A stretch of DNA of 64,000 nt, from positions 2,471,865-2,535,864 of the forward strand of contig NZ_LR594487.1 in NCBI RefSeq assembly GCF_901686465.1, given 5' to 3'. Under the pieces are notes generated by a model. It was given only the letters and a program-made list of their open reading frames with translations, was not told the DNA's origin and ran no database searches. The stretch's first letter is position 1, and every line of letters begins with the position of its first letter. Positions 1-64,000 of this stretch are shown one piece after another. The stretch is from Halorubrum sp. DM2. GTDB lineage: Archaea; Halobacteriota; Halobacteria; Halobacteriales; Haloferacaceae. Position numbers and translations under genes: made by a program.

Positions 1-19
1 GGTTCGACCGCAGCCGATC

Positions 20-706
20 TCACTCGTCTTCGCCGTGGCCGAACTGCCCCGAAACGCTCCGAGCGTCGAGCGGCTCGTCGACCGCGGCCGAATCGCTCGC
101 GCCGTCGCCGCTGACCCTCTCGGAATCGTCGAGCGCGTCGTCGAGGCCCCACTCCGCGGCGCGGTCGCGGGCCTCCGACCGCGCCTGCTCGCGGATCGCC
201 TCGATCCGGTCGTCGTCGGCGAGGAAGGCGGCGACGGCGTCGTCGTCGTCCGCGTCGTCGCGGAGGCGGTCGTCGGGCGCTGCCTCGCGGGTCCGCTCGG
301 CGAGGTCGGCGTCGTCGGCCACCTCGGTCGCCGCCGCGTCGGGCGCGACGCGCAGCGCGTCCTCCTCGTGGGCCGCCGCCAGCCCCTCGTCGCCGACGGC
401 GTACAGCTCGACGCGGTACGGGCCGGGGACCGCGAGTTCTGCGAGCGCGTCCGGACCGCCGCTGTCCGTCACCGTGTTGTACGCCAGCACGGGGACGCCG
501 TCCTCGAAGGTGATCACGCCGCGGGCCTCGCCCGACAGCAGGAGCGTCTCTTGGGGAACGAGCGTCGCGTACCCGGTGAGTTCGCGGTCGAGCGCTCGCG
601 ACAGCGTCGTCCCCACGTCCGAGACCACGCGCGAGCGCAGGAGGGTCCCCCGCGGGATGGTGAGCGTGGCCGGGTCCGCGGACGACTCCACCGAGTCTCC
701 GCTCAT
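20..706 (-). CDS. Conserved acidic haloarchaeal protein downstream of MinD-like ATPase
   Basis: 228 aa. I do not recognise a named family. The first ~110 residues look folded, with alternating hydrophobic strands that include a TLTIPRGTLLRSRVV stretch. Residues ~120-228 are an Asp/Glu/Ala-rich, probably disordered tail. The ATG start overlaps the stop of the upstream MinD-like gene by 4 bp (ATGA), so the two are translationally coupled and probably act together. The protein may be a target or effector of that ATPase, but this is inferred from context only. No membrane segment or signal peptide is visible. Confidence 0.75.
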   Translation of the reverse strand: MSGDSVESSADPATLTIPRGTLLRSRVVSDVGTTLSRALDRELTGYATLVPQETLLLSGEARGVITFEDGVPVLAYNTVTDSGGPDALAELAVPGPYRVELYAVGDEGLAAAHEEDALRVAPDAAATEVADDADLAERTREAAPDDRLRDDADDDDAVAAFLADDDRIEAIREQARSEARDRAAEWGLDDALDDSERVSGDGASDSAAVDEPLDARSVSGQFGHGEDE

Positions 707-1470
707 GGCGTGTCGGGGACGACCGCGCTGCGGAACCGGTCCGCCACCGCGTCGCTGTCGCCGTCGCGCACGTCGAGCCGGTCGGCGGCCCGGCGGAAGC
801 GCGCCGCGGCCTCGCTCTCCGGCGCGTGCGCGAGCAGGGGCTTCCCGGCCCGGCGCGCCGCCCGGACCGCGTCGCTCTCGGGGACGTTCGCGAGGACGGG
901 GCCGCCGAAGTGGCGCTCCGCCTGCGCGGCGACGTCGTCGGCCTCGCTGCGGACCTTGTTGAACAGGACGCCGGCGGTCTCCGTACCGTACGAGCGCGCG
1001 TACTCCTGGACCTTCAGCCCGTCCGAGAGCGCGGGGATCGTCGGCTCGACGACGATCACGACGCGGTCGGCCAACACAACCGGCAACACGGCCGACTTCG
1101 ACCCCAGCGCGGCCGGCGAGTCGAGCAGGAGCACGTCGGTGTCGCGCGCGAGTTCCGCCACCACGTCGCGGAGTCGCTCCGGTTCCGCGGCCTCGAAGCC
1201 GGCGAGCGAGGTGCCACAGGGGACGACCGAGAGCCCGAAGCGCTCGTAGGTGGCCTCGCTCACGTCCGTCGCGGTCCCCTCGACGAGCAGGTCGTGGAGG
1301 GTGACAGTCGCGTCGTCGAGCCCGGCGTGAAAGAGGAGATTCGCCATCCCGGTGTCGGCGTCCACGACCGTCACGTCGTGGTCCTCGGCGAGCGCCATCC
1401 CGAGCGCGAGCGTGCTCGTCGTCTTCCCCGTGCCGCCCTTGCCGCTGGCGACCGCGAACGCCTCGACCAT
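703..1470 (-). CDS. MinD/ParA-family P-loop ATPase
   Basis: 255 aa. The deviant Walker A motif of the MinD/ParA/SIMIBI class lies at residues 10-18 (GKGGTGKTT, with the signature Lys at 11). VVDADTGMANLL at ~35-46 and a Walker B-like LLLDSPA at ~114-120 follow, and the length is normal for the family. Such ATPases position complexes at the membrane or act as assembly factors. Haloarchaea carry several MinD paralogues, and I cannot say which one this is. I do not see a clear C-terminal amphipathic membrane-targeting helix. It is the first gene of a two-gene operon, overlapping the next gene by 4 bp. Confidence 0.9.
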   Translation of the reverse strand: MVEAFAVASGKGGTGKTTSTLALGMALAEDHDVTVVDADTGMANLLFHAGLDDATVTLHDLLVEGTATDVSEATYERFGLSVVPCGTSLAGFEAAEPERLRDVVAELARDTDVLLLDSPAALGSKSAVLPVVLADRVVIVVEPTIPALSDGLKVQEYARSYGTETAGVLFNKVRSEADDVAAQAERHFGGPVLANVPESDAVRAARRAGKPLLAHAPESEAAARFRRAADRLDVRDGDSDAVADRFRSAVVPDTP

Positions 1471-1545
1471 ACGCCCGCTCTCCGGTCCGCCGGGCTAAAA
1501 CCTATCCATCGTCGGTCGGGGCGACACCCACACGCCGATCGGTCG

Positions 1546-1803
1546 CGGTGGCGCGTGCCTGCGAGCGGCCGCCACCGGCGGCCGCGAAGCAGCACCGCGC
1601 GAGGGAGTCGGCGGTCCGAAGCGGAGCGGAGGACCGCCGACGAGGTTGGGGAGGCGTGAGGCTGCGGTGCGGGGCGGGATTCGAAGGGGCAGCCGCGAGG
1701 CGGACAGAGGCGACGCAAGCACCGCAGGAAGTGAACGGAGTGAACGACCGAGGAGCGCAGCGAGCGTCTGTCCGCCTCGCGGCTGGGGCTTCGGTGGTCA
1801 CGG
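1546..1803 (+). repeat. Structured dispersed repeat, copy A (candidate ncRNA)
   Basis: First of six copies. Arm I starts at the conserved GGTGGCGCGTGC and carries a CTGC/GCAG stem, a GA/GA internal loop and a GC-rich tip. Arm II is GTCGGCGGTCC paired with GGACCGCCGAC. Then comes the conserved GAGGTTGGGGAGG core and the GGGATTCGAAGGGGCAG segment. Arm III is a perfect 19-bp stem, 1690-1708 with 1767-1785. The copy ends at a GGGGCTTCGGTGGTC tail, and a second tail-like unit lies at 1840-1860, 54 bp further on. It sits between the divergent MinD-like and rhodanese genes in the sense of the latter, and fills most of the 441-bp gap. Confidence 0.85.
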
Positions 1804-1911
1804 TTGAGGAGTCCGATTCATCGAAATCAGCCGCTTATCGGGCTTCGGTGGTCTCGGTCAGCAGGTCGCTTCCGTCAGAGTGCTTTTGCTAGTAGAACGC
1901 GAGGTTTCACC

Positions 1912-3204
1912 ATGGTCGAGACCATCTCCGCCGCCGAGTTCCGCGATATGATCGACGCGCGACGGCGCGGCGACCGCTCGTTCGCCCTCGTCGACACGCG
2001 CCCGGAGGAGAGCTTCGCGGGGTGGCACGTGGCGGACGCGATCCACTACTTCTACAAGCCGTTCCACGATTTCGACCTCGACGACTTCGAGCGCGAGACG
2101 GGTCTCTCGCCCGACGACAGCGTCATCACCCTATGCGCGAAGGGGAAGGCCTCCGACGACTTCGCCGCCGAACTCGACGCGGCGGGGTACGCGGACGTGG
2201 TCGTCGTCGACGACGGCATGCGGGGCTGGTCCGCGGTCTACGACCGGACCGCCGTCCCGCTACCCGACGGGTCCGACGCCGCCCCGCCGCTCGATCTCGT
2301 TCAGATCCAGCGTCGCGCGAAGGGGTGTCTCGGCTACCTCGTGGTCGGCGGACGCGAGCCGGGATCGGCGGACCACGTGCCCGCTGATTCCGGGAACTCC
2401 GACGGCTCCGACCGCGTCGCCGTCGCTGTCGACATCTCCCGACACGTCGACGAGTGGATCGAGGCGGCCGCCGATCTCGACGCGTCGATCGCGGCGGTCC
2501 TCGACACGCACGTCCACGCCGACCACCTCTCGGGCGGGCGAGCGCTCGCCGACGAACTCGACGTCCCCTACTACCTGCCCGCCGCGGCCGCCGACCGCGA
2601 CGTGGCCTCGGAGTTCGAGCCGATCGGGCGCAACGAGACGCTCGACGTCGGCGGCGTCGACCTGAAGGCCCTCGCGACGCCCGGCCACACCGAGGACGGC
2701 GCGAGCTACCTCGTCGGCGACGCGGCGGTTCTCACCGGCGACACGCTCTTCACCGACAGCGTCGGGCGGACGGAACTCCAGTTCTCGGCTGGGGGTCAAG
2801 AGGACGACGGAGACGCCACAACCGCCGACGCCGCGGCCGCCGCTCGCCGCCTCTACGACTCGCTCCACGAGACGCTGCTCGCCGAACCGGACGACGTCGT
2901 CGTCTGCCCCGGCCACTTCGCGGTCGCGAACGACGGGAGCACCGGGGAGGTCGTCCCCGGCGAACCGGTCGTCACGACGGTCGGGACCGCCCGCCGCGAG
3001 ATCGGGGTCCTCGGACTCGACCGAAAGTCGTTCGTCGAGCGGATTACGCGAACGCTCCCGGAGAAGCCGCCGAACTACGAGTCGGTGATCGCGGCCAATC
3101 GGGGCGTCGAGTCGCCGCCCGACGAGACCGCGGCTATCGAACTGGAGCTAGGACCCAACCGCTGTGCGGCCGAGCCGGACGCGTCGTCGACCGCGGACGA
3201 CTGA
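1912..3204 (+). CDS. Rhodanese-metallo-beta-lactamase fusion (persulfide dioxygenase-like)
   Basis: 430 aa from the ATG at 1912; an in-frame ATG 108 bp further upstream lies in repeat-derived sequence and is not used here. Residues ~3-115 are a rhodanese domain with the active-site loop CAKGKAS (Cys75). From ~130 there is a metallo-beta-lactamase domain with the metal motif HVHADH (~200-205), then TPGHTEDG, GDTLF and CPGHF. Proteins of the ETHE1/persulfide dioxygenase group combine these domains in sulfur metabolism, usually with the rhodanese at the C-terminus; here it comes first. A T-rich stretch (cttttgc) about 25 nt before the start is a possible TATA element. Persulfide oxidation is inferred from the domain pairing. 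Confidence 0.85.
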   Translation: MVETISAAEFRDMIDARRRGDRSFALVDTRPEESFAGWHVADAIHYFYKPFHDFDLDDFERETGLSPDDSVITLCAKGKASDDFAAELDAAGYADVVVVDDGMRGWSAVYDRTAVPLPDGSDAAPPLDLVQIQRRAKGCLGYLVVGGREPGSADHVPADSGNSDGSDRVAVAVDISRHVDEWIEAAADLDASIAAVLDTHVHADHLSGGRALADELDVPYYLPAAAADRDVASEFEPIGRNETLDVGGVDLKALATPGHTEDGASYLVGDAAVLTGDTLFTDSVGRTELQFSAGGQEDDGDATTADAAAAARRLYDSLHETLLAEPDDVVVCPGHFAVANDGSTGEVVPGEPVVTTVGTARREIGVLGLDRKSFVERITRTLPEKPPNYESVIAANRGVESPPDETAAIELELGPNRCAAEPDASSTADD

Positions 3205-3228
3205 ACCGGCGGCGGGCAGTTCGAACCG

Positions 3229-3501
3229 CTACTCGTCGTGGATGAAGACGAGCCGCTTCGATTCCGTGTTGACGAGACAGAGGTCGATCCCGTCGCGGGT
3301 CGCGCCGATCTGCTGCCAGCCGTGGTCGCTGACGAACAGCGTCTGGAACACGCCGCGGTCGCAGTCGGGATTCGGACAGCCGACCCCAGCCGCGTTCTTG
3401 TAGACGGTGGTCCCGCCGCCGGAACTCTGGCGCACCAGGCCGTCCGTCAGCGACCGGAACTCCTCTGCGGACATCGGACTCTCCGCGTCGTCGTCTGCCA
3501 T
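3229..3501 (-). CDS. Small conserved haloarchaeal protein with a CPNPDC motif
   Basis: 90 aa. It has a GCPNPDCDRGVFQTLFVSD segment at ~40-58 whose two cysteines, in a C-P-x-P-x-C arrangement, resemble half of a zinc ribbon, plus one more Cys near the end (LCLVNTE). I do not recognise a function; it resembles small uncharacterised (DUF-type) haloarchaeal proteins. It is convergent with the rhodanese-MBL gene, 24 bp away, and is followed by the endonuclease V/rhomboid pair on the same strand. Confidence 0.7.
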   Translation of the reverse strand: MADDDAESPMSAEEFRSLTDGLVRQSSGGGTTVYKNAAGVGCPNPDCDRGVFQTLFVSDHGWQQIGATRDGIDLCLVNTESKRLVFIHDE

Positions 3502-3589
3502 GCGATCGCCTTCGCCGCCGACCGTCTAAAAACCGCCTACCCGTGGCAACTGTTGACACAGAACGTCGCCGCGTTTCACCTCTGTCCGT

Positions 3590-4450
3590 TCAGTCGACCT
3601 CTCGCTTCGCCGTATCGGCGTACGCGTCCGCGAACCGCGTCGGCTCGGGGAGCTTGTACCCCGCACACAGCGCCGCGACGAGATCGGTCGCGGTCGCGGC
3701 CGACACGCGGTGGCCGGGACTGACGTACAACGGGTTCACTCGCCTGCTCGTCGGGTACTGGCGCGACTGGAACGCGTGGCCGATCACGGCCCCCGGCTCC
3801 GCGGTCGTCACCGACTCGTCGGCGCGGACCGGCGTCCGCCAGCCTTCGGGGCGCTCGTCGGTCGACTCGTCCGGTTCGCCACAGAGGAGGCTCTTCGCGA
3901 CGCCGATGCTCGGCACGTCGCGGAGGACGCCGACGTGGGTCGCGAGACCGGCCTCGCGGAAGTGGATGCGCCCGGAGCCGTCACAGACCAGCAGGTCCGG
4001 GTCGGCGTCGAGCCGGTCGAGCGCGGCCAATATCGGTCCGCCCTCGCGGAACGCGAGCAGGCCGGGGATATAGGGGATCGACAGCGTCGTCGTCGCGCTC
4101 GCGTACTCGATGACCTCGCCGTCGCGGAACGCGACCGCGGCGGAGACGGCGGCGTCGGGCGCGTCGTCGCGGTCGGTGAGGAACGCCTGATCGATCCCGA
4201 CCACGACGGGCGCGTCCGGGTCGTGGTCGTCCCCCGCCCCCGGCCCCGTTCCGAGTCGTTCCTGTGCGCCGTCGCGCGCCGGCGGCAGGCCGTCCGCGAG
4301 CGAGGGGGCCTCGTCGACGGCGACCCCGTCGGGCGTCAGGTCGTGGTCGTCGTCGAACGCCGCGGCCGCCGCGATCTCACGCTGGAGGTCCTCCATCTCG
4401 TCGCGCGACAGCGATGGGTCCGGCCGGAGGTCGGGCCGCGCGAGGTCCAT
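3590..4450 (-). CDS. nfi: Endonuclease V (deoxyinosine 3'-endonuclease)
   Basis: 286 aa from the ATG at 4450. EndoV cleaves the second phosphodiester bond 3' to deoxyinosine (or inosine in RNA). Conserved motifs are VVGIDQAF (catalytic Asp87), YIPGLLAFREGGP (Glu136) and VCDGSGRIHFREAGLATHVGV (Asp157), followed by IGVAKSLL and the C-terminal RRVNPLYVSPGHRVS. An acidic N-terminal extension of ~80 residues precedes the core. The start overlaps the rhomboid stop by one base (TGATG), so it is co-transcribed with that gene. The much longer in-frame extension upstream is only a shadow of the rhomboid gene. Confidence 0.92.
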   Translation of the reverse strand: MDLARPDLRPDPSLSRDEMEDLQREIAAAAAFDDDHDLTPDGVAVDEAPSLADGLPPARDGAQERLGTGPGAGDDHDPDAPVVVGIDQAFLTDRDDAPDAAVSAAVAFRDGEVIEYASATTTLSIPYIPGLLAFREGGPILAALDRLDADPDLLVCDGSGRIHFREAGLATHVGVLRDVPSIGVAKSLLCGEPDESTDERPEGWRTPVRADESVTTAEPGAVIGHAFQSRQYPTSRRVNPLYVSPGHRVSAATATDLVAALCAGYKLPEPTRFADAYADTAKREVD

Positions 4451-5448
4451 CAGAACCGCCCGCCGGGACCGCCGGGACCGCGCGGGCCGCCCGCGCCGCC
4501 CATCGAGACGCCGCCGGTGCCGCCCGCGGAGCGAGCCACCCCTTCGTTCCGCTTGCCGAACGCGAGTCCGATCGCGAAGCCGATCAGGTGCGCGAGGTGC
4601 GCGATACCGCTGGCACTTCCGGCTCCGCCGCTCTGGACGCTCTGGAGCACGAGGACCGCGGAGACGACCGCGATCCCCCACGTGAGGTACTTGATCTTCA
4701 TCGGGATGACGAAGAAGAGGAGCACCTGCATGTTCGGCCGCCAGACGGTGAGGACGCCGAGGATGGCGAATCCGGCACCGCTGGCACCGAGGATGCCGGC
4801 AGACGCGCCCATCCCGATCGCGAAGAGGATGTGGCCGAGACCGGCGAGGACTCCCGACGCGAAGAAGAACGCGACGAACTTCTTCGACCCCACCGCGCGC
4901 TCGACGAGGGGACCGAAGAACAGGATCACGATGCTGTTGCCGATGATGTGGAACAGCAGTCCGGGGGAGTGTGACAGCACCGACGTGACCCACGTCCACA
5001 CGTTACCGAGCGCGTCCGTGTGGAGGACGAACAGGGTCTGGTGGAGCCTCGGGCCGCCGAAGAACAGCGTGATCCACTGCGCGACGAAGGTGACCCACAT
5101 CGCCAGCAGGATCGCGTACGTCGCGTTGTTGCGGAAGTAGCTCACCAGCCCGCCCGTGCCGGTCGCGCGGTCGATCCGGCGTTTGAACCGGTTCACGACA
5201 CCGCCGGTGCGGCCGGCAGAAGCGCGGCCACCGCCGGCGCGGCCGCCGCCGCCCACCCTGCCGCCGTCGCCGCTCTCGACGCTCTCGTCGAAGCCGCTGT
5301 CGAAGACGCCGCCGGGGTCGTCCCACTCGGCGAGGCCCGGGCAGTCGTGGTTCTCGGGCAGTCGGTGTTCGGCACAGAACGTCTGGCCGCACCGTTTACA
5401 CTGGTACGGGAGGTTCTCGTACTCCCCGCACACGTCGCACGTCGCCAT
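4450..5448 (-). CDS. AN1-type zinc finger-rhomboid intramembrane serine protease
   Basis: 332 aa from the ATG at 5448; a GTG nine bases upstream is an alternative. Residues ~4-40 form an AN1-like zinc finger (CDVCGEYENLPYQC, CKRC, FCAEH, HDC). A Gly/Ala-rich linker then leads to six or so membrane helices. The rhomboid catalytic serine is in GASGAGF (Ser ~223) and the catalytic histidine in HLAHLIG (His ~287), so the protease should be active. The tail is glycine-rich. A TATA-like gctttacg lies ~27 nt upstream of the ATG, supporting a leaderless start. It is co-transcribed with endonuclease V. Confidence 0.9.
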   Translation of the reverse strand: MATCDVCGEYENLPYQCKRCGQTFCAEHRLPENHDCPGLAEWDDPGGVFDSGFDESVESGDGGRVGGGGRAGGGRASAGRTGGVVNRFKRRIDRATGTGGLVSYFRNNATYAILLAMWVTFVAQWITLFFGGPRLHQTLFVLHTDALGNVWTWVTSVLSHSPGLLFHIIGNSIVILFFGPLVERAVGSKKFVAFFFASGVLAGLGHILFAIGMGASAGILGASGAGFAILGVLTVWRPNMQVLLFFVIPMKIKYLTWGIAVVSAVLVLQSVQSGGAGSASGIAHLAHLIGFAIGLAFGKRNEGVARSAGGTGGVSMGGAGGPRGPGGPGGRF

Positions 5449-5561
5449 TGGCGGCACTTACGGCGGCGGTCGTAAAGCGGTTTGGCTCTTTAGATGGTAT
5501 ACGGAGCGACGGTCGGTGGTTGCGGTGGTTTATATGTGGAATTCGCTATCATAGCGGCGAA

Positions 5562-5814
5562 CACCGCCGAAGCCCCAACCGCGAGGCGGGCGTACACTCG
5601 CTGTGGTCCTCACTCGGTCGCTACCGCTCCCTCGTTGCGGTCCTTGCGTCGTCTACGCCCGCCTCGCGGTTGCCCCTTCGAGTCCCGTCCCGCAACCGCA
5701 CAGCACCTCACACCTCCCCAGCCTCGTCAGCGGCTCCCGTTGGTCGCCGCTGACTCCCTCGCGCGGCGCTGCTCGGCCGCGATGCGGCCTCGCAGGCGCG
5801 CGCCAACCGCACCG
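5562..5814 (-). repeat. Structured dispersed repeat, copy B (candidate ncRNA)
   Basis: Reverse-strand copy between the rhomboid start and the aroD stop; it fills most of the 408-bp gap. Read on the minus strand: arm I has CTGC/GCAG, GA/GA and GGCCGC/GCGGCC; arm II is GTCAGCGGC with GCCGCTGAC; arm III is CAACCGCGAGGCGGGCGTA with its exact 19-nt complement. The arm III base changes relative to copy A are compensated on the other side. A TATA-like TTTATAAG lies just upstream (minus strand, ~5822-5830), as if the element had its own promoter. Confidence 0.85.
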
Positions 5815-5865
5815 TATCTGCTTATAAACAGTCGCCGCAGCCGCGGATAACGACTTATAAATGAG

Positions 5866-6573
5866 TCACTCGTCTGTTTCGCCGTCTCCCAGGTCGTCCA
5901 CGAGCCGCCGGAGCGTCGCGAGCGGGTACTGGCCGGGCGCGGTCGCGTCGGCGGCGTCGACGGGCGCGTAGCCGATCTTCGAGCCGTAGACGGGCGCGAC
6001 GGCGCGGGTGTGGCGGCCAGCCTCGCCCATACACATCGTCGCGACCCTGTGGCCGGCGGCGGTCGCCTCATGGGTGGCTTCGAGCATGGCGAGCGCGTCT
6101 TCGGGGGCGGCGGCGGTCGTCGCCAGCTTCCCTACGTCGCCCTCGCTCGCGGCGTCCGCGAGCAGGTCGACGAGCGCGCCGGGCTCGGGGGTCGACTCGA
6201 AGTCGTGGACGGACGCGACCACGTCGACGCCCGCCTCGCGGGCCGCGTCGCGGAGCGCGGTCGCGTGCGACGCCTCGGCGTCGTCCGGGTGCGTCCCGCG
6301 CAACGCGGCGAGTTCGACGTCGACCGCGGCCACCGCGTCGCGACCGATCGCGTCCGAGAGCGCGTCGTAGCGCCCGATCCCGTCGGCCTCGCCGCCCTCC
6401 CACGACGCCCGGTTCGTGACGAGCAGCGGGAGGTCGCCGTCGTAGCCCGTCAGCTGGTCGAGCGGGGCGTCCGCCAGATCCATCCGGAACTCCACCGCGT
6501 CGGCGTGCTCGCGGGCCGCCGGCTCCTCGGAGAGGTCGGCCGTGCTGGCGGCGAGAACGAACTCCTCGAACAT
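5866..6573 (-). CDS. aroD: 3-dehydroquinate dehydratase, type I
   Basis: 235 aa. It dehydrates 3-dehydroquinate to 3-dehydroshikimate in the shikimate pathway. Type I signatures are VEFRMDL (~28-33), SVHDFESTP (catalytic His123) and VGKLATTA, whose Lys149 forms the Schiff base. The C-terminal MGEAGRHTRAVAPVYGSKIGYAP is the typical substrate-closing segment. Length is normal for the archaeal enzyme. It stands alone on this strand, with tfb upstream and repeat copy B downstream. Confidence 0.95.
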   Translation of the reverse strand: MFEEFVLAASTADLSEEPAAREHADAVEFRMDLADAPLDQLTGYDGDLPLLVTNRASWEGGEADGIGRYDALSDAIGRDAVAAVDVELAALRGTHPDDAEASHATALRDAAREAGVDVVASVHDFESTPEPGALVDLLADAASEGDVGKLATTAAAPEDALAMLEATHEATAAGHRVATMCMGEAGRHTRAVAPVYGSKIGYAPVDAADATAPGQYPLATLRRLVDDLGDGETDE

Positions 6574-6654
6574 ACGCGGCCGTTCCGCGGCCGTGGCCTT
6601 AGCTGGTCGGGTCGAAACGGGCCGATCGAGAGGGGCGGCGAAAAGCGCGACCGC

Positions 6655-7629
6655 TTACGCGACGAGGCCGTCCTCGGCCTCCAGCAGCTCGTGGTACCGG
6701 TTCCGGATGGTGACCTCGCTGATGTCGGCGACCTCGCTGACGGCGGCCTGCGTCGTCTTCTCGTTCGTCAGCAGCGCGGCGGCGTAGACGGCGGCGGCGG
6801 CGAGCCCGACCGGCGACTTGCCGGAGTGGACGCCCTTCTCCTTGGCGTTGCGGAGGAGGCTCTTCGCGCGCATCTCCGACTCCTCGCTCAGTTCGAGGTC
6901 GGAGGCGAACCGCGGGACGTACTGCTCGGGGTCGGCGGGCTTCACTTCGAGCTTCAGCTCGCGGACGACGTAGCGGTACGTCCGGGCGATCTCCGCCTTC
7001 TCGACGCGGGAGACGTCCGCGATCTCGTCGAGGCTGCGCGGGACGCCGGCCATCCGGGCGGCGGCGTACACGCAGGAGGTCGAGACGCCCTCGATGGAGC
7101 GACCGGGGAGCAGGTCCTCGTCGAGCGCGCGGCGGTAGATGACCGAGGCCGTCTCGCGGACGTTGTCCGGCAGGCCCTGCGCGCTCGCCATCCGGTCGAT
7201 CTCGCCGAGCGCCTGCTTGAGGTTGCGCTCCTTGGAGTCGCGGGTGCGGAAGCGCTCGTTCCACTTACGGAGGCGCTGCATCTTCTGGCGCTGGCGCGCG
7301 CCGAGCGACCGGCCGTACGCGTCCTTGTCGCGCCAGTCGATGTTCGTCGACAGCCCCTTGTCGTGCATCGTGTTGGTGGTCGGGGCTCCGACGCGGCTCT
7401 TCTCGTCCTTCTCGCGGGAGTCGAACGCGCGCCACTCCGGGCCGCGGTCGACCGAGTCCGCCTCGACGACGAGCCCGCAGTCGCTGCAGACCGTCTCGCC
7501 GTGTTCCTCGTCGTTGATGACGTGACCGCCGCACTCCGGGCACTGGAGCGTCTCGTCGGTGTCTTCCGATTCCGTCTCGTTCGTCTCCGTTCGGGAGCGA
7601 CTCCCCCGTGTGTGTAGTCGTTCACTCAT
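6655..7629 (-). CDS. tfb: Transcription initiation factor TFB
   Basis: 324 aa. TFB bridges TBP-bound promoters and RNA polymerase. The zinc ribbon has cysteines at 30, 33, 48 and 51 (CPECGG and CSDCG). The B-reader/linker region includes DRGPEWRAFDSREKDEKSRVGAPTT, and two cyclin-like repeats follow (~130-215 and ~225-315), with a recognition helix in SEVADISEVTIRNRYHELLE. Haloarchaea have many TFBs; this is a standard-length one. A TATA-like TTTTAAG ~70 nt upstream of the start (around 7700) implies a leader of about 40 nt, unlike most neighbours. Confidence 0.97.
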   Translation of the reverse strand: MSERLHTRGSRSRTETNETESEDTDETLQCPECGGHVINDEEHGETVCSDCGLVVEADSVDRGPEWRAFDSREKDEKSRVGAPTTNTMHDKGLSTNIDWRDKDAYGRSLGARQRQKMQRLRKWNERFRTRDSKERNLKQALGEIDRMASAQGLPDNVRETASVIYRRALDEDLLPGRSIEGVSTSCVYAAARMAGVPRSLDEIADVSRVEKAEIARTYRYVVRELKLEVKPADPEQYVPRFASDLELSEESEMRAKSLLRNAKEKGVHSGKSPVGLAAAAVYAAALLTNEKTTQAAVSEVADISEVTIRNRYHELLEAEDGLVA

Positions 7630-7864
7630 AGCTCGGTTGCCCTCGGAAACTGAAACTGCCCGAGAGCGATCTTAGTTTACCGTCGGCGGAACACAACTTA
7701 AAACGACCGGAACGTGTCGCTCGAAACCCGACGAAAGGACACGATCTATCACGCGTTTTCGCCGCTCGCCGGCTCGGCCGCGAAGCGGGCTCGACCGCGG
7801 TCGGCCTCGCCGCCTCCCCGTCCGGACCGAAACCGTTGAGACGGTCGCGGTCGGACCGGATCGC

Positions 7865-8662
7865 ATGTCAACGCCCCGCGTCGTCTCGCTCGCCCCGAGC
7901 GCGACCGCGACGGTCGCCGCCCTCGGCGCGGCCGACCGGCTCGTCGGCGTCACCGCGCACTGCGATCTCTCGGACGACGCGGCGGCCGGCTCCGCGCACG
8001 GCGACGGTCCCGCGACCGTCGTCGGCGGGTGGCTGAACCCCGACCTCGACCGCGTTACCGCCCTCGACCCCGACGTCGTCCTCACGAGCGACGCGCTCCA
8101 GAGCGACCTCGCGGACGCCTGTCGCGACCGCGGGCTCGACGTCGCGCACCGCGAGCCGTCGACCCTCGACGACGCCGTCGGCGGGTTCGCCGCCCGCGGG
8201 AGCGATGTCGGCCGTCCCGAGGCGGGCGAGCGGCTCGCGGCCGACGCCCGCGACCGACTCGACCGGATCGCCGAGGCGGTCGCCGACCGCCCCCGCCCGA
8301 CCGTCTACTGCGAGGAGTGGTCCGACCCGCCGATGGCCGCCGGTAACTGGGTCCCCGACGCGGTCCGCGCCGCGGGCGGGCGCTACCCGTTCGTCGACTC
8401 GGGCGAGCGCTCCCGCGAGGTCGAGCCCGACGCCGTCGTCGCCGCGGACCCGGATCGCGTCGTCGTCCACGTCTGCGGCCGCGGCGACCGCGTCGACCCC
8501 GAAACGGTGGAATCGCGCGACTGGGTCGACGCCCCCGTCAGCGTGATCGACGACTCCCTCCTCAACCAGCCGAGCCCCGCCCTCCTCGACGGCGTCGAGC
8601 GGCTGGCGCGGTTGCTCCATCCCGAGGCGTTTTCGGCCGCCGGCGACGACGCCCGTACATGA
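7865..8662 (+). CDS. BtuF-like helical-backbone metal/cobalamin-binding protein
   Basis: 265 aa. It begins with RVVSLAPSATATVAALGAADRLVGVTAHCD, the typical start of the periplasmic-binding fold used for cobalamin and siderophores (BtuF/FhuD class). A PDVVLTSDALQ strand-helix and a C-terminal lobe (DWVDAPVSVIDDSLLNQPSPALLDGVE) follow. There is no signal peptide or lipobox, so it is predicted cytosolic, unlike transport-dedicated relatives. A role in cobalamin salvage or metal binding is therefore uncertain. Its stop overlaps the next gene's start by 4 bp (ATGA). Confidence 0.85.
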   Translation: MSTPRVVSLAPSATATVAALGAADRLVGVTAHCDLSDDAAAGSAHGDGPATVVGGWLNPDLDRVTALDPDVVLTSDALQSDLADACRDRGLDVAHREPSTLDDAVGGFAARGSDVGRPEAGERLAADARDRLDRIAEAVADRPRPTVYCEEWSDPPMAAGNWVPDAVRAAGGRYPFVDSGERSREVEPDAVVAADPDRVVVHVCGRGDRVDPETVESRDWVDAPVSVIDDSLLNQPSPALLDGVERLARLLHPEAFSAAGDDART

Positions 8663-9225
8663 CGACCCTGCGAGTCGGCGTCGGCAGCGGGAACCCGGTG
8701 AAGCGGCGCGCGGTCGAACTGGCGCTCGGATCCGCGTCGGACGCGGACCTCCCGGGCGACCCGACGGGCGTCGCGATCGAAGCGGTCCCCGTCGACTCCG
8801 GCGTGAGCGAACAGCCGACCGGCCACGCGGAGACCGTCGCGGGCGCGGAGAACCGGGCCGCGGCGGTCCTCGAAGCCGACACCGGATCTCCTTCCGGCTA
8901 CGACCTCGGCGTCGGCATCGAGGGCGGCGTCGCCGGGTTCGACGGGGTCGACGGCCGCTACCTGATCATGTGGGCGGCGGTGACGGACGGGGACCGCGTC
9001 GGTCGCGCCGCCGGGCCGAGCGTCGCGCTCCCGGCGGACGTCGCCGCCCGGATCGACGACGGGGAGGAGCTCGGACCCGTGATGGACGACCGCCTCGGCA
9101 CGGACGGGGTCGCGACGCGCGGCGGCGCGGCCGGCGCGCTCACCGGCGGTCGCGTCGACCGCGCCGAGGCGCTCGCGGCCGCGGTGAGCGGCGCGCTCGG
9201 TCCGTTCGCCTCGTCGCTGTACTGA
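8659..9225 (+). CDS. Inosine/xanthosine triphosphatase, YjjX/DUF84 family
   Basis: 188 aa. YjjX-type enzymes hydrolyse ITP and XTP and clean the nucleotide pool. The N-terminal VGVGSGNPVKRRAVELAL, then SGVSEQPTGHAETVAGAENRA, DLGVGIEGGV and a C-terminal GAAGALTGGRVDRAEAL are characteristic. Full length. It overlaps the BtuF-like gene by 4 bp, so the two are co-expressed, although I see no obvious functional link. Confidence 0.88.
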   Translation: MTTLRVGVGSGNPVKRRAVELALGSASDADLPGDPTGVAIEAVPVDSGVSEQPTGHAETVAGAENRAAAVLEADTGSPSGYDLGVGIEGGVAGFDGVDGRYLIMWAAVTDGDRVGRAAGPSVALPADVAARIDDGEELGPVMDDRLGTDGVATRGGAAGALTGGRVDRAEALAAAVSGALGPFASSLY

Positions 9226-9376
9226 CTCGAACTCCCGCCGAGCGGGTTCGAAGACCGTACCTAAACGCGGGTGTGGGCCGCCGCTCTCCGCCTTCGATTT
9301 CGGGAAAAACGCCCGACAGCGCCGTGTTAACCCGGTCTACCAACCGCCTTATGTGGGACGCAGACCTGATCCGTGT

Positions 9377-9631
9377 ATGAGCACTGCCCAACCGGACGCG
9401 GTCGCAGCCGAATCGGCCGGCCTCTCCGCGAAGCAGGCCCGCATCCTGCGGTACCTCCGCGAGAACGCGGCCGACCGGACGTACTTCAAGTCGCGGCTGA
9501 TCGCCGACGACCTCGACCTCTCGGCGAAGGAGGTCGGCGCGAACATGAGCGCCGTGGCCGACGCGGCCACCGAGGTCGACGTCAAGAAGTGGGGCTACTC
9601 GTCGGGCACGACGTGGATGATCACGGCCTGA
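9377..9631 (+). CDS. Small helix-turn-helix-like haloarchaeal protein
   Basis: 84 aa from the ATG at 9377. The sequence reads as a small winged-helix: LSAKQARILRYLRENAADRTYFKSRLIADDLDLSAKEVG, then a helix and a WGYSSGTTWMIT wing. It resembles uncharacterised haloarchaeal DUF7123-type proteins. A TATA-like cgccttatg lies ~27 nt upstream, supporting this start. Function unknown; a DNA-binding role is inferred from the fold-like pattern. Confidence 0.75.
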   Translation: MSTAQPDAVAAESAGLSAKQARILRYLRENAADRTYFKSRLIADDLDLSAKEVGANMSAVADAATEVDVKKWGYSSGTTWMITA

Positions 9632-9680
9632 TCGGCGACCGATATCGTCGTCGGGTCGACCGCCGACCGGCGACGGCGCG

Positions 9681-10289
9681 TCACGGATCGTACGCGACCA
9701 GCGACGCGGCGTCGTCGGCGAACGCGACCGTCTCGGCGTCGAAGGAGTCCGCGTACCGGACGACGAGGGTGAGCAGCCGCTCCGGCTCCGTCAACGCGTA
9801 GCCGTCGCTCCGGTCCAACAACCCCGCCGTCTCCAGATCCGCGGCCGCGGCGCTTATCGTCGGCCGGGAAACACCGAGCGCGCCAGCGAGGTCGGCTCCG
9901 GTCGCGTCCGGGTCGCGCAACAGCGCGAGGATCATCCCTCGCGGCGTCTCCCGGCGGAGGTATCCGAGCGCGCGCTTGTCCGTCTCGTCAAAGCGGTCCG
10001 CCGGGAAAAAGCGCCGGTAGTCGGCGTCCTTCTCCGACTCGATCGCACCCGATTCCTCGAGTTTCCGGAGGTGATACTGCGCCTCGCCGGTGCCGAGTCG
10101 GAGGTCGTCGCGGAGCTTCGAGAAGTGCGCGCCGGGGGTCGTCGGCACGTAGCCGCGGATCGCCTCCCGCGTCTCGTTGGCGTCACCGTCGTCGCTCGCG
10201 CTCGCGGTCCCGACGAACGGCGCGGCGGCTCCGACCGCGGCGAACCGCCGGAGCGTCTCGCGTTTCCGTCCGTCGAACCCCTCTGTCAC
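9681..10289 (-). CDS. Tandem winged-helix regulator with a Tat-signal-like N-terminus
   Basis: 202 aa from a GTG start at 10289, with a TATA-like gcttttg ~27 nt upstream, so probably leaderless. Residues ~10-31 (RETLRRFAAVGAAAPFVGTASA) look like a twin-arginine signal or anchor. Two winged-helix units follow: ~55-95 (FSKLRDDLRLGTGEAQYHLRKLEESGAIES) and ~115-165 (LLRDPDATGADLAGALGVSRPTISAAAADLETAGLLDRS). This pairing recurs in haloarchaeal regulators. A DNA-binding protein behind an export-like sequence is odd; the hydrophobic stretch is more likely a membrane anchor or an N-terminal relic. Confidence 0.8.
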   Translation of the reverse strand: MTEGFDGRKRETLRRFAAVGAAAPFVGTASASDDGDANETREAIRGYVPTTPGAHFSKLRDDLRLGTGEAQYHLRKLEESGAIESEKDADYRRFFPADRFDETDKRALGYLRRETPRGMILALLRDPDATGADLAGALGVSRPTISAAAADLETAGLLDRSDGYALTEPERLLTLVVRYADSFDAETVAFADDAASLVAYDP

Positions 10290-10378
10290 ACACGTAGTAG
10301 CCTACGGCTCGACAAAAGCACTTCGTTCGGGAATCGGACTGGGACGAAAAGCCGGTGTTCGCGGCGTCTCGCGCCGCG

Positions 10379-11527
10379 TCAGTTCTCCGTCTCCACTTCT
10401 GTGTCCGTCTCCACTTCCGCGGCCGCCTCCTCATCGTCCATCTCTTGGATGACCTCGTCGGCGGACCTGATGCTCGCGCCGGCGTCGCCCGCCTTCACGG
10501 CCTCGGCCTCCTTCTCTAACTCCTCGACGTTCATCTCCGCGGACTCCTCGATCTGGCCGAGAATCTCGTCGATGTCGTCGAGGCCGAGCATCTTCCGCGT
10601 GTCGGCGTCGAACTCCTTCCCGTCGAGCCCCTCCATCTCCTGAACGTCGGAGCCGGAGAGGGCCTTGCCGTAGCGGCCGACCAGACTGGTCAGCTCCTGC
10701 GGGAGGACGAAGGTGGTGGACTCGCCTTTGCCAATCTCCTCTAAGGTCTCCATGCCGCGCTCGATGATGGCGCGTTCGCCCATCGACTCGGCGGAGCGGG
10801 CACGGAGGACCGTCGAGATCGCGTCACCCTGCGCTTCGAGGATCTGGGACTGCTTTTCACCCTGCGCGCGGATGATGTTGGACTGCTTGTCACCTTCCGC
10901 CTGCTCGACCGCGGAGCGGCGTTCTCCCTGCGCTTCGAGGATCATCGCGCGGCGGCGGCGCTCGGCGGAGGTCTGCTGCTCCATCGCCTGCTGGACGTCC
11001 TTCGAGGGGTTGACCTCGCGGACCTCGACGCTCTCGACCCGGATCCCCCACTCGTCGGTGGGTTCGTCCAGTTCTTTCCGGATCTTCGCGTTGATCTCCT
11101 GGCGCTTGTTCAGCGTGTCGTCGAGCTCCATGTCGCCCAGCACCGCGCGGAGGGTGGTCTGTGCGAGGTTCGAGACGGCCTTCTTGTAGTCGTCGACCTC
11201 TAAGAATGCCTTCTTGGCGTCCATCACCTTGATGTAGACGACCGCGTCGGCGGTCACCGGGGAGTTGTCTCGCGTGATCGCTTCTTGGCGGGGCACGTCC
11301 AGCGTCTGGGTCCGCATGTCGAACGGATACGTCCGGGAGACGAACGGCGGGATGAGGTTGATGCCCGGTTCGAGCAGCTTTCGGTACTCGCCGAAGACGG
11401 TGAGCGTCTTCTTCTCGTAGGCGTCGACGATCTCGAACGACTGCCAGAGCGTGACGACCACGAGAAGCAGCGCGAGCAGGCCGACGCTCACGAGCTCGAA
11501 ACCGAGTTGGAGGGGTATCGGATCCAT
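10379..11527 (-). CDS. SPFH/stomatin-prohibitin family membrane protein
   Basis: 382 aa. One N-terminal membrane segment (~10-28) precedes a stomatin/SPFH domain (FEIVDAYEKKTLTVFGEYRKLLEPGINLIPPFV through LRAVLGDMELDDTLNKRQEINAKI and VESVEVREVNPSKDVQQAM). A long coiled coil follows (AERRRRAMILEAQGERRSAVEQAEGDKQ), then an acidic tail. Such proteins form ring-like membrane scaffolds and often work with NfeD or FtsH-type proteases. No nfeD gene is visible next to it. Confidence 0.92.
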   Translation of the reverse strand: MDPIPLQLGFELVSVGLLALLLVVVTLWQSFEIVDAYEKKTLTVFGEYRKLLEPGINLIPPFVSRTYPFDMRTQTLDVPRQEAITRDNSPVTADAVVYIKVMDAKKAFLEVDDYKKAVSNLAQTTLRAVLGDMELDDTLNKRQEINAKIRKELDEPTDEWGIRVESVEVREVNPSKDVQQAMEQQTSAERRRRAMILEAQGERRSAVEQAEGDKQSNIIRAQGEKQSQILEAQGDAISTVLRARSAESMGERAIIERGMETLEEIGKGESTTFVLPQELTSLVGRYGKALSGSDVQEMEGLDGKEFDADTRKMLGLDDIDEILGQIEESAEMNVEELEKEAEAVKAGDAGASIRSADEVIQEMDDEEAAAEVETDTEVETEN

Positions 11528-11589
11528 ACCTGCGTTTAGGACATCGCACGCTTAATAGTTCGCACGTCGGGGGCCGAATCGCTCCGCAG

Positions 11590-12093
11590 TCACTCGCTTC
11601 CGTCGAAGCGCGCCGCGACGTTCTCCAGCGCCGCGCGAAGCTGTCGCTCGTTGAACCGACGGATCACGGGCGCGCCGACCCTCGTGAGGGCGTTCTCCGG
11701 CAGGCCGTACGTCGCGGCGTACGTCAGCTCCGTCCCGCTCTCGACGGGCGCGAGCCGGAGATCGATGGTCCCGGTGAGCCGCCCCCGAAGTTCGAAGACG
11801 TGGCGCTCGGGCGGGTCGTGGACCGTCTGGACGATCTCGCCGTCGATCCCCATCCCCGCCATCCGGTAAGTGTACGAGAGGCGCTTCCCGCCGTCCTCCA
11901 GCGGTTCGACGTCTCTCACGTCCGTGAGTCCGGGAGTGATAGCCGCGTGGTTCGCCGGGTCGTCGAGGAACGCGAACACGGTCGCGGGGTCGGCCGCGAC
12001 GAGGATCGTGTCGCTCGCGGCGAACGGGTCGTCGGCCGGGTCGGACGCGTCGTCGCTCGGCTCCTCCGACTCGTCCGGTGGCCCCCAGTTCAT
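11590..12093 (-). CDS. SRPBCC/polyketide-cyclase-like protein (CoxG-like)
   Basis: 167 aa from the ATG at 12093. After an acidic ~25-residue lead, a START-like SRPBCC fold is recognisable: ILVAADPATVFAFLDDPANHAAITPGLTDVRDVEPLEDGGKRLSYTYRM, then IVQTVHDPPERHVFELRGRLTG and a C-terminal helix VIRRFNERQLRAALENVAARF. These proteins bind hydrophobic ligands; no specific ligand can be assigned. The start overlaps the Bat-like regulator stop by 4 bp, so the pair is one operon. A longer reading frame upstream is only a shadow of the regulator gene. Confidence 0.85.
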   Translation of the reverse strand: MNWGPPDESEEPSDDASDPADDPFAASDTILVAADPATVFAFLDDPANHAAITPGLTDVRDVEPLEDGGKRLSYTYRMAGMGIDGEIVQTVHDPPERHVFELRGRLTGTIDLRLAPVESGTELTYAATYGLPENALTRVGAPVIRRFNERQLRAALENVAARFDGSE

Positions 12094-14093
12094 TCGCTCG
12101 ATCGGGGGTCGACGTACGCCTCGACCAGCTTCCGTTCTGCCGCGCGGAGGTGCTGGTGGAACGTCTGCCGGGTGATCCCCATCCGCTCTGCGATCTCCGA
12201 GCCGTCGACCGGGCGCGGCCACTCGAAGTAGCCGTTCAGCTCGGCGGTCTTCAGCGCCGCGCGCTGTCGCTCGGTGAGCTGTTCGTCGACCGCCGCCGCG
12301 AACTCCGCGACGGTGCGGTCGCGGCTCTCGCGCTCGACGCGCGACCGAAGCTCGACGCCCTCGTACTCGTCGCGGAACACGTCGAGAATCGACCGGACGT
12401 CGCGTTCGGGCGGTGCCTCGATCGTGAGCGTCGCCGCGTCCGCGGTGGCGGTCGCCTCGGAGACGACGCCGCCGTGGTCGGCCAACCGCGCGAGCGGCGG
12501 CGATTCGGTGACGGTGACGGCGAAGCTGACTGCGTCGGTCGTCTCCGAGACCGGTCGCACTGACCGGACCATCGGCAGGTCCGCCACCTCGTCGAGGTCC
12601 ACGTCGCCGCCGCCGACTCGGAAGTACAGCTCGCCGGCGTCGTCGTCGAGCCGCGTCGTCCCGAGGTGTTCGACCTCCTTGCCGACCGCGTCGGCGATCC
12701 GCGTGAGCGTCGACGACGGGTCGCGGATCTCCACGACGATCTCGGAGACGCGGTCGGTGGTGAGGATCCGCGTCGTCTCGATCGAGTGGAGCCCGTTGGC
12801 GATCATCTTCCCGACCGACTCGCACACCTTCCGCTCCCGGCGGTCGAGGACGTCCGCGCCGTTCCCGTAGATCCCCAAGACGCCGTACCGACGCTTCCCG
12901 TACGTGAGCGGGACGACGAGCAGTTGCGTCCCGCCGGCAGACGCCGGCGAGAGCGGGCCGCCGTCGCCGCCCTCTATCGATCCGCCCCGGAGCTCCTCCG
13001 TCTCGATCGCCTCCCGGACCTCGGCCGGAAGCTCCCCGACGTCGAGGGTCGTTCCCGGTTCGACCGCGACGCCGCTCGCGGCGCTTATCTCGAACTGCCC
13101 GGTCGCCGAGGAGACCTCCCCGATCCACGCGCCGGCGTACCCCGGCTCGTCGGCGACGACCTCGCAGACCCGCTCCGGGATGACCTCCGGGTCCCAGTTC
13201 TCGACGAGGATCCGGGTGATGTCGCTGAGGAGCCCGTTCACCCGGCCGAGGAGTCTGTCGAGCGCCCGGCGCTCCGTCGCGAGCTTCTCGGCGCGCTCCT
13301 CCGCGAGCCGCTCGGCCGCCTTCCGCTCGCTGACGTCATTCTGGAACCCGACGTAGTGGGCCAGATCGCCGTCCTCGTCGTAGACTGGGGCCACCGTCAG
13401 CTCGTTCCAGAACGGCGTCCCGTCCCGTCGGTAGTTGCGGACCTCGACGGTCACCTGCTCCTCGTTCCCGATCGCCTCCGCGATCTCCGCGACGGTCTCC
13501 GGGTCCGTGCCCGGTCCCTGGAGGAACCGCGGGTTCCGACCGAGAACCTCCTCGATCGGGTAGCCGGTGTGTTCTTTCCACGCGTCGTTGACGTACACGA
13601 GCGGGTAGTCGGGGAGGTCCGGGTCGCTGATGCTGATCCCGATCGGCGCGTCCTCGACGGCCCGCGTCACCTCCGCCGCGGACGGCTCGTGGTCGGACAC
13701 GTCCTGTCGCGGCTCCGAGGCGGGGACGCCGGAGGAGACCGCTGACACGTCGGAGACGAGCTGGTCGATCGACGCCGACCCGTTCTTCTTGAGGAACCGG
13801 TTGACGCCGTTCTCGTAGGCCGCCTCCGGGACGCCCTCCTCGTCCGTCTCGGTGAACATCACGACGGGGACGCCGGCGTCCGACTCCTCGATCGCGGTCG
13901 CCAACGCGACGCCGTCGTCGCCGGCCAGCGCGTACTCGCTGACGACGCAGTCGTACTCCCCCGTCGTCGCCTTCGCGACGGCGGACGCCGCGGTCTCCGT
14001 GCGCGTCACGTCGAACCCCGCGGCATCGAGCGCCGTCTCGATCCGATCGCTCCCCTCATCCGGGTGGACGAGCAGAGCCCGAGCGTTCGCCAT
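12090..14093 (-). CDS. Bat-like regulator: REC-like, LOV-type PAS, GAF, bacterio-opsin-activator HTH
   Basis: 667 aa from the ATG at 14093, with CATTAACC ~28 nt upstream as TATA. Domains: receiver-like (~2-118), where the phospho-acceptor position reads VVSEYAL, with Glu replacing Asp; a LOV-like PAS (~140-255); a coiled linker; GAF (~285-430); and a C-terminal Bat HTH (LTERQRAALKTAELNGYFEWPR through ITRQTFHQHLRAAERKL). The LOV signature reads GRNPRFLQG, so the photoactive Cys is replaced by Pro (~188). Domain order and length match Bat, the activator of bop. The bop gene lies ~2.7 kb away across the CDC48-like gene, so control of bop is plausible but not shown. Confidence 0.88.
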   Translation of the reverse strand: MANARALLVHPDEGSDRIETALDAAGFDVTRTETAASAVAKATTGEYDCVVSEYALAGDDGVALATAIEESDAGVPVVMFTETDEEGVPEAAYENGVNRFLKKNGSASIDQLVSDVSAVSSGVPASEPRQDVSDHEPSAAEVTRAVEDAPIGISISDPDLPDYPLVYVNDAWKEHTGYPIEEVLGRNPRFLQGPGTDPETVAEIAEAIGNEEQVTVEVRNYRRDGTPFWNELTVAPVYDEDGDLAHYVGFQNDVSERKAAERLAEERAEKLATERRALDRLLGRVNGLLSDITRILVENWDPEVIPERVCEVVADEPGYAGAWIGEVSSATGQFEISAASGVAVEPGTTLDVGELPAEVREAIETEELRGGSIEGGDGGPLSPASAGGTQLLVVPLTYGKRRYGVLGIYGNGADVLDRRERKVCESVGKMIANGLHSIETTRILTTDRVSEIVVEIRDPSSTLTRIADAVGKEVEHLGTTRLDDDAGELYFRVGGGDVDLDEVADLPMVRSVRPVSETTDAVSFAVTVTESPPLARLADHGGVVSEATATADAATLTIEAPPERDVRSILDVFRDEYEGVELRSRVERESRDRTVAEFAAAVDEQLTERQRAALKTAELNGYFEWPRPVDGSEIAERMGITRQTFHQHLRAAERKLVEAYVDPRSSE

Positions 14094-14112
14094 ACTTGGC
14101 ACTTCGTGACGA

Positions 14113-14126
14113 TACGGGTTAATGGT
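14113..14126 (-). promoter_or_regulatory. TATA box of the Bat-like gene
   Basis: On the minus strand CATTAACCCG lies about 28 nt before the ATG at 14093. This fits a leaderless haloarchaeal transcript and supports the ATG over the GTG nine bases upstream. Confidence 0.5.
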
Positions 14127-14354
14127 TGCCGCTTTCCCGGGAAGTTGGATCCCGGTCCAAGGTCGCGTCCGGGGACGGCGACCCTCCCGATCGCGTCGGC
14201 GTCAGGCGCTCGCTTCGACCGCACCCGCCGACGGCCGGGGCCCCCTCGTCGGACGCGACGGTGTCCAGTCAGGCCGTGATTACTTTGTGATCGGTGCGCG
14301 TAGGATCGACGTATGCTGTCGATGACCGTCGCCGGCGGGGCGTCCCGCGATCCG

Positions 14355-14423
14355 ACCGACGACCGATGACGGTACGTACCGACGACCGATGACGGTACGT
14401 ACCGACGACCGATGACGGTACGC
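14355..14423 (+). repeat. Three tandem 23-bp repeats carrying the start codon of the CDC48-like gene
   Basis: Units 14355-14377 and 14378-14400 are identical, and unit 14401-14423 differs only in its last base. Each contains ATGACGGTACG. The third ATG (14412) starts the CDC48-like gene. The ATGs at 14366 and 14389 each open an 8-codon frame, MTVRTDDR, whose TGA stop overlaps the next ATG (ATGA). The rest of the 14094-14354 gap shows only a possible TATA (gattactttg, ~14278). Confidence 0.9.
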
Positions 14424-16505
14424 ATCCCAGTCCGCGAGCCGCCCACGTCGGTCCCCGGGGACCGCATCGGACTCCCCGAGGCCGTCCTCGCCGAACTCGG
14501 GGTCGGTCTCGGCGACTCGGTCGCCGTCGAAGGCGCGCACCGCGTCGTCGCTCCCGTCGTCGCGGTCGACGACGGGTCGCGGGCCGTCTTCCTCCCCGAA
14601 CGACTCCGCCGGACCGCGGGCGTCGAGCCGGGCGAGACCGTGACCGTGTCGGCCTCGGACCTCCCCGTCGCGTCGGCGATCACCCTTCGGCTCCGCCAGT
14701 CGGTCGACTTAGCGCGGAGCGAGGACGCGATCCGCCGCCGGCTCGACCGCCGGGTCGTCGCGGTCGGCGACGAGTTCGAGGTCACCCGCCTCGGCGGTGC
14801 CCTCACGCTCCGGTTCGACGTGCGCGACGTGGCCCCGTCGTCGCCGGCCGTCGTCGGCGACGAGACCGAGATCACCGTCGCGGCCGACGAGGGGGCCCCG
14901 GCCGTCGTCGCCGAACGCCCGGACGGTCTCGGGGTCGACGTCGTCCCGACGGCCACGTTCGAGCGCCTCCGTGAGGCGGTCGCGACCCGGTTCGACGCCG
15001 CGGACACCTTCGAGTCGGCGGGGTACCCGACGCTGGGGCTGCTCCTTCACGGGCCGCGCGGGTCGGGGAAGACGACGCTTGTCGAGGGCGTCGCGGCCGC
15101 GACCGGCGCGACGCTCGTCCGCGTCTCGGCGGCCAGGCTCCGCGGCGAGCGGGCCAGCAACCAGACGGACCAGCTCGACCGCGTCGTCGAGAGCGTCCCG
15201 GCGGGAGAGCCGACCGTGGTCCTCCTCGACGACCTCGAAGCGCTCGGCACCGACGACGGCGGCGGCTCCGCGCTGGCCGACCGGCTCCGATCGACCATCG
15301 ACGAGCTCCGCGCCGGCGAGCGGACGGTCGTGATCGGCGCGACGACCGACCCGAGCGGCGTGCCGTCGGCGCTGCGTCGCGGCGGGCGGTTCGACCGCGA
15401 GATAGCGGTCGAGCCGCTGACGACCGCGGAGCGGCGAGCGGCCCTCGAATCGCTGTGTTCGGGCGCGTCGCTCGCCATGGATGTCGACTTCGAGTCGATC
15501 GCCGCACGGCTCAACGGGTACGTGTTCGCCGACCTGACCGTCCTCGTGGACGCGGCGTTGGAGCGCGCGGTCCGGCGCGACGGCCGGTCCGCGATCCGGA
15601 TGACCGACTTCGACGCCGCGCTCGACGAGGTCGAGCCGACCGGCCTCCGGGAGGTCACGGTCGAGTTCCCCGCGGTCGGCTGGGACGAGGTCGGCGGCCT
15701 GGAGCCGGCCAAACGCGAACTCGTGCGCGCGGTGTACTGGCCGCTAGAGTACGCCGACCGCTTCGCCGAGATGGGGATCGACCCCCCGTCGGGCGTGCTC
15801 CTTCACGGGCCGCCGGGAACCGGGAAGACGCTGCTCGCGCGGGCCGCGGCGAGCCTCAGCGACGCGAACTTCATCCCGGTGAACGGTCCCGAGCTGCTGG
15901 ACAAGTACGTCGGCGCGAGCGAGCAGGCGGTCCGCGACCTGTTCGCCACCGCGCGCGAGAACGCGCCGGCGGTGGTCTTCTTCGACGAGGTCGACGCCGT
16001 CTCGCCGAAGCGCCGGGGCGACGACACGGGTGCCGGCGAGCGCGTCGTGTCGCAGCTTCTGACAGAGCTAGACGGGCTGGAGCCGCTCACCGACGTCGTG
16101 GTGATCGCGGCGACCAACCGCCCGGACAACATCGACGAGGCGCTGCTCCGCCCGGGACGGATCGAGAAGGCGGTCGAGACGCCGCTCCCCGACCGGGACG
16201 CGCGCCGCGAAATCCTGCGGATCCACGCGCGGGAGATGCCGGTCGCGTCCGACGTCGACCTCGACGCCGTCGCCGACCGCACCGCCGGGTATAGCGGCGG
16301 CGACCTCGCGGCGCTGGTCCGGGAGGCCGGACTGCTCGCGATCGAGGACGGGATCGTCGACGACGGCCCGACGACCGACTCGACCGTCGGTCGCGGCCAC
16401 TTCGAACGCGCGCTCTTAGAGACGTCGCCGTCGACCCGCGACGGGCGGGCCGGCGTCGAGCCGTCGGCGGACGACCGACCGGAGAGCGATCGATCGGCGG
16501 AGTGA
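14412..16505 (+). CDS. CDC48/VAT-like AAA ATPase with two AAA domains
   Basis: 697 aa. Residues 1-170 form a CDC48-type N domain (double-psi barrel-like, GDRIGLPEAVLAELGVGLGDSVAVEG). The first AAA module has Walker A GPRGSGKTT (~214-222) and a Walker B ending DD rather than DE (VVLLDDLEA), so hydrolysis there may be weak. The second has Walker A GPPGTGKTLL (~466), Walker B VVFFDEVDA, sensor ATNRPDNIDEALLRPGRIE and a GYSGGDLAALVREA helix. Canonical CDC48 proteins unfold substrates for the proteasome. This one is shorter than the usual ~740-aa archaeal version, so it is a divergent paralogue. The start region is a triple tandem repeat. Confidence 0.92.
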   Translation: MTVRIPVREPPTSVPGDRIGLPEAVLAELGVGLGDSVAVEGAHRVVAPVVAVDDGSRAVFLPERLRRTAGVEPGETVTVSASDLPVASAITLRLRQSVDLARSEDAIRRRLDRRVVAVGDEFEVTRLGGALTLRFDVRDVAPSSPAVVGDETEITVAADEGAPAVVAERPDGLGVDVVPTATFERLREAVATRFDAADTFESAGYPTLGLLLHGPRGSGKTTLVEGVAAATGATLVRVSAARLRGERASNQTDQLDRVVESVPAGEPTVVLLDDLEALGTDDGGGSALADRLRSTIDELRAGERTVVIGATTDPSGVPSALRRGGRFDREIAVEPLTTAERRAALESLCSGASLAMDVDFESIAARLNGYVFADLTVLVDAALERAVRRDGRSAIRMTDFDAALDEVEPTGLREVTVEFPAVGWDEVGGLEPAKRELVRAVYWPLEYADRFAEMGIDPPSGVLLHGPPGTGKTLLARAAASLSDANFIPVNGPELLDKYVGASEQAVRDLFATARENAPAVVFFDEVDAVSPKRRGDDTGAGERVVSQLLTELDGLEPLTDVVVIAATNRPDNIDEALLRPGRIEKAVETPLPDRDARREILRIHAREMPVASDVDLDAVADRTAGYSGGDLAALVREAGLLAIEDGIVDDGPTTDSTVGRGHFERALLETSPSTRDGRAGVEPSADDRPESDRSAE

Positions 16506-16524
16506 GACGCCCGCCACGCGGGCG

Positions 16525-16749
16525 TTAGCTCGGTTCCTCGTGGAGGTTGAGGACGAAGTAGACGACCCCGACCATGGCGAGCAGCTCCAGCGCCGCCATC
16601 GTCCAGAACCGTACGTTGAACCCGCCCCCCGGCTCCTGTAGCGTCGGTATCAGGAAGATCCCGACGAACGCGGTCACGACGCAGACGGCGATCCCGACGA
16701 CGGAGCGTGTACGCAGCACTGGCGGCTGTTCGGTGTTTGTGTCAGTCAT
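16525..16749 (-). CDS. Small two-helix membrane protein near bop
   Basis: 74 aa. It has two hydrophobic segments, ~16-35 (VVGIAVCVVTAFVGIFLIP) and ~48-67 (WTMAALELLAMVGVVYFVLNL), joined by a short loop. No family is recognised. A TATA-like AGATAAATAACC (minus strand, ~16771-16782) lies ~27 nt upstream of the ATG, consistent with a leaderless gene. It lies directly downstream of bop on the same strand, 64 bp after the bop stop, so a role tied to the rhodopsin is possible but unproven. Confidence 0.7.
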   Translation of the reverse strand: MTDTNTEQPPVLRTRSVVGIAVCVVTAFVGIFLIPTLQEPGGGFNVRFWTMAALELLAMVGVVYFVLNLHEEPS

Positions 16750-16813
16750 GTCAAAAAATGAACCGCGAACGGTTATTTATCTGCTGTTCGGCTCCTTCCG
16801 ACGTGCGAGCCGA

Positions 16814-17590
16814 TCAGTCCGCGGCCTGCGCGTCAGCGCCGGCGGACGGCTCGGGTGCCTCGGTCCCGCCGATGATGGCGCGGCTGCGAAGCAGGATGAA
16901 GCCGAAGCCGACCTTGGCCAGGACGTCGAGAACCATGAACAGCAGAGTCTCGACGCCGAGGCCGACGACGCCGGTACCCTCGGTGCCGACGATCCACAGG
17001 ATCGGATACGCCGTCCAGAGGACCAAGACCAACGCGGTCAGCGTGTTGAACAGCTTCGCAACGTCGGGGCCGCGCTCCTTCGCCGCGGCGCGCAGGCTCG
17101 TGGCGAGGAAGTACAGCACGACGATCATCGCGATCGTGCTGAACAGCCACCACGTGTACCGCGCGAGCGGCGTGTGTGAGAGCGCGCCGATGAGACCGGT
17201 GACGATCATCAGCGCGTCGACGCCGACGAGCGTACCGATCGTCGAGCGGTCGACCTTCGCCAGCAGGGCGAGGTCGAGCAGCAGCAGCGGCGTGGTGAAC
17301 AGCCAGTCCGCGTACCGCGCGTAGTAGATGTCGAGTACTTCGCCACCGACCGTGACTTCCGTCAGGCCGATGCCGAAGAACATCGACAGGTACGCCGCCG
17401 ACGCGATCCCCGGAATGAGGATCGTGATCGAGTAGTACTCACGGGCCTCCTTGTCGGTGACCCCCCATCCCTTGACGAGGAAGTAGAAGGTCCCGATGAG
17501 CATTAGTATCGTGCCGATTCCCAACCATAGTGTCTCGGGGCGTCCGTCCCCGAGTAGGTCGTATCCCGCCTGTAGCGCTATCGGGTCCAT
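16814..17590 (-). CDS. bop: Bacteriorhodopsin-type light-driven proton pump (archaerhodopsin-like)
   Basis: 258 aa from the ATG at 17590, seven membrane helices. All proton-pump positions are present (bacteriorhodopsin numbering in brackets): Asp95 (D85), Thr99 (T89) and Asp106 (D96) in [19 protein letters not shown]; Trp192/Tyr195 (W182/Y185); Glu204 and Glu214 (E194, E204) of the release group; Asp222 (D212); and Lys226 (K216), which binds retinal, in [11 protein letters not shown]. It is therefore an outward H+ pump, not a halorhodopsin or sensor. A strong TATA box lies just upstream, and the start is nearly leaderless. The longer in-frame extension to 17704 lies upstream of the promoter and is not real. 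Confidence 0.97.
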
Positions 17591-17606
17591 ACCCACATCC
17601 TGATAC

Positions 17607-17616
17607 AGTATATACT
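17607..17616 (-). promoter_or_regulatory. bop TATA box
   Basis: AGTATATACT, a perfect palindrome, ends 17 nt before the bop ATG and fits a transcript with almost no leader. The ~120 bp upstream would contain any activator site for a Bat protein; I cannot identify one with confidence. Confidence 0.7.
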
Positions 17617-17768
17617 CTATTGAGATCGATGCCAACCTAGTCAGGTATCGGCGGCGGTGGACGCCCGATAGCGGGAGCGTTCGGGCCGCCATCGTCGGCG
17701 TCACACTTCGGTTCGGGGGAAACCTTGTCGGCCCGAAAGTAATGAACCTGGGGACCTACGGGTGGTAC

Positions 17769-18149
17769 ATGGTAGACGATGACGCCGAAGCGGAAGCGGA
17801 ATCGACCGCCGAGACCACCGCGGAACGAGAGGCCGAGACCGAGGCGACCGACGACGTCACCATCGACGTCGAGGCGATCGACGCGTACGAACAGCGCATC
17901 GAGGAGCTGTCCACCGCGGTCGAGGAGCGCGAGGACACGATCGAGGAGCTTCAGTCGGTCGTCGAAGAGCAGTCCGAACAGATCGAGACGCTCGAAAACC
18001 AGTTCTTGGATCTGTCCGCGCGCGTCGCGGACGGACGGAACCTCGGCGTCTGCCCCGAGTGTAACGGGCCGACGGAGAAGAAGGAACGGCTGTTCAGATC
18101 GGACACGATCGAGTGCACGCGCTGCGGCGAAGTGATCCACACGTACTGA
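17769..18149 (+). CDS. Coiled-coil protein with C-terminal zinc ribbon, between bop and blh
   Basis: 126 aa from the ATG at 17769; an ATG at 17742 would add nine residues. The acidic N-terminus leads to a long coiled coil (~35-85, IDAYEQRIEELSTAVEEREDTIEELQSVVEEQSEQIETLENQFLD in pieces). A C-terminal zinc ribbon follows with CPEC (LGVCPECNGPT) and CTRC (IECTRCGEVIH). It is divergent from bop, with 178 bp between starts, and followed by blh. Its position in the rhodopsin locus suggests a regulatory or scaffold role, inferred from context only. Confidence 0.8.
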   Translation: MVDDDAEAEAESTAETTAEREAETEATDDVTIDVEAIDAYEQRIEELSTAVEEREDTIEELQSVVEEQSEQIETLENQFLDLSARVADGRNLGVCPECNGPTEKKERLFRSDTIECTRCGEVIHTY

Positions 18150-18271
18150 GTCCTCCTTCCTCTCCCCGTCGGCGCGGCTGAGCGACGGCGGGCGCAAAGG
18201 GGCGAGGCGGCGTATAAAACACCCAATAATGACGACGAGACCCTAACTCCGTAAGAACCGTATCTGCTGGT

Positions 18272-19324
18272 ATGTCGACGTCGACGGCGGGTCCGGTACG
18301 GCGGCTTCTCGGTGAACCAGAACGGACGGCTATCGGTGCGTCGCGCGCCGCGTTGCTCCTGCTCGCGGTCGGATTCGGCGCGTTGTCCGCGGCGGGCACC
18401 GACATCTCGCTCCGGACGCAGATGATCGCGTACCTCGTCGGGATGGTCGCGCTGAACCTCCCGCACGGGGGGTACGAACACTTCTCGAACCTCCGTCGGC
18501 GGGGCCTCCCGTTCGGCGCGCGGTACGTGGGGCTGTACGTCGGCTTCGTCGCGACGTTCGTGGCGCTGTTCGTCGTCGCTCCCCTGCCGGCGCTCGCGCT
18601 CGCGTTCGGGACCGCGGTCGCGAAGGGGGGACACGGCGACCTCCGCGTGATGGACGCGCTGGTCGGCACCGACCACCTCCCGACGCGGCCACAGCGCGCG
18701 CTCGCCGCACTGGTCCGCGGCGGAGCCGTGATGATCGTCCCCGCCGTCTTCTGGACCGACACCTTCTACGGGTTCACCGGCATCATGCTCGGCGTCTTCG
18801 ACGGGCAGTTGGCCGGTCCCGCCGCCTCGTCGCCGGAGGCGTTCACCACGGCGCTCGGTGCCGCGTACGGACTCGCCGTGGTCGCGCACCTCGGCGGCGG
18901 GCTCGCGACCAGTTGGCGTTCCACCGGCGGCGTCAGCCGGTCGTGGCTGCTCGATGCCGCCGAGACGCTGCTGCTCGTCGCGTACTTCGCGCTCGTGCCC
19001 GTGGTCGTCGCCATCGGGCTCTACTTCCCGCTGTGGTACTCGATGCGCCAGTCGGCCCGGAGTATGGTCGTCGAGCGCGAGCGCCCCAGCCGGACCGAGG
19101 GCGTCTCGCTCGTCGTGGCGTGGGGCGTCCTCGTCGTCGGCGCGCTGGCGACGGCGACGGTCGCCGTCACCCTCTGGACCGTCGCGCCGAACCCGCTTGC
19201 CGGCGGCTCGCTGCTGTCCGGTGCCGTCGCCTTCTACACCATCTTCGTCTGCGTCATCGCGCTTCCGCACGTCGTCGTCGGCGAGTGGCTCGACTTCGGG
19301 CGCGGCATCTGGCACGTGCCCTGA
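18272..19324 (+). CDS. blh: Beta-carotene 15,15'-dioxygenase, Brp/Blh family
   Basis: 350 aa, polytopic (about 8-10 membrane segments). Brp/Blh enzymes cleave beta-carotene to two retinals, the chromophore for both rhodopsins encoded here. Conserved histidine motifs are NLPHGGYEHF (~63-72), KGGHGD (~118-123), a further His in VVAHLGGG, and C-terminal ALPHVVVGEWLDF. Linkage to bop is the usual arrangement. cgtataaaac at ~18210 is a possible promoter, giving a leader of ~35 nt. The gene is called brp in Halobacterium. Confidence 0.93.
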   Translation: MSTSTAGPVRRLLGEPERTAIGASRAALLLLAVGFGALSAAGTDISLRTQMIAYLVGMVALNLPHGGYEHFSNLRRRGLPFGARYVGLYVGFVATFVALFVVAPLPALALAFGTAVAKGGHGDLRVMDALVGTDHLPTRPQRALAALVRGGAVMIVPAVFWTDTFYGFTGIMLGVFDGQLAGPAASSPEAFTTALGAAYGLAVVAHLGGGLATSWRSTGGVSRSWLLDAAETLLLVAYFALVPVVVAIGLYFPLWYSMRQSARSMVVERERPSRTEGVSLVVAWGVLVVGALATATVAVTLWTVAPNPLAGGSLLSGAVAFYTIFVCVIALPHVVVGEWLDFGRGIWHVP

Positions 19325-19390
19325 TCCCCGGTAATCCCCCCGGTGAACGAGATAACAAGCCCTAAAACCCGTCTCGTCGACCGGTACGGT

Positions 19391-20131
19391 ATGCCTCTGC
19401 GGTTCGCCCGGCGGCTCGGGCTCGCGGACGCCGTGACCGTGGCCAACGCCGCCGTCGGCTTCCTCGCCGTCGTCGCCGCGACGGTCGACGTGGCGCTCGC
19501 GGCCCGGCTCGTCCTCCTCGCCGCGGTCGCGGACGGACTCGACGGCGTCGTCGCCCGCCACCGCGGGTCGACCCCGGCCGGTCCGTACCTCGACTCGCTG
19601 GCGGACGTCGCCTCCTTCGGCGTCGCGCCCGCGGCGTTAGTCGCCGCGGTCGTCGGCGACGGCCGCTCGTTCGCGACCGACCCCGTCCTCGTCGCCGCCG
19701 GCGTCGGCGCGGGCGCGCTGTTCGTCGCCGCCGCGGTCGCCCGGCTCGGCCTCTACACCGCCGACGAGGACGGCTCCCGCGAGACGGTCGGCGTCCCGAC
19801 CACGCTGGCGGCGACGGTGCTCGCGGCCGCCGTCATCGCGGGCTACACCGCCCCGCTCCTCCTCGTCGTGGCCACGGTGACGTTCGCGCTGCTCATGGGG
19901 TCGACGGTCACGTACCCGGACCTCCACGCGCAGGACGCGCTCGTGATGGGCGTCGTTCAGGCGGCGGTGATCGTCACCCCCGCCGGCCACATGGCGACGG
20001 ACGCGCTCCCCGCGTGGATCGGCGAGGGGTTCGCGTTCGCGCTGCTGTTCCTCTCCTGTGGCTACCTCCTCCTCGGCCCGCGCTTCTACTGGGGCGACGG
20101 GATCCGCGCGCCGCCGGGACTGCGCCGGTGA
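19391..20131 (+). CDS. pssA: CDP-alcohol phosphatidyltransferase (PssA-like)
   Basis: 246 aa from the ATG at 19391. A TATA-like ccctaaaacc ~27 nt upstream supports this start over the in-frame ATG 48 bp earlier. The CDP-alcohol transferase signature is clear: ADGLDGVVARHRG followed by GPYLDSLADVASFG, with its metal-binding aspartates. About six membrane helices follow. In haloarchaea such enzymes make archaetidylserine or related headgroups from CDP-archaeol; the exact alcohol cannot be read from sequence. Confidence 0.88.
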   Translation: MPLRFARRLGLADAVTVANAAVGFLAVVAATVDVALAARLVLLAAVADGLDGVVARHRGSTPAGPYLDSLADVASFGVAPAALVAAVVGDGRSFATDPVLVAAGVGAGALFVAAAVARLGLYTADEDGSRETVGVPTTLAATVLAAAVIAGYTAPLLLVVATVTFALLMGSTVTYPDLHAQDALVMGVVQAAVIVTPAGHMATDALPAWIGEGFAFALLFLSCGYLLLGPRFYWGDGIRAPPGLRR

Positions 20132-20228
20132 CGGCGGGGATGCGGACAACGAACTCGCCGGTGGTGAGTTGTCGGAAAAAGTCGCGATGAGAGTCGTCGG
20201 GGGAACTGCGCCGAGGACGTGGGAGGCC

Positions 20229-20960
20229 TTACAGGAGGCCGTCGAAGTCCTTGTACCGGGTGATGTCGACGCCGTCATCGGTGACGACGGCGACGTTGAT
20301 CCCGTTGCCGGACGCGAGGTCGCGCTCGACGGCGGACTGGATCGCCTTCGCGGCGATGGTCTTCGCCTCGTCGATGGTAACGCCGTCGTCGTACTCCTGT
20401 TCTAAGACGCCGAGCGCGTACTGCGACCCGGAGCCGGTGACGGTGTACTCTTCCTCGGTCGTGCCGCCGAGGGGGTCGATAGAGTAGATGTGCGACCCCT
20501 CGTCGTCGACGCCGCCGAGGATCGGACTGACGACGAAGAACGCGCCGGAGCGGAGGAGGTTCCCCGTCAGCGTCGACAGCGCTTCCATCGACATGTCCTT
20601 TCCGCGGCGGGCCTCGTAGAGGCTCGTCTCGGCGCGGAGCGTCGAAATCAGGTTCTGCGCCGGGGAGACGGAGCCGGCGATGGTGAGAGCGCCGCGAGGG
20701 TGGACTTCCTCGACCTTCTGGACGTCCTTCGACGAGACCATGCCGCCGAGCGAGGCTCGCATGTCCGTCGCGAGGACGACGCCGTCGGCCGTCTTGATGC
20801 CGACGGTCGTCGTTCCCGTCTTCATGCCTTCGCCCTCGCCGCCAGCGGCGGCGCGCTGCTCGCTCTGGTCGAACTCGCCGAGCTCCGGTCCGAAGACCGG
20901 CTGGTCGCGGCCGAGTTCGACGGACGGGCCGTCCGAGAGGTTGTCAGTCGGTGTTCGCAT
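20229..20960 (-). CDS. psmB: 20S proteasome subunit beta
   Basis: 243 aa from the ATG at 20960. The first 49 residues are a propeptide cleaved at MKTG/TTTVGIK, exposing the catalytic Thr50. Active-site residues around GVVLATDMRAS and the Lys in GGMVSSKDV are present, with TGSGSQYALGVLE further on. A 49-residue propeptide matches the well-studied haloarchaeal beta subunit. A TATA-like CCTTTATCC lies 27 nt before the ATG, so it is leaderless. The alpha subunit and PAN are not in this window, but the CDC48-like ATPase at 14.4 kb is a possible unfoldase partner. Confidence 0.96.
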   Translation of the reverse strand: MRTPTDNLSDGPSVELGRDQPVFGPELGEFDQSEQRAAAGGEGEGMKTGTTTVGIKTADGVVLATDMRASLGGMVSSKDVQKVEEVHPRGALTIAGSVSPAQNLISTLRAETSLYEARRGKDMSMEALSTLTGNLLRSGAFFVVSPILGGVDDEGSHIYSIDPLGGTTEEEYTVTGSGSQYALGVLEQEYDDGVTIDEAKTIAAKAIQSAVERDLASGNGINVAVVTDDGVDITRYKDFDGLL

Positions 20961-20985
20961 TACGCATCTGTTGGCCCGGCGCGCG

Positions 20986-20993
20986 GATAAAGG
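20986..20993 (-). promoter_or_regulatory. psmB TATA box
   Basis: CTTTATCC on the minus strand, about 27 nt upstream of the ATG at 20960, as expected for a leaderless mRNA. It excludes the longer start at 20996. The remaining ~190 bp up to the next gene show nothing further. Confidence 0.55.
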
Positions 20994-21192
20994 CAACCCT
21001 TCGGGGGCCGCCGACCGGTTCCGACGAACCTATCCGTCGCCGGGCTACGACCGGCGGACGGCGACGAGACGCGTGGTCTCGAAGCCGGCGGCGACCGGAG
21101 ACGAGACGAACGACCGCCGACGCCGATGACGCGGTCGCTCGGGGTCGGTCCGGGATTCAGTCGGCGACGCGAAAACGAACCGTGCCGGTCGA

Positions 21193-21369
21193 TTACTCCT
21201 CGTCCGCGGTCTCGAACGCCTCGGTGGTGGTCTCGACGAGCCGGCCGACGGGGATGTTGATACCGAGACGCTGACGCGCGAAGACCGCCACCGGGAAAAG
21301 CGAGATCCCGGCGGCGACGGTCGCTTGGTGGAGCCCGACGAGGGCCGCCGTTCGGATGCGGTCGAACAT
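21193..21369 (-). CDS. Small (58 aa) haloarchaeal protein with one hydrophobic segment
   Basis: 58 aa from the ATG at 21369. A GATATTTATA box at ~21400-21410 about 32 nt upstream supports this start rather than the longer frame to 21543. The sequence has a hydrophobic stretch (VAAGISLFPVAVFA, ~19-31), then RQRLGINIPVGRLVETTTEAF. It resembles short conserved haloarchaeal proteins of unknown function. Probably membrane-associated. Confidence 0.65.
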   Translation of the reverse strand: MFDRIRTAALVGLHQATVAAGISLFPVAVFARQRLGINIPVGRLVETTTEAFETADEE

Positions 21370-21681
21370 TGAACTTCTGCCCGACCCGAACGCGGGGACG
21401 TATAAATATCTTCCGTGGCCGCGTCCGAGACGATCCCGACGCAGTCGTGCGGTATTCGATCGTCGCTTACCGATCCCGAAACTTCGCTCCCGACGCGGCG
21501 ATCGACGCGTATCCAACGCCGGTCGGACCCAGTGTATCTCCATAACTTATGCGAATTCACGGCGGTTCGTGCGCCTCGCATCGGCCCGATTTCGGCGGCT
21601 TCATCTAGCCCGCGAACCGCCCGGCTACGGCCCCGCGTCGGACCGAACTGAATATAACTGGGTGGGCACCTACCACGTCGT

Positions 21682-22362
21682 GTGCAGAACGTCACGGACC
21701 GGATCCGGAACCCGTTCGGGATGCGCCCCGACTGCCCGTCGTTCGTCCCGGGCTACGGCGACGCCAACGCCGACTTCCACGTCGTCGGCGACCGTCCGGG
21801 CGTCCACGGCGGGACCGCGGCCGGCGTCCCGTTCACCGGCGAGACGTGGTCGCCCGCCTTCCTGTCGGCGCTGTCGGCGGCCGGGCTGATCGCGGGGGTC
21901 GCGGACGGGGTTACCCCCGACGGCGTCCCGCGCGAGGGAGACCCGACCGCGAGCGACCCGATCCGAACCGCCCGAACGTTCCTCTCGTACCTCCACATGT
22001 GCGCGAGCGAGGAGCCGCCGGACGAGGACTCCTACGCCGACATGGAGCGGTTCTTCGACGCCGAACTCCGCGCCATCGCGGCCCACGTGCTTCTCCCGGT
22101 GGGCGCGCGAGCGACGGAACGCGTCCTTGAGACCTACACCGCGCGGGCTTGGAAGACCGAGATCGACATGGACGCGCTCCACGGCGAGGAGCTGCTCGGC
22201 GCGGGCTGGCTCGTCGTGCCGATCAAAGACCCCGCCGACTGGGCGGACGGCGACGCCGACCGCCTCGTCGCCGCGTTGGGAGAGCTTCGGTCGACTGATT
22301 TCCGCCGCGAGAGCGACCTCGGCCGGTTCATCGCCGGCGACGAACCGTATCTGGTCCGCTGA
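21682..22362 (+). CDS. Uracil-DNA glycosylase superfamily protein
   Basis: 226 aa from a GTG at 21682. An AATATAAC box 28 nt upstream makes this a leaderless GTG start; the next ATG is 39 bp downstream. The UDG-fold signature is recognisable: ADFHVVGDRPGVHGGTAAGVPFTG resembles the family 4/5 GEAPG...PFVG loop. YLHMCASEE and HVLLPVGARATERV are in the expected central and C-terminal positions. The full set of iron-sulfur cysteines of family 4 is not evident. Uracil removal is inferred from the family. Confidence 0.75.
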   Translation: MQNVTDRIRNPFGMRPDCPSFVPGYGDANADFHVVGDRPGVHGGTAAGVPFTGETWSPAFLSALSAAGLIAGVADGVTPDGVPREGDPTASDPIRTARTFLSYLHMCASEEPPDEDSYADMERFFDAELRAIAAHVLLPVGARATERVLETYTARAWKTEIDMDALHGEELLGAGWLVVPIKDPADWADGDADRLVAALGELRSTDFRRESDLGRFIAGDEPYLVR

Positions 22363-22550
22363 CGCGACCCCTCCGCTGACGTGGTCGCTCCGCTTCGAAC
22401 ACCGGGAATCCGCCTGTTTTCCCCGGATAGACGTGAACTTTCTTCGGCAAAGCGCGCGCTTGATACGGAGATACGGCAGTAATTAGTCGAATCTACGCAC
22501 GATTGTTTCTCTCCAAACCGAAAGAGTGTCATATTTGTCGCTACTGCTCG

Positions 22551-22667
22551 GATTTTATATCCGTCCTGTCGATCCTTACGCAGACGCCCGGACGATCGGG
22601 CGTCGGCCGCAGGACTGGTACTCCACGCGGCGACTTGGTCAGTTCCGGCCCTCATCGGCCGGTTTTT
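22551..22667 (+). ncRNA. Candidate small RNA with own promoter and terminator-like hairpin
   Basis: GATTTTATAT (22551-22560) is a strong TATA-like box in a gap between two convergent genes, where none is needed for a coding gene. About 25-30 nt downstream a perfect 8-bp hairpin sits at 22583-22604 (GACGCCCG, loop GACGAT, CGGGCGTC). A second hairpin, CCGGCC/GGCCGG at 22645-22662, is followed by five T. Together they would define an RNA of ~85 nt antisense to the last codons of the AsnB-like gene. The rest of the gap (22363-22550) is AT-richer and shows nothing else. Confidence 0.3.
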
Positions 22668-23883
22668 CCTCGGCGCACAGCGCCTCGACGTACTTCCCGA
22701 CGTGGTCGTCCATCCGCCGCTTGTAGCCCGCCCGCCGCGCGAGTCGGTCGAGTTCGCGGGAGACGTACGTGCCGTACTGGACCGCCTTCTTGTCCGCGGT
22801 AGCGACCGACTCCGGCACGCGCTCGCCCGTGACGCGGCGGAGCGCGACCTTCCGCTCGTCGCCGTCGACGAGCAGGTCGTCGGGGAGCGCCAGTGCGGCC
22901 GCGACCACGCGGTCGTCGAGCAGCGGCGTCGCCGGCTCGACCCCGGCGGCGCGGAGCGCGAGCACGTCCCGCTCCAGTTGGTCGGGCAGCGTGCGGACGG
23001 TCTCGGTCCGCGCCCCGCGGACGGTGTCGGCGTCGACGCGGGAGTCCTGCGCGGGGTCGACGACCTTGCTGTAACCGCCGAACAGTTCGTCCGCCCCCTG
23101 TCCGACCGCGAGCCGGCCGAACCCGTCCGCGGCGGCCGCCTCGGCGGTCAGGTACAGCGGCACCGCGATGGCGACGTCCATCGGGTTTCGGCGGTCCGTG
23201 GCGGCCGCGACCGCGCGGACGGCGCGTTTCAGGTCGTCGTGCGTCACCTCGACGACCCGCAGGTCGCGACCCATCGCGCCCGCCGCCTCTCGCGCGGCCG
23301 AGACGTCGTGGCACCCCTCGAAGCCGGCGACGTAGCAGGGGGCCTCGGGGACGGCGGCCGCGACGACGCCGGAGTCGACGCCGCCGGAGAAAGCGACCGC
23401 GAGGTCGCCGCCGTCGCCCTCGTCTCCGTCGTCCGCGCTCGCGGACCGGGCCGAGGCCGCGAGGTCGTCGAGCGCGCCGCTCACCGCGTCGTCGACGGCC
23501 GACAGCGCGACCTCGCGGTCCGCGGTCGCGTCCGGCTCCGGGAGCCGCCAGACGCGCTCGGTTCCGCCCGCCGAGACGACGCCGCCGGCCGGGACCGATT
23601 CGGGGTCGTCGAGCGCGTTCCGGTCGACGTTCCACGCGCCGGGCGCGGTCGGGTCTCGGTCAGTCTCGGGGTCGAGCGCGTCGCGCTCGGCGAACAGCGG
23701 CTGCCGGCCGAGGACGTCACGGACGAGGACCGGTCCCGTTCGGCCCGGAGGGTCGGTCAGCAGCCCGGCGAAACCGCGGCCGCCGGGAAGGGGGTCACCG
23801 TCGCGGAGGGCGGCGCGGACCCGGTCGGCGTCGGTCCCTCGGAGAACGGAACCGTCGTCGTCGGGCGGCGTGGTCGGCGACAT
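22639..23883 (-). CDS. Asparagine-synthase-like amidotransferase with degenerate glutaminase domain
   Basis: 414 aa from the ATG at 23883. The synthetase half carries the PP-loop AFSGGVDSGVVAAA (~164-177), and later GQGADELFGGYSK and PLLDDRVVAAALALP, which are typical AsnB motifs. The N-terminal ~120 residues keep an Ntn remnant (GRGFAGLLTDPP, VRDVLGRQPLF) but start MSPTTPP, without the Cys2 nucleophile, so glutamine hydrolysis is not expected. It may use ammonia or a partner glutaminase. The gene lies 5 bp after a PHP-domain gene, in one operon. True substrate unknown. Confidence 0.85.
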   Translation of the reverse strand: MSPTTPPDDDGSVLRGTDADRVRAALRDGDPLPGGRGFAGLLTDPPGRTGPVLVRDVLGRQPLFAERDALDPETDRDPTAPGAWNVDRNALDDPESVPAGGVVSAGGTERVWRLPEPDATADREVALSAVDDAVSGALDDLAASARSASADDGDEGDGGDLAVAFSGGVDSGVVAAAVPEAPCYVAGFEGCHDVSAAREAAGAMGRDLRVVEVTHDDLKRAVRAVAAATDRRNPMDVAIAVPLYLTAEAAAADGFGRLAVGQGADELFGGYSKVVDPAQDSRVDADTVRGARTETVRTLPDQLERDVLALRAAGVEPATPLLDDRVVAAALALPDDLLVDGDERKVALRRVTGERVPESVATADKKAVQYGTYVSRELDRLARRAGYKRRMDDHVGKYVEALCAEEKPADEGRN

Positions 23884-23888
23884 CGCGG

Positions 23889-24572
23889 TCACCGAAGCGA
23901 GTCGAGCGCGCGGAGCGCGCGGCGCTTCGCGCCCCCGCCGAACTGCTTGAGCGACACCCGCCACGGGGTGCGCTTGCCGACGACGCTGGTCCGGCCGTCG
24001 GCGATCCCCTGAAGGATCGCGTCGGCCGAGCGCTTGTCCGCGCCCACCTCGGTCACCGCCTGCCCGACCATCTCAGAGATATGCGCGTCACTGCCGGCGG
24101 TCATCGGAACCCCGTTGCGGACGGCGAACTTCTCCGCCTGGCGGTTCGAGCGCCCGGTGAACAGCCGGGAGTTGTACACCTCGATGGCGTCGGCGCTCGC
24201 CAACTGCTCCTCCGTGACGTGCGCGGCGACGCCGTGGCGGGACTTCTGGAACGGGTGGGGGACGACCGCGATCCCGCCCTGATCGCGGATCCGGTCGAGC
24301 GTCTCGTCGAAGGGGAGGCCGCTCTCGACGCGCTCCTCGATCCCGAACGCGAGGACGTGGCCGACCGCCGAGGTCACCTCCATGCCGACGATACCCACCA
24401 GCCCGTAGTCGGGGGCCTTCTCGGCCGCCTCGACGCTGGCGTCGATCTCGTCGTGGTCGGTGACGGCGAGCGCGTCGAGCCCGACCGCGGCCGCCTGCTC
24501 CAAGAGCAGGTCGACCGGGTCGCGCCCGTCGTACGACAGCGCGGAGTGCGCGTGTAGCTCGACCGATAGCAC
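23889..24572 (-). CDS. PHP-domain phosphoesterase
   Basis: 227 aa from a GTG at 24572, with TTTTTATCC ~27 nt upstream (leaderless). PHP metal-binding motifs are visible: ELHAHSALSYDG (~5-16), VTDHDEID (~38-45), GMEVTSAVGHVLAFG, VPHPF and AGSDAHI. These domains hydrolyse phosphoesters, including histidinol-phosphate or nucleotide derivatives. The specific substrate is unknown. It is coupled to the AsnB-like gene. Confidence 0.88.
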   Translation of the reverse strand: MLSVELHAHSALSYDGRDPVDLLLEQAAAVGLDALAVTDHDEIDASVEAAEKAPDYGLVGIVGMEVTSAVGHVLAFGIEERVESGLPFDETLDRIRDQGGIAVVPHPFQKSRHGVAAHVTEEQLASADAIEVYNSRLFTGRSNRQAEKFAVRNGVPMTAGSDAHISEMVGQAVTEVGADKRSADAILQGIADGRTSVVGKRTPWRVSLKQFGGGAKRRALRALDSLR

Positions 24573-24690
24573 GACTCTCCGTTCGCGGGTCTGGATAAAA
24601 AGCGCCCCGGTCCGCGCCGGTTCGCGGCGATACCGGCCGAACTCGTCCGATCCGACCGATCGTGAGCTACGTCGATCATCGGGCTACTCT

Positions 24691-25060
24691 GCGGTGGCGC
24701 GCGCCTCCGAGCGCCCTACTGGGCGCGAGGAGCGCCGCGCGAGGGAGTCGGTCGCCGGAGCGAAGCGACGGCGACCGACGAGGCTGGGGAGGTGTGAGGC
24801 TGTGCTGTGCGGGGCGGGATTCGAAGGGGCAGTCGCGAGGCGGGCAGAGGCGACGTAAGCACCGCAGGAGCGAACGAAGTGAGCGACGAGGAGCGCAGCG
24901 AGCGTCTGTCCGCCTCGCGACTGGGGCTTCGGCGGTCTCGGTCACAAAGTCGTTCGTGGCGAAACCAGTCACGTAAAGCCGATCGACTGGGGCTTCGGCG
25001 GTCTCGGTCACAGCATCGGTTCCGTAGTATCGAGCGGTCGAGGCTTCGGCGGCGAACACC
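24691..25060 (+). repeat. Structured dispersed repeat, copy C, with three tail units (candidate ncRNA)
   Basis: Core 24691-24945: arm I with CTCC/GGAG, GA/GA and GCGCCC/GGGCGC; arm II GTCGGTCGCC/GGCGACCGAC; arm III CAGTCGCGAGGCGGGCAGA with TCTGTCCGCCTCGCGACTG (one G-U). The 3' tail CGACTGGGGCTTCGGCGG is present at ~24918 and again at ~24984. A diverged third unit lies at ~25039, so spacing is ~66 and ~55 bp. The element fills the gap between the PHP start and the small gene ending at 25138, in antisense to both. Confidence 0.85.
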
Positions 25061-25137
25061 GTCGAACCACTGCCAGTCACTCACAAGTGAAAAGCGGAAT
25101 CGACGAACTCCGAAAAGACGACTCCGCGAGAATCGAT

Positions 25138-25416
25138 CTAGAACGCGCTCTCGCCGACCGTCTTCCGATACGTCCCGACTCCGCGATGTTCCGTCTCGTC
25201 CCACGACGTCACGTCGACGAGGACCCGGGTGTTCACGGCGTCCGCCGGCGCGTCCTCGATCCGGAGCGTCGAGTCGCCGATGCGGGCGACCGCCGCCCCG
25301 CGTTCGCCGTCACCCTCGGTCCCGGTCACCATCACTTCGATCGTGTCGCCGACCGCGTAGTCCGGTGTCGACCCCCGGAACGAGAACCCGGCGAGGAACT
25401 TGTCGAAGACGCTCAT
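25138..25416 (-). CDS. Small beta-rich (TRAM/OB-like) protein coupled to the NhaC antiporter
   Basis: 92 aa. The pattern DYAVGDTIEVMVTGTEGDGERGAAVARIGDSTLRIEDAP resembles a TRAM/OB-fold beta barrel, as in short haloarchaeal TRAM-like proteins. No catalytic motif. Its ATG overlaps the antiporter stop by 4 bp (ATGA), so the two are co-translated. Nucleic-acid binding is a guess from the fold pattern. Confidence 0.7.
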   Translation of the reverse strand: MSVFDKFLAGFSFRGSTPDYAVGDTIEVMVTGTEGDGERGAAVARIGDSTLRIEDAPADAVNTRVLVDVTSWDETEHRGVGTYRKTVGESAF

Positions 25417-26981
25417 GCGCGCGACACCTCCTCGGAGATGCGGTCGGGAATGTACTCCCGCCCGAAGCCGGTGATCGCGGCGAGGACGAAGATCGCCACG
25501 AGGAACCAGCCGTGGAACACGTAGGGCACGACCTCGATCGGGTTCACGATCATCGCGTCGGTGCCGTACTCAGCGCCGAGGCCGTCCGGGCCGACCATCA
25601 CCTGATACCCGACGAGGACGCCCCCGGCCCACGGGAAGATGTAGCCGAGCGCGGAGGTGTTCGCGTCCAAGATGTTCGCGCGCCGGTACCCGTTGATGTT
25701 GAACTTCTCGCCGATGCGGGCGATGTAGGGCGCGATCGCGATCTCGGCGGCGGTGTTGATCGTGATCATCCCGTTGATCGTCGCGGTGCCGAGGACCATC
25801 GTCAGTTCCGCCCGGCGGACGGTCGTCGCGACGCGGTTCAGCAGGAACTCCTGGATCGCCTCGAAGCCGCCGCCGCGGATCATGACCTGCGCCATCGCGA
25901 CGATGAGCAGCGTGAGGACGATAAGCGGGAAGAAGCCGACCGCGCCCGAGTAGAGGCTCCCGCCGACGCCGGCGGTCTCGCCGACCGCGACGAACGGCAG
26001 CGAGGCGAACGCGCCGGCCTCGGTGACGGTGAAGGCGACGATGTCGCTCGCGCTCGACAGCCCGAGCAGGAGGTTGAAGACGACGGCGACGACCAGCCCC
26101 CACGAGATCGCCTCGACGATGTGGCGGCCGGCGACCGCGGTGACGATGACGACGCCCATCGAGAGCAGGTGGACGAGCCCGAGCGCGTTCGCGGACTCGC
26201 GGAGCGCGGCCGAGCCCTCTAAGCTTACGCCGCCCATGATCGACCCGGCGATCAGGTACGCCGCGAACGCCGGGATCGCGGCCGCGATCGCGTACTTGAA
26301 CCGCGAGGCGACGACGCCGCCGATGTCGGCGTCTTGGGTCACCGCGCTCACGATCGTCGTGTCGCTGACGGGCGCGAGGTTGTCGCCGAACACCGCGCCG
26401 GAGAGGATCGCGGCGAAGAGCAGGACGGGGTTCGCGCCGATGAGGACGCCGGCCGGGAAAAAGAGCGTCACGAACGCGACGGTCGCGCCGTAGCCCGTGC
26501 CGATCCCGGTCGCGAGGAGGCCGCAAAGTACGAACGCGGCCGCGGGGAACGTGTTCGCGCCGACGTTCAGGGCGTCGGCCGCGAAGATGAGCCCCTCGAC
26601 GAAGCCGCCGACCTGGATCGTCTCGGCGAACATCCCGGCCCACAGCCACGCCACAATCGCGGTCGCGGCCACGCGCTGGGTCATCCCCTCGAAGATGGTG
26701 TCAGCGTACGCCTTCCAGTCGCCCCGGACGAGGAACATCCCGAGCGTCGTCCCGACCAGCGCGCCGACGACGAGCCCGTTTGTGTCGCCGATCCCGAGGA
26801 CGCCGCTCTGGAAGATCGCCCAGGCGATGAAGAAGACGAGCGGGACCGTGCTCGCCCACTTGCCCCCGCGGAACTCGATCCGCGGGCCGTCGTCGCTCCC
26901 GTCGCCGACGCCGAACTCGCTGCCGTCGGGCGGCTCCCCGCCGTCCGCCGCGGGCGGGCCGCCGTCTGCTGTCTCGGTCAT
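25413..26981 (-). CDS. nhaC: Na+/H+ antiporter, NhaC family
   Basis: 522 aa from the ATG at 26981. After an acidic ~40-residue cytosolic lead come about 11-12 membrane helices. NhaC-type features include TGIGTGYGATVAFVTLFFPAGVLIGANPVLLFAAILSGAVFGDNLAPVSDTTIVSA (read in segments) and a C-terminal ANTSALGYIFPWAGGVLV. The family exchanges external H+ for cytosolic Na+ (or amino-acid pairs such as malate/lactate). Na+ export suits a halophile. First gene of a two-gene operon with the small TRAM-like protein. Confidence 0.88.
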   Translation of the reverse strand: MTETADGGPPAADGGEPPDGSEFGVGDGSDDGPRIEFRGGKWASTVPLVFFIAWAIFQSGVLGIGDTNGLVVGALVGTTLGMFLVRGDWKAYADTIFEGMTQRVAATAIVAWLWAGMFAETIQVGGFVEGLIFAADALNVGANTFPAAAFVLCGLLATGIGTGYGATVAFVTLFFPAGVLIGANPVLLFAAILSGAVFGDNLAPVSDTTIVSAVTQDADIGGVVASRFKYAIAAAIPAFAAYLIAGSIMGGVSLEGSAALRESANALGLVHLLSMGVVIVTAVAGRHIVEAISWGLVVAVVFNLLLGLSSASDIVAFTVTEAGAFASLPFVAVGETAGVGGSLYSGAVGFFPLIVLTLLIVAMAQVMIRGGGFEAIQEFLLNRVATTVRRAELTMVLGTATINGMITINTAAEIAIAPYIARIGEKFNINGYRRANILDANTSALGYIFPWAGGVLVGYQVMVGPDGLGAEYGTDAMIVNPIEVVPYVFHGWFLVAIFVLAAITGFGREYIPDRISEEVSRA

Positions 26982-27315
26982 CTGAGTCTCACACGCCTCC
27001 GCAGACCGACGACCCACGTAAATCCCCGTGTCCGCTCCGTCCGACGCGATCGGCGTGGCCGCGCCACAAGAACACGCTTATCAACCCCGACACCGACGGC
27101 ACAGACGGGAACAGCACAGCTGCAGATCCGACGTGCCGGGGGCCTCTTCGCCCGCGGCTTGGGAATGTAGCAGTGCGCCGACGCCTCCGGCGTCGCGGTC
27201 GCGCGGTCCGCTCGCGCGGGCCGTCCGGTCGGACCGCTCGGTCCGCGAGGGGTTCGTAGCCGCGCCGCGCGGAGTCGCGGTCACGTTGCGGTTGTGCCGT
27301 TCCAACTCACAGCCA
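26982..27315 (+). other. Hairpin-rich leader upstream of rps15; possible structured RNA
   Basis: 334 bp without a protein gene. ACGCTTATCAAC at ~27073-27084 is TATA-like and would start an RNA near 27105, ~210 nt before rps15. The transcript would contain a perfect 7-bp hairpin with a 3-nt loop at 27179-27195. A larger arm closes with CTCGCG (27211-27216) and CGCGAG (27244-27249) around a GTCC/GGAC tip. An ACA triplet lies just before the rps15 ATG. A long structured 5' region (autoregulation by S15) or an independent ncRNA such as an H/ACA guide are both possible. Confidence 0.35.
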
Positions 27316-27783
27316 ATGGCACGAATGCACACGCGCCGTCGCGGTTCGTCCGGTTCGGACAAACCGGCGACGGACGAGACCCCGGAGTGGAGCGACGTCG
27401 ACGCCGAGGACATCGAGTCCCGCGTCGTCGAACTGGCGGAGCAGGGCCACGACCCCAGCGTCATCGGCCTCAAGCTGCGCGACGAGGGCGTCAAGGGCGT
27501 CCTGGTCCCCGACGTGAAGCTGGCGACCGGTAAGAAGCTCACCGAGATCTTAGAAGAGCACGACGCCGACGCCGACATCCCCGAGGACCTCCGTAACCTC
27601 ATGTCGCAGGCGATCCGCCTGCGCGAGCACATGGAGGAGAACGGGCAGGACCACCAGAACAAGCGCGCGCTCCAGAACACGGAGTCGAAGATCCGTCGCC
27701 TCGCGAACTACTACCGCGGCGACGAGATCGACGAGGAGTTCACGTACACCTACGAGAACGCGGTCGAGTACCTCGAGGAGTAA
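27316..27783 (+). CDS. rps15: 30S ribosomal protein S15
   Basis: 155 aa from the ATG at 27316. The archaeal/eukaryal S15 (uS15) pattern is clear: MARMHTRRRGSSGSDKP, WSDVDAEDIESRVVELAEQGHDPSVIGLKLRDEGVKGV and C-terminal RRLANYYRGDEIDEEFTYTYENAVEYLEE. S15 binds the central domain of 16S rRNA. It heads a row of same-strand genes (recJ-like, pcc1, rps1e, rpoL). A hairpin-rich region precedes it. Confidence 0.96.
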   Translation: MARMHTRRRGSSGSDKPATDETPEWSDVDAEDIESRVVELAEQGHDPSVIGLKLRDEGVKGVLVPDVKLATGKKLTEILEEHDADADIPEDLRNLMSQAIRLREHMEENGQDHQNKRALQNTESKIRRLANYYRGDEIDEEFTYTYENAVEYLEE

Positions 27784-27829
27784 CGCGGCCACACGCGGCG
27801 GTATCCGCGACACCGACCATCCAATCCAC

Positions 27830-29038
27830 ATGACCGAAGCGACGTCCGCCACGCCCGCCCCCGACGCGCTCGCCGGCGTCCTCGCAGACGCGCCGTTCGT
27901 CCGGCTCGTCGCGACCGACGACGGCGACGCGCTGGCGGCCGCGGGGCTGCTCGCGCGAGCGCTCCGAGCGACGGGCACGCCGTTTCAGGCGAGAGTCGAT
28001 CCCGACCCGGTCCCCGACGACGTCGACGACGGCGTCGCGGTGACCGTCGGGGTCGACCGCGGACCGCACGCGGTTCCCGGGGCCGGCCGACCGGCCAGCA
28101 CGGCGGCCTTCGCGGTCGCCCGCGCGCTCGGCGTCGAACCCGACCCCGTAGTCGCGCTGGCCGGCGTCGTCGCGGCGGGGTCGATCCCCGGTGCCGACGG
28201 CTCTGGCGACGCGCTCGACGCCGCGGAACGGGCCGGCCGCGTCGAGCGGCGGCCCGGCGTCGCGCTCCCTGCCTCTGGCGGGACCGACGTGGACCCGTCG
28301 CAGGCCGAGGCCCTCGCGGCCTCGACGCTCGTTTCGACGCGCTACTCCGGCGACCCCGAGGCGGCGCGCGACGCGCTCGCCCCCCTCGGGCTGCCGGCCG
28401 ACCCCGACGACGACGACCGGCGGCGCTTCGCGTCGCTGGTCGCGGTCGACGCGGTCGACGGCGACGACGCCAGCGACCGCGCGGCCTCGTCGGTCGAGCG
28501 CGCGCTCCGCCCGTACGCGACGGACGGCCCGTTCGAGACGGTCGGCGGCTACGCCGACGTGCTCGACGCGCTCGCCCGGGAGGCACCCGGAACCGGGATC
28601 GCGCTCGCGGTCGCGAGCGACCCGGACGAGTCGCTTCGGACGGCCGCGCTCGACGCGTGGTCTCGCCACGGACTGGCGGCCCACCGCGCGCTCGACGCGG
28701 CGACGGTCGGCCGGTACGACGGCTGCGTCGTCGCCCGCGTCGACGCCGACGCGGTCGACGCGTCCCCCGCGATCCTGCCGACGGTCGCCCGGCTCGTCCG
28801 GGACTTCCGGTCGCCGGAGCCGGTCGCGGTCGCGGTCGACGAGACCGCGGGCCGGCTCGCGGCCGCCGGCGGGCGCACGGGAGACGACGCGGTCGCGCTC
28901 GGCGACGCCTGCCGGACTGCCGCCGCCGAAGTCGGCGGCGACGGCTGGGGGACCGCCGCGCGCGGCGGAATCGCGGTCGACGACGCGGACGGGGACGGAC
29001 TCACCGCGGCGCTGGCAGCGCTCAGGGAGGCGATCTGA
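27830..29038 (+). CDS. RecJ/DHH-like protein, probably catalytically inactive
   Basis: 402 aa. It has the order and length of the archaeal RecJ-like proteins encoded next to rps15. The first motif is degenerate: VRLVATDDGDALAAAGLLARAL replaces the usual H-x-D-x-D-G. The position expected to hold DHH reads GVDRGPHAV. Relatives include Cdc45/GAN-type RecJ proteins, which sit in the replicative helicase complex and may lack nuclease activity. The very Ala/Asp-rich composition limits the comparison. One base separates it from pcc1. Confidence 0.75.
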   Translation: MTEATSATPAPDALAGVLADAPFVRLVATDDGDALAAAGLLARALRATGTPFQARVDPDPVPDDVDDGVAVTVGVDRGPHAVPGAGRPASTAAFAVARALGVEPDPVVALAGVVAAGSIPGADGSGDALDAAERAGRVERRPGVALPASGGTDVDPSQAEALAASTLVSTRYSGDPEAARDALAPLGLPADPDDDDRRRFASLVAVDAVDGDDASDRAASSVERALRPYATDGPFETVGGYADVLDALAREAPGTGIALAVASDPDESLRTAALDAWSRHGLAAHRALDAATVGRYDGCVVARVDADAVDASPAILPTVARLVRDFRSPEPVAVAVDETAGRLAAAGGRTGDDAVALGDACRTAAAEVGGDGWGTAARGGIAVDDADGDGLTAALAALREAI

Positions 29039-29039
29039 G

Positions 29040-29444
29040 ATGGTCGACGACGCCTCGACCCCGGACGACGCCGCGTCTCCGGACGCTGCGACTCTGGACG
29101 ACGCCGCGCCGGCCGGCGGCGACGCCGACCGGACCGCGACGGTGCGAACGACGCACGCCGACGCCGCGACGGTCGCGGCCGCGCTCGGGCCGGACGAGAC
29201 CGACTCGATGCGCACGCGCGTCGACGGCGACGTCGTCGCCTGTACCGTCGCGCGACCGACGACGGGCGGACTCCAGTCGACGCTGGACGACCATCTCGTG
29301 AACCTGCGCGTCGCCGACCGCGTTATCGAGCGCGGACGCGCACACCTCGGGAACGACTCCGCGGACACCGCAGACTCCACGCACCGCTCCGACTCCACAG
29401 ACGAACCGCAGACGACCGACACCGACACACCAACCGACACATGA
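29040..29444 (+). CDS. pcc1: KEOPS complex subunit Pcc1
   Basis: 134 aa from the ATG at 29040. The Pcc1 core is short (~32-105): TATVRTTHADAATVAAALGPDETDSMRTRVDGDVVACTVARPTTGGLQSTLDDHLVNLRVADRVI in segments. It is flanked by an acidic lead and a Thr/Asp-rich tail. KEOPS makes the t6A37 modification in tRNA. The position between the RecJ-like gene and rps1e (4-bp ATGA overlap) matches other haloarchaea. The larger in-frame extension upstream is a shadow of the RecJ-like gene. Confidence 0.85.
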   Translation: MVDDASTPDDAASPDAATLDDAAPAGGDADRTATVRTTHADAATVAAALGPDETDSMRTRVDGDVVACTVARPTTGGLQSTLDDHLVNLRVADRVIERGRAHLGNDSADTADSTHRSDSTDEPQTTDTDTPTDT

Positions 29445-30082
29445 GCGAACGATCCGTATCCAAGAGCAGAGAACAGAAGCGCTGGTACACCGTGTTAGCG
29501 CCCGAACAGTTCGACCGGCAGGAGCTCGGCGAGACCCTCGCCGAGGAGCCCCAGCAGGTCGTCGGGCGCACGATCACGACGACGCTCGATCAGCTGACGG
29601 GCGACTCCAACGCGAACAACACGAAGCTGACCTTCAAGATCACCGACGTGGGCAGCGACTCGGCGTACACCGAGTTCATCAAGTACGAGCTGACGCGCGA
29701 CTACCTGCGCTCGCTCGTCCGCCGCGGTGCCTCGAAGGTCGAGGCGTCGATCACGGTGCTGACGACCGACGACTACCGCATCCGCGTCCAGCCCGTCGCG
29801 CTGACGACGAAGAAGGCGGACCGCTCGCAGGAGAAGGCGATCCGCCGCGTGATGATCGACAAGGTCCACGCCGCCGCCGAGGAGCGCACCTTCGAGGCGT
29901 TCGTCGACGCGATCGTCGACGGGAACCTCTCGTCGGCCATCTACGGCGACGCCAAGGAGATCTACCCGCTGCGCCGCGTCGAGGTCCAGAAGCTGACCCT
30001 CGAAGCGCGCCCGCGTGAGGTCGCCGCCGAGGAGGAGACCGCCGTCGACGTCGACGCCGACGAAGTGGCCGTCGACGAGTAA
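29441..30082 (+). CDS. rps1e: 30S ribosomal protein S3Ae (eS1)
   Basis: 213 aa. Recognisable eS1 sequence: [74 protein letters not shown] and [14 protein letters not shown]. The acidic tail is typical of haloarchaeal versions. It overlaps pcc1 by 4 bp, so it is translated from the same mRNA. Confidence 0.96.
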
Positions 30083-30245
30083 CGCCGTCGCCGACCCGCG
30101 ACCGACTTTCTCCGTTTATCGACCTGAGAGCGGTGCCGCCGATCCCCGTTTCGACCGACCGGCAGGGGCGAGCGTGCGACCTGTCCGCATCTTCCGATAT
30201 CCGGGAGACGAAAGCTTGAAACGCCGCTCGCCCGACCTGACAGGT

Positions 30246-30524
30246 ATGGAACTGCGGGTCATCGAAAAGACCGACACGGAGCTCAACATCGAGATCGCGG
30301 GGGAGGACCACACGTTCATGAACGTGCTGAAGGGGGCGTTACTGGAGTCCGAGGACGTCGCGGCCGCGACCTACGACGTGAACCCCGAGCAGTCGGGCGG
30401 CCAGACCGAGCCGGTCCTCACCGTCAAGTCGGAGGAGGGCGACCCGCTCGACGTGCTCGCCGACGCTGCCGGGTCGATCACCGAGCGCACGGACGCGCTG
30501 CGCGACGCGGTCCGCGCGGCCTGA
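30246..30524 (+). CDS. rpoL: DNA-directed RNA polymerase subunit L
   Basis: 92 aa from the ATG at 30246. The RpoL/Rpb11 pattern is [47 protein letters not shown], followed by a C-terminal helix. It dimerises with RpoD in the assembly platform of archaeal RNA polymerase. GAAAGCTTGAAAC about 30 nt upstream may be a weak TATA, so it may have its own promoter after rps1e. Confidence 0.95.
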
Positions 30525-30674
30525 GCCTCTCTCACCGGTCTCTCACGCCGACGGCCGGCGTCGTTTTTTCGCTCCGAACAGCTGTCGCTTTCGGATCAAC
30601 CGGCGGCACCCTCACCGCGCGGTCGCCCCCGCGGGAGGGGCATACCTAAGTGGTGACTCTCGAAACGGGGGGGT

Positions 30675-31721
30675 ATGCCGCCGAGCGTACTCATGCTGGG
30701 ATGGGGGTTCCCGCCGAACATCACCGGCGGACTCGACGTCCACGTCGGCGAACTGTTCACCGGGCTGCGCGACGACCTCGGCGTCGACGTCACGCTGGTG
30801 TTGCCCGCGGAGTTCGCGCCCGACGACGGGCCGGGACTCGAACCGGTCGAGACGGGCGAGGGCGACGTGGCCGCACGCGTGGGACAGCTCTCCGACCGCT
30901 TCGCCGAGCTCGCGCCGGATCACGACGTGATCCACACGCACGACTGGTTCGGCTACGGCCCCGGTCGCGCCGCCGCCCGCGAGTCGGACGCCACCTGGGT
31001 ATCGTCGTTCCACTCGCTGGCGAGCGACCGTAACATCGACCCGCCGAGCCGCGAGGTCGAGACCGAGCGCCGGCTCGCGAACGCCGCCGACACGAACATC
31101 GCGGTCAGCGAGATCGTCCGCGAGGACATCAGGGAGCTGTACGACGCGGACTCGCGGGTCGTGTACAACGGCTTCTCGACGCCGACGTTCTCCGGGAAAG
31201 ACGTCCGTTCGGACCTCGGGATCGACGGCGAGATGCTGTTCTTCGTCGGGCGACACACCGACCAGAAGGGGATCTCCCACCTCCTGTACGCGATGAAGAA
31301 GCTCCGCGGCCGCGACGCGACGCTCGTCGTCGGCGGGTCGGGCCACCAGACCGAGCAGCTGAAGCGGTTCGTCGAGCTGATCGGCATCGAGGACCGCGTC
31401 GAGTTCGTCGGCTACGTCCCCGAAGCCGAACTGGGCGACTACTACGCCGCGTCGGACGCGTTCGTCTCGCCGTCGTACGCGGAGCCGTTCGGGATCACTA
31501 TCACCGAGGCGCTGGAGGCGGGGACGCAGGTCGTCGCGACCCGCTCGGGCGTCGCCGAGGTGCTGCCCGACGACTGCCTCGTGGAGGTCGAGACGGACTC
31601 GGAGTCGATCGTCGACGGGATGATCGAGGCGCTCGACCGCGAGGAACCGCCGACCTACGAGCGCCGCGAGTGGTCGGCGGTCGTCGACGACACGCTCGCC
31701 GTGTACGAAGACGTGGCGTAG
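30675..31721 (+). CDS. Family 4-type glycosyltransferase (GT-B)
   Basis: 348 aa. GT-B fold with N-terminal MLGWGFPPNITGGLDVHVGELFTGL (~7-31), DVIHTHDWFGYGPGRAAA (~85-102) and NIAVSEIVREDI. The nucleotide-sugar lobe has FFVGRHTDQKGISHLLYAMKKL and EPFGITITEALEAGTQVVATRSGVAEVL (the E-x7-E motif). The resemblance to glycogen/starch synthase-like GT4 enzymes suggests a cytosolic glucosyl or mannosyl transferase. The acceptor is unknown. TATA-like catacctaag lies ~30 nt upstream. Confidence 0.9.
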   Translation: MPPSVLMLGWGFPPNITGGLDVHVGELFTGLRDDLGVDVTLVLPAEFAPDDGPGLEPVETGEGDVAARVGQLSDRFAELAPDHDVIHTHDWFGYGPGRAAARESDATWVSSFHSLASDRNIDPPSREVETERRLANAADTNIAVSEIVREDIRELYDADSRVVYNGFSTPTFSGKDVRSDLGIDGEMLFFVGRHTDQKGISHLLYAMKKLRGRDATLVVGGSGHQTEQLKRFVELIGIEDRVEFVGYVPEAELGDYYAASDAFVSPSYAEPFGITITEALEAGTQVVATRSGVAEVLPDDCLVEVETDSESIVDGMIEALDREEPPTYERREWSAVVDDTLAVYEDVA

Positions 31722-31760
31722 CCGCCGTTGAACTTTTTCCTCGTCGCTGAATAGACTATT

Positions 31761-32025
31761 GCGGACGGCGCGTGCCGACGAGCGCCCGGAGGGCGCGAGT
31801 CGCACGCGCGAGGGAGTCGCTGGCGGTCGGAGCGGAGCGACGACCGTCAGCGACGAGGCTGGGGAGGCGTGAGGCGCGGTGCTGGGCGGTGTGGGGCGGG
31901 ACTCGAAGGGGCAGTCGCGAGGCGGGCGCAGGCGACGCAAGCACTGGAAGGAGCGAGCGTAGCGAGCGACTGAAGCGCACAGCGAGCGTGCGCCCGCCTC
32001 GCGACTGGGGCTTCGGTAGTGTTCG
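31761..32025 (+). repeat. Structured dispersed repeat, copy D (candidate ncRNA)
   Basis: Fills the gap between two convergent genes. Arm I: GCGCGTG/CACGCGC outer stem, CGAC/GTCG, GA/GA, GCGCCC/GGGCGC. Arm II: 13-bp GTCGCTGGCGGTC with GACCGTCAGCGAC (one G-U). Arm III: CAGTCGCGAGGCGGGCGCA with its exact complement near 31988-32006. Single tail GGGGCTTCGGTAGTG. AT-rich GAATAGACTATT directly precedes it. The CGAC/GTCG stem in place of CTGC/GCAG is a four-base compensated change. Confidence 0.85.
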
Positions 32026-32056
32026 TGTCGATCGGCCAGTTATAACCGACCTCTAC

Positions 32057-32377
32057 CTACTCACCGCCCCGGTACACGTCGAACTCGGTCACCGGCTCCG
32101 GGTGGGTGACACGGAACCCGTCGGCGGTGTCCATCACGCCGCGTGTACTTCCGGTCCCGCCGCCGTAGGGACTCTCCTCGCCGCCGGCCCCGCTCCCCTG
32201 GTACGGCGAGGTGTACGGCGACCCGGAGACCGGGTCGTCGAACCCCTCTGGCGGGAGGTAGATCCGCTCGCCGCCGCCGGACCGCACGACCACGGCGACG
32301 TCCCGAGTCCCCGTCACGTCGATGACGGTGCGGTCCTCAGTGACCCGCGCGTTGACCTCGATGTCGGTGTCGTCCAT
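32057..32377 (-). CDS. Conserved haloarchaeal protein, Gly/Ser/Pro-rich centre
   Basis: 106 aa. The N-terminal ~45 residues are beta-rich (DIEVNARVTEDRTVIDVTGTRDVAVVVRSGGGERIYLPPEGF). The middle is a low-complexity GSPYTSPYQGSGAGGEESPYGGG stretch, read in pieces. No catalytic motif or membrane segment; it resembles DUF7510-type haloarchaeal proteins. It is divergent from rpa by 128 bp. Confidence 0.65.
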   Translation of the reverse strand: MDDTDIEVNARVTEDRTVIDVTGTRDVAVVVRSGGGERIYLPPEGFDDPVSGSPYTSPYQGSGAGGEESPYGGGTGSTRGVMDTADGFRVTHPEPVTEFDVYRGGE

Positions 32378-32505
32378 GTGGCCCCGTGCGACCGGGAGGG
32401 GTTTAGCTGTGCCGACGAGCGGAGTCGACGGCTCGATCGAACGCGCCCGCTGCGGGCTCCGCCGGTGGTGAATCCTTTTGTGCGGCCGCGCCGAACCTCG
32501 CTTCG

Positions 32506-33780
32506 ATGGACGTCAACAGCCATGCCGAGGAGCTCGCCTCCGACCTCGGCGTCGACAAAGAGGAGGTCAAAGCCGACTTGGAGAACCTACTGGAGTACAG
32601 CGTCCCGATCGACGAGGCGAAACAGAGCGTCCGCCGGAAACACGGCGGCGGTGGCGGCGGCTCGACCCCCACCCCGGACGCCGTCGACGTCGGCGAGATC
32701 ACGACCGACCACGACGGCGTGACGGTCACCGTCCGCGTGCTCACGCAGGGGACGCGCACGATCCGGTACCAGGGCGACGACCTCACGATCCGCGAAGGGG
32801 AGATCGCAGACGAGACCGGCGTCATCTCCTACACCGCGTGGCAGGACTTCGGATTCGAGCCGGGCGACTCGCTGACGATCGGCAACGCCGGCGTCCGCGA
32901 GTGGGAGGGGAGACCGGAGCTCAACCTCAACGACTCGACCACCGTCGCCATCGCGGACGAACCGGTCGACGTCGATCACGAGATCGGCGGCGACCGCAGC
33001 CTCGTCGAGATCAGCGCGGGCGACCGCGGGCGCAACGTCGAGGTCCGCGTGCTGGAGGTCGACGAGAAGACCATCTCCGGGCGCGACGGCGAGACGGAGA
33101 TCTTAGAGGGCGTCGTCGGCGACGAGACCGCGAAGCTCCCCTTCACGGACTGGCAGCCGCGCTCGGAGCTGAAGCCGGGCGCTGACCTCCGGATCGAGGA
33201 CGTGTACGTCCGGGAGTTCCGCGGCGTCCCCTCGCTCAACCTCACCGAGTTCTCGACGGTGACGCCGCTGCCCGACGCCGTCGAGGTCGCGGACGACGCA
33301 CCGCGGCTCTCGGTCGCCGACGCGGTCGCCTCCGGCGGGATGTTCGACGTTGAGGTCGTCGGGAACGTCTTAGAGATCCGGGACGGCTCCGGGCTCATCG
33401 AGCGCTGCCCCGAGTGCGGTCGCGTGGTTCAGAACGGCCAGTGTCGGAGCCACGGCGACGTCGACGGTGAGGACGACCTCCGCGTGAAGGCGATCCTCGA
33501 CGACGGCACCGACACCGTCACCGTCGTCCTCGACGACGAACTCACCGCCGAGGTGTACGGGGGCGGCCTCGACGACGCCCTCGCCGCCGCGAAGGACGCG
33601 ATGGACAAGGCGGTGGTCGCCGACGACATCGCCGACGCGCTCGTCGGGCGCGCCTACCGCGTCCGCGGCAACCTCTCGGTCGACGACTACGGCGCGAACC
33701 TCGACGCGGACGAGTTCGAACTCGCGGACGACGACCCGGCGGACGCCGCCCGCGCCGCGCTCGCGGAGGTGGGCGAATGA
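32506..33780 (+). CDS. rpa1: Replication protein A, single-stranded-DNA-binding (RPA1-type)
   Basis: 424 aa. A short N-terminal helical region (~1-45) is followed by a Gly linker and three OB folds (~60-150, ~165-260, ~325-400). Between the second and third is a zinc finger, CPECGRVVQNGQCRSH (~300-315). Typical OB signatures include GVISYTAWQDFGFEPGDSLTIGNAGVREWEGRPELNLN. RPA coats ssDNA in replication and repair. It overlaps the RPA-associated protein gene by 4 bp. The three-gene order rpa-rpap-rpe is the known haloarchaeal arrangement. Confidence 0.95.
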   Translation: MDVNSHAEELASDLGVDKEEVKADLENLLEYSVPIDEAKQSVRRKHGGGGGGSTPTPDAVDVGEITTDHDGVTVTVRVLTQGTRTIRYQGDDLTIREGEIADETGVISYTAWQDFGFEPGDSLTIGNAGVREWEGRPELNLNDSTTVAIADEPVDVDHEIGGDRSLVEISAGDRGRNVEVRVLEVDEKTISGRDGETEILEGVVGDETAKLPFTDWQPRSELKPGADLRIEDVYVREFRGVPSLNLTEFSTVTPLPDAVEVADDAPRLSVADAVASGGMFDVEVVGNVLEIRDGSGLIERCPECGRVVQNGQCRSHGDVDGEDDLRVKAILDDGTDTVTVVLDDELTAEVYGGGLDDALAAAKDAMDKAVVADDIADALVGRAYRVRGNLSVDDYGANLDADEFELADDDPADAARAALAEVGE

Positions 33781-35567
33781 GCGACGACGGACCGGGTGCC
33801 CGAGAGGTCGCCTACCGGGTGTTCGCGGCCGAGTTCGACGACGCCTCGCTGTCGTACTCCGAGAGCGACGAGGAGCGCGCCCCGAACTACGTGGTCACGC
33901 CGACCGGCGCGCGGGTGAACCGCCTGTTCACCGCCGGCGTGCTCACCGAGGTCGAGCGCGTGAACGACGAGACGCGCCGCGGCCGGGTCGTCGACCCCTC
34001 CGGCGCGTTCGTCACCTACGCCGGCCAGTACCAGCCGGAGGCGCAGACATTCTTGGAGCGCGCCGAGCCGCCGGCGTTCGTCGCGCTCACGGGCAAGGCG
34101 CGAACCTTCGAGCCGGAGGACTCCGACCGCGTGTTCACCTCCGTCCGCCCGGAGAGCCTCAACGAGGTCGACGCCGACACCCGCGACCGCTGGGTGGTCT
34201 CGGCCGCGCGGGCGACGCTCGACCGCCTCGCGGTGTTCGCGAAGGCGCTCGACTCGGACCTGCGCGGCGACGACCTCCGCGCGGCGCTGGAGGCGGGCGG
34301 CGCGCCCGCGCCGTTGGCCGCCGGGATCCCGAAGGCGCTCGACCACTACGGGACGACCGCGGCCTACGCCGAGGCGGTCCGCCGGCTCGCGGTCGACGCC
34401 CTCGAACTGATCGCGGGCGACCGCGAGGAGGTCCGCGCCCTCGAACTGCTCCCCGAGGAGGGCGGCGACGCCGACCTCGGTCCCCTCCCGGAGACGGACG
34501 TGACGATCGCAGAACCGCAAGCGACGACGGGCGGCGACGGGACCACCGACGGGGATTCGCCCCCCGAGGCGGAGCCGTCCGCCGGCGCGGACGATTCGGA
34601 GCCCAGCTCCGATGCGATCGACTCCGAACCCGCCACCGACGAGGTCAGCTCTGAACCCGTCTCCGACGAGATCAGCTCCGAGCCGACCGCAAACTCGGCG
34701 GAGTCCGCCGATCTCGGATCGGCCGACGGATCGCTCGACGAACCGACCGCCGACTCGGACCCGACGACCGACGCGGGCGACACCGCAGCCGACGCGGGCG
34801 ACGCCGCGACCGACGCCGACGTGGGTGACACCGCTGGCACCGCGGCCGATGTCTCCGACGACGCCGACGCCGCGACCGACGACGGCGGACTCGGTGACTT
34901 CGACGCGAGCGGCGACGACGGATCGACCGCGCAGGCCGATGCGGGCGCGGTCCCGGACGACGGGGCGGACGCGACCGCGGACGAGGGCACGAACGCGACC
35001 GCGGACGAGGGCACGAACGCGACCGCGGACGAGGGCACGAACGCGACCGCGGACCTCGATCCCGACGCGACTGCGGACCCCGATCCCGACGCGGACGCCG
35101 ACGACATGTACCAACTCGACGACGAGGAGCGCGAGGAGATCGAGTCCGAGTTCGGCACGGACTTCTCGACCGGAACCGAGATCGACGACCCGGGCGAGGC
35201 CGACATCGACGTGCCGGACCCGGAGGACCTCGCCGAGGAGCCGGTCGACGGAGCCGGAGCGGGCGCTGACGACGCGGTCGCCGACTCCGCGACGGAATCC
35301 GTCGATACGTCCGACGGGGCGGACTCCGGCGGCGACGAGTCGACTTCCGACGCCGGCGACGAGGACGCCGAGGCCGACCTCGAAGCCGCGGCGGTCGCGG
35401 CGATGGACGACCTCGACGACGGCGACGGCGCGCCCCGCGAGGCGGTCGTCGAGCGCGTCGCCGACGACCACGGCGTCGAGCCGGGCGCGGTCGAGGACGC
35501 CATTCAGGACGCGCTGATGAGCGGGCAGTGTTACGAGCCGGGCGACGGCCTGCTGAAGCCGATCTGA
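33777..35567 (+). CDS. rpap1: RPA-associated protein with long acidic repeat region
   Basis: 596 aa. The N-terminal ~230 residues are the RPA-associated domain: AREVAYRVFAAEFDDASLSYSESDEERAPNYVVTPTGARVNRLF, FLERAEPPAFVALTGKARTFEP, and the DALELIAGDREEVRALELL helix. Residues ~240-530 are disordered, Asp/Ser/Thr-rich, and include three perfect ATADEGTN repeats (24-bp DNA repeats). The last ~60 residues form a small winged-helix-like domain ending GQCYEPGDGLLKPI. It is genetically and physically linked to RPA1 in Haloferax. Confidence 0.88.
   Translation: MSDDGPGAREVAYRVFAAEFDDASLSYSESDEERAPNYVVTPTGARVNRLFTAGVLTEVERVNDETRRGRVVDPSGAFVTYAGQYQPEAQTFLERAEPPAFVALTGKARTFEPEDSDRVFTSVRPESLNEVDADTRDRWVVSAARATLDRLAVFAKALDSDLRGDDLRAALEAGGAPAPLAAGIPKALDHYGTTAAYAEAVRRLAVDALELIAGDREEVRALELLPEEGGDADLGPLPETDVTIAEPQATTGGDGTTDGDSPPEAEPSAGADDSEPSSDAIDSEPATDEVSSEPVSDEISSEPTANSAESADLGSADGSLDEPTADSDPTTDAGDTAADAGDAATDADVGDTAGTAADVSDDADAATDDGGLGDFDASGDDGSTAQADAGAVPDDGADATADEGTNATADEGTNATADEGTNATADLDPDATADPDPDADADDMYQLDDEEREEIESEFGTDFSTGTEIDDPGEADIDVPDPEDLAEEPVDGAGAGADDAVADSATESVDTSDGADSGGDESTSDAGDEDAEADLEAAAVAAMDDLDDGDGAPREAVVERVADDHGVEPGAVEDAIQDALMSGQCYEPGDGLLKPI
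34971..35054 (+). repeat. 24-bp coding minisatellite in the RPA-associated gene
   Basis: Three perfect copies of a 24-bp unit (34971-34994, 34995-35018, 35019-35042) plus half a unit encode ATADEGTN repeats in the disordered acidic linker. The length is a multiple of three, so copy changes keep the frame. Confidence 0.9.
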
Positions 35568-36370
35568 TGGACTCCGCCGCGTCGCCCGCCGTCGAGCCGG
35601 TCGTCGGCGAGCCGGCGGCCGTGGCCGACCTCGGGACCGAGCGCGCGCTGCTCGTCGCGGACGTACACGCCGGCATCGAGGTCGGCCTGCGCTACGAGCG
35701 CGGCGTCGAACTGGACTCCCGGGCCGACGCGCGCCGCGAGCGGCTCTGCGACCTCGTCGCCGAGACCGACGCCGACCGGCTCGTCGTCCTCGGCGACCTC
35801 GCGCACCGGATCGGCGCGCCCGACGGCGACGAGCGGGAGGAACTGGAGACGCTGGTCCGCGCCGTCACCGACCGCGTGCCGATGACGCTCGTCGAGGGGA
35901 ACCACGACGCGGGCGTCGCCGAGGCGTTCGCGGACGACCTCGACGCGGTCGACCCCGCCGGCGGACTGCTCGGAGCGGAGGCCCCCGACGAGCGCGGGGG
36001 AACCGTCGGCGTCGTCCACGGTCACACGTGGCCCGACCCCGCCCTGCTCGACGCGGACGTGGTCTGTATGGGCCACGAGCACCCGCAGGTCCGGCTTGAG
36101 GACGCGGTCGGCGGCTCTCGCGTCGAGCGCGCGTGGCTCCGGGGTCCGGTCGATCCGACGGCGTTCGTCGGCGACCCCGGTCCGGACGCGGCGGCCGTCG
36201 AGGATCCGCCGGAACTCGTCATCTTCCCGGCGTTCAACGAGCGATCCGGCGGTACGTGGGTCAACGTCGAGGGGCAGTCGTTCCTCGCGCCGTTCCTCCC
36301 CGACGCGCTGCCCGCCGGCGACGCGTACCTGCTGGACGGGACGCGACTCGGTGACTACCGGCGGGTGTGA
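35567..36370 (+). CDS. rpe: RPA-associated calcineurin-like phosphoesterase
   Basis: 267 aa from the ATG at 35567, overlapping the previous stop by one base (TGATG). Metallophosphoesterase motifs are complete: LLVADVHAG (D-x-H), VVLGDLAH, EGNHD, VHGHTW and CMGHEHPQ. The C-terminal half ends LPAGDAYLLDGTRLGDYR. In haloarchaea this gene follows rpa/rpap. Its DNA substrate is not known from sequence. Confidence 0.92.
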   Translation: MDSAASPAVEPVVGEPAAVADLGTERALLVADVHAGIEVGLRYERGVELDSRADARRERLCDLVAETDADRLVVLGDLAHRIGAPDGDEREELETLVRAVTDRVPMTLVEGNHDAGVAEAFADDLDAVDPAGGLLGAEAPDERGGTVGVVHGHTWPDPALLDADVVCMGHEHPQVRLEDAVGGSRVERAWLRGPVDPTAFVGDPGPDAAAVEDPPELVIFPAFNERSGGTWVNVEGQSFLAPFLPDALPAGDAYLLDGTRLGDYRRV

Positions 36371-36698
36371 GTCGCCGTCGTTGGTTGCGGCCTGCCCGCC
36401 CGCCTCGGATCGATGACGCGCTCGTTCGTCACCCCCACGCACTGTCCCGGCCCGCTCTACACCCGCTCTCGACAGCCGCTCAGTCAAACTGACTCGAAAT
36501 TTCCCGCCGGTTCTCGCGTCACAAGAATCGAATTTTGGGAATTGTTGTCTGTCTAAAATACTCTAAATCATCTACAAAGCGCCTGAATTCGATTGCCTCT
36601 GACTCGTCGGACCACCAATGGCGAATCAGATCGAGTCTTATTACCACACCTGAGAAAATGTCCGTGGGTTTATTTGTCGCGTACGAATTTGTCGTCGT
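36371..36698. other. 328-bp non-coding gap with an AT-rich half
   Basis: The first ~115 bp are GC-rich and featureless. From ~36490 to 36690 base composition becomes much more AT-rich than the neighbours (TCGAATTTTGGGAATTG, TCTAAAATACTCTAAATC). It ends with TTTATTT (36669-36675), 28 nt before the histidine kinase ATG, the probable TATA box. No convincing ORF or repeat family member is present. Confidence 0.5.
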
Positions 36699-38753
36699 AT
36701 GGGATTTTCACCCGGTATGATCACCTGGGCGCTGTTCGGGATCTCCGGGTTGAACCTCGGGATTGCCGCTGTCGCGGTTCGACGCAGAGAGGTGCGCGGC
36801 GCAGTCGCGTTCTCGCTGGTGATGATCTGCGTGTCTCTCTACTCGCTGGGCACCGGAATCCGCGCCGGGAGCACCACGCTCTCGCTGTATCAGGTCGGGA
36901 CAGTCGTCAAATTCGCCGGGATCCTCGGACTCGGGCCGACCCAACTCCGCTTCGGACTGATATACACCGGTCGGGAGTCAGTTCTCACTCGCCGCTACTG
37001 GGCACTCCTGCTCGCGTGGCCGGTCGCCACCTTCGCGCTCATCGTGACCGCACCGGTACACGACCTTCTGTGGACCGTCCAAGGGTTTAGCAGCAGCGCC
37101 CCGCTGGCCGCGGTCGACCGGGCGAACGGGCCGCTGTTTTGGCTGACGCTGGCGTACACCTACGCCCTGATACTCACCACGTACTCGTTGCTGCTCGTCT
37201 TCGGGGTCAGGCGCGGCGGCCGATACCGTACTCAGGTTCTGTTGATGCTCTCGGGCGGAATCATCCCGGTCATCGGTAGTTTCCTCCTCCTGTACAGCGG
37301 CGACCTGTCGGCGGCCTTCGACCCGACCGCGTTCGCCAACACGGCCACCGGCGTCGTGTTCGCCGTCGCGCTCTTCAGGTTCGGCTTCCTCGATCTGGCC
37401 CCCGTCGCGAGGCATACTCTCGTCGACGAGATGGTCGACCCGGTGTACGTCGTCGACACCGACGACCGCGTCGTCGACGTGAACGTGGCCGGTGTGGAGC
37501 TGCTCGAGGAGGGGGCCGGTGAGCCAGTCGGGCGGCCGGCGGCCGAGGTCGTACCGCTGTATGACTCGTTCGACGAGCGCACCGGCGACTCGGACGTGAC
37601 CGTCGAGCGCGACGGGTCGCTGCGGTTCTTCGATATCAACCGAACGCCGTTGACCGACCGGACCGGAACGGCGATCGGGTCGCTGTTGATCTACCGCGAC
37701 GTCACGGAGCGACACATCACCGAAAAGCGGTTCGAACGGCTCATCGAACGGTCTTCGGACGTCATCGCGGTGATCGACGAGGACGGGGACATCACGCACG
37801 TCAGCCAGTCGGTGGAAGAGATTCTCGGCTACGTGCCGACGGCGTTGATCGGTGCGAACGTCATCGAGAACGTTCACCCCAACGACCGAGACGAACTCAG
37901 CGCCGAGCTCTCCGCCCACGGCACCGAATATGGATACACAAGCTCCTACAGGGTCAGGTTCCGCCACGCCGACGGGGAATGGCGGGTCCTCGAAGTGCGG
38001 GCGCGGAACCTCCTGGCTGACCAGTTCGTGGAGGGTATCGTGCTGAACTCTCGCGACGTCACCGAAAAGGAGCGGCAGAAGCGGAAGCTCGAACGGCAGA
38101 ACGAGCGCCTCGACCAGTTCGCCAGCATCGTCTCGCACGACCTCCGAAACCCGCTGAACGTCGCGACAGGTCACGTAGACATGCTCGACACGGACGCCCG
38201 AAGCGAACAGGGCGACTCGATCGAGACGGTTCAGCGTCAGCTCGAACGGATGGAGGCGATCATCAGCGACGCCCTCACGCTCGCTCGGTCGGGCGAGGTG
38301 ATCTCCGAAGCCACGGAAGTCCGGCTCGAGGACATCGCCCACACCGCGTGGCAGAACGTCGACACCGCCGAGGCCGACCTCGTCGTCGACACGTCGCTCG
38401 CTCTCGACGCTGACAGGGACCGACTGCTCAACGTCTTCGAGAACCTGTACCGGAACAGCGCCGAACACAACGAGACGACGGGTCTGACCGTTCGGGTCGG
38501 ATCGCTGTCCGAGACGTTCGGTTTCTACGTCGAAGACACCGGCGAGGGGATCCCCGAGGACAAACGCGATCGGGTGCTCGAACAGGGGTACACGACCAAC
38601 CGGGAGGGGACCGGGTTCGGGCTCGCGATCGTCAGGGACATCGTCAGGGCGCACGGGTGGCGGATCGCGGTCTCCGAGAGCGACGAGGACGGCGCGAGGT
38701 TCGAGGTCGAGTGCTCCGAGGTACCCTTGGAAGAGCGGCCGCAGACGGCCTGA
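36699..38753 (+). CDS. Membrane sensor histidine kinase (7TM-PAS-PAS-HisKA-HATPase)
   Basis: 684 aa, leaderless (TTTATTT 28 nt upstream). Residues ~5-235 hold seven hydrophobic helices of the 7TM histidine-kinase sensor type, two PAS domains follow (~240-340 and ~345-460), then a HisKA dimer helix with FASIVSHDLRNPLNVATGHVDML (phospho-His in SHDLRNPL) and an HATPase domain (NLYRNSAEHNE N-box, DTGEGIPEDKRDRVLEQGY, GTGFGLAIVRDIVRAHGW). No receiver domain or regulator gene is adjacent, as is common for haloarchaeal orphan kinases. Confidence 0.93.
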   Translation: MGFSPGMITWALFGISGLNLGIAAVAVRRREVRGAVAFSLVMICVSLYSLGTGIRAGSTTLSLYQVGTVVKFAGILGLGPTQLRFGLIYTGRESVLTRRYWALLLAWPVATFALIVTAPVHDLLWTVQGFSSSAPLAAVDRANGPLFWLTLAYTYALILTTYSLLLVFGVRRGGRYRTQVLLMLSGGIIPVIGSFLLLYSGDLSAAFDPTAFANTATGVVFAVALFRFGFLDLAPVARHTLVDEMVDPVYVVDTDDRVVDVNVAGVELLEEGAGEPVGRPAAEVVPLYDSFDERTGDSDVTVERDGSLRFFDINRTPLTDRTGTAIGSLLIYRDVTERHITEKRFERLIERSSDVIAVIDEDGDITHVSQSVEEILGYVPTALIGANVIENVHPNDRDELSAELSAHGTEYGYTSSYRVRFRHADGEWRVLEVRARNLLADQFVEGIVLNSRDVTEKERQKRKLERQNERLDQFASIVSHDLRNPLNVATGHVDMLDTDARSEQGDSIETVQRQLERMEAIISDALTLARSGEVISEATEVRLEDIAHTAWQNVDTAEADLVVDTSLALDADRDRLLNVFENLYRNSAEHNETTGLTVRVGSLSETFGFYVEDTGEGIPEDKRDRVLEQGYTTNREGTGFGLAIVRDIVRAHGWRIAVSESDEDGARFEVECSEVPLEERPQTA

Positions 38754-38774
38754 AACCCCGGTCACACCGGCCCT

Positions 38775-39242
38775 TCAGACGGGGCGAAACCGGAAGCCGT
38801 CCCAGCCCTGACTCTCCGGCTCCCGGATCCCCGCGCCCGGCTCGCGCAGTTCGTCGGCGTAGACGGGCTCGACGCGGTCGCCGATCTCCACGTCGAACTG
38901 CTCGGCGTCCTCGCCGTCGCCGTCCTCACCGCCGCCGTCCGCGCCGTCGCGCGGCGCGATCTGCCCGAGCGCGCGGACCGGCGGTCCGTCGTAGCCGTCG
39001 CCCATCTCGAACTCGACGATCGCGAGGGTGTTCGGCTCGCGGACGCCCGGCGGCGTCGCGGTCGAAGTCGTCCACGTGACGACGCGCGCCTCGCGCTCGC
39101 GGAGGTCGACCGTTCCGACGCGCTCGGAGCCGTTCGGTCCCACGGTGTGGGGCGGGTACGTGACTGTCCCGTCCGCGTACTCCGCCGCCTCGAAGGTCGG
39201 TTCGTCGCCCGCTCCCGTCTCGCCGCTCTCGGTGTCGCTCAT
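38775..39242 (-). CDS. DUF35 OB-fold partner of the thiolase (zinc ribbon lost)
   Basis: 155 aa. The OB part of the DUF35 family is visible: GSERVGTVDLREREARVVTWTTSTATPPGVREPNTLAIVEFEMGDG then PPVRALGQI and IGDRVEPVYADELREP. The usual N-terminal Zn ribbon is reduced to TYPPHTVGPNG without any cysteine. An acidic GEDGDGEDAEQ insert lies in the middle. DUF35 proteins bind archaeal thiolases and pass intermediates between enzymes. The start overlaps the thiolase stop by 4 bp, so it is a dedicated subunit. Confidence 0.85.
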   Translation of the reverse strand: MSDTESGETGAGDEPTFEAAEYADGTVTYPPHTVGPNGSERVGTVDLREREARVVTWTTSTATPPGVREPNTLAIVEFEMGDGYDGPPVRALGQIAPRDGADGGGEDGDGEDAEQFDVEIGDRVEPVYADELREPGAGIREPESQGWDGFRFRPV

Positions 39243-40399
39243 TGGCTTCCCTCCAGAATCGTCGTCGTCACGCAGTTCCCGAACCCGCCGACGTTACACG
39301 CGAGCCCCGTGTCGGCCTCGACCTGCCGCGGCCCGGCGTTCCCGGTTACCTGCTGGAATATCTCGTACACCTGTGCGACGCCGCTGGCCCCGAGCGGGTG
39401 GCCCTTCGACTTGAGGCCGCCCGAGGTGTTGATCGGGAGGTCGCCGTCGCGGTCGGTGACGCCCTCCTCGACGGCCTTCCACCCCTCGCCCTTCTCGAAG
39501 AAGCCGAGGTCCTCGCTCTGGAGGAACTCTAAGATCGTGAACATGTCGTGGAGCTCCGCCACGTCGACGTCGTCCGGGCCGATCCCGGCCATCTCGTAGG
39601 CCACGTCGGAGGAGTCGACGACGCCGCCCATCGTCGTCGGGTCCGCGCGCTCGTGGACGACGTGGGTGTCGGTCGCGCCGCCGATACCGGAGATTACGGC
39701 GTAGTTCCCCTCGGGCGCGTACTCCTCGGCGACGGACTCCGGACAGAACACGAGCGCGGCGGAGCCGTCCGTGATCGGACAGAAGTCGTAGAGTCGGAGC
39801 GGGTCGGCGACGATCGGCGAGTCCAGCACCGTGTCGAGGTCGACCTCCTTCCGGAACTGCGCGTGGGGGTTGTCCACGCCGTTTCTGTGATTTTTCACCG
39901 CGACCTTGCCGAGGCTCTCGCGGGGCGCGTCGTACTCGTCGAGGTACAGGCGCGCCGTGAGGCCCGCGAACGAGGGGAGCGTCACGCCGTGTTTGTACTC
40001 GACCGGATGCGTGAGCGACGCGATCACGTCGGTCGCCTCCGAGGTCGTCCGGTGGGTCATCTTCTCGCCGCCGACGAGCATCGTGAGGTCGCTCGCCCCC
40101 GAGGCCACCGACTGCCACGCCGCGTACACGCCCGCGCCGCCCGACGAGGAGGTCTGGTCGATCCGGGCAGTGTACGCCGGGGTCGCCGCGAGATCGTGGG
40201 CGAGCGCGTTCGGGACGCCGGTCTGGCCCTCGAACTCGCCGCTGGCCATGTTCGAGACGTACAGGTGATCGAGGTCGTCGCCGTCGACGCCGGCGTCGTC
40301 GAGCGCGGCCGCGCCCGCCTCCGCTAGCAGCTCCCGCACCCAGGCGTCGCGCTGCCCGAACGGGGTCATCGACGCGCCGACGATCGCTACGCGTTCCAT
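39239..40399 (-). CDS. Thiolase-family acyltransferase with Ser in place of the nucleophile Cys
   Basis: 386 aa from the ATG at 40399. Thiolase fold: MERVAIVGASMTPFGQRDAW, the nucleophile region DQTSSSGGAGVYAAW, ELHDMFTILEF, and GGLKSKGHPLGASGVAQ. The site that is Cys in biosynthetic thiolases (C-x-S-G) is Ser (about residue 84), while the histidines of ELHD and GHP are kept. Haloarchaeal beta-ketothiolases of the PhaA/BktB type are reported to use a Ser-His-His set and a second OB-fold subunit, which matches this operon. Substrate (acetoacetyl- or longer ketoacyl-CoA) is unresolved. Confidence 0.88.
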   Translation of the reverse strand: MERVAIVGASMTPFGQRDAWVRELLAEAGAAALDDAGVDGDDLDHLYVSNMASGEFEGQTGVPNALAHDLAATPAYTARIDQTSSSGGAGVYAAWQSVASGASDLTMLVGGEKMTHRTTSEATDVIASLTHPVEYKHGVTLPSFAGLTARLYLDEYDAPRESLGKVAVKNHRNGVDNPHAQFRKEVDLDTVLDSPIVADPLRLYDFCPITDGSAALVFCPESVAEEYAPEGNYAVISGIGGATDTHVVHERADPTTMGGVVDSSDVAYEMAGIGPDDVDVAELHDMFTILEFLQSEDLGFFEKGEGWKAVEEGVTDRDGDLPINTSGGLKSKGHPLGASGVAQVYEIFQQVTGNAGPRQVEADTGLACNVGGFGNCVTTTILEGSQ

Positions 40400-40478
40400 A
40401 CGCGTGGGTCCGGGGCGTCCGACTAAAGCGTACCTCTCCGCGGTCGGATGAAGCGAGGGACGAAAGGCGGCCGCGCGG

Positions 40479-41195
40479 TCAGTCGGCCGGAGCCGGGGTC
40501 GGCCCGTCGTCGCGCTCGGCGACCCCGACGTCGGCGAACGCCCGCCGCCGGGTGTAGAAGAAGTAGACGTACGGCAGCTTCGCCAGCACGTCGAGGAAGG
40601 CGTACGTGAGGCTGATCCCGACGGCACCGACGAAGGCGAACCCGCCCGGTCCCGTCAGCCAGACGAAGGGGTAGGCCAGCCACAGCAGTCCGATGTGGTT
40701 CTTCAGCAGGTTGAACAGCCCCCGCTGGCTCGGGTCGTCGGGGACGGACCGCGGGAACACTACGTACAGGTAGGCGAACAGCCCGACGTGGAAGCCACCG
40801 GCCACGGCGAACAGCGCCCACTTGAGCGTCCCCTCGGAGACGGTCGCGCCCGCGCCGAAGACGATCATCAGCGCGTCGGCGAGCATCACGCCCGCGATCG
40901 CCCGCCGGGAGGCCCCGGCCACGTAGCCGACGAAGCCGACGAGTAGGGGCGTGGTGATCACCCAGTCGACGTACCGGAAGCCGACGAACTCGACCCCGTT
41001 TACCGTGGTAGTTCCGATCCCGAACGCCATCGCGACGTACGACAGTCCCGCGAACCCGGGGATGATCGCCAGCGCGGCCAGTCGACCCTGATGGGCCGAT
41101 CCCTTGAGGCTCCGGTACAGCGCGACGGTGATCCCGAGCCCGACGAGGAAGGCGGCCGCGGCCAGCCCGTAGGCGACCGAGACGGGATCCGTCAT
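40479..41195 (-). CDS. sopI: Sensory rhodopsin I
   Basis: 238 aa, seven helices. Very similar in pattern to Halobacterium SRI: LYRSLKGSAHQ, LAIIPGFAGLSYVAM, RYVDWVITTPLLVGFVGYVAGASRRAI, EGTLKWALF, LLKNHIGLLWLAYPFVWL, LDVLAKLPYVYFFYTRRR. Lys206 binds retinal, and the counter-ion Asp77 is kept. The proton-donor position is Phe88 rather than Asp, so it cannot pump efficiently. His167 of NHIG is present. It mediates colour-sensitive phototaxis through HtrI. The start overlaps the HtrI stop by 4 bp. Confidence 0.95.
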   Translation of the reverse strand: MTDPVSVAYGLAAAAFLVGLGITVALYRSLKGSAHQGRLAALAIIPGFAGLSYVAMAFGIGTTTVNGVEFVGFRYVDWVITTPLLVGFVGYVAGASRRAIAGVMLADALMIVFGAGATVSEGTLKWALFAVAGGFHVGLFAYLYVVFPRSVPDDPSQRGLFNLLKNHIGLLWLAYPFVWLTGPGGFAFVGAVGISLTYAFLDVLAKLPYVYFFYTRRRAFADVGVAERDDGPTPAPAD

Positions 41196-42742
41196 CGCTC
41201 ACCCCCGTCGGTCGTGGCCCGTCCACCCGTCGTCCCGCCGTCGAGGTCCGACGGACTCGGTCCGCCCGATTCGACGGTGAACGCCGAGACCCGGTCTTGC
41301 AGAGTGGTGACGGCGTCCTGACGGAACGAGCGCAGGGAGTCGGAGATCCGCTCGACGACCTCTTGGCTCTCCTCCATCTCGGTCGCCGCGCCGGTCGCCG
41401 TGTCGGCCGTCTCGCTGCTGAGCTCGGTGATCGAGTCGACCGAGCCGGCGGTGTCTTGGACGGTGTCGGCCTGGTCGGCGGTCGTCTGCCGGATCTCTTC
41501 GAGCGACTGGTTGATCTCCTCGACCGAGCCGGCGATCGTCTCGATGTCGGTCAGGGTCGACTCGACGGTGCTGGTCCCGCTCTGGACCCGCTCCTGTGTC
41601 GACCGGATGGAGACCGTCACCTCCTCCGTCTGATCGGCGATCTCGTCTATCATCTCGTCGATCTCGTTGGCCCGCGTCTGCGTCTCTTCGGCGAGCTGTT
41701 TCACCTCGTCGGCGACGACCGCGAACCCGTCGCTCCCGCTGCCGCCCTCGCCCGCCCGGGCCGCCTCGATCGAGGCGTTCAGCGCGAGCATGTTGGTCTG
41801 TTCCGCGATCTCGCCGATGATGTCGACGATCTCGGTGATCTCGTCCATCCCCTCCCGGAGTCGTTCGACCCGGTCGACGGCCTGTTCAGCCTCGGACTCC
41901 ACCTCGGCCATCTCGTCTAAGGCGCTCCGAGAGGAGTTCCGGGCGTCGCTGCTCGCCGTCGCCACGTCCTCGCTCCGGTCGGAGAGGTCGTCGACCGTCG
42001 CGGCGATCTCCTCGGCTGAGGCGCTCACGTTCTCGATGTCCGTCGCGATCGATTCGAGCTCCTCGCGCTGTTCCTCGGACTGCGACTGGATGGTGGAGGT
42101 GGTTCCGACGGCCTTGCCGACGCGCCGTTCGACGTCGGTGCTCATCTCGGCCATCTCCCCGGCGTCCGTCTCGATCCGGTCGGCCATCTCCGTCACCGTC
42201 TCGACGGTCGCTTGGAGGTCGTCCATCATCCGGTTGAACGACTCGCCGACCGTCGCGAGCGCCTCGTCGTCCTCGTCGACGTCGACCCGCTGCGTGAGGT
42301 CTCCCGTGGCCGCGCGTTCCATCACCTCGCCGTACCGCTCCGCGGTCCGGCGGTAGCGGTCGGCCATCTCGGTGGCCTCGGACTGCGCCGCTTCCAATTC
42401 CCCTTGGGTCTGTTCCATCTGCGTCAGCCGGTCCTTCAGCGAGACCCGCATCTCCTCGATGGAGTCCGCCAGCTGTCCGAACTCGTCCGTCCGGGTGGAC
42501 TCGACTCTGCTGTCGATGTCCCCGTTCGCGACGCGTCTGGTCTGTGCCCCGATCTCGGTGACGCTGGCTACCGTCTCGGCCGCGTTGATCGACCCGAGTG
42601 TGAGCAGCCCGGCGATGGACGCCACGATCGTCGCGTTGACCTCGTTCGTGATCAACCCGACGGCGACGATGAATCCCCCCGTGGTGACGTATCCGACCCC
42701 CAATTTCGCCCCGTATCTTCTCTTTACCGCTGCTATCGGCAT
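41192..42742 (-). CDS. htrI: Phototaxis transducer HtrI
   Basis: 516 aa from the ATG at 42742. Two membrane helices (~15-35 and ~40-58) are joined by a very short loop, as in HtrI: KRRYGAKLGVGYVTTGGFIVAVGLIT and LLTLGSINAAETVASV. Two HAMP-like segments follow, then the long methyl-accepting coiled coil with the CheA/CheW-binding tip (IAEQTNMLALNASIEAARAG and FAVVADEVKQLAEET). It signals SopI light state to the flagellar motor. A TATA-like GTCATTTAAC lies 28 nt upstream, so leaderless. The longer in-frame extension is a MutL shadow. Confidence 0.95.
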   Translation of the reverse strand: MPIAAVKRRYGAKLGVGYVTTGGFIVAVGLITNEVNATIVASIAGLLTLGSINAAETVASVTEIGAQTRRVANGDIDSRVESTRTDEFGQLADSIEEMRVSLKDRLTQMEQTQGELEAAQSEATEMADRYRRTAERYGEVMERAATGDLTQRVDVDEDDEALATVGESFNRMMDDLQATVETVTEMADRIETDAGEMAEMSTDVERRVGKAVGTTSTIQSQSEEQREELESIATDIENVSASAEEIAATVDDLSDRSEDVATASSDARNSSRSALDEMAEVESEAEQAVDRVERLREGMDEITEIVDIIGEIAEQTNMLALNASIEAARAGEGGSGSDGFAVVADEVKQLAEETQTRANEIDEMIDEIADQTEEVTVSIRSTQERVQSGTSTVESTLTDIETIAGSVEEINQSLEEIRQTTADQADTVQDTAGSVDSITELSSETADTATGAATEMEESQEVVERISDSLRSFRQDAVTTLQDRVSAFTVESGGPSPSDLDGGTTGGRATTDGGER

Positions 42743-42766
42743 GTGATATCCCAAGGATACTTTTGT

Positions 42767-42773
42767 GTTAAAT
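42767..42773 (-). promoter_or_regulatory. TATA box of the htrI-sopI operon
   Basis: ATTTAAC on the minus strand, 25-31 nt before the htrI ATG at 42742. It sits in the 104-bp AT-rich gap after mutL, so htrI-sopI has its own promoter. Confidence 0.55.
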
Positions 42774-42846
42774 GACACTCCAATATTATCGATTCTGATA
42801 TCCAACTTCGAGCGTTCGGCTCGACTGGTCCGGCGCGCCCGGGGCG

Positions 42847-45228
42847 CTACTCGGTCCGCCGGCCGCCGTGGCCCGGATAGTCGCGCTCGAAGCGAGACCT
42901 GATCTCCTCGCGGTCGAGACGGATCACGACCGGCCGCCCGTGCGGACACGCGTACGGGTTCTCGCAGTCGTCGAGCCGGTCGAGGAGGTCGACGACCCGC
43001 CCCTCGGTCAGCGAGGTGTTGCCCGTCACCGAGGGGTAACACGCGAGGTCGGCGAGCAGCTCGTCGACGGCGTCCGCGACCGGCTCCTCGCCCGCGACGG
43101 CGTCGTCGACTAACGCCGACAGGGCGTCCCGCAGGAGGTCGGGGTCGAGCGCGGCGTCGAAGACGGCCGGGACCGCCGTGACCGCGACCTCGCGGTCGCC
43201 CGCCCGCTCGGCGCGGAACCCGATCTCAGCCAAGTCGTCGACGAACTCCTCGAACAGCGCCGCCTCGCGAGCGGTCAGCTCGATGCGGACCGGCTCGGCG
43301 AGCGCCTGCGCGTCCGCGCCGTCCGCGAAGACGGCCGTGAGCCGCTCGTAGTTCACCCGCTCGTCGGCGGCGTGCTGGTCGATCAACACGAGGCCGTCCG
43401 GCGCTTCCGCGACGACGTACGTCTCGTGAAGCTGGCCGAGTATCCGCAGCGAGGGCAGCGAGTCGAACTCGCGCTCGGCTCCGGTCGCCTCGCCGTCGAG
43501 CGTCCGCTGCCGCGTGGCGGGTCGCGCTCGGGGGGTCAAGCGGGTCGCGTCCGACCCCGTTTCATCCTTCACGGTATCCGCCGCCGCGTCGTCGGACTCC
43601 GCGTCGCCGGACTCCGCGTCCCCGACAGTCGGAGGGGTCCCGATCGGTGCGTCGGCGTCCGAGGAGCCGGCGTCGCGGTCGGCCGACCCGGTCGCACCTT
43701 CGGCGACGCCACCGGTTTCGCTCCCGGGGGAACCGCCGTCCGCCGGCGGTTCCGCGTCGGTCGCCGGTCCCGCGTCGGTCGCCGCGGACTCGTCCTGCCA
43801 ACTTCGCGGGGAGGGGCGAACGCCGTCGCTCGTCCCGGCGCTCGCGCCCTCGCTCGCTCCAGCGTTTCCGTCCCCGCTCGCCCCGGCACCCGCGTCTCCG
43901 TCTGCGCCGCCGCCGAGGTCTTCGACCGCCCACGCCGCGTCGTCGTCGGGGGCGAGTTCCGTCGGACTCGCGGCGTCCTCGGTCGCGGTCTCACCGGCGT
44001 CCGGAATTCCGTCAGCAGTCCGGTCGGAATCGGCCGACTCACTCCCCGTCGACGGCTCGCGCCGGTCGCGCGCGGCGCGCTCGTGGTCCGTGTCCGCGCC
44101 GCCCACGGCCTCGTCGTCCGGCGTCTCCGGGCTGACGGCGGTCTCGTCGGGGGCCGACCGTCCGCGGGGAGCCGTCGACCGGATCAGGCCGTGTTCGAGC
44201 AGGGCGTCCTCGACGGCCGTCTCGACCGCCGACCGGACCGCCGGCTCCTCGTCGAACCGCACCTCCAGCTTGCGGGGATGGACGTTCACGTCCACGTCGC
44301 CGGCCAGGACCTCGACGAAGAGGACGGCGAACGGGTAGCGGTCGGGGGCCAGCTGGCCGCCGTAGGCGTCGAGGGTCGCCTCGCGGAGCGCGCTCGCGGT
44401 GACGTACCGCCCGTTGACGTACGTGGCGAGGTAGTCGCGGGTCGAGCGCGCCGTCTCCGGGTGCGAGACCAGTCCGGTGACCCGTTCGACCGGGGGATCG
44501 TCGGCACCCGACCCCTCCGCGCCCCCCTCTCCTTCGGGCGTCCAGTCGACGTCGATCATCGACTCGGCGACCTCGCGGCCGTAGACGGCGAGGACGGCCG
44601 AGCGGAGGTCGCCGTTCCCCTCGGTCGCGAACGTCTCGCGCCCGTCGTGTTCCAGCGAGACCGCGACGTCGGGGTTCGCCAGCGCGTAGCCGGTCACGAC
44701 CGTGTTGACGTGGTCGAACTCCGTGGCGGTCCGCTTGAGGAACTTCTCGCGGGCCGGTGTGTTATAGAAGAGGTCGTCGACCTCGACAGTCGTCCCTGCG
44801 GGACAGCCCGCGGGTCGGACTTCCCCCACCTCGCCGCCCTCGACGGTGATCTCAGCGCCCGCGTCCGCGTCCGGGGGCCGCGACCGGACGGTGAGCCGGG
44901 AGACCGCGCCGACGGTGTACAGCGCCTCGCCGCGGAAGCCGAGCGTGCCGACGCCGCGGTCGAGGTCCTCGATGTTCCCGATCTTCGAGGTGGCGTGTTC
45001 CGCGACGGCCGCCTCCAGTTGGTCCGCCGGGATGCCCACGCCGTCGTCGCGGACGCGGATCCCCTCGGTGCCCCCGGATTCGACGGAGACGGCGACGCGG
45101 CTCGCGCCCGCGTCGAGGCTGTTCTCGACCAACTCCTTCACGACGCTCGCGGGCCGCTCGACCACCTCGCCCGCCGCGATCCGCTGGACGGTCCGCTCGT
45201 CCAACCGCTCGATGTCTGGCGGCTCCAT
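42847..45228 (-). CDS. mutL: DNA mismatch repair protein MutL
   Basis: 793 aa. The N-terminal GHKL ATPase has IAAGEVVERPASVVKELVENSLDAGA, DDGVGIP, HATSKI and GFRGEAL. The middle (~360-590) is an acidic low-complexity linker. The C-terminal dimerisation/endonuclease domain has DQHAADERVNYE, matching DQHA-x2-E-x4-E, plus CYPSVTGNTSLTEG and CPHGRPVVIRL. It should therefore nick DNA itself, as in mutH-lacking organisms. No mutS lies in this window. Upstream is repeat copy E; downstream is htrI on the same strand with its own promoter. Confidence 0.95.
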   Translation of the reverse strand: MEPPDIERLDERTVQRIAAGEVVERPASVVKELVENSLDAGASRVAVSVESGGTEGIRVRDDGVGIPADQLEAAVAEHATSKIGNIEDLDRGVGTLGFRGEALYTVGAVSRLTVRSRPPDADAGAEITVEGGEVGEVRPAGCPAGTTVEVDDLFYNTPAREKFLKRTATEFDHVNTVVTGYALANPDVAVSLEHDGRETFATEGNGDLRSAVLAVYGREVAESMIDVDWTPEGEGGAEGSGADDPPVERVTGLVSHPETARSTRDYLATYVNGRYVTASALREATLDAYGGQLAPDRYPFAVLFVEVLAGDVDVNVHPRKLEVRFDEEPAVRSAVETAVEDALLEHGLIRSTAPRGRSAPDETAVSPETPDDEAVGGADTDHERAARDRREPSTGSESADSDRTADGIPDAGETATEDAASPTELAPDDDAAWAVEDLGGGADGDAGAGASGDGNAGASEGASAGTSDGVRPSPRSWQDESAATDAGPATDAEPPADGGSPGSETGGVAEGATGSADRDAGSSDADAPIGTPPTVGDAESGDAESDDAAADTVKDETGSDATRLTPRARPATRQRTLDGEATGAEREFDSLPSLRILGQLHETYVVAEAPDGLVLIDQHAADERVNYERLTAVFADGADAQALAEPVRIELTAREAALFEEFVDDLAEIGFRAERAGDREVAVTAVPAVFDAALDPDLLRDALSALVDDAVAGEEPVADAVDELLADLACYPSVTGNTSLTEGRVVDLLDRLDDCENPYACPHGRPVVIRLDREEIRSRFERDYPGHGGRRTE

Positions 45229-45328
45229 TCGTACGCTCCGTCGGACGAGCGCGCACTTGAAGCCGTTGTCGGCGGCGGCGACGCGAGAGGGACGGCATGT
45301 TGGGTGAGGATACAGTTTATGAACAACT

Positions 45329-45645
45329 GCGGCGGCGCGCGCCTGCGAGCGGCCGCCACCGGCGGCCGCGAAGCAGCGCCGCGCGAGGGAGTCAGTCGCC
45401 CGAGGCGGAGCGAGGGCGACTGACGAGGCTGGGGAGGTGTGAGGTGCGGGGCTGTGCGGGGCGGGACTCGAAGGGGCAGTCGCGAGGCGGGCGCAGGTAA
45501 CGCAAGCACCACAGGAGCGAGTGAAACGAGCGACGAGGAGCGTGGTTCAAGACGCCTTCGGCGTCTCGTCATCACGAAAGGCGCGAAGCGCCTTTCAAAC
45601 GACAGCGAGCGTGCGCCCGCCTCGCGGCTGGGGCTTCGGCGGTCA
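45329..45645 (+). repeat. Structured dispersed repeat, copy E, with enlarged apical region (candidate ncRNA)
   Basis: 317 bp instead of ~255. Arm I as in copy A (CTGC/GCAG, GA/GA, GCGGCCGCC tip). Arm II is GTCAGTCGCCC/GGGCGACTGAC. Arm III is CAGTCGCGAGGCGGGCGCA with TGCGCCCGCCTCGCGGCTG (one G-U). An extra ~60 bp near 45542-45603 carries two hairpins, GACGCC/GGCGTC and AAGGCG/CGCCTT. A diverged second tail (GGCTGGGAGTCCGG, ~45677) follows within an AGCGGCT/AGCCGCT hairpin. It occupies most of the 589-bp gap; 45700-45817 shows nothing further. Confidence 0.85.
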
Positions 45646-45817
45646 TGCCGCGGGGAGCAACTGCGCCGTAGCGAGCGGCTGGGAGTCCGGAGCCGCTCAC
45701 CGCGGTAACAGAAGTTTACAGTCGTACGTTAGCACTCCGCGTATCCGTTCTCGGGTCAGAGAGAAAGCGTGAACGATCGGTTCACAGCGGAACCCCGTCC
45801 GAGAAGACCGAACCGTC

Positions 45818-46951
45818 TCAGGCGACTGCGGCCGCGATCTCCTCGTCGGTCAGGAACACGTCCTCGCCGGTCTCGGCGTCGAACAGGTGGAGGTCCGCCT
45901 CGTCGAAGACGACACCGACCTCGTCGCCGGTCTCCGGCTGGACGTCCGGCGGTGCCCGCGCGAGGAAGTCGTCGTTCACGCTGAGGTGGACGTAGTTGTC
46001 GGAGCCGATCGGCTCAACGACCTCGACGGTCGCGGCGAGCGTCTCCTCGCCGGTCGGATCCTCGACGATCCCGATGTTCTCCGGTCGGATCCCGAGGGTG
46101 TACGGGCCGCTTTCGAGGTCGTGGCCGGCGACGTACTCGGGGCTGAGCGTGAGCGCGAGCCCCGACGACCCGTCCCGGATCGTCGCGGCCGTCCCGTCGG
46201 TCTCCACGTCGACGTCGAGGAAGTTCATCGACGGCGAGCCGATGAAGCCGGCGACGAACTTGTTCACCGGCTTCTGGTACACCTCGGTCGGCGCGCCGAC
46301 CTGCTGGAGCTTCCCGTCGTTGAGGATGGCGAGCCGGTCGCCCATCGTCATCGCCTCCTCCTGGTCGTGGGTGACGTACATCGCGGTGACGCCGAACTCC
46401 TTCTGTAGCTTCTGGATCTCCGCGCGCATCTCCGTCCGGAGCTTCGCGTCGAGGTTCGAGAGCGGCTCGTCGAAGAGGAACACCTCCGGTTCGCGCGCGA
46501 TGGCCCGCCCGAGCGCGACGCGCTGTTTCTGCCCGCCGGAGAGCTCGTCGGGCTTGTCGTCGAGGAGGTCCTCGATGCCCATCATCTCCGCCATCTCGCG
46601 GACCCGCTCGTGGCGCTGTTCTTTCGTCATCTCGGTGCTCATCTTGAGCCCGAACGCCATGTTCTCGCGGACCGTCTTGTGCGGGTACAGCGCGTAGTTC
46701 TGGAACACCATCGCGACCGGGCGCTCCTTCGCGTGGACCTCGGTGACGTCCTCGTCGTCGAAGCTGACCGTTCCCGAGGTCGGCTCTTCGAGCCCCGCGA
46801 CCATTCGGAGGGTGGTCGTCTTGCCGCACCCGGACGGCCCGACCACGGTCACGAACTCGCCGTCGTCGATCTCCAAGTCCAGATCGTCGACGGCGACGAT
46901 GGTCCCTCGGTCGAACTCCTTCCGGAGCGTATCGAGCGTGACGCGTGCCAT
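45818..46951 (-). CDS. Sugar ABC transporter ATP-binding protein (MalK/UgpC-type)
   Basis: 377 aa from the ATG at 46951. Walker A GPSGCGKTTTLRMVAGLE (~40-57), Q-loop FQNYALYPHKTVRENMAFGL, signature LSGGQKQRVALGRAIAREP, Walker B EVFLFDEPLSNLDAKLR and H-loop YVTHDQEEAM are all intact. A C-terminal regulatory TOBE domain (IGSPSMNFLDVDVETDG, LGIRPENIGIVEDP) is typical of MalK-like ATPases shared by several sugar importers. It is divergent from the binding protein and permeases, across a 265-bp control region. Confidence 0.94.
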   Translation of the reverse strand: MARVTLDTLRKEFDRGTIVAVDDLDLEIDDGEFVTVVGPSGCGKTTTLRMVAGLEEPTSGTVSFDDEDVTEVHAKERPVAMVFQNYALYPHKTVRENMAFGLKMSTEMTKEQRHERVREMAEMMGIEDLLDDKPDELSGGQKQRVALGRAIAREPEVFLFDEPLSNLDAKLRTEMRAEIQKLQKEFGVTAMYVTHDQEEAMTMGDRLAILNDGKLQQVGAPTEVYQKPVNKFVAGFIGSPSMNFLDVDVETDGTAATIRDGSSGLALTLSPEYVAGHDLESGPYTLGIRPENIGIVEDPTGEETLAATVEVVEPIGSDNYVHLSVNDDFLARAPPDVQPETGDEVGVVFDEADLHLFDAETGEDVFLTDEEIAAAVA

Positions 46952-47070
46952 TTCCCTGAAGACTGGTCCGCTGGCATATGAGTTCTTTGCTGTTTTCCTG
47001 ATATTTGGTGAAAAATCACTTCTCAGATATCGGCACGAGAACGCGGTCGATGGTGACGCTCGGCTACCCG

Positions 47071-47170
47071 CGCCGATCGGAGGCACATCCACGCCGATCG
47101 GAGGTACATCGATCGGACTGCGCCGATCCGAATCATTCAGGAACGATCCAAAACGATCCGGAACGATCCC
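47071..47170. promoter_or_regulatory. Operator-like repeats in the divergent sugar-transporter control region
   Basis: Two adjacent 21-bp repeats (47071-47091 and 47092-47112, CGCCGATCGGAGG followed by CACATC or TACATC) and a diverged third at 47121. Then the heptamer ACGATCC occurs three times at 10-bp spacing (~47143-47169), one helical turn. They lie between the ATPase gene and the binding-protein gene, just before the TATA box of the latter. A sugar-responsive regulator binding one face of the helix is the simplest reading. Confidence 0.5.
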
Positions 47171-47188
47171 AAACACTAAATGTATGAA

Positions 47189-47197
47189 AATATAATT
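47189..47197 (+). promoter_or_regulatory. TATA box of the sugar-binding-protein operon
   Basis: AATATAATT, about 26 nt before the ATG at 47217, fits a leaderless transcript for the binding protein and permeases. Confidence 0.6.
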
Positions 47198-47216
47198 CCT
47201 CATTTGTTCTGGCAAC

Positions 47217-48485
47217 ATGAACGAGAAACGTAGAACGCTGCTCAAGGCGATGGGGGGATCGACTGCGCTCGCGGGGCTCGCGGGCTGTATCAGCACCGGC
47301 GGCGACGGCGGAGACGGTTCCGACGGCGGTGACGGCGGCGACAGCGGAGAGGGTGGGAGCGGAGGCTCGGCGCGGCTGTGGACGGACCTTGCCGACAGCG
47401 AGGACGAGGCGATGTCCGAGTACGTCAGCCAGTACGAGTCGGAGACGGGCAACAACATCAACAAGGAAGCGCCCGGCGGCGAGCTCGACCAGCAGCTCGA
47501 AACGGCGATCCCGGCCGGCGACGGACCGGACTCGTGGATCTGGGCGCACGACTGGGTCGGGCGATTCGCGGTCCGCGAGGACCCGCCGTTCCTCTACGAC
47601 GCGAGCGACGACGTCGACGTCTCGCTCGACGGCTACACGCAGGCCGCCCGCGAGGCGGCCCAGTTCGATGGCGGCCTCTACGGGCTCCCGTTCGCCTCCG
47701 AGACCGTGGCGCTGTTCTACAACGAGGACATCGTCGACGAGCCGCCGGAGACGATGGAGGAGATGGTCTCGATCATGGACGAGCATCACGATCCGGACAA
47801 CGGGCAGTACGGGCTCTCGTTCCCGGCTACCGACCCGTATCAGGCGAGCGGATTCATTCAGGCGTACGGCGGCGACATCTTCGACGAGTCGAACCTCGAG
47901 GTCGGCCTCGACAGCGACGCCTGTAAGCAGGGGATGGACGCGCTCGAAACCCTCTACGGGTACACGCCCGCAGACCCGGGCTACGAGTCGCAGATCGTTG
48001 CGTTCGCGGACGGTCTCGCACCGTTTGCGATCAACGGTCCGTGGATACTCGGAGACTTCCAGAACGATGTCGACAACCTCGGCGTGACGACGTTGCCAAC
48101 GATCGACGGGAACCACCCACGGTCGTACTCCGGCATTCAGCTGTTCTACTTCAGCTCGATGCTCGCGGACGCCGACCCGTCGACCGTCGACGTCGCGACC
48201 GACCTCGCGGAGTGGTACACGACTAACGAGGACATCATCCTGACCAACGCCGACGAGAGGGGGTACATTCCGGTCCTCACCGATGTCGTCGGGAACGAGG
48301 ACCTTTCGGCCGAGGTACAGGCGTTCGCCGAGCAGGTGGACTACGGCGTCCCGATGCCGAGCCACCCCGACATGGACAGCGTCTGGAATCCGTTGACGGA
48401 GGCGCTCGAACGCGTCTTCAACGGCGAGCAGGAGAGTGCCGCCGCGCTCGACCAGGCCGCCTCCGAGATCCGGGAGGCGCTGTAA
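47217..48485 (+). CDS. Sugar ABC transporter substrate-binding lipoprotein
   Basis: 422 aa. The N-terminus KRRTLLKAMGGSTALAGLAGC is a twin-arginine signal with a lipobox; Cys24 is the predicted lipid anchor. A Gly/Asp-rich spacer (~27-50) leads to a MalE-like bilobal protein: ARLWTDLADSEDEAMSEYVSQYESETG, GLPFASETVALFYNEDIV, FIQAYGGDIFDESNLEVGL and FAINGPWILGDFQ. It captures an oligo- or monosaccharide outside the cell. The sugar cannot be read from sequence. Confidence 0.93.
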   Translation: MNEKRRTLLKAMGGSTALAGLAGCISTGGDGGDGSDGGDGGDSGEGGSGGSARLWTDLADSEDEAMSEYVSQYESETGNNINKEAPGGELDQQLETAIPAGDGPDSWIWAHDWVGRFAVREDPPFLYDASDDVDVSLDGYTQAAREAAQFDGGLYGLPFASETVALFYNEDIVDEPPETMEEMVSIMDEHHDPDNGQYGLSFPATDPYQASGFIQAYGGDIFDESNLEVGLDSDACKQGMDALETLYGYTPADPGYESQIVAFADGLAPFAINGPWILGDFQNDVDNLGVTTLPTIDGNHPRSYSGIQLFYFSSMLADADPSTVDVATDLAEWYTTNEDIILTNADERGYIPVLTDVVGNEDLSAEVQAFAEQVDYGVPMPSHPDMDSVWNPLTEALERVFNGEQESAAALDQAASEIREAL

Positions 48486-48500
48486 GCTCTACCCGGAGCC

Positions 48501-49496
48501 ATGGCCTCCTCGCAACCCGGAACCGCCGCGAGCGGACTGTCGCGGCTCCGATCGGTGCTGCCGTTCGCCAGCCGCGACTGGGGCCTGCTGCTCGTCGCGC
48601 CGGGCGTACTCCTCTTTTCTAGTTTCATGCTGTACCCGATCTTCTATCTCTTCTATATCTCCCTGACCAACGCGACGTTCGCCGGGTCGGTGATCGGTGG
48701 CGGTGCCGAGCTGATCGGGCTGGCGAACTACGTCCAGCTAATCTACGACTCGCAGTTCTGGACCTCGATGACGACGACGTGGCTGTTCGTCGCCGTCTCG
48801 CTCGTGGCCAAGGTGTTCCTGGCGGTTGGGATCGCCCTACTGTTGAACCACGTACGCGTCGCCGGGAAGCGGTACATGCGCGCGGCGGTGATCGTCCCGC
48901 TTGGGTTCCCCGGCATCTTCACGATCACCGTCTGGCGCGGCATGTTCAGCGACGCCCGCTACGGCGTGTTCAACACCATCTTGGGCCGGTACAACGAGTT
49001 CATGTCGTCGCTGTCGGCCCCGCAGGCGCTCCTGTTCGACGTGCCGATCGGGTTCCTGAGCGGTCGCTGGGAGGCGTTCTTCGCGTACGTCACCACCGAG
49101 GTGTGGCTGGCGTACCCGTTCATGGTGATCATCATCGTGAGCGCGCTCCAAGACGTGCCGCGGTCGCTCCACGAGGCGGCGATGGTCGACGGCGCGGGCG
49201 CGCTCCAGCGGTTCCGCACCGTGACCTTACCCGCGATCAAGGGGCCGGTGCTGTTCGCATCGATCCTCACGGCCGCGACGTCGTTCCAGCAGTTCCTGAT
49301 CCCGTGGGTGTTCAACCAGGGCGGCCCGTCGCGACAGAACGAGCTGATCATCGTGTACGGCTACCGCGAGGCGATCACGTTCAACCAGTTCGGCCTGTCG
49401 GCCGCAATCTTGATCGTCGGTATCGCCTTCGTCGGACTGTTCATGCTCGTCGCCGTGCGCTACGGCGGTCTCGCGGAGGGGGTGGGTGACGAATGA
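48501..49496 (+). CDS. Sugar ABC transporter permease (MalF-type)
   Basis: 331 aa with about six membrane helices. The EAA loop that contacts the ATPase is EAAMVDGAGALQRFRTVTLPAIKGP (~230-254). The N-terminal LLLVAPGVLLFSSFMLYPIFYLFYISL is typical of MalF-class permeases. It lies 15 bp after the binding protein and overlaps the next permease by 4 bp. Confidence 0.93.
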   Translation: MASSQPGTAASGLSRLRSVLPFASRDWGLLLVAPGVLLFSSFMLYPIFYLFYISLTNATFAGSVIGGGAELIGLANYVQLIYDSQFWTSMTTTWLFVAVSLVAKVFLAVGIALLLNHVRVAGKRYMRAAVIVPLGFPGIFTITVWRGMFSDARYGVFNTILGRYNEFMSSLSAPQALLFDVPIGFLSGRWEAFFAYVTTEVWLAYPFMVIIIVSALQDVPRSLHEAAMVDGAGALQRFRTVTLPAIKGPVLFASILTAATSFQQFLIPWVFNQGGPSRQNELIIVYGYREAITFNQFGLSAAILIVGIAFVGLFMLVAVRYGGLAEGVGDE

Positions 49497-50560
49497 GCGC
49501 GATCCGCTCGGTCGCGTCGCTCGTCGCCGCCAAGCTGGTCGCGCTCGCGACCGCGCCGAAGCGGTTCGTCGTCATGGTCCAGCGGGCGCTCTACGACGTT
49601 CGGACCGGCAAGCGCAGCTCGTGGGACGTGACGAAGAGCGTGCTGATGACGCTGTTCGGGCTCGCGATGGTGCTCGTGTTGCTGTTCCCGCTGTTCTGGA
49701 TCACGACCGCGTCGCTCGCTGAGGGGTCGCGACTGTTCAACACCAGCGGCATCTTCCCGGACCCGTCGACGTACAACCTCGGCGCGTACCGGTGGGTGAT
49801 CTTCGAGTCTGACTTCTTCTTCGTCGACGGCGACTGGGGCTACCCCCAGCTCGTCGTCGGCGGGGGCGGCGGACTCCTTCCCTTCAGCTTCCGGTGGGCC
49901 GGGACCGACACCGGTCCGGGCGCGGTGTTCAATAGCCTCTACATCGTCAGCGTGACGCTCGCGGCCGGGTTCGGGATGATCGTCCCGGCGGCGTACGCGT
50001 TCTCGCGCCGGCGGTTCGTGGCGCGCAAGCGCATCCTCTACGGCTACGTCCTCTTCACGCAGATCGGTGCCGGACTGTCGATCGCGACGCTCGTGGCGCT
50101 GTACTCGCTTTTCAGCACCTACGGGCTCACGAACAACCTGTTCATTCTCGGGCTGTTCTACGCTGCGTCGGCGATCCCGTTCAACACGTGGCTGCTGAAG
50201 ACGTACATGGACAACATCCCCGTCTCCTACGAGGAGGCGGCGATGGTCGACGGCGCGAGCTTCCTCGACACGATCCGGGAGGTCATCATTCCGCTGACGA
50301 AGCCGGGGCTCGCGGTCGTCCTCATCTTCGTCTGGCTCGCCGGCTGGAACGAGTTCATCATCGCGCAGACGCTGCTCCGCCCGGAGAACTACCCGCTCTC
50401 GGTGGAGCTGTACAACATCGCGACCGAGGGCCGGTTCTCGACGCCGTGGACGCGCTTCGCGGCGTTCGCGAACCTGTTCGCGCTCCCGGTCGCGATCGTC
50501 TACTTCGCGGCGCAGCGCTCCGTCGAGGACGGCCTCTCGTTCGGCGGGATGGAGGGGTAG
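49493..50560 (+). CDS. Sugar ABC transporter permease (MalG-type)
   Basis: 355 aa with about six membrane helices. The EAA loop is EEAAMVDGASFLDTIREVIIPLTKPGL. SFRWAGTDTGPGAVFNSLYIV and AYAFSRRRFVARKRILYGYVLF match MalG-class permeases. The N-terminal ~55 residues are basic and cytosolic. It forms the channel with the MalF-type protein. Last gene of the operon. Confidence 0.93.
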   Translation: MSAIRSVASLVAAKLVALATAPKRFVVMVQRALYDVRTGKRSSWDVTKSVLMTLFGLAMVLVLLFPLFWITTASLAEGSRLFNTSGIFPDPSTYNLGAYRWVIFESDFFFVDGDWGYPQLVVGGGGGLLPFSFRWAGTDTGPGAVFNSLYIVSVTLAAGFGMIVPAAYAFSRRRFVARKRILYGYVLFTQIGAGLSIATLVALYSLFSTYGLTNNLFILGLFYAASAIPFNTWLLKTYMDNIPVSYEEAAMVDGASFLDTIREVIIPLTKPGLAVVLIFVWLAGWNEFIIAQTLLRPENYPLSVELYNIATEGRFSTPWTRFAAFANLFALPVAIVYFAAQRSVEDGLSFGGMEG

Positions 50561-50670
50561 TCTCGCCGTTCGGGGCTTTTCGCGTTTTAGTTCACGAATC
50601 GCTCGGTGTCAATTGAGCACATCGCGGTGCGTACTGTTGCTGTGACCGCCTGTGCTGCGGCTGTCAAAAG

Positions 50671-50680
50671 AGATTTAGTA
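50671..50680 (+). promoter_or_regulatory. TATA-like box of the ATG-TAG lipoprotein gene
   Basis: AGATTTAGTA lies ~27 nt before the ATG at 50701. The spacing is the same as for the intact leaderless genes here, so the promoter appears preserved. Confidence 0.45.
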
Positions 50681-50700
50681 GGACTCTGTCCGTATGATGT

Positions 50701-51180
50701 ATGTAGCGACGCGCCCTCCTCACGAGTATCGGGCTTTCGGCGGCGGTTTCGATTACTGGCTGTCTTGACGCTGTCTCCGGCAACACCGCTATTCATCTCG
50801 CGCAGTTTGCGGCGGAAAACCACACTCCCGACCCGGTCCAGATTGACCTGCGCGTCGACCGGGACGGCGAGACGGTCCACGAGTCCACCCATCAAATCCG
50901 CGGGACAGGCGATGGACAGATTTACGCGGCGACCGCCGACTGCGATTGGGGAACACAACCGGGTGAGTACAAGGTATTTGCGCGGAGGGACGACGCCGAG
51001 TGGACATCGAAACCGCTCAGCGATGTCAGAGATGGGTGGCACGATACCGTCGAGTGTGCGACGGCGCTCGTCCAGTGCTACGAAGACGGCATGTGGATCC
51101 GCGTGCGAGACGACTGTGAGCGACACGCCCCGTCGCGTCTCCGGGGGGTCTGTTCCAACGAGTCCACGGCGGAGAAGTAG
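50701..51180 (+). pseudogene. Lipoprotein gene interrupted by a stop at codon 2
   Basis: 160 codons, open from codon 3 to the terminal TAG. It starts ATG TAG CGA CGC; if codon 2 were a Lys or Gln codon the product would begin M-K/Q-RRALLTSIGLSAAVSITGC, a Tat-like lipoprotein signal with the lipid Cys at 21. The rest (IHLAQFAAENHTPDPVQIDL, DGQIYAATADCDWGTQPGEYKVFAR, WHDTVECATALVQCYEDGMWIRVRDDC) is typical acidic haloarchaeal surface-protein sequence with paired cysteines. No in-frame ATG or GTG lies between the stop and the lipobox, so normal expression is blocked unless TAG is read through. The frame is otherwise unbroken, so the change is recent or a sequencing error. Confidence 0.7.
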
Positions 51181-51267
51181 TGTTCAGTTCGCAGTTCCGT
51201 CGATCGGGCGTTTCACGCCGAGAAACTCTCAAAACCCCGGTTCCGACGGAACCACCCCGTCTCTCCC

Positions 51268-52299
51268 TCAGTCGTCCGCGGTCGGCGTCGGCGGCGCTCC
51301 CGCGAGCCGGTCGCGGTCGTGGGACGCCTCGAAGTCGAGGTCGGGACCGCGCGCGATGATTCCGGTCGGCGTCACGTCGGGGTGCGTGGTGTAGTAGTGC
51401 TCTTTGATATGGGACATGTTCACCGTCTCGGCGACGCCCTCGGTCTGGTAGAGGTCGCGGAGGTACGGCCAGAGGTTGTCATACTGGTGGATGAACTGCC
51501 GGTTGCACATGAAGTGCGTGTGGTACACCTGATCGAACCGGATCAGGGTGGTGAACATACAGATGTCCGCCTCGGTGAGCGAGTCACCGACGAGGTAGCG
51601 CCGGTCCGCGAGCCGGTCGTCGTAGCGGTCGAGCGCGTCGAAGAGGTCGTCGATCGCGTCGTCGTAGGCCGCCTGCGAGGTGGCGAAGCCGGCGCGGTAG
51701 ACGCCGTTGTTGATCGGCTCGTAGATGTCCGTGATCACCTCGTCGACGTCCGCGACGGTCGCGTCGTCGCCCTCGTCGGGGAGGAGCGACGCGCCGTTTC
51801 CGAGGTCGTCGAACGCGGTCGAGAGCATCCGCAGGATCTCGCGCGACTCGTTGTTGACGATCGTCTCCTCCTCGGTGTCCCACAGCACCGGGACGGTCAC
51901 CCGGCAGGTGGCGTCGGGGTCGGCCTCGACGTACAGCTCGCGGAGGTAGTCGCTGTCGTGGAGGTGGTCGCGCGTACAACCGTCCTTCTCGGGGCTGAAC
52001 TGCCAGCCCCCCTCGCCACGCCACGGGTCGACGACCGAGACGCTGACCGCGTCTTCGAGGCCCAAGAGCGAGCGCGCGAGGAGCGTCCGGTGCGCCCACG
52101 GACAGGCGTAGGAGACGTACAGGTGATACCGGCCGGCCTCCGGCTGGAAGCGCTCGTCCGGCTCGGCGTCGACGTGCTCGGGCACGTCGCTGCCCGCGAC
52201 CCAGTTCCGGAAGGTGGTCTCGCCGCGCTCGAACGCCCCCTCCTCGTTGGTCGTCTCGTAGGTGTCCGTCCGCCACTCGCCGTTCACGAGTTGGTTCAT
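51268..52299 (-). CDS. Glutathionyl-hydroquinone reductase-like (xi-class GST)
   Basis: 343 aa from the ATG at 52299, with ACGTTATAGG ~27 nt upstream. The thioredoxin-fold domain has YVSYACPWAHRTLLARSLLGL with the catalytic Cys of CPWAHR, and VTVPVLWDTEEETIVNNESREILRM. The all-alpha C-terminal domain has NNGVYRAGFATSQAAYD and FDQVYHTHFMCNRQFI. These are hallmarks of the YqjG/ECM4 family, which reduces glutathionyl-hydroquinones. Haloarchaea use gamma-glutamylcysteine instead of glutathione, so the thiol partner is probably different. Confidence 0.92.
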   Translation of the reverse strand: MNQLVNGEWRTDTYETTNEEGAFERGETTFRNWVAGSDVPEHVDAEPDERFQPEAGRYHLYVSYACPWAHRTLLARSLLGLEDAVSVSVVDPWRGEGGWQFSPEKDGCTRDHLHDSDYLRELYVEADPDATCRVTVPVLWDTEEETIVNNESREILRMLSTAFDDLGNGASLLPDEGDDATVADVDEVITDIYEPINNGVYRAGFATSQAAYDDAIDDLFDALDRYDDRLADRRYLVGDSLTEADICMFTTLIRFDQVYHTHFMCNRQFIHQYDNLWPYLRDLYQTEGVAETVNMSHIKEHYYTTHPDVTPTGIIARGPDLDFEASHDRDRLAGAPPTPTADD

Positions 52300-52388
52300 A
52301 CCTAACACGTGGGATTCCACCCCTATAACGTGGCCGGGGACACGCGTGTCACCGGCTGTACTGGGTTGCTGTTTGGATTTCTCTCATT

Positions 52389-52726
52389 GAGACGACCGCC
52401 GCCGAACCCCCAGCCGATCGGCTAGCCGATTGTGTTGCTGTTTATATATCGCTGATCGAGACGACCGCCGCCGAAGCCCCAGCCGCGAGGCGACCAGACG
52501 CTCGCTGCGCTCCTCAGTCGCTCGTTTCTCTCGCTCCTTGCGGTGCTTACTTCGCCTCTGGCCGCCTCGTGGCTGCCCCTTCGAGTCCCTCCCGACACCG
52601 CCCCGCAACCGCACCTCACACCTCCCCAGCCTCGTTAGTCGGCCTCCGCTTCGCTCCGGCCGACTAACTCCCTCGCGCGTGCGACTCGCGGCCTGCGGCC
52701 GCTCGTCGGCACGCGCCACCGCATCC
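52389..52726 (-). repeat. Structured dispersed repeat, copy F, with duplicated tail (candidate ncRNA)
   Basis: Core 52460-52726 on the minus strand: arm I CGAC/GTCG, GA/GA, GCGGCC/GGCCGC; arm II GTTAGTCGGCC/GGCCGACTAAC; arm III CAGCCACGAGGCGGCCAGA with TCTGGTCGCCTCGCGGCTG (one G-U, one mismatch). The tail is duplicated: the plus-strand segments 52391-52416 and 52460-52485 match in 25 of 26 bases, 69 bp apart. TATATAA stands just before arm I. The element lies between two divergent genes and fills most of the 488-bp gap. Confidence 0.85.
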
Positions 52727-52787
52727 AATTATATAGCGGCATCGTCGTCCCGGTGTCTTTTCGGTCGCTCGCGCTGTCTACTGAGCC

Positions 52788-54059
52788 ATGAACGAGCGAG
52801 CCGAGCCCGCGCCGTCGGTCGCGATCGTCGGCGGCGGTGCGGTCGGCGTCACCGCCGCTCACGATCTGGCGGCCCGCGGCGCGGACGTGACGCTCTACGA
52901 GCGCGGGGAACTGGCGGGCGGCAGCTCCGGGCGGGCGGCGGGCCTCCTCTACGACGCCTACGCCGAGGACGTCGACGCCGCGGTCGGGGCCCGGGCGATG
53001 GAGCGTTTCCGGGCGTTCGACCGGACGCTCTCCGGGTTCTCGTTTACCCCCTGCCCGTACGTGATCGCGGTGCGCGAGGACGACCCGGACGCCGACGCGG
53101 TCCCGGCGATGGTCGAGCGCATGCGAGACCACGGCCGTGACGTCTCCCTCGTCGACCCCGACGCGCTCGGCGAGCGCTTCCCCGTCCTCCGCACCGACGA
53201 CCTCGCGGTCGCGGCGGTCGCAGAAGGGGCCGGATGGACGGACTCGCCCGAGTACGTCCGCGCGCTCGGCGAGCGGGCCGCCCGCGAGGGCGTCGCGGTC
53301 GAGACGGGGACCCCGGTCGCGCTCGGCCCTCGAACCGACGCGGGCCGAGAGATATTGGTTCGCGACGCCGCCGACGGGAACTCTGAGACCGAGCGGCGCG
53401 CCTTCGACGCGGTCGTCGTCGCTGCCGGGGCGCACACGCGATCGCTGCTCGCTGACGCCGGCATCGCGGTCCCGGTCGTCCCGTACCGCGTTCAGGCGCT
53501 CGTCGCGAGTGCCCCCTACGACGGCCCGATGGTCTACGACGCCACCGCGGACGCGTACCTCCGCCCGCACCCGGACGGCCTGCTCGCCGGCGACGGCACG
53601 GAACCGGTCCCGGCCGACCCCGACAACTACCGGCGCGAGGCGGACGACTGGTTCCGCGAGGACGCCTCGACCGTCCTCCGCGAGCGCCTCGACCGCGGCG
53701 GCCCCTCCGACTGCGCCGACCGCGACCCGACAATCTCCCGGGCGTGGGCCGGACTCTGTACTGCGACGCCCGACGGCGACCCGCTCGTCGGCCCGGTCGA
53801 CGAGACCTGCGAGACGGAGCCGACGCTGTTCGTCGCCGCCGGCTGGCAGGGCCACGGGTTCATGCGAGCGCCCGCGGTCGGCGAGACGGTCGCCGAGGGC
53901 GTGTTGGCGTCGCTCGACGGCGTCGCATTCGACGCGCCGGACTCGCCGTGGATCGAGTCGTTCGATCCGACGCGGTTCGACGGCGACGAGGAGTTCGAGA
54001 TCGTAGAGGGGATGTCGCTGTCCGAGCGGACGGAGGGGGAGACCGGGAGAGGGGTTTGA
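52788..54059 (+). CDS. FAD-dependent oxidoreductase, DAO family
   Basis: 423 aa. N-terminal FAD-binding Rossmann motif SVAIVGGGAVGVTAAHDLAARGADVTLYERG (~10-40), then GGSSGRAAGLL. The substrate domain has AWAGLCTATPDGDPLVGP, and the C-terminal FAD motif is FVAAGWQGHGFMRAPAVGE. It resembles sarcosine/dimethylglycine/glycerol-3-phosphate-type DAO enzymes, but the amine or alcohol substrate cannot be assigned. It stands alone. Confidence 0.9.
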   Translation: MNERAEPAPSVAIVGGGAVGVTAAHDLAARGADVTLYERGELAGGSSGRAAGLLYDAYAEDVDAAVGARAMERFRAFDRTLSGFSFTPCPYVIAVREDDPDADAVPAMVERMRDHGRDVSLVDPDALGERFPVLRTDDLAVAAVAEGAGWTDSPEYVRALGERAAREGVAVETGTPVALGPRTDAGREILVRDAADGNSETERRAFDAVVVAAGAHTRSLLADAGIAVPVVPYRVQALVASAPYDGPMVYDATADAYLRPHPDGLLAGDGTEPVPADPDNYRREADDWFREDASTVLRERLDRGGPSDCADRDPTISRAWAGLCTATPDGDPLVGPVDETCETEPTLFVAAGWQGHGFMRAPAVGETVAEGVLASLDGVAFDAPDSPWIESFDPTRFDGDEEFEIVEGMSLSERTEGETGRGV

Positions 54060-54066
54060 GACGGCG

Positions 54067-54483
54067 TCAGTCGGACTCTTCGACGACGTCGACATCGCGA
54101 GAGCCCTCCTCTTTGGGGATCTCCACGTGGAGCGTGCCGTTTCGCGTGAGCGTCGCGTTCGCGCCCTCAGGTGTCACGTCGGCGTCGCGGGGGAGGTCGA
54201 CGCTGCTCGACAGCGAGACGCCGCGGCCGGGGAACACGAGGTCGTAGCCGTCGTAGAAGTCCCGGAAGCGTTCGAGGCTCACCTCGACGGTGTGATCGAG
54301 GAAGGTGACGTCGACGTCCTCGCCGCGGACGCCGGGGGCGTCGAAGACGACGAGGTAGGCGTCGTCGCTTTCGAGGAGATCGTACGAGAGCGGGCGGCGC
54401 TCCTGTACCTTTCCCCACCCGCGGCCGACGCGTTCGAGGGCGCTACGGAGCGCGGCCCGACCGGTCTCGACGAGTCCGGACAC
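54067..54483 (-). CDS. Small heat-shock protein, Hsp20/alpha-crystallin family
   Basis: 138 aa from a GTG at 54483. The alpha-crystallin core (~35-125) includes SYDLLESDDAYLVVFDAPGVRGEDVDVTFLDHTVEVSLERF, SSSVDLPRDADVTPEGANATLTRNGTLHVEIPK with the typical A-x-[LN]-x-NG-x-L pattern. It holds unfolding proteins. It lies 3 bp after the small zinc-ribbon gene and is co-transcribed with it. Confidence 0.88.
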   Translation of the reverse strand: MSGLVETGRAALRSALERVGRGWGKVQERRPLSYDLLESDDAYLVVFDAPGVRGEDVDVTFLDHTVEVSLERFRDFYDGYDLVFPGRGVSLSSSVDLPRDADVTPEGANATLTRNGTLHVEIPKEEGSRDVDVVEESD

Positions 54484-54486
54484 GGC

Positions 54487-54642
54487 TCACACCTCGATTT
54501 CGACGAGCTCACTCCCGCCGCAGTACGGACACGAGAGGTCCGCGACCGCGTGGTCGTCGGGCACGTCGTAGGTGTAGTGGTTCTCGAACATGTCGAGTTC
54601 GCAGTCGTCGCTGACGCACTTGACCTCCATCGTCGATGGCAT
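54487..54642 (-). CDS. Small zinc-ribbon protein (51 aa) upstream of hsp20
   Basis: 51 aa from the ATG at 54642; the internal ATG at 54630 is an alternative. The protein has two cysteine pairs, VKCVSDDCEFD (C-x4-C) near the N-terminus and SCPYCGGSELV (C-x2-C) near the C-terminus, flanking an acidic beta-rich segment with NHYTYDVPDDH. It looks like the single-domain zinc-ribbon proteins common in haloarchaea. Role unknown. The 3-bp gap to hsp20 indicates one operon. Confidence 0.8.
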   Translation of the reverse strand: MPSTMEVKCVSDDCELDMFENHYTYDVPDDHAVADLSCPYCGGSELVEIEV

Positions 54643-54741
54643 ATGTGCCTGCCTAGTGGCGGCGGCGGCTTAAACGGCGTGGCGGCGGCGACGCGAGCGT
54701 CGATCTGTCCTCCTCGGTCACGCCTGCCCAATATTCCCGGA

Positions 54742-55149
54742 TCACGCCCGTTCGGCGCGGTACCGCTCCGGGACGACGGTCCGCTCGGCCAGCAGGGCGA
54801 CCGCGCCGCCGCAGACGACGCCGACGACGACCGCGTCAGTCACGGACAGGAACGGGATGCCGAACGCGAGCGAGACGCCGACGAACAGCATGAACGCGGG
54901 GAGACTGATGGCGACGAGGATGCGCCCGTACATCTCGCGCCGGCTCGCCGGTATCCGGTCGCGGGCGAGCCACGCGACCGGACCCGCACCGAGGGCGGCG
55001 ACGACCGTCGCTCCGACGATCACCAACCACGGGACGGAGCCGGAGTCGGCGAGTCTGCCCGCGCTCAGCAGAGCGAACAGGCCGAGGAACGTGTACGAGA
55101 GAAGCGTCGCTCGGCGGGGCGTGAGGAAGCTTTCGTCGCGGAGGGACAT
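54742..55149 (-). CDS. Four-helix membrane protein of unknown function
   Basis: 135 aa. Four hydrophobic segments, roughly 15-33, 40-60, 76-96 and 103-120, with a basic loop RDRIPASRREMYGR between the second and third. No recognised family or motif. A single-gene unit with 95 bp to the previous gene. Confidence 0.7.
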   Translation of the reverse strand: MSLRDESFLTPRRATLLSYTFLGLFALLSAGRLADSGSVPWLVIVGATVVAALGAGPVAWLARDRIPASRREMYGRILVAISLPAFMLFVGVSLAFGIPFLSVTDAVVVGVVCGGAVALLAERTVVPERYRAERA

Positions 55150-55271
55150 ATGTTCTCACACGCGGATGACGCTAATAAATCGGTCGGCGGTCGTGTCTGT
55201 TTTTCGGTGGTCTCGTTTCCCCGCCGACCTTCCGCACGCTTTTCCCGTCTCGGCCGCCTACCCCGGGTAAC

Positions 55272-57134
55272 ATGACCGATTCCTCGGCGGCCGGCCGCGG
55301 CTCCCTCCCGCCCGACCCGGCCGACCTCTCCGTCACTATCGTCGACGGCTACGTCGACGAGCCGGCCCACTTCGGCGTTCCGCCGTACCTCTCGACGTAC
55401 CCCCGGTACACGGCGGGCGCGCTCGTCGACGCCGGCGTCCCCGAGTCGCGGATCACCTACCACACCATCGACGAGCTCCGAGACGACCGGTCGAAACACG
55501 CCGACGTGGCCGACGCGGACCTCATGGTGTACGTCGGCGGCATGACGGTGCCCGGCAAGTACGTCGGCGGCACGCCCGCGGAGCCGGACGAGGTCCGCGA
55601 GCTGGGCTGGACCGCGGACGGCGTGACGCTTTTGGGGGGGCCGGTCCGGTTCGGGGTCGGCGAGGAGAACGCGGGCGCACAGGAGACGCAGCGCGACGAC
55701 CTCGACTACGACTTCGTCGCGATGGGCGACGTCGAGGCCGCCGCGCACGACCTCGTCCGCGAAGGGTTGGAGGGGTACGGCAACCGGATGCGGACGAACG
55801 AGGAGGTCGACCGCTGGGCGCGGCGGGGGGCGTTCGTCGTCGAGCAGCACCCGAACCACCCCGACTACCTCATCTGCGAGCTGGAGACCTCCCGCGGCTG
55901 CGCGTATCGGTGTTCGTTCTGTACGGAGCCGCTGTACGGCGACCCGGCGTTCCGTGCGCCCGACTCCGTCGTCGGCGAGGTCGACGCGCTCTCGGATCGC
56001 GGGGTCGCGCACTTCCGGCTCGGGAGACAGGCCGACATCCTCGCGTACGGCGGCGACGGCGAGGCCCCGAACCCCGACGCCTTACGCGAGCTGTACGGGG
56101 GGATCCGCGAGGTCGCCCCGGAGCTCCGCACCCTCCACCTCGACAACATGAATCCCGTGACGATCACGGACTATCCCGAGGCGTCCCGGGAGGCGATCCG
56201 GGTCATCGCCGAGCACAACACGCCCGGCGACACGGCCGCGTTCGGTCTCGAATCCGCCGACCCCGTGGTTCAGGAGGAAAACAACCTGCTCGTCACCGCC
56301 GAGGAGTGTCTGGAGGCGGTTCGCGTCGTCAACGAGGAGGGCGGCTGGCGGCCGGGCGACACCCCCGAGACGACACCCGGCGACCCCGACCGCGTCACGG
56401 GTCCCTCGACCGGCCCGGACGCGAGCCCCCGGCTGCCGAAGCTGCTTCCCGGGATCAACCTCGTCCACGGCCTGACGGGCGAGCGCCCGGAGACGTACGA
56501 GCACAACAAGCGCTTCCTCCAGACGGTGTACGACGAGGGGCTGATGCTCCGCCGGATCAACATCCGGCAGGTGATGGCGTTCGCCGGCACCGAGATGGCC
56601 GAGACGGGTGCCGAGATCGCGCAGGAGCACAAAGACCAGTTTCAGGCGTACAAACGCGAGGTGCGCGAGACCATCGACAACCCGATGCTCGACCGCGTCG
56701 TCCCGCCCGGGACCGTCCTCCCGGACCTCCACCTCGAATATCATCAGGACGGCAAGACGTTCGGGCGACAGCTCGGGACCTACGCGCTCCTCGTCGCGGT
56801 CCCGGGCGAGCGCGAGCTGGGGACCACCGTCGACGTGGCGATCACCGACCACGGCTACCGCTCCGTGACGGGCGTCCCGTACCCGCTCGACGTCAACGCG
56901 GCCTCGATGGACGAGCTGACGGCCGTCCCGGGAATCAACCGGAACACGGCCGGCGACATCGTCGTCGGTCGCCCGTACGACTCGGTCGCCGACGTCGACG
57001 CGGTCGACCCCGGAATCGTCGACCTCGGGGCGTACGCGGTCGCCGGCGACACCGACGTGCCGATCCCGGGCCGCGACCGTCCCGGATCCGGTCCCGGTCC
57101 GGCCGCGCGGTCGTCGCTCGGCCGCGGAGACTGA
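55272..57134 (+). CDS. Radical SAM protein with B12-binding-like N-terminus and C-terminal HhH
   Basis: 620 aa. Residues ~20-170 resemble a Rossmann-like B12-binding region (VTIVDGYVDEPAHFGVPPYLSTYPRYTAGALVDAGV). The radical SAM cluster motif is SRGCAYRCSFC (Cys 210, 214, 217). The C-terminal ~80 residues hold a helix-hairpin-helix (DVNAASMDELTAVPGINRNTAGDIV), which suggests nucleic-acid contact. It resembles radical SAM proteins widespread in haloarchaea without a firm function. Its stop is one base from the start of the MBL gene, so the two form an operon. Confidence 0.88.
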   Translation: MTDSSAAGRGSLPPDPADLSVTIVDGYVDEPAHFGVPPYLSTYPRYTAGALVDAGVPESRITYHTIDELRDDRSKHADVADADLMVYVGGMTVPGKYVGGTPAEPDEVRELGWTADGVTLLGGPVRFGVGEENAGAQETQRDDLDYDFVAMGDVEAAAHDLVREGLEGYGNRMRTNEEVDRWARRGAFVVEQHPNHPDYLICELETSRGCAYRCSFCTEPLYGDPAFRAPDSVVGEVDALSDRGVAHFRLGRQADILAYGGDGEAPNPDALRELYGGIREVAPELRTLHLDNMNPVTITDYPEASREAIRVIAEHNTPGDTAAFGLESADPVVQEENNLLVTAEECLEAVRVVNEEGGWRPGDTPETTPGDPDRVTGPSTGPDASPRLPKLLPGINLVHGLTGERPETYEHNKRFLQTVYDEGLMLRRINIRQVMAFAGTEMAETGAEIAQEHKDQFQAYKREVRETIDNPMLDRVVPPGTVLPDLHLEYHQDGKTFGRQLGTYALLVAVPGERELGTTVDVAITDHGYRSVTGVPYPLDVNAASMDELTAVPGINRNTAGDIVVGRPYDSVADVDAVDPGIVDLGAYAVAGDTDVPIPGRDRPGSGPGPAARSSLGRGD

Positions 57135-57135
57135 G

Positions 57136-58050
57136 ATGGCGGGCGACGACGGACCGAAATCTGACGCGGCCGACGACGGACCGGGAGCCGACGCGGCCGG
57201 CGGTCCTCCCGCGGTCACCCGCGTCGAGGTCCCCGTCGACACCCGCGCCCCGGGCGGGACCACGAACGCCTACCTTCTCGACGGCCTGCTCGTCGACCCC
57301 GCGGCCCGGACCGACGCCCTCGACGCGGCGGTCGCGGAGCGCGGGTCGACTGACGCGGTCGCCCCCGACGTCGAAGCGATCGCAGTCACTCACACGCACC
57401 CGGACCACGTCGGGGCTGTCGCAGAGTACGCGGCCGCGACGGGGGCGACCGTCGTCGCCCGCGAGGGCCACGCCGACCGGTTCGCCGCGGCGACCGGGAT
57501 CGACCCCGACGAGACGGTCTCCCCGGGCGAGACGGTCGCCGACACCGGAGTTTGGGTCGTCGACACCCCGGGCCACGCACCCGACCACGTCGCGTTCGCG
57601 GCCGGCGGGCCGGAGGCGGGATCCGAACCGGCGACGAGCGGATCGGGGCGTTCCGTGCTGTGTTGTGGCGACCTCGCGGTCGCCGAGGGGAGCGTCGCGG
57701 TCGCCGCGCCCGAGGGGGACTTGGCCGCGTACCTCGCGAGCCTCGAACGCGTGCGCGACGCCGGTTACGACCGGCTCCTCCCGGGACACGGCGCGCCGAT
57801 AGACGACCCGACTGCGACGTGCGACCGACTGATCGAACACCGGCGCGCCCGCGAACGCGACGTGACCGCCGCGATCGACGCCGGTGCGGCCGACCTCGAC
57901 GCGGTCGTCGACGGCGCGTACGAGAAGGACCTCTCCGGGGTGCGCGACCTCGCGCTGGCGACAGTCGCCGCGCACGTCGAGAAACTGGTCGGCGAGGGAC
58001 GGATCGACGAAGCGTGGCGCGCGCGGTTGGCGGACGCCGGGTTCGACTGA
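57136..58050 (+). CDS. Metallo-beta-lactamase-fold hydrolase
   Basis: 304 aa. After an acidic ~35-residue lead the MBL core begins GGTTNAYLLDGLLVDPAA. It has the metal motif THTHPDHVG (H-x-H-x-D-H), DTPGHAPDHVAF, CCGDLAVAEGS and LLPGHGAP. The C-terminal winged region (RRARERDVTAAIDAG through VEKLVGEGRIDEAW) is typical of LACTB2/hydrolase-type MBLs that act on thioesters or RNA. Operon with the radical SAM gene. Confidence 0.9.
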   Translation: MAGDDGPKSDAADDGPGADAAGGPPAVTRVEVPVDTRAPGGTTNAYLLDGLLVDPAARTDALDAAVAERGSTDAVAPDVEAIAVTHTHPDHVGAVAEYAAATGATVVAREGHADRFAAATGIDPDETVSPGETVADTGVWVVDTPGHAPDHVAFAAGGPEAGSEPATSGSGRSVLCCGDLAVAEGSVAVAAPEGDLAAYLASLERVRDAGYDRLLPGHGAPIDDPTATCDRLIEHRRARERDVTAAIDAGAADLDAVVDGAYEKDLSGVRDLALATVAAHVEKLVGEGRIDEAWRARLADAGFD

Positions 58051-58086
58051 TAGCGTCGTCCTCCGCGGGGACGCCTCGGATCCGCC

Positions 58087-58707
58087 CTACGGCTCCGCTT
58101 CTAACTCCGCGACGACCTCCGACAGCGGCGTCTCCGTCACGTCGACGAAGCGCCCGCCCGCTGCGACGATCCCGCCGTCGGTCTCGGGGTCGTCGCCGAC
58201 GTGAACGAGTCCGGTCGTGGAGGTCCCGAGCGCCTCCGCCGCGGCCTCGAACGCGGAGGGGTGGGGCTTCCGCCAGCCGCAGCCGATGCTCGTCGTGACC
58301 GCGTCGAACTCGCCGCGGAGCCCCGCCCGTATCAGCGTCCGCGGGACGAGTTCGGGCACGGCGCAGTTCGAGAGCAGCCCCACCGGGCCGCGCTCGCCCG
58401 CGCCGCGGACCGCCTCCAGCGCGCCGTCGCGTCGGGTCACGTCGGGGTCGAACGCCGCGATCACGGCGTGTCTGGCGGCGTTCTCCGTCACGTCGACGCC
58501 GCGGGAGTCGAGCGCGCGGGCGACGTGCGCGGGGAGCGGCACCTCCGCGCCGGCCGGTGCCTCGACGTGTCGCTCGCCGTACGCGACGTGCCAGTCGTCG
58601 GGGACCGCCACGTCGCGTGACTCCAGTTCGCGTGCGACCGCTTCCGCCGGATCCGACGGGTACTCGACGTCGACGAGGGTCCCGAAGAGATCGAAGGTGA
58701 CTGCCAC
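58087..58707 (-). CDS. HAD-family hydrolase
   Basis: 206 aa from a GTG at 58707 (VAVTFDLFGTLVDVE). Motif I DLFGTLVD contains the nucleophile Asp; motif II is GLLSNCAVPE, motif III the Lys in GWRKPHPSAF, and motif IV HVGDDPETDGGIVAAGG. These match phosphoglycolate phosphatase/dehalogenase-like HADs. An in-frame ATG at 58803 would add 32 residues without domain character. Substrate unknown. Confidence 0.85.
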   Translation of the reverse strand: MAVTFDLFGTLVDVEYPSDPAEAVARELESRDVAVPDDWHVAYGERHVEAPAGAEVPLPAHVARALDSRGVDVTENAARHAVIAAFDPDVTRRDGALEAVRGAGERGPVGLLSNCAVPELVPRTLIRAGLRGEFDAVTTSIGCGWRKPHPSAFEAAAEALGTSTTGLVHVGDDPETDGGIVAAGGRFVDVTETPLSEVVAELEAEP

Positions 58708-58831
58708 GATACCACCGTTAGGAACAAACCCGGATTGAAGCTGTCGGTCGGTGAAACGGATTCGACGGAAGTCACACGCCGGCGATCGCGCGGTGGCAGT
58801 CACGCGACGACGCGTCGGAGACGGGCCGCGG

Positions 58832-59308
58832 TCACACCCCGAAGTGAAGCGTGAGAAGCCGGTAGACGCCGGTCACCCACGCGCACAGCCACAGCAGCAT
58901 GAAGCCCGCGACACCGGCGCGGAGTCGCTTCCGCCAGTGGCCCATGTCCTCGTGGATCTCGTCGATGTCGACGTCGAGGTCCTCGTACGCGTCGGCGTTC
59001 CGCTTCGCCTGAAAGATCCGGACGATACCGGTCAGCGCGAACGCCAGCATGGCGTACGCCTGAACGCCGAAGAAGGCGTGGAGGATCGCCATGCCCGTCA
59101 GCTGATCGAGGACGCGCGGGATCATCCACCCGACGAGGGGGACGGTCGTGAGCAGGAGTCCGGCGACGATGTACCGCAGGTGTCGCATCAACACGTTCCA
59201 CGACACCGTCTCGGCGTCGATCATGATCCACGCGCCGTACAGGAGGAAGGGGAGACTCGTCGTCACGGACACCCCGGCCAGCGCCGCGATGACCGACTCG
59301 TCGACCAT
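58832..59308 (-). CDS. Four-helix membrane protein near the cytochrome b6 cluster
   Basis: 158 aa from the ATG at 59308. Hydrophobic segments at ~6-28, ~42-62, ~72-95 and ~130-152, with a conserved-looking acidic loop YEDLDVDIDEIHEDMGHW between the last two. It resembles DUF7321-type haloarchaeal proteins encoded next to the halocyanin/cytochrome b cluster, 116 bp away and divergent. A role in assembly of, or electron transfer to, that complex is inferred from position. Confidence 0.75.
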   Translation of the reverse strand: MVDESVIAALAGVSVTTSLPFLLYGAWIMIDAETVSWNVLMRHLRYIVAGLLLTTVPLVGWMIPRVLDQLTGMAILHAFFGVQAYAMLAFALTGIVRIFQAKRNADAYEDLDVDIDEIHEDMGHWRKRLRAGVAGFMLLWLCAWVTGVYRLLTLHFGV

Positions 59309-59424
59309 GCGAGCGACTATGCGCTCCGGCGCGTAAAGCCCCGCGATCCGCGGCCGACGGGCCGGTCTCGTCGCTCGGGCGCGGACGAAAACAGTTAGCG
59401 TCAGGAGCACGTACCGCCGAAGCG

Positions 59425-60309
59425 ATGGAGGACACCTCGACGCGGTCGGAGTCGGAGTCGCCGCCGGAGGAGCCGGCAGACCCGGCGTCCGACGGTTCGG
59501 GAGACCCGGACGCGGAGACCGAAAACGGTGGGTCCCGCCCGACCGCCTCCGACGGCGCTTCCGAGGACGAGACCGACATCGAGGCGCTCCGCGAGCGCGT
59601 CGAGTCGGAGTACGACTTCGACGACTTCGGTCCCTCGGACATGGCGCAGATGAGCGCCGAGGAGTGGGACGCCGCCTTCGACCCGGACACGTGGATCACG
59701 GGCGACCGGCTCCTCGACCGCGTCGACGCCGAGCTGAAGTCCCGGATCGCGACCCGGGACGTGTTCGGGGTCCTAGAGCGCGTCCGCGAGGACGGCGAGG
59801 AGCGGATCCTCGTCTACTCCGACGAGGGGTACGCGATCATCCGCCCCACCGGCGAGGTGCGCGGCGAGGGGACGGTCCTCCGCGACATCGAACCCGTCGT
59901 CGCGCTCGCGGCGATGGACTCCTACGAGGTGCCCGAGCCGCCCGACGACTGGTCGCTCCCCCATCCGGACAGCGTCCCGGAGGGGTCCGGCGAGTTCGGC
60001 AACCTCGTGATACAGGTCGTCGCCGCGATTCAGGTGCTGGCCGGCATCGCCCTCCTCGTCGCGAGCGCCGTCGCCGACCTCGGGACCATCGTCGCGCCGG
60101 CGATGGGTATCGTCTTCCTGCTCGTCGGCGGGTTCCTGTTCGCGATGGTGGCGAACGCGCGGCTCTCCGACCGGTTCCGTTCGGAGGAGTACCGGGACCG
60201 ACTGCGGGCGCTCCGCGAGGCCAAAGAGCGGCCCGAGTTCGTTCCCGTCGAGGACGGCGTCGTGACCGACGAGGCCCCCGACGAGAGCGACCGCGGCCGA
60301 GACGGATAA
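59425..60309 (+). CDS. Acidic protein with two membrane helices, start of the cytochrome b6 cluster
   Basis: 294 aa. The ~50-residue acidic N-terminus is followed by a soluble beta-rich domain (EWDAAFDPDTWITGDRLLDRVDAELKSRIATRDVFGVLERV, then EGYAIIRPTGEVRG-like). Two C-terminal helices follow, VIQVVAAIQVLAGIALLVASAV and IVAPAMGIVFLLVGGFLFAMV, and a cytosolic tail. It resembles DUF7319-type proteins that accompany halocyanin and cytochrome b genes. Confidence 0.75.
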   Translation: MEDTSTRSESESPPEEPADPASDGSGDPDAETENGGSRPTASDGASEDETDIEALRERVESEYDFDDFGPSDMAQMSAEEWDAAFDPDTWITGDRLLDRVDAELKSRIATRDVFGVLERVREDGEERILVYSDEGYAIIRPTGEVRGEGTVLRDIEPVVALAAMDSYEVPEPPDDWSLPHPDSVPEGSGEFGNLVIQVVAAIQVLAGIALLVASAVADLGTIVAPAMGIVFLLVGGFLFAMVANARLSDRFRSEEYRDRLRALREAKERPEFVPVEDGVVTDEAPDESDRGRDG

Positions 60310-60373
60310 TCCGCCGATTTCGGCGGTCTCAGGCCCCGCAACTCCCTCCACGTCGGCGGTTTCAGTCGGTGGG

Positions 60374-60379
60374 TTTAAG
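60374..60379 (+). promoter_or_regulatory. TATA box of the halocyanin-cytochrome b6 operon
   Basis: TTTAAG, about 29 nt before the halocyanin ATG at 60405. It supports this start over the much longer in-frame shadow of the preceding gene. Confidence 0.55.
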
Positions 60380-60404
60380 CGGACCCCGTCCTGAGGGAAA
60401 CTGT

Positions 60405-61046
60405 ATGAAAAGGCGGGACTTCGTGCGGACGGCCGGCGGCGCGACCGCCGCCGTCGCGGCCTCCGCCGGGGCGACCGGAACGGCGGCTGCACAGGAAGTG
60501 GAACCCGACTGGCCGAGCGCCGCGTCGGGCGGGAACGTCGGGTCCTACACCGACGCCCGCGGCCAAGACGAGGTGACCATCTCGGTCGGGGCCGGCAGCA
60601 GCGGCCTCGCGTTCGACCCGACGTTGGTGTGGGTCGACGAGGGAACGACGATCGTCTGGGAGTGGACGGGTAACGGCGGCGATCACAACGTCGTCGCACA
60701 AGAGGGACCGGCGAGCCTCGACAGTGGGAGCGCGGTCGGCGAGGAAGGGTATACCTACGAGTACGAGACCACCGGCGAGGACGCTGGCATCACCCACTAC
60801 GCCTGCGTGCCCCACACCGCGGTCGGCATGCACGGCGGCATCGCCGTCGGCGAGGACGTCGCGACCGTCGAGGTCGGCGGCGCAAACACCGGATGGCCGG
60901 AGGATATCGCCTACGTCGGCGTCCCGCTTCACGCCCACTGGGTCGGTATCTCCGCGATCCTCGGGATCGGCCTGACGTTCGTGTTCACGTTCTACATGCT
61001 CAAGTACGGCGAGTCGGCCCACACCGGCCACGGGGGTGCGAGATGA
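60405..61046 (+). CDS. Membrane-anchored halocyanin (type I copper protein)
   Basis: 213 aa from the ATG at 60405. Tat signal MKRRDFVRTAGG with hydrophobic stretch to ~29. The cupredoxin domain has copper ligands His94 (GDHNVV), Cys134 (HYACVPH), His137 and Met142 (VGMHGG), all present. A C-terminal membrane helix (~178-200, WVGISAILGIGLTFVFTFYML) anchors it with copper outside. It carries electrons from or to the adjacent cytochrome b6/IV subunits. It overlaps the next gene by 4 bp. Confidence 0.94.
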   Translation: MKRRDFVRTAGGATAAVAASAGATGTAAAQEVEPDWPSAASGGNVGSYTDARGQDEVTISVGAGSSGLAFDPTLVWVDEGTTIVWEWTGNGGDHNVVAQEGPASLDSGSAVGEEGYTYEYETTGEDAGITHYACVPHTAVGMHGGIAVGEDVATVEVGGANTGWPEDIAYVGVPLHAHWVGISAILGIGLTFVFTFYMLKYGESAHTGHGGAR

Positions 61047-61432
61047 GTTCCGGCGGCTCCTCGTACGGCGACATCCACCGCTACGAGCCGGCCCGCGAGA
61101 GTACCGCGGCCGCGATCGCGATCGTCCTCCTGACGGTCATCGAGGTCGTCTTCGTGGCGCTTTTCACCTACGGGCTGATGTCCGCGTGGGCGTCGACGGA
61201 GGCGGGGAACATGTACGTCGGCGCGCTGCTGGCGCTCATCTTCATCGACCTCGCGTTCATCCTCCTGCTCTACCGGAAGGAGTTCCTCCCGGACGTGATG
61301 ATAGTCAAGAAGCGCCGCCGTAAGTGGGAGGACCTGTACGTCCGCGAGGAGGACAAGGAGGGCGACGGCATCGACACCGGCAACCTCGCGGAGACGTTGA
61401 AGCGGGCGGTGTACCCGTACTACAAGAAGTGA
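61043..61432 (+). CDS. Small membrane subunit of the cytochrome b6-like cluster
   Basis: 129 aa from the ATG at 61043. Two helices (~23-48 and ~58-76) are followed by a basic cytosolic segment VKKRRRKWEDLYVRE and a C-terminal helix ending KRAVYPYYKK. It resembles DUF7318-type proteins. It overlaps the halocyanin gene by 4 bp (ATGA) and precedes petB by 7 bp, so it is probably a structural subunit of the same complex. Confidence 0.8.
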   Translation: MSSGGSSYGDIHRYEPARESTAAAIAIVLLTVIEVVFVALFTYGLMSAWASTEAGNMYVGALLALIFIDLAFILLLYRKEFLPDVMIVKKRRRKWEDLYVREEDKEGDGIDTGNLAETLKRAVYPYYKK

Positions 61433-61439
61433 TTCGACA

Positions 61440-62249
61440 ATGAGTCTGAAAAAACAAGACGACATGGACCACAACGCGTGGCTCAAGAGTCAGGACCTCA
61501 CCGCCATCGAGACGGTGTTCCTGACCACGCTCATCTGGCTGGACAAGCGGCTCCGCATCGTCGACTACCTCGAACTGCTGGAGACGATGTACTACCGCGC
61601 GAACCTCCAGATGCCAAAGAGCCACACCGAGCAGTACGACCTCGACAACAAGTTCTGGTACTGGTACCCGCTGTACTCGCTCGGGTCCCTCTCGATCATC
61701 GCGTACCTGCTTGCGGCGGTGTCCGGCGCGATGCTCGGATTCTACTACGCGCCATCTACCGCCGGGGCAGCCGCGCAGGGCGACCCCACCGCGGCGTACG
61801 ACTCGATGGTGATGATCATGAAAGACGTCCAGTTCGGCTTCATGCTCCGGTCGATCCACCGCTGGGCGGCGCAATTCATGGTCGCGGCGGTGTTCCTCCA
61901 CATGCTGCGCGTCTACTTCACCGGCGCGTACAAGGAGCCGCGCGAGGTCAACTGGATCCTCGGCGTCGTGCTCATCGCCCTGACGCTCCTGTTCGGCTTC
62001 TCCGGGTACGTCCTGCCGTGGAAGCAGCTGTCCTTCTGGGCGGCGCAGATCGGCGTCGAACTGGCGCTCGCGACGCCGCTGGTCGGCGAGTGGGCGGCCC
62101 AGCTGCTGTTCGGCGGGTTCACCCTCGGACAGGCGACGCTCGTGAGAATGTACATCCTGCACGTGTTCGTGCTGCCGTTCGTGGTCACCGCGCTCATCGC
62201 CATCCACGTCGGCATCGTCTGGGTGCAGGGAATTGCGGAACCGCACTAA
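61440..62249 (+). CDS. petB: Cytochrome b6-like subunit
   Basis: 269 aa, four helices carrying two hemes b. Ligands: His140 and His154 (SIHRWAAQFMVAAVFLHMLR), and His241 and His256 (LHVFVLPFVVTALIAIHVG). The second pair has 14 intervening residues, as in plant and cyanobacterial cytochrome b6 rather than bc1 cytochrome b. GYVLPWKQLSFWAAQIG is the quinone-site region. The N-terminal ~70 residues are an additional cytosolic extension. Forms a quinol-oxidising core with the subunit IV-like protein. Confidence 0.94.
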   Translation: MSLKKQDDMDHNAWLKSQDLTAIETVFLTTLIWLDKRLRIVDYLELLETMYYRANLQMPKSHTEQYDLDNKFWYWYPLYSLGSLSIIAYLLAAVSGAMLGFYYAPSTAGAAAQGDPTAAYDSMVMIMKDVQFGFMLRSIHRWAAQFMVAAVFLHMLRVYFTGAYKEPREVNWILGVVLIALTLLFGFSGYVLPWKQLSFWAAQIGVELALATPLVGEWAAQLLFGGFTLGQATLVRMYILHVFVLPFVVTALIAIHVGIVWVQGIAEPH

Positions 62250-62253
62250 TCCA

Positions 62254-63072
62254 ATGACCGACACCACCACCACCACGACCGACGACCGCACCGACGAGCG
62301 AGCGCGGACGGACGGCGGCACCGACGAGGCGGCACGCACCGACGGCGGGCCGCCGGCGACGGTCCCGCCGGACGACGAGACGCCGACCTGGTCCGAGCGC
62401 AAGGAGCGAAGCCAAGGGCTCGCACAGCTCACCTACCAGTACTTCGAGCGCTCTCGGCGCGAGGACGAGGACCTGCGCACGGAGTCGACGTACGTCGAGC
62501 GCGACGTGCTCGGCTTCCCGACGTGGCCCCACGAGACGATCCGGAACCTCGCTATCACCTCCTTTTTCCTCGGGATCATCCTGCTCGTGGCCGCGATCCT
62601 CCCGTCGCACTTCGGGGATCCGGCGAACCCCGGCTCCACGCCGGCGATCATCCTGCCCGACTGGTACCTCTACTGGTCGTTCGGCCTGCTGAAGCTCGAC
62701 CCGATCAACCCCGACCTCGCGGTGCTCGGCGGCAACATCGTCATGTCCAACGAGCTGCTCGGGCTCATCGCTCACGGGGCCATCTTCGGCGTCATCACGC
62801 TCGTCCCCTTCCTCAACAAGGGGAACGCGCGACGGCCCGTCGAGGAGCCGGGTTGGGCCGCGCTCGGAGTCGCCGGCGTCATCCTGGCGATCACGCTGGC
62901 GGCGCTCGCCATCCAGAACTTCTTCCCGGTCCAGCTCGAGCTGCTGTTCTCGCTCGTGTTCATGCTCCCGGTAGCGGGCGGCGTCGTCACCTACGCGGTG
63001 TTGAAAACGATGCGTGAGGGGTACATGTACGACCTCAACCGCCGGTACTACATGCTCCGGCCGCCGAAGTAA
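62254..63072 (+). CDS. petD: Cytochrome b subunit IV-like protein
   Basis: 272 aa from the ATG at 62254, four bases after the petB stop. A ~50-residue acidic Thr-rich N-terminus precedes three or four helices. GFPTWPHETIRNLAITSFFLG, PGSTPAIILPDWYLYWSFGLLKL (the P-D/E-W-Y quinone motif as PDWY) and VPFLNKGNARRPVEEP match subunit IV and the C-terminal half of cytochrome b. Heme ligands are not expected in this half. Confidence 0.92.
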   Translation: MTDTTTTTTDDRTDERARTDGGTDEAARTDGGPPATVPPDDETPTWSERKERSQGLAQLTYQYFERSRREDEDLRTESTYVERDVLGFPTWPHETIRNLAITSFFLGIILLVAAILPSHFGDPANPGSTPAIILPDWYLYWSFGLLKLDPINPDLAVLGGNIVMSNELLGLIAHGAIFGVITLVPFLNKGNARRPVEEPGWAALGVAGVILAITLAALAIQNFFPVQLELLFSLVFMLPVAGGVVTYAVLKTMREGYMYDLNRRYYMLRPPK

Positions 63073-63159
63073 CGGCCGAGAACGGCACTCCATCCCCGAC
63101 CGCGCCGTAATTCCGACGTTCACCGTCTCCACCCGCCGTTCCGACGCTCCGTGTCACCA

Positions 63160-63591
63160 ATGTCATCCGCATCAGACGACGACTCCTCGCAGGCGTTCGA
63201 CGAGACCGGCGACCCGATCGCCCGGGACGACGACGCCGACCCGCGCAACGAACCGACCGGTCCGCAGCAGGGACCGAGCGGCCGCGAGGTCGTCGTCCCG
63301 TTCAGGCTGTACAAGGCGGTGACCGTCTTCTCGACGCTCGCCGCGGTGGTGACCTACTTCGTCGGGTTCACCCTCATCGACGCCGCGACGCTTCAGATCA
63401 GCTTCATCCGGACGACCATCGTCTACCTGCTCGACAACGCCGGCATCCTGCCGCCGGAGGACGTACTTGTGGCGATACTGGCGATCACCGGCGTCGGGTT
63501 CATCGTCCTCGGAACCGCCGTGTACGTCCTCGGAACCCGGTTCCGCGGACAGGGGATGGGAAAGTCTCAAGACGACTCCAACGAAACGTGA
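63160..63591 (+). CDS. Small membrane protein of the cytochrome b6-like cluster (two helices)
   Basis: 143 aa from the ATG at 63160; a GTG nine bases earlier is possible. The acidic N-terminal ~45 residues lead to helices at ~50-72 (LYKAVTVFSTLAAVVTYFVGFTLI) and ~105-127 (VLVAILAITGVGFIVLGTAVYVL). It resembles DUF7315-type proteins. Same strand, 87 bp after petD. Confidence 0.75.
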   Translation: MSSASDDDSSQAFDETGDPIARDDDADPRNEPTGPQQGPSGREVVVPFRLYKAVTVFSTLAAVVTYFVGFTLIDAATLQISFIRTTIVYLLDNAGILPPEDVLVAILAITGVGFIVLGTAVYVLGTRFRGQGMGKSQDDSNET

Positions 63592-63595
63592 GATA

Positions 63596-63874
63596 ATGGC
63601 AGACGAGTTCATGAAGGGCTTCGCCCTGTTCACGATCGGCGGTCTCGGGTGGATCACCTTCGGCGGCTGGTACCGGACCCCGTCGTACTACGAGGTGGTT
63701 CAGCTCGTGAACCCGGCGGAAGGCGTGAACACGGCGTACGGCGAGGTCGGACTGCTCGCGGGCGACATGTTCTTCTGGTTGATGATTCTCGGGGCACTGA
63801 CGTTCTGGGTGCTGATCCCGGCCAGCCGGCAGCTCCGAGACTCCCTCAGCGACGACGACGCGGCCGCGAACTGA
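63596..63874 (+). CDS. Small membrane protein of the cytochrome b6-like cluster (two hydrophobic segments)
   Basis: 92 aa from the ATG at 63596, four bases after the previous stop. Hydrophobic segments lie at ~8-24 and ~54-74 (DMFFWLMILGALTFWVLIPA), separated by a loop with WYRTPSYYEVVQLVNPAEGVNTAYGE. It resembles DUF7314-type proteins that end this cluster. Confidence 0.75.
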   Translation: MADEFMKGFALFTIGGLGWITFGGWYRTPSYYEVVQLVNPAEGVNTAYGEVGLLAGDMFFWLMILGALTFWVLIPASRQLRDSLSDDDAAAN

Positions 63875-63982
63875 ACGCACGCCCCCTCGTCCTGCTGCTC
63901 TCTTCCTCGGGAGTTCCACCCGGGGCCCGGTGACCGCCGATGAACCGGGAGCTTTTCACCTCCGCTCGCCCCACCCTCGCGC

Positions 63983-64000
63983 ATGAGTGAGCCGACGCGC
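63983..64000 (+). CDS. Start of the next gene, cut by the window end
   Basis: ATG followed by five codons (M-S-E-P-T-R) in haloarchaeal style. Only 18 bases are visible, so nothing can be said about the product, and even the start is a guess. Confidence 0.25.

Follow-up and report, generated by a model that had tools for sequence, protein, structure and literature searches.

A high-copy repeat of Halobacteria with G-A-laddered hairpins and a selected plus-strand fold

Six intergenic copies (A–F) of one repeat lie in a 64,000-nucleotide stretch (the window) of the 3.45 Mb haloarchaeal chromosome of Halorubrum sp. DM2 (NZ_LR594487.1, positions 2,471,865 to 2,535,864), and they raise the question of what keeps GA opposite GA in a hairpin, arm I, whose stems change from copy to copy, and of whether the repeat acts as RNA or as DNA. 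A first-pass annotation of the window had described this loop in every copy and had taken it to favour a functional RNA with a protein- or metal-binding motif, for L7Ae for example, over a purely DNA-level repeat. Its coordinates and arm-I structure for copy A are correct (Table 1), and GA/GA is indeed present in all six copies, with an additional A 3′ of GA limited, as it had stated, to A and E. The outer-stem pairs that it listed were likewise all found, CTGC/GCAG in copies A, B and E, CTCC/GGAG in C and CGAC/GTCG in D and F; the outer stem consists of 3 bp with a bulged C below, and rests on GCGCGYGC/GCRCGCGC.

The same annotation had called for an alignment of many copies to see whether GA/GA is invariant. 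Among 69 distinct arm-I sequences from the genus, tabulated by script with a few misplaced rows corrected by eye, all 69 have GA in the 5′ strand and 68 have it in the 3′ strand too, where the sole exception (L019) has AA. The triplet pairs that flank it are of at least six types (TGC/GCA, TCC/GGA, GAC/GTC, CGT/ACG, GGT/ACC and TGT/ACA), the stems changing with compensation; the nucleotide left unpaired 3′ of GA is A, C, G or none. Arm I diverges beyond the genus: reading by eye, we found GA/GA in L096 and did not find it in the arm I of L090, L091 or L095.

The annotation's observation was correct but understated, as GA/GA is not peculiar to arm I and occurs also at the apices of arms II and III. 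In the genus, arm II apices carry GA/GA (often) or purine loops of the GGA/GGA type. The arm III apex is built of 2-bp steps with GA/GA rungs between them (GG-GA-GC-GA-AC-GAA-GT-GA-GC-GA-CC), and these modules are gained and lost on both strands together, as in L090 (GG-GA-GC-GGA-GC-GA-CC) or, with one additional rung, in L004 and L088. An alignment of 40 apex sequences had 97.1% of its cells paired, with much lower values in slid-alignment controls, and 57 double-sided changes were counted against 15.8 expected in shuffles, 0/500 of which reached as high a number. Class-wide, 105 distinct apices comprise 86 with at least one rung and 19 with a plain stem, and 116/124 of their internal loops are exactly GA/GA.

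Table 1. Positions of the repeat and its parts in the window.
Feature	Position	Strand	Details
Copy A head, arms I–III	1545..1793	+	
Copy A arm I	1550..1600	+	GA/GA 1563-1564 / 1586-1587, additional A 1588
Copy A arm II	1608..1640	+	apical purine loop (GAA/GGA), GC pair step, triloop GGA
Copy A conserved G-rich linker, CGAGGYTGGGGAGG	1641..1654	+	
Copy A G tracts 1–3 and P0 5′ strand	1671..1689	+	GGGG-C-GGG-ATT-CGAAG-GGG
Copy A arm III	1687..1788	+	G tract 3 at 1687-1689 on one side, G tract 4 at 1786-1788 on the other
Copy A arm III apex, GA ladder	1727..1749	+	GG-AA-GT-GA-AC-GGA-GT-GA-AC-GA-CC
Copy A P0 3′ strand, CTTCG	1789..1793	+	
Copy A tail repeat	1840..1847	+	G tract 4 and P0 3′ strand again
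Copy B head	5568..5810	-	GA/GA 5790-5791 / 5773-5774
Copy C head	24691..24931	+	GA/GA 24709-24710 / 24727-24728; tail unit up to 24997
Copy D head	31761..32015	+	GA/GA 31780-31781 / 31797-31798
Copy E head	45329..45638	+	GA/GA 45347-45348 / 45370-45371; arm III with double-hairpin insert
Copy F head	52472..52722	-	GA/GA 52703-52704 / 52686-52687

The core of the repeat runs in the order GGG-Y-GGG, a 5-nt P0 strand, GGG, the arm III hairpin, GGG and the second P0 strand. P0 is a strongly covarying 5-bp helix: in 171 copies, extracted without pairing as a condition, its variable pairs were both kept in 166, with four pair types (CAAAG/CTTTG in 61, CGAAG/CTTCG in 56, GAAAG/CTTTC in 43 and GGAAG/CTTCC in 6). 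P0 and arm III are nearly always separated by a GGG/GGG internal loop; in another subclass, to which Haloglomus and Halonotius belong among others, this loop is GG/GG, and both upstream tracts are likewise GG. Tracts 1–3 measured 3,3,3 in 148 of the 171 copies, 2,2,2 in 10 and mixed lengths in 13, and counting tracts 3 and 4 as pairs gave the same equal-length pattern. In sequence, then, the repeat has the four G tracts, alike in usable length, that a G-quadruplex needs, and the joint shortening of all four to GG, which is what a quadruplex would require, is suggestive at the level of sequence; descent of the GG subclass from a single ancestor could account for it too. Spinach and Mango are G-quadruplex RNAs flanked by two helices, and like them the repeat has G tracts in an internal loop between two helices, with more tracts close by; unlike those aptamers, however, the repeat is natural, and its quadruplex is only putative. 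It is possible, though less likely than not, that the repeat is a natural fold of RNA or ssDNA found throughout the class at about 100 copies per chromosome, in which tandem G-A ladders would be joined by a 2–3-layer G-quadruplex lying between the two helices, with the cell's molar potassium as stabiliser.

Folding differs between the strands. Both strands of copy C fold better than shuffles, with z scores of -5.6 (+) and -3.2 (-), and the + strand of copy A also gave -5.6; in the stems of arms I–III, moreover, + strand wobbles and A-C mismatches (wobbles on the opposite strand) stand at 28:8. Taken with GA/GA invariance between compensating stems, this wobble bias supports selection on the single-strand fold of the + strand. 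Such selection does not discriminate RNA from ssDNA, so that the earlier preference for a functional RNA over a DNA-level repeat stands in part: a + strand-specific fold is selected, but GA/GA by itself does not favour RNA, since the same rungs occur in the left ends of TnpB transposons. If palindromes were instead maintained solely through gene conversion or the inversion of DNA hairpins, the single-strand fold being unselected, one could explain why some arm II hairpins are block-inverted (positions 407278, 2215428 and 2438492) and why arms are exchanged wholesale among orthologous sites; yet GA/GA is not self-complementary and is nevertheless held on one strand in three arms, and the ladder covariation and wobble bias also go against this reading, which is largely refuted and which we consider highly improbable.

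The kink-turn offered as an example by the first-pass annotation fares still worse. A kink-turn RNA bound by L7Ae would account for the invariant tandem G-A pairs beside the stem of arm I, but the 3-nt bulge that a kink-turn has between its C stem and the G-A pairs, 5′ of GA, is present in 0/69 sequences, and the occasional extra nucleotide is single and lies on the opposite side of GA. Nor would a single kink-turn explain the rungs stacked in ladders elsewhere, and of all the readings considered we hold this to be the least probable.

The repeat is abundant and widespread. In the chromosome a strict pattern matched 111 copies (56 forward, 55 reverse; reversed control 0), which sets a lower bound on copy number, and matches were present in 52/52 genomes of the genus. 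With a stricter pattern for the class, the core motif at the arm III apex was found in 111/292 genomes and 39/77 genera of the class (control 0), among them Halorubrum, Halonotius, Haloglomus, Halomicrococcus, Natronococcus, Halorussus and Halosimplex; phage records gave 0 matches, and plasmid records 3 weak ones. In an Rfam scan of the window and five further loci at both thresholds the repeat had no match, the only hits being chance miRNA hits and an unrelated S15-Halobacteria ribosomal protein leader (RF03143; window 27105–27176). The literature that was searched contains no description of the repeat, and among the matches listed for its sequence strings none came from a haloarchaeal paper.

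Several features accompany individual copies. In copy E, arm III contains an insert of ~60 nt with two hairpins (window 45548–45602), and comparable double-hairpin inserts were seen in arms of L021, L070, L088, L149 and L239 and in the TnpB left end of L263. Tandem units of 51, 66 or 69 nt lie 3′ of the head at window 1794–1860 and 24932–25000 and in L003, L060, L075 and L078, and each unit has GCGGCTGGGGCTTCGG once more, which may serve arm III as a substitute 3′ partner. Most unit lengths are divisible by three, and the minus strand of the units resembles a repeat protein (..AARLY..TAEAP); looking for a coding relic in these units, we found neither consistent start codons nor long ORFs. In L107 a GGCGGTCGTGGAGTT repeat array (~760–900) follows immediately 3′ of the element.

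Comparison of sites shows both presence and absence. At site A, the element and its flanks occur in this genome and in G040, while in about nine congeners the same flanking genes are only ~80–160 bp apart; at site B, three more congeners have elements with different arms; and at another site 18/20 congeners have an element whose arms are wholly different and whose frame is the same. An apparently clean empty site beside the L032 gene was discarded, the seemingly empty L251 having another right neighbour, and syntenic empty sites are too diverged to fix the boundaries or target of the element. Gene context in 57 copies was convergent in 28, co-directional in 22 (11 per orientation) and divergent in 7, that is, enriched between convergent genes, scarce at divergent ones and, at co-directional sites, equally frequent in either orientation. 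Among the neighbouring genes no transposase-like family recurs; the only recurrent group is one small cluster of four. A TATA-like motif at -12 to -15 was found in 58/115 genus copies compared with 7/115 further upstream, a fixed position that fits transcription or target preference; as the promoter of the full element it was rejected, being too near for the usual archaeal spacing.

The end hairpins of IS200/IS605 elements are in general read as single-stranded DNA, and the repeat has features in common with the left ends of such transposons. A hairpin with GA/GA rungs occurs at the TnpB left end in ~10/30 class loci, for example CCCCTTCC-TCAAGGA-GC-GA-CC-AGA-GG-GA-GC-GAGTA-GGGAGGG, and the haloarchaeal IS200/IS605-type TnpB elements (IS1341) share with the repeat the rungs, the 3-nt loop and, in several cases, GCAnCGCA...GAGnAGCGCAG; the motif GCAnCGCA-ladder-GAGnAGCGCAG is common to arm III and three TnpB loci (reversed control 0). 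A blast of a TnpB left end against class copies gave 91% identity over 35 nt (E 3e-8), and in L274 a GG-subclass element sits immediately upstream of the left end of a TnpB transposon, in the hairpin of which GAGGTTGGGGAGG occurs, the string also seen in the linker of the repeat. Convergence could nonetheless have produced the common GA rungs. The repeat, consisting of a ~250-nt head and a tail, is too short for TnpA or TnpB and has neither tnpA nor tnpB; TnpB right ends (GTAGGGTGGGGTAGTTCAC) do not resemble it, and the transposons for their part have no arms I and II and no P0/G-tract core. TnpA (Y1) transposon loci had no ends matching the element, and four genus genomes without Y1 transposase have 11–22 strict copies each. 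Like the repeat, sotRNA/omega RNA (RF02656, RF02657) is a structured RNA linked to the same transposon group if the repeat is RNA at all, but it originates from the right end, and neither family matched in the window or the five further loci.

The PATEs of Haloquadratum are transposase-free palindromic elements related to IS605-type ends, into whose palindromes small repeats insert (PMC3119063). Both they and the repeat lack a transposase, reach high copy number in divergent copies and have near-terminal palindromes akin to IS605-type ends (PMC3119063), and the double-hairpin inserts within arms recall PATEs with SMR-A elements. Neither has terminal inverted repeats of its own. PATEs are further marked by boundaries that can be defined, by a short target on the 5′ side and by insertion that does not duplicate it. 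The repeat differs, in a comparison with PATEs by description only, in its three arms, GA ladders and G-tract core, and the terminal oligonucleotide and target were not found for it. A small subfamily (L014, L067, L072, L089 and L146) sits within a MITE-like unit whose terminal repeats, GGCTCTGTTGAAATCC, resemble the ends of the IS6 family. IS6-type MITEs have terminal inverted repeats and an 8-bp target duplication, and one might view the repeat as being carried by such MITEs, given a few copies with one or both repeats outside the head and the 7/8 match of the 8-mers at the two ends of L014(-), on reading. Allowing up to 4 mismatches, however, both ends occur in only 4/167 copies, where they belong to the surrounding MITE, and one end in 12; carriage by MITEs is thus refuted as a general mode and improbable as an explanation of the repeat, though it may explain the small subfamily.

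More weight attaches to the reading of the repeat as a structured RNA family, an independent sRNA or a 3′ region element, which would be transcribed and act at many loci, with its GA rungs and G-rich core binding protein or ions. It agrees with the strand-specific fold and wobble bias, the kept P0 pairs, the class-wide conservation of the core, the upstream TATA-like motif and the retention of the element at one site in 18/20 congeners despite fully changed arms. Against it, sense orientation is not preferred relative to co-directional genes, usual TATA-to-start spacing would place the start within arm I, and the identical rung design occurs in transposon left ends. We hold this reading tentatively, as the second choice.

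The GA-rung design common to transposon ends tips the balance towards a mobile ssDNA element, and we favour, at a probability of roughly 0.45, a high-copy, transposase-free, PATE-like element of Halobacteria whose + strand would fold as ssDNA and which Y1 or another mobiliser would move in trans; the choice between it and RNA is close and open. This reading starts from what the sequences show, namely the fold, the GA invariance, the copy number, the class-wide spread, the presence or absence at one syntenic site and the hairpins shared with TnpB. The + strand folds by itself into three hairpins, which G-A rungs in tandem and an internal loop rich in G hold together; we infer that the acting form is single-stranded, its hairpins being recognised by a Y1-type transposase or another mobiliser in trans, with GA/GA serving as non-Watson-Crick rungs that may give the hairpins a shape for recognition. 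Insertion would be into intergenic DNA, copies being tolerated chiefly downstream of genes, and arms would later be swapped among copies through recombination. Several points count against a mobile element: for no insertion could exact boundaries or a target site be defined, and the occupancy of one site in 18/20 congeners looks more stable than that of a busy mobile element. The unlike right ends of TnpB elements, the TnpA loci without matching ends, the strict copies in four genomes that lack a Y1 transposase, the possible convergence of the GA rungs and the TATA-like motif at a fixed position weigh on the same side.

The repeat has no Rfam entry, although a single archaeal chromosome contains >100 copies of it and half the genera sampled from the class possess it. 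It offers hundreds of natural variants with co-varying non-Watson-Crick G-A rungs and G tracts, with which rules of structure at very high salt become testable. Were the RNA reading true, discrete + strand transcripts from many copies would begin upstream of GCGGTGGCGCG. TnpB transposons, for their part, are the ancestors of Cas12, and the rungs that they have in common with the repeat may reveal how archaea recognise their single-stranded ends.
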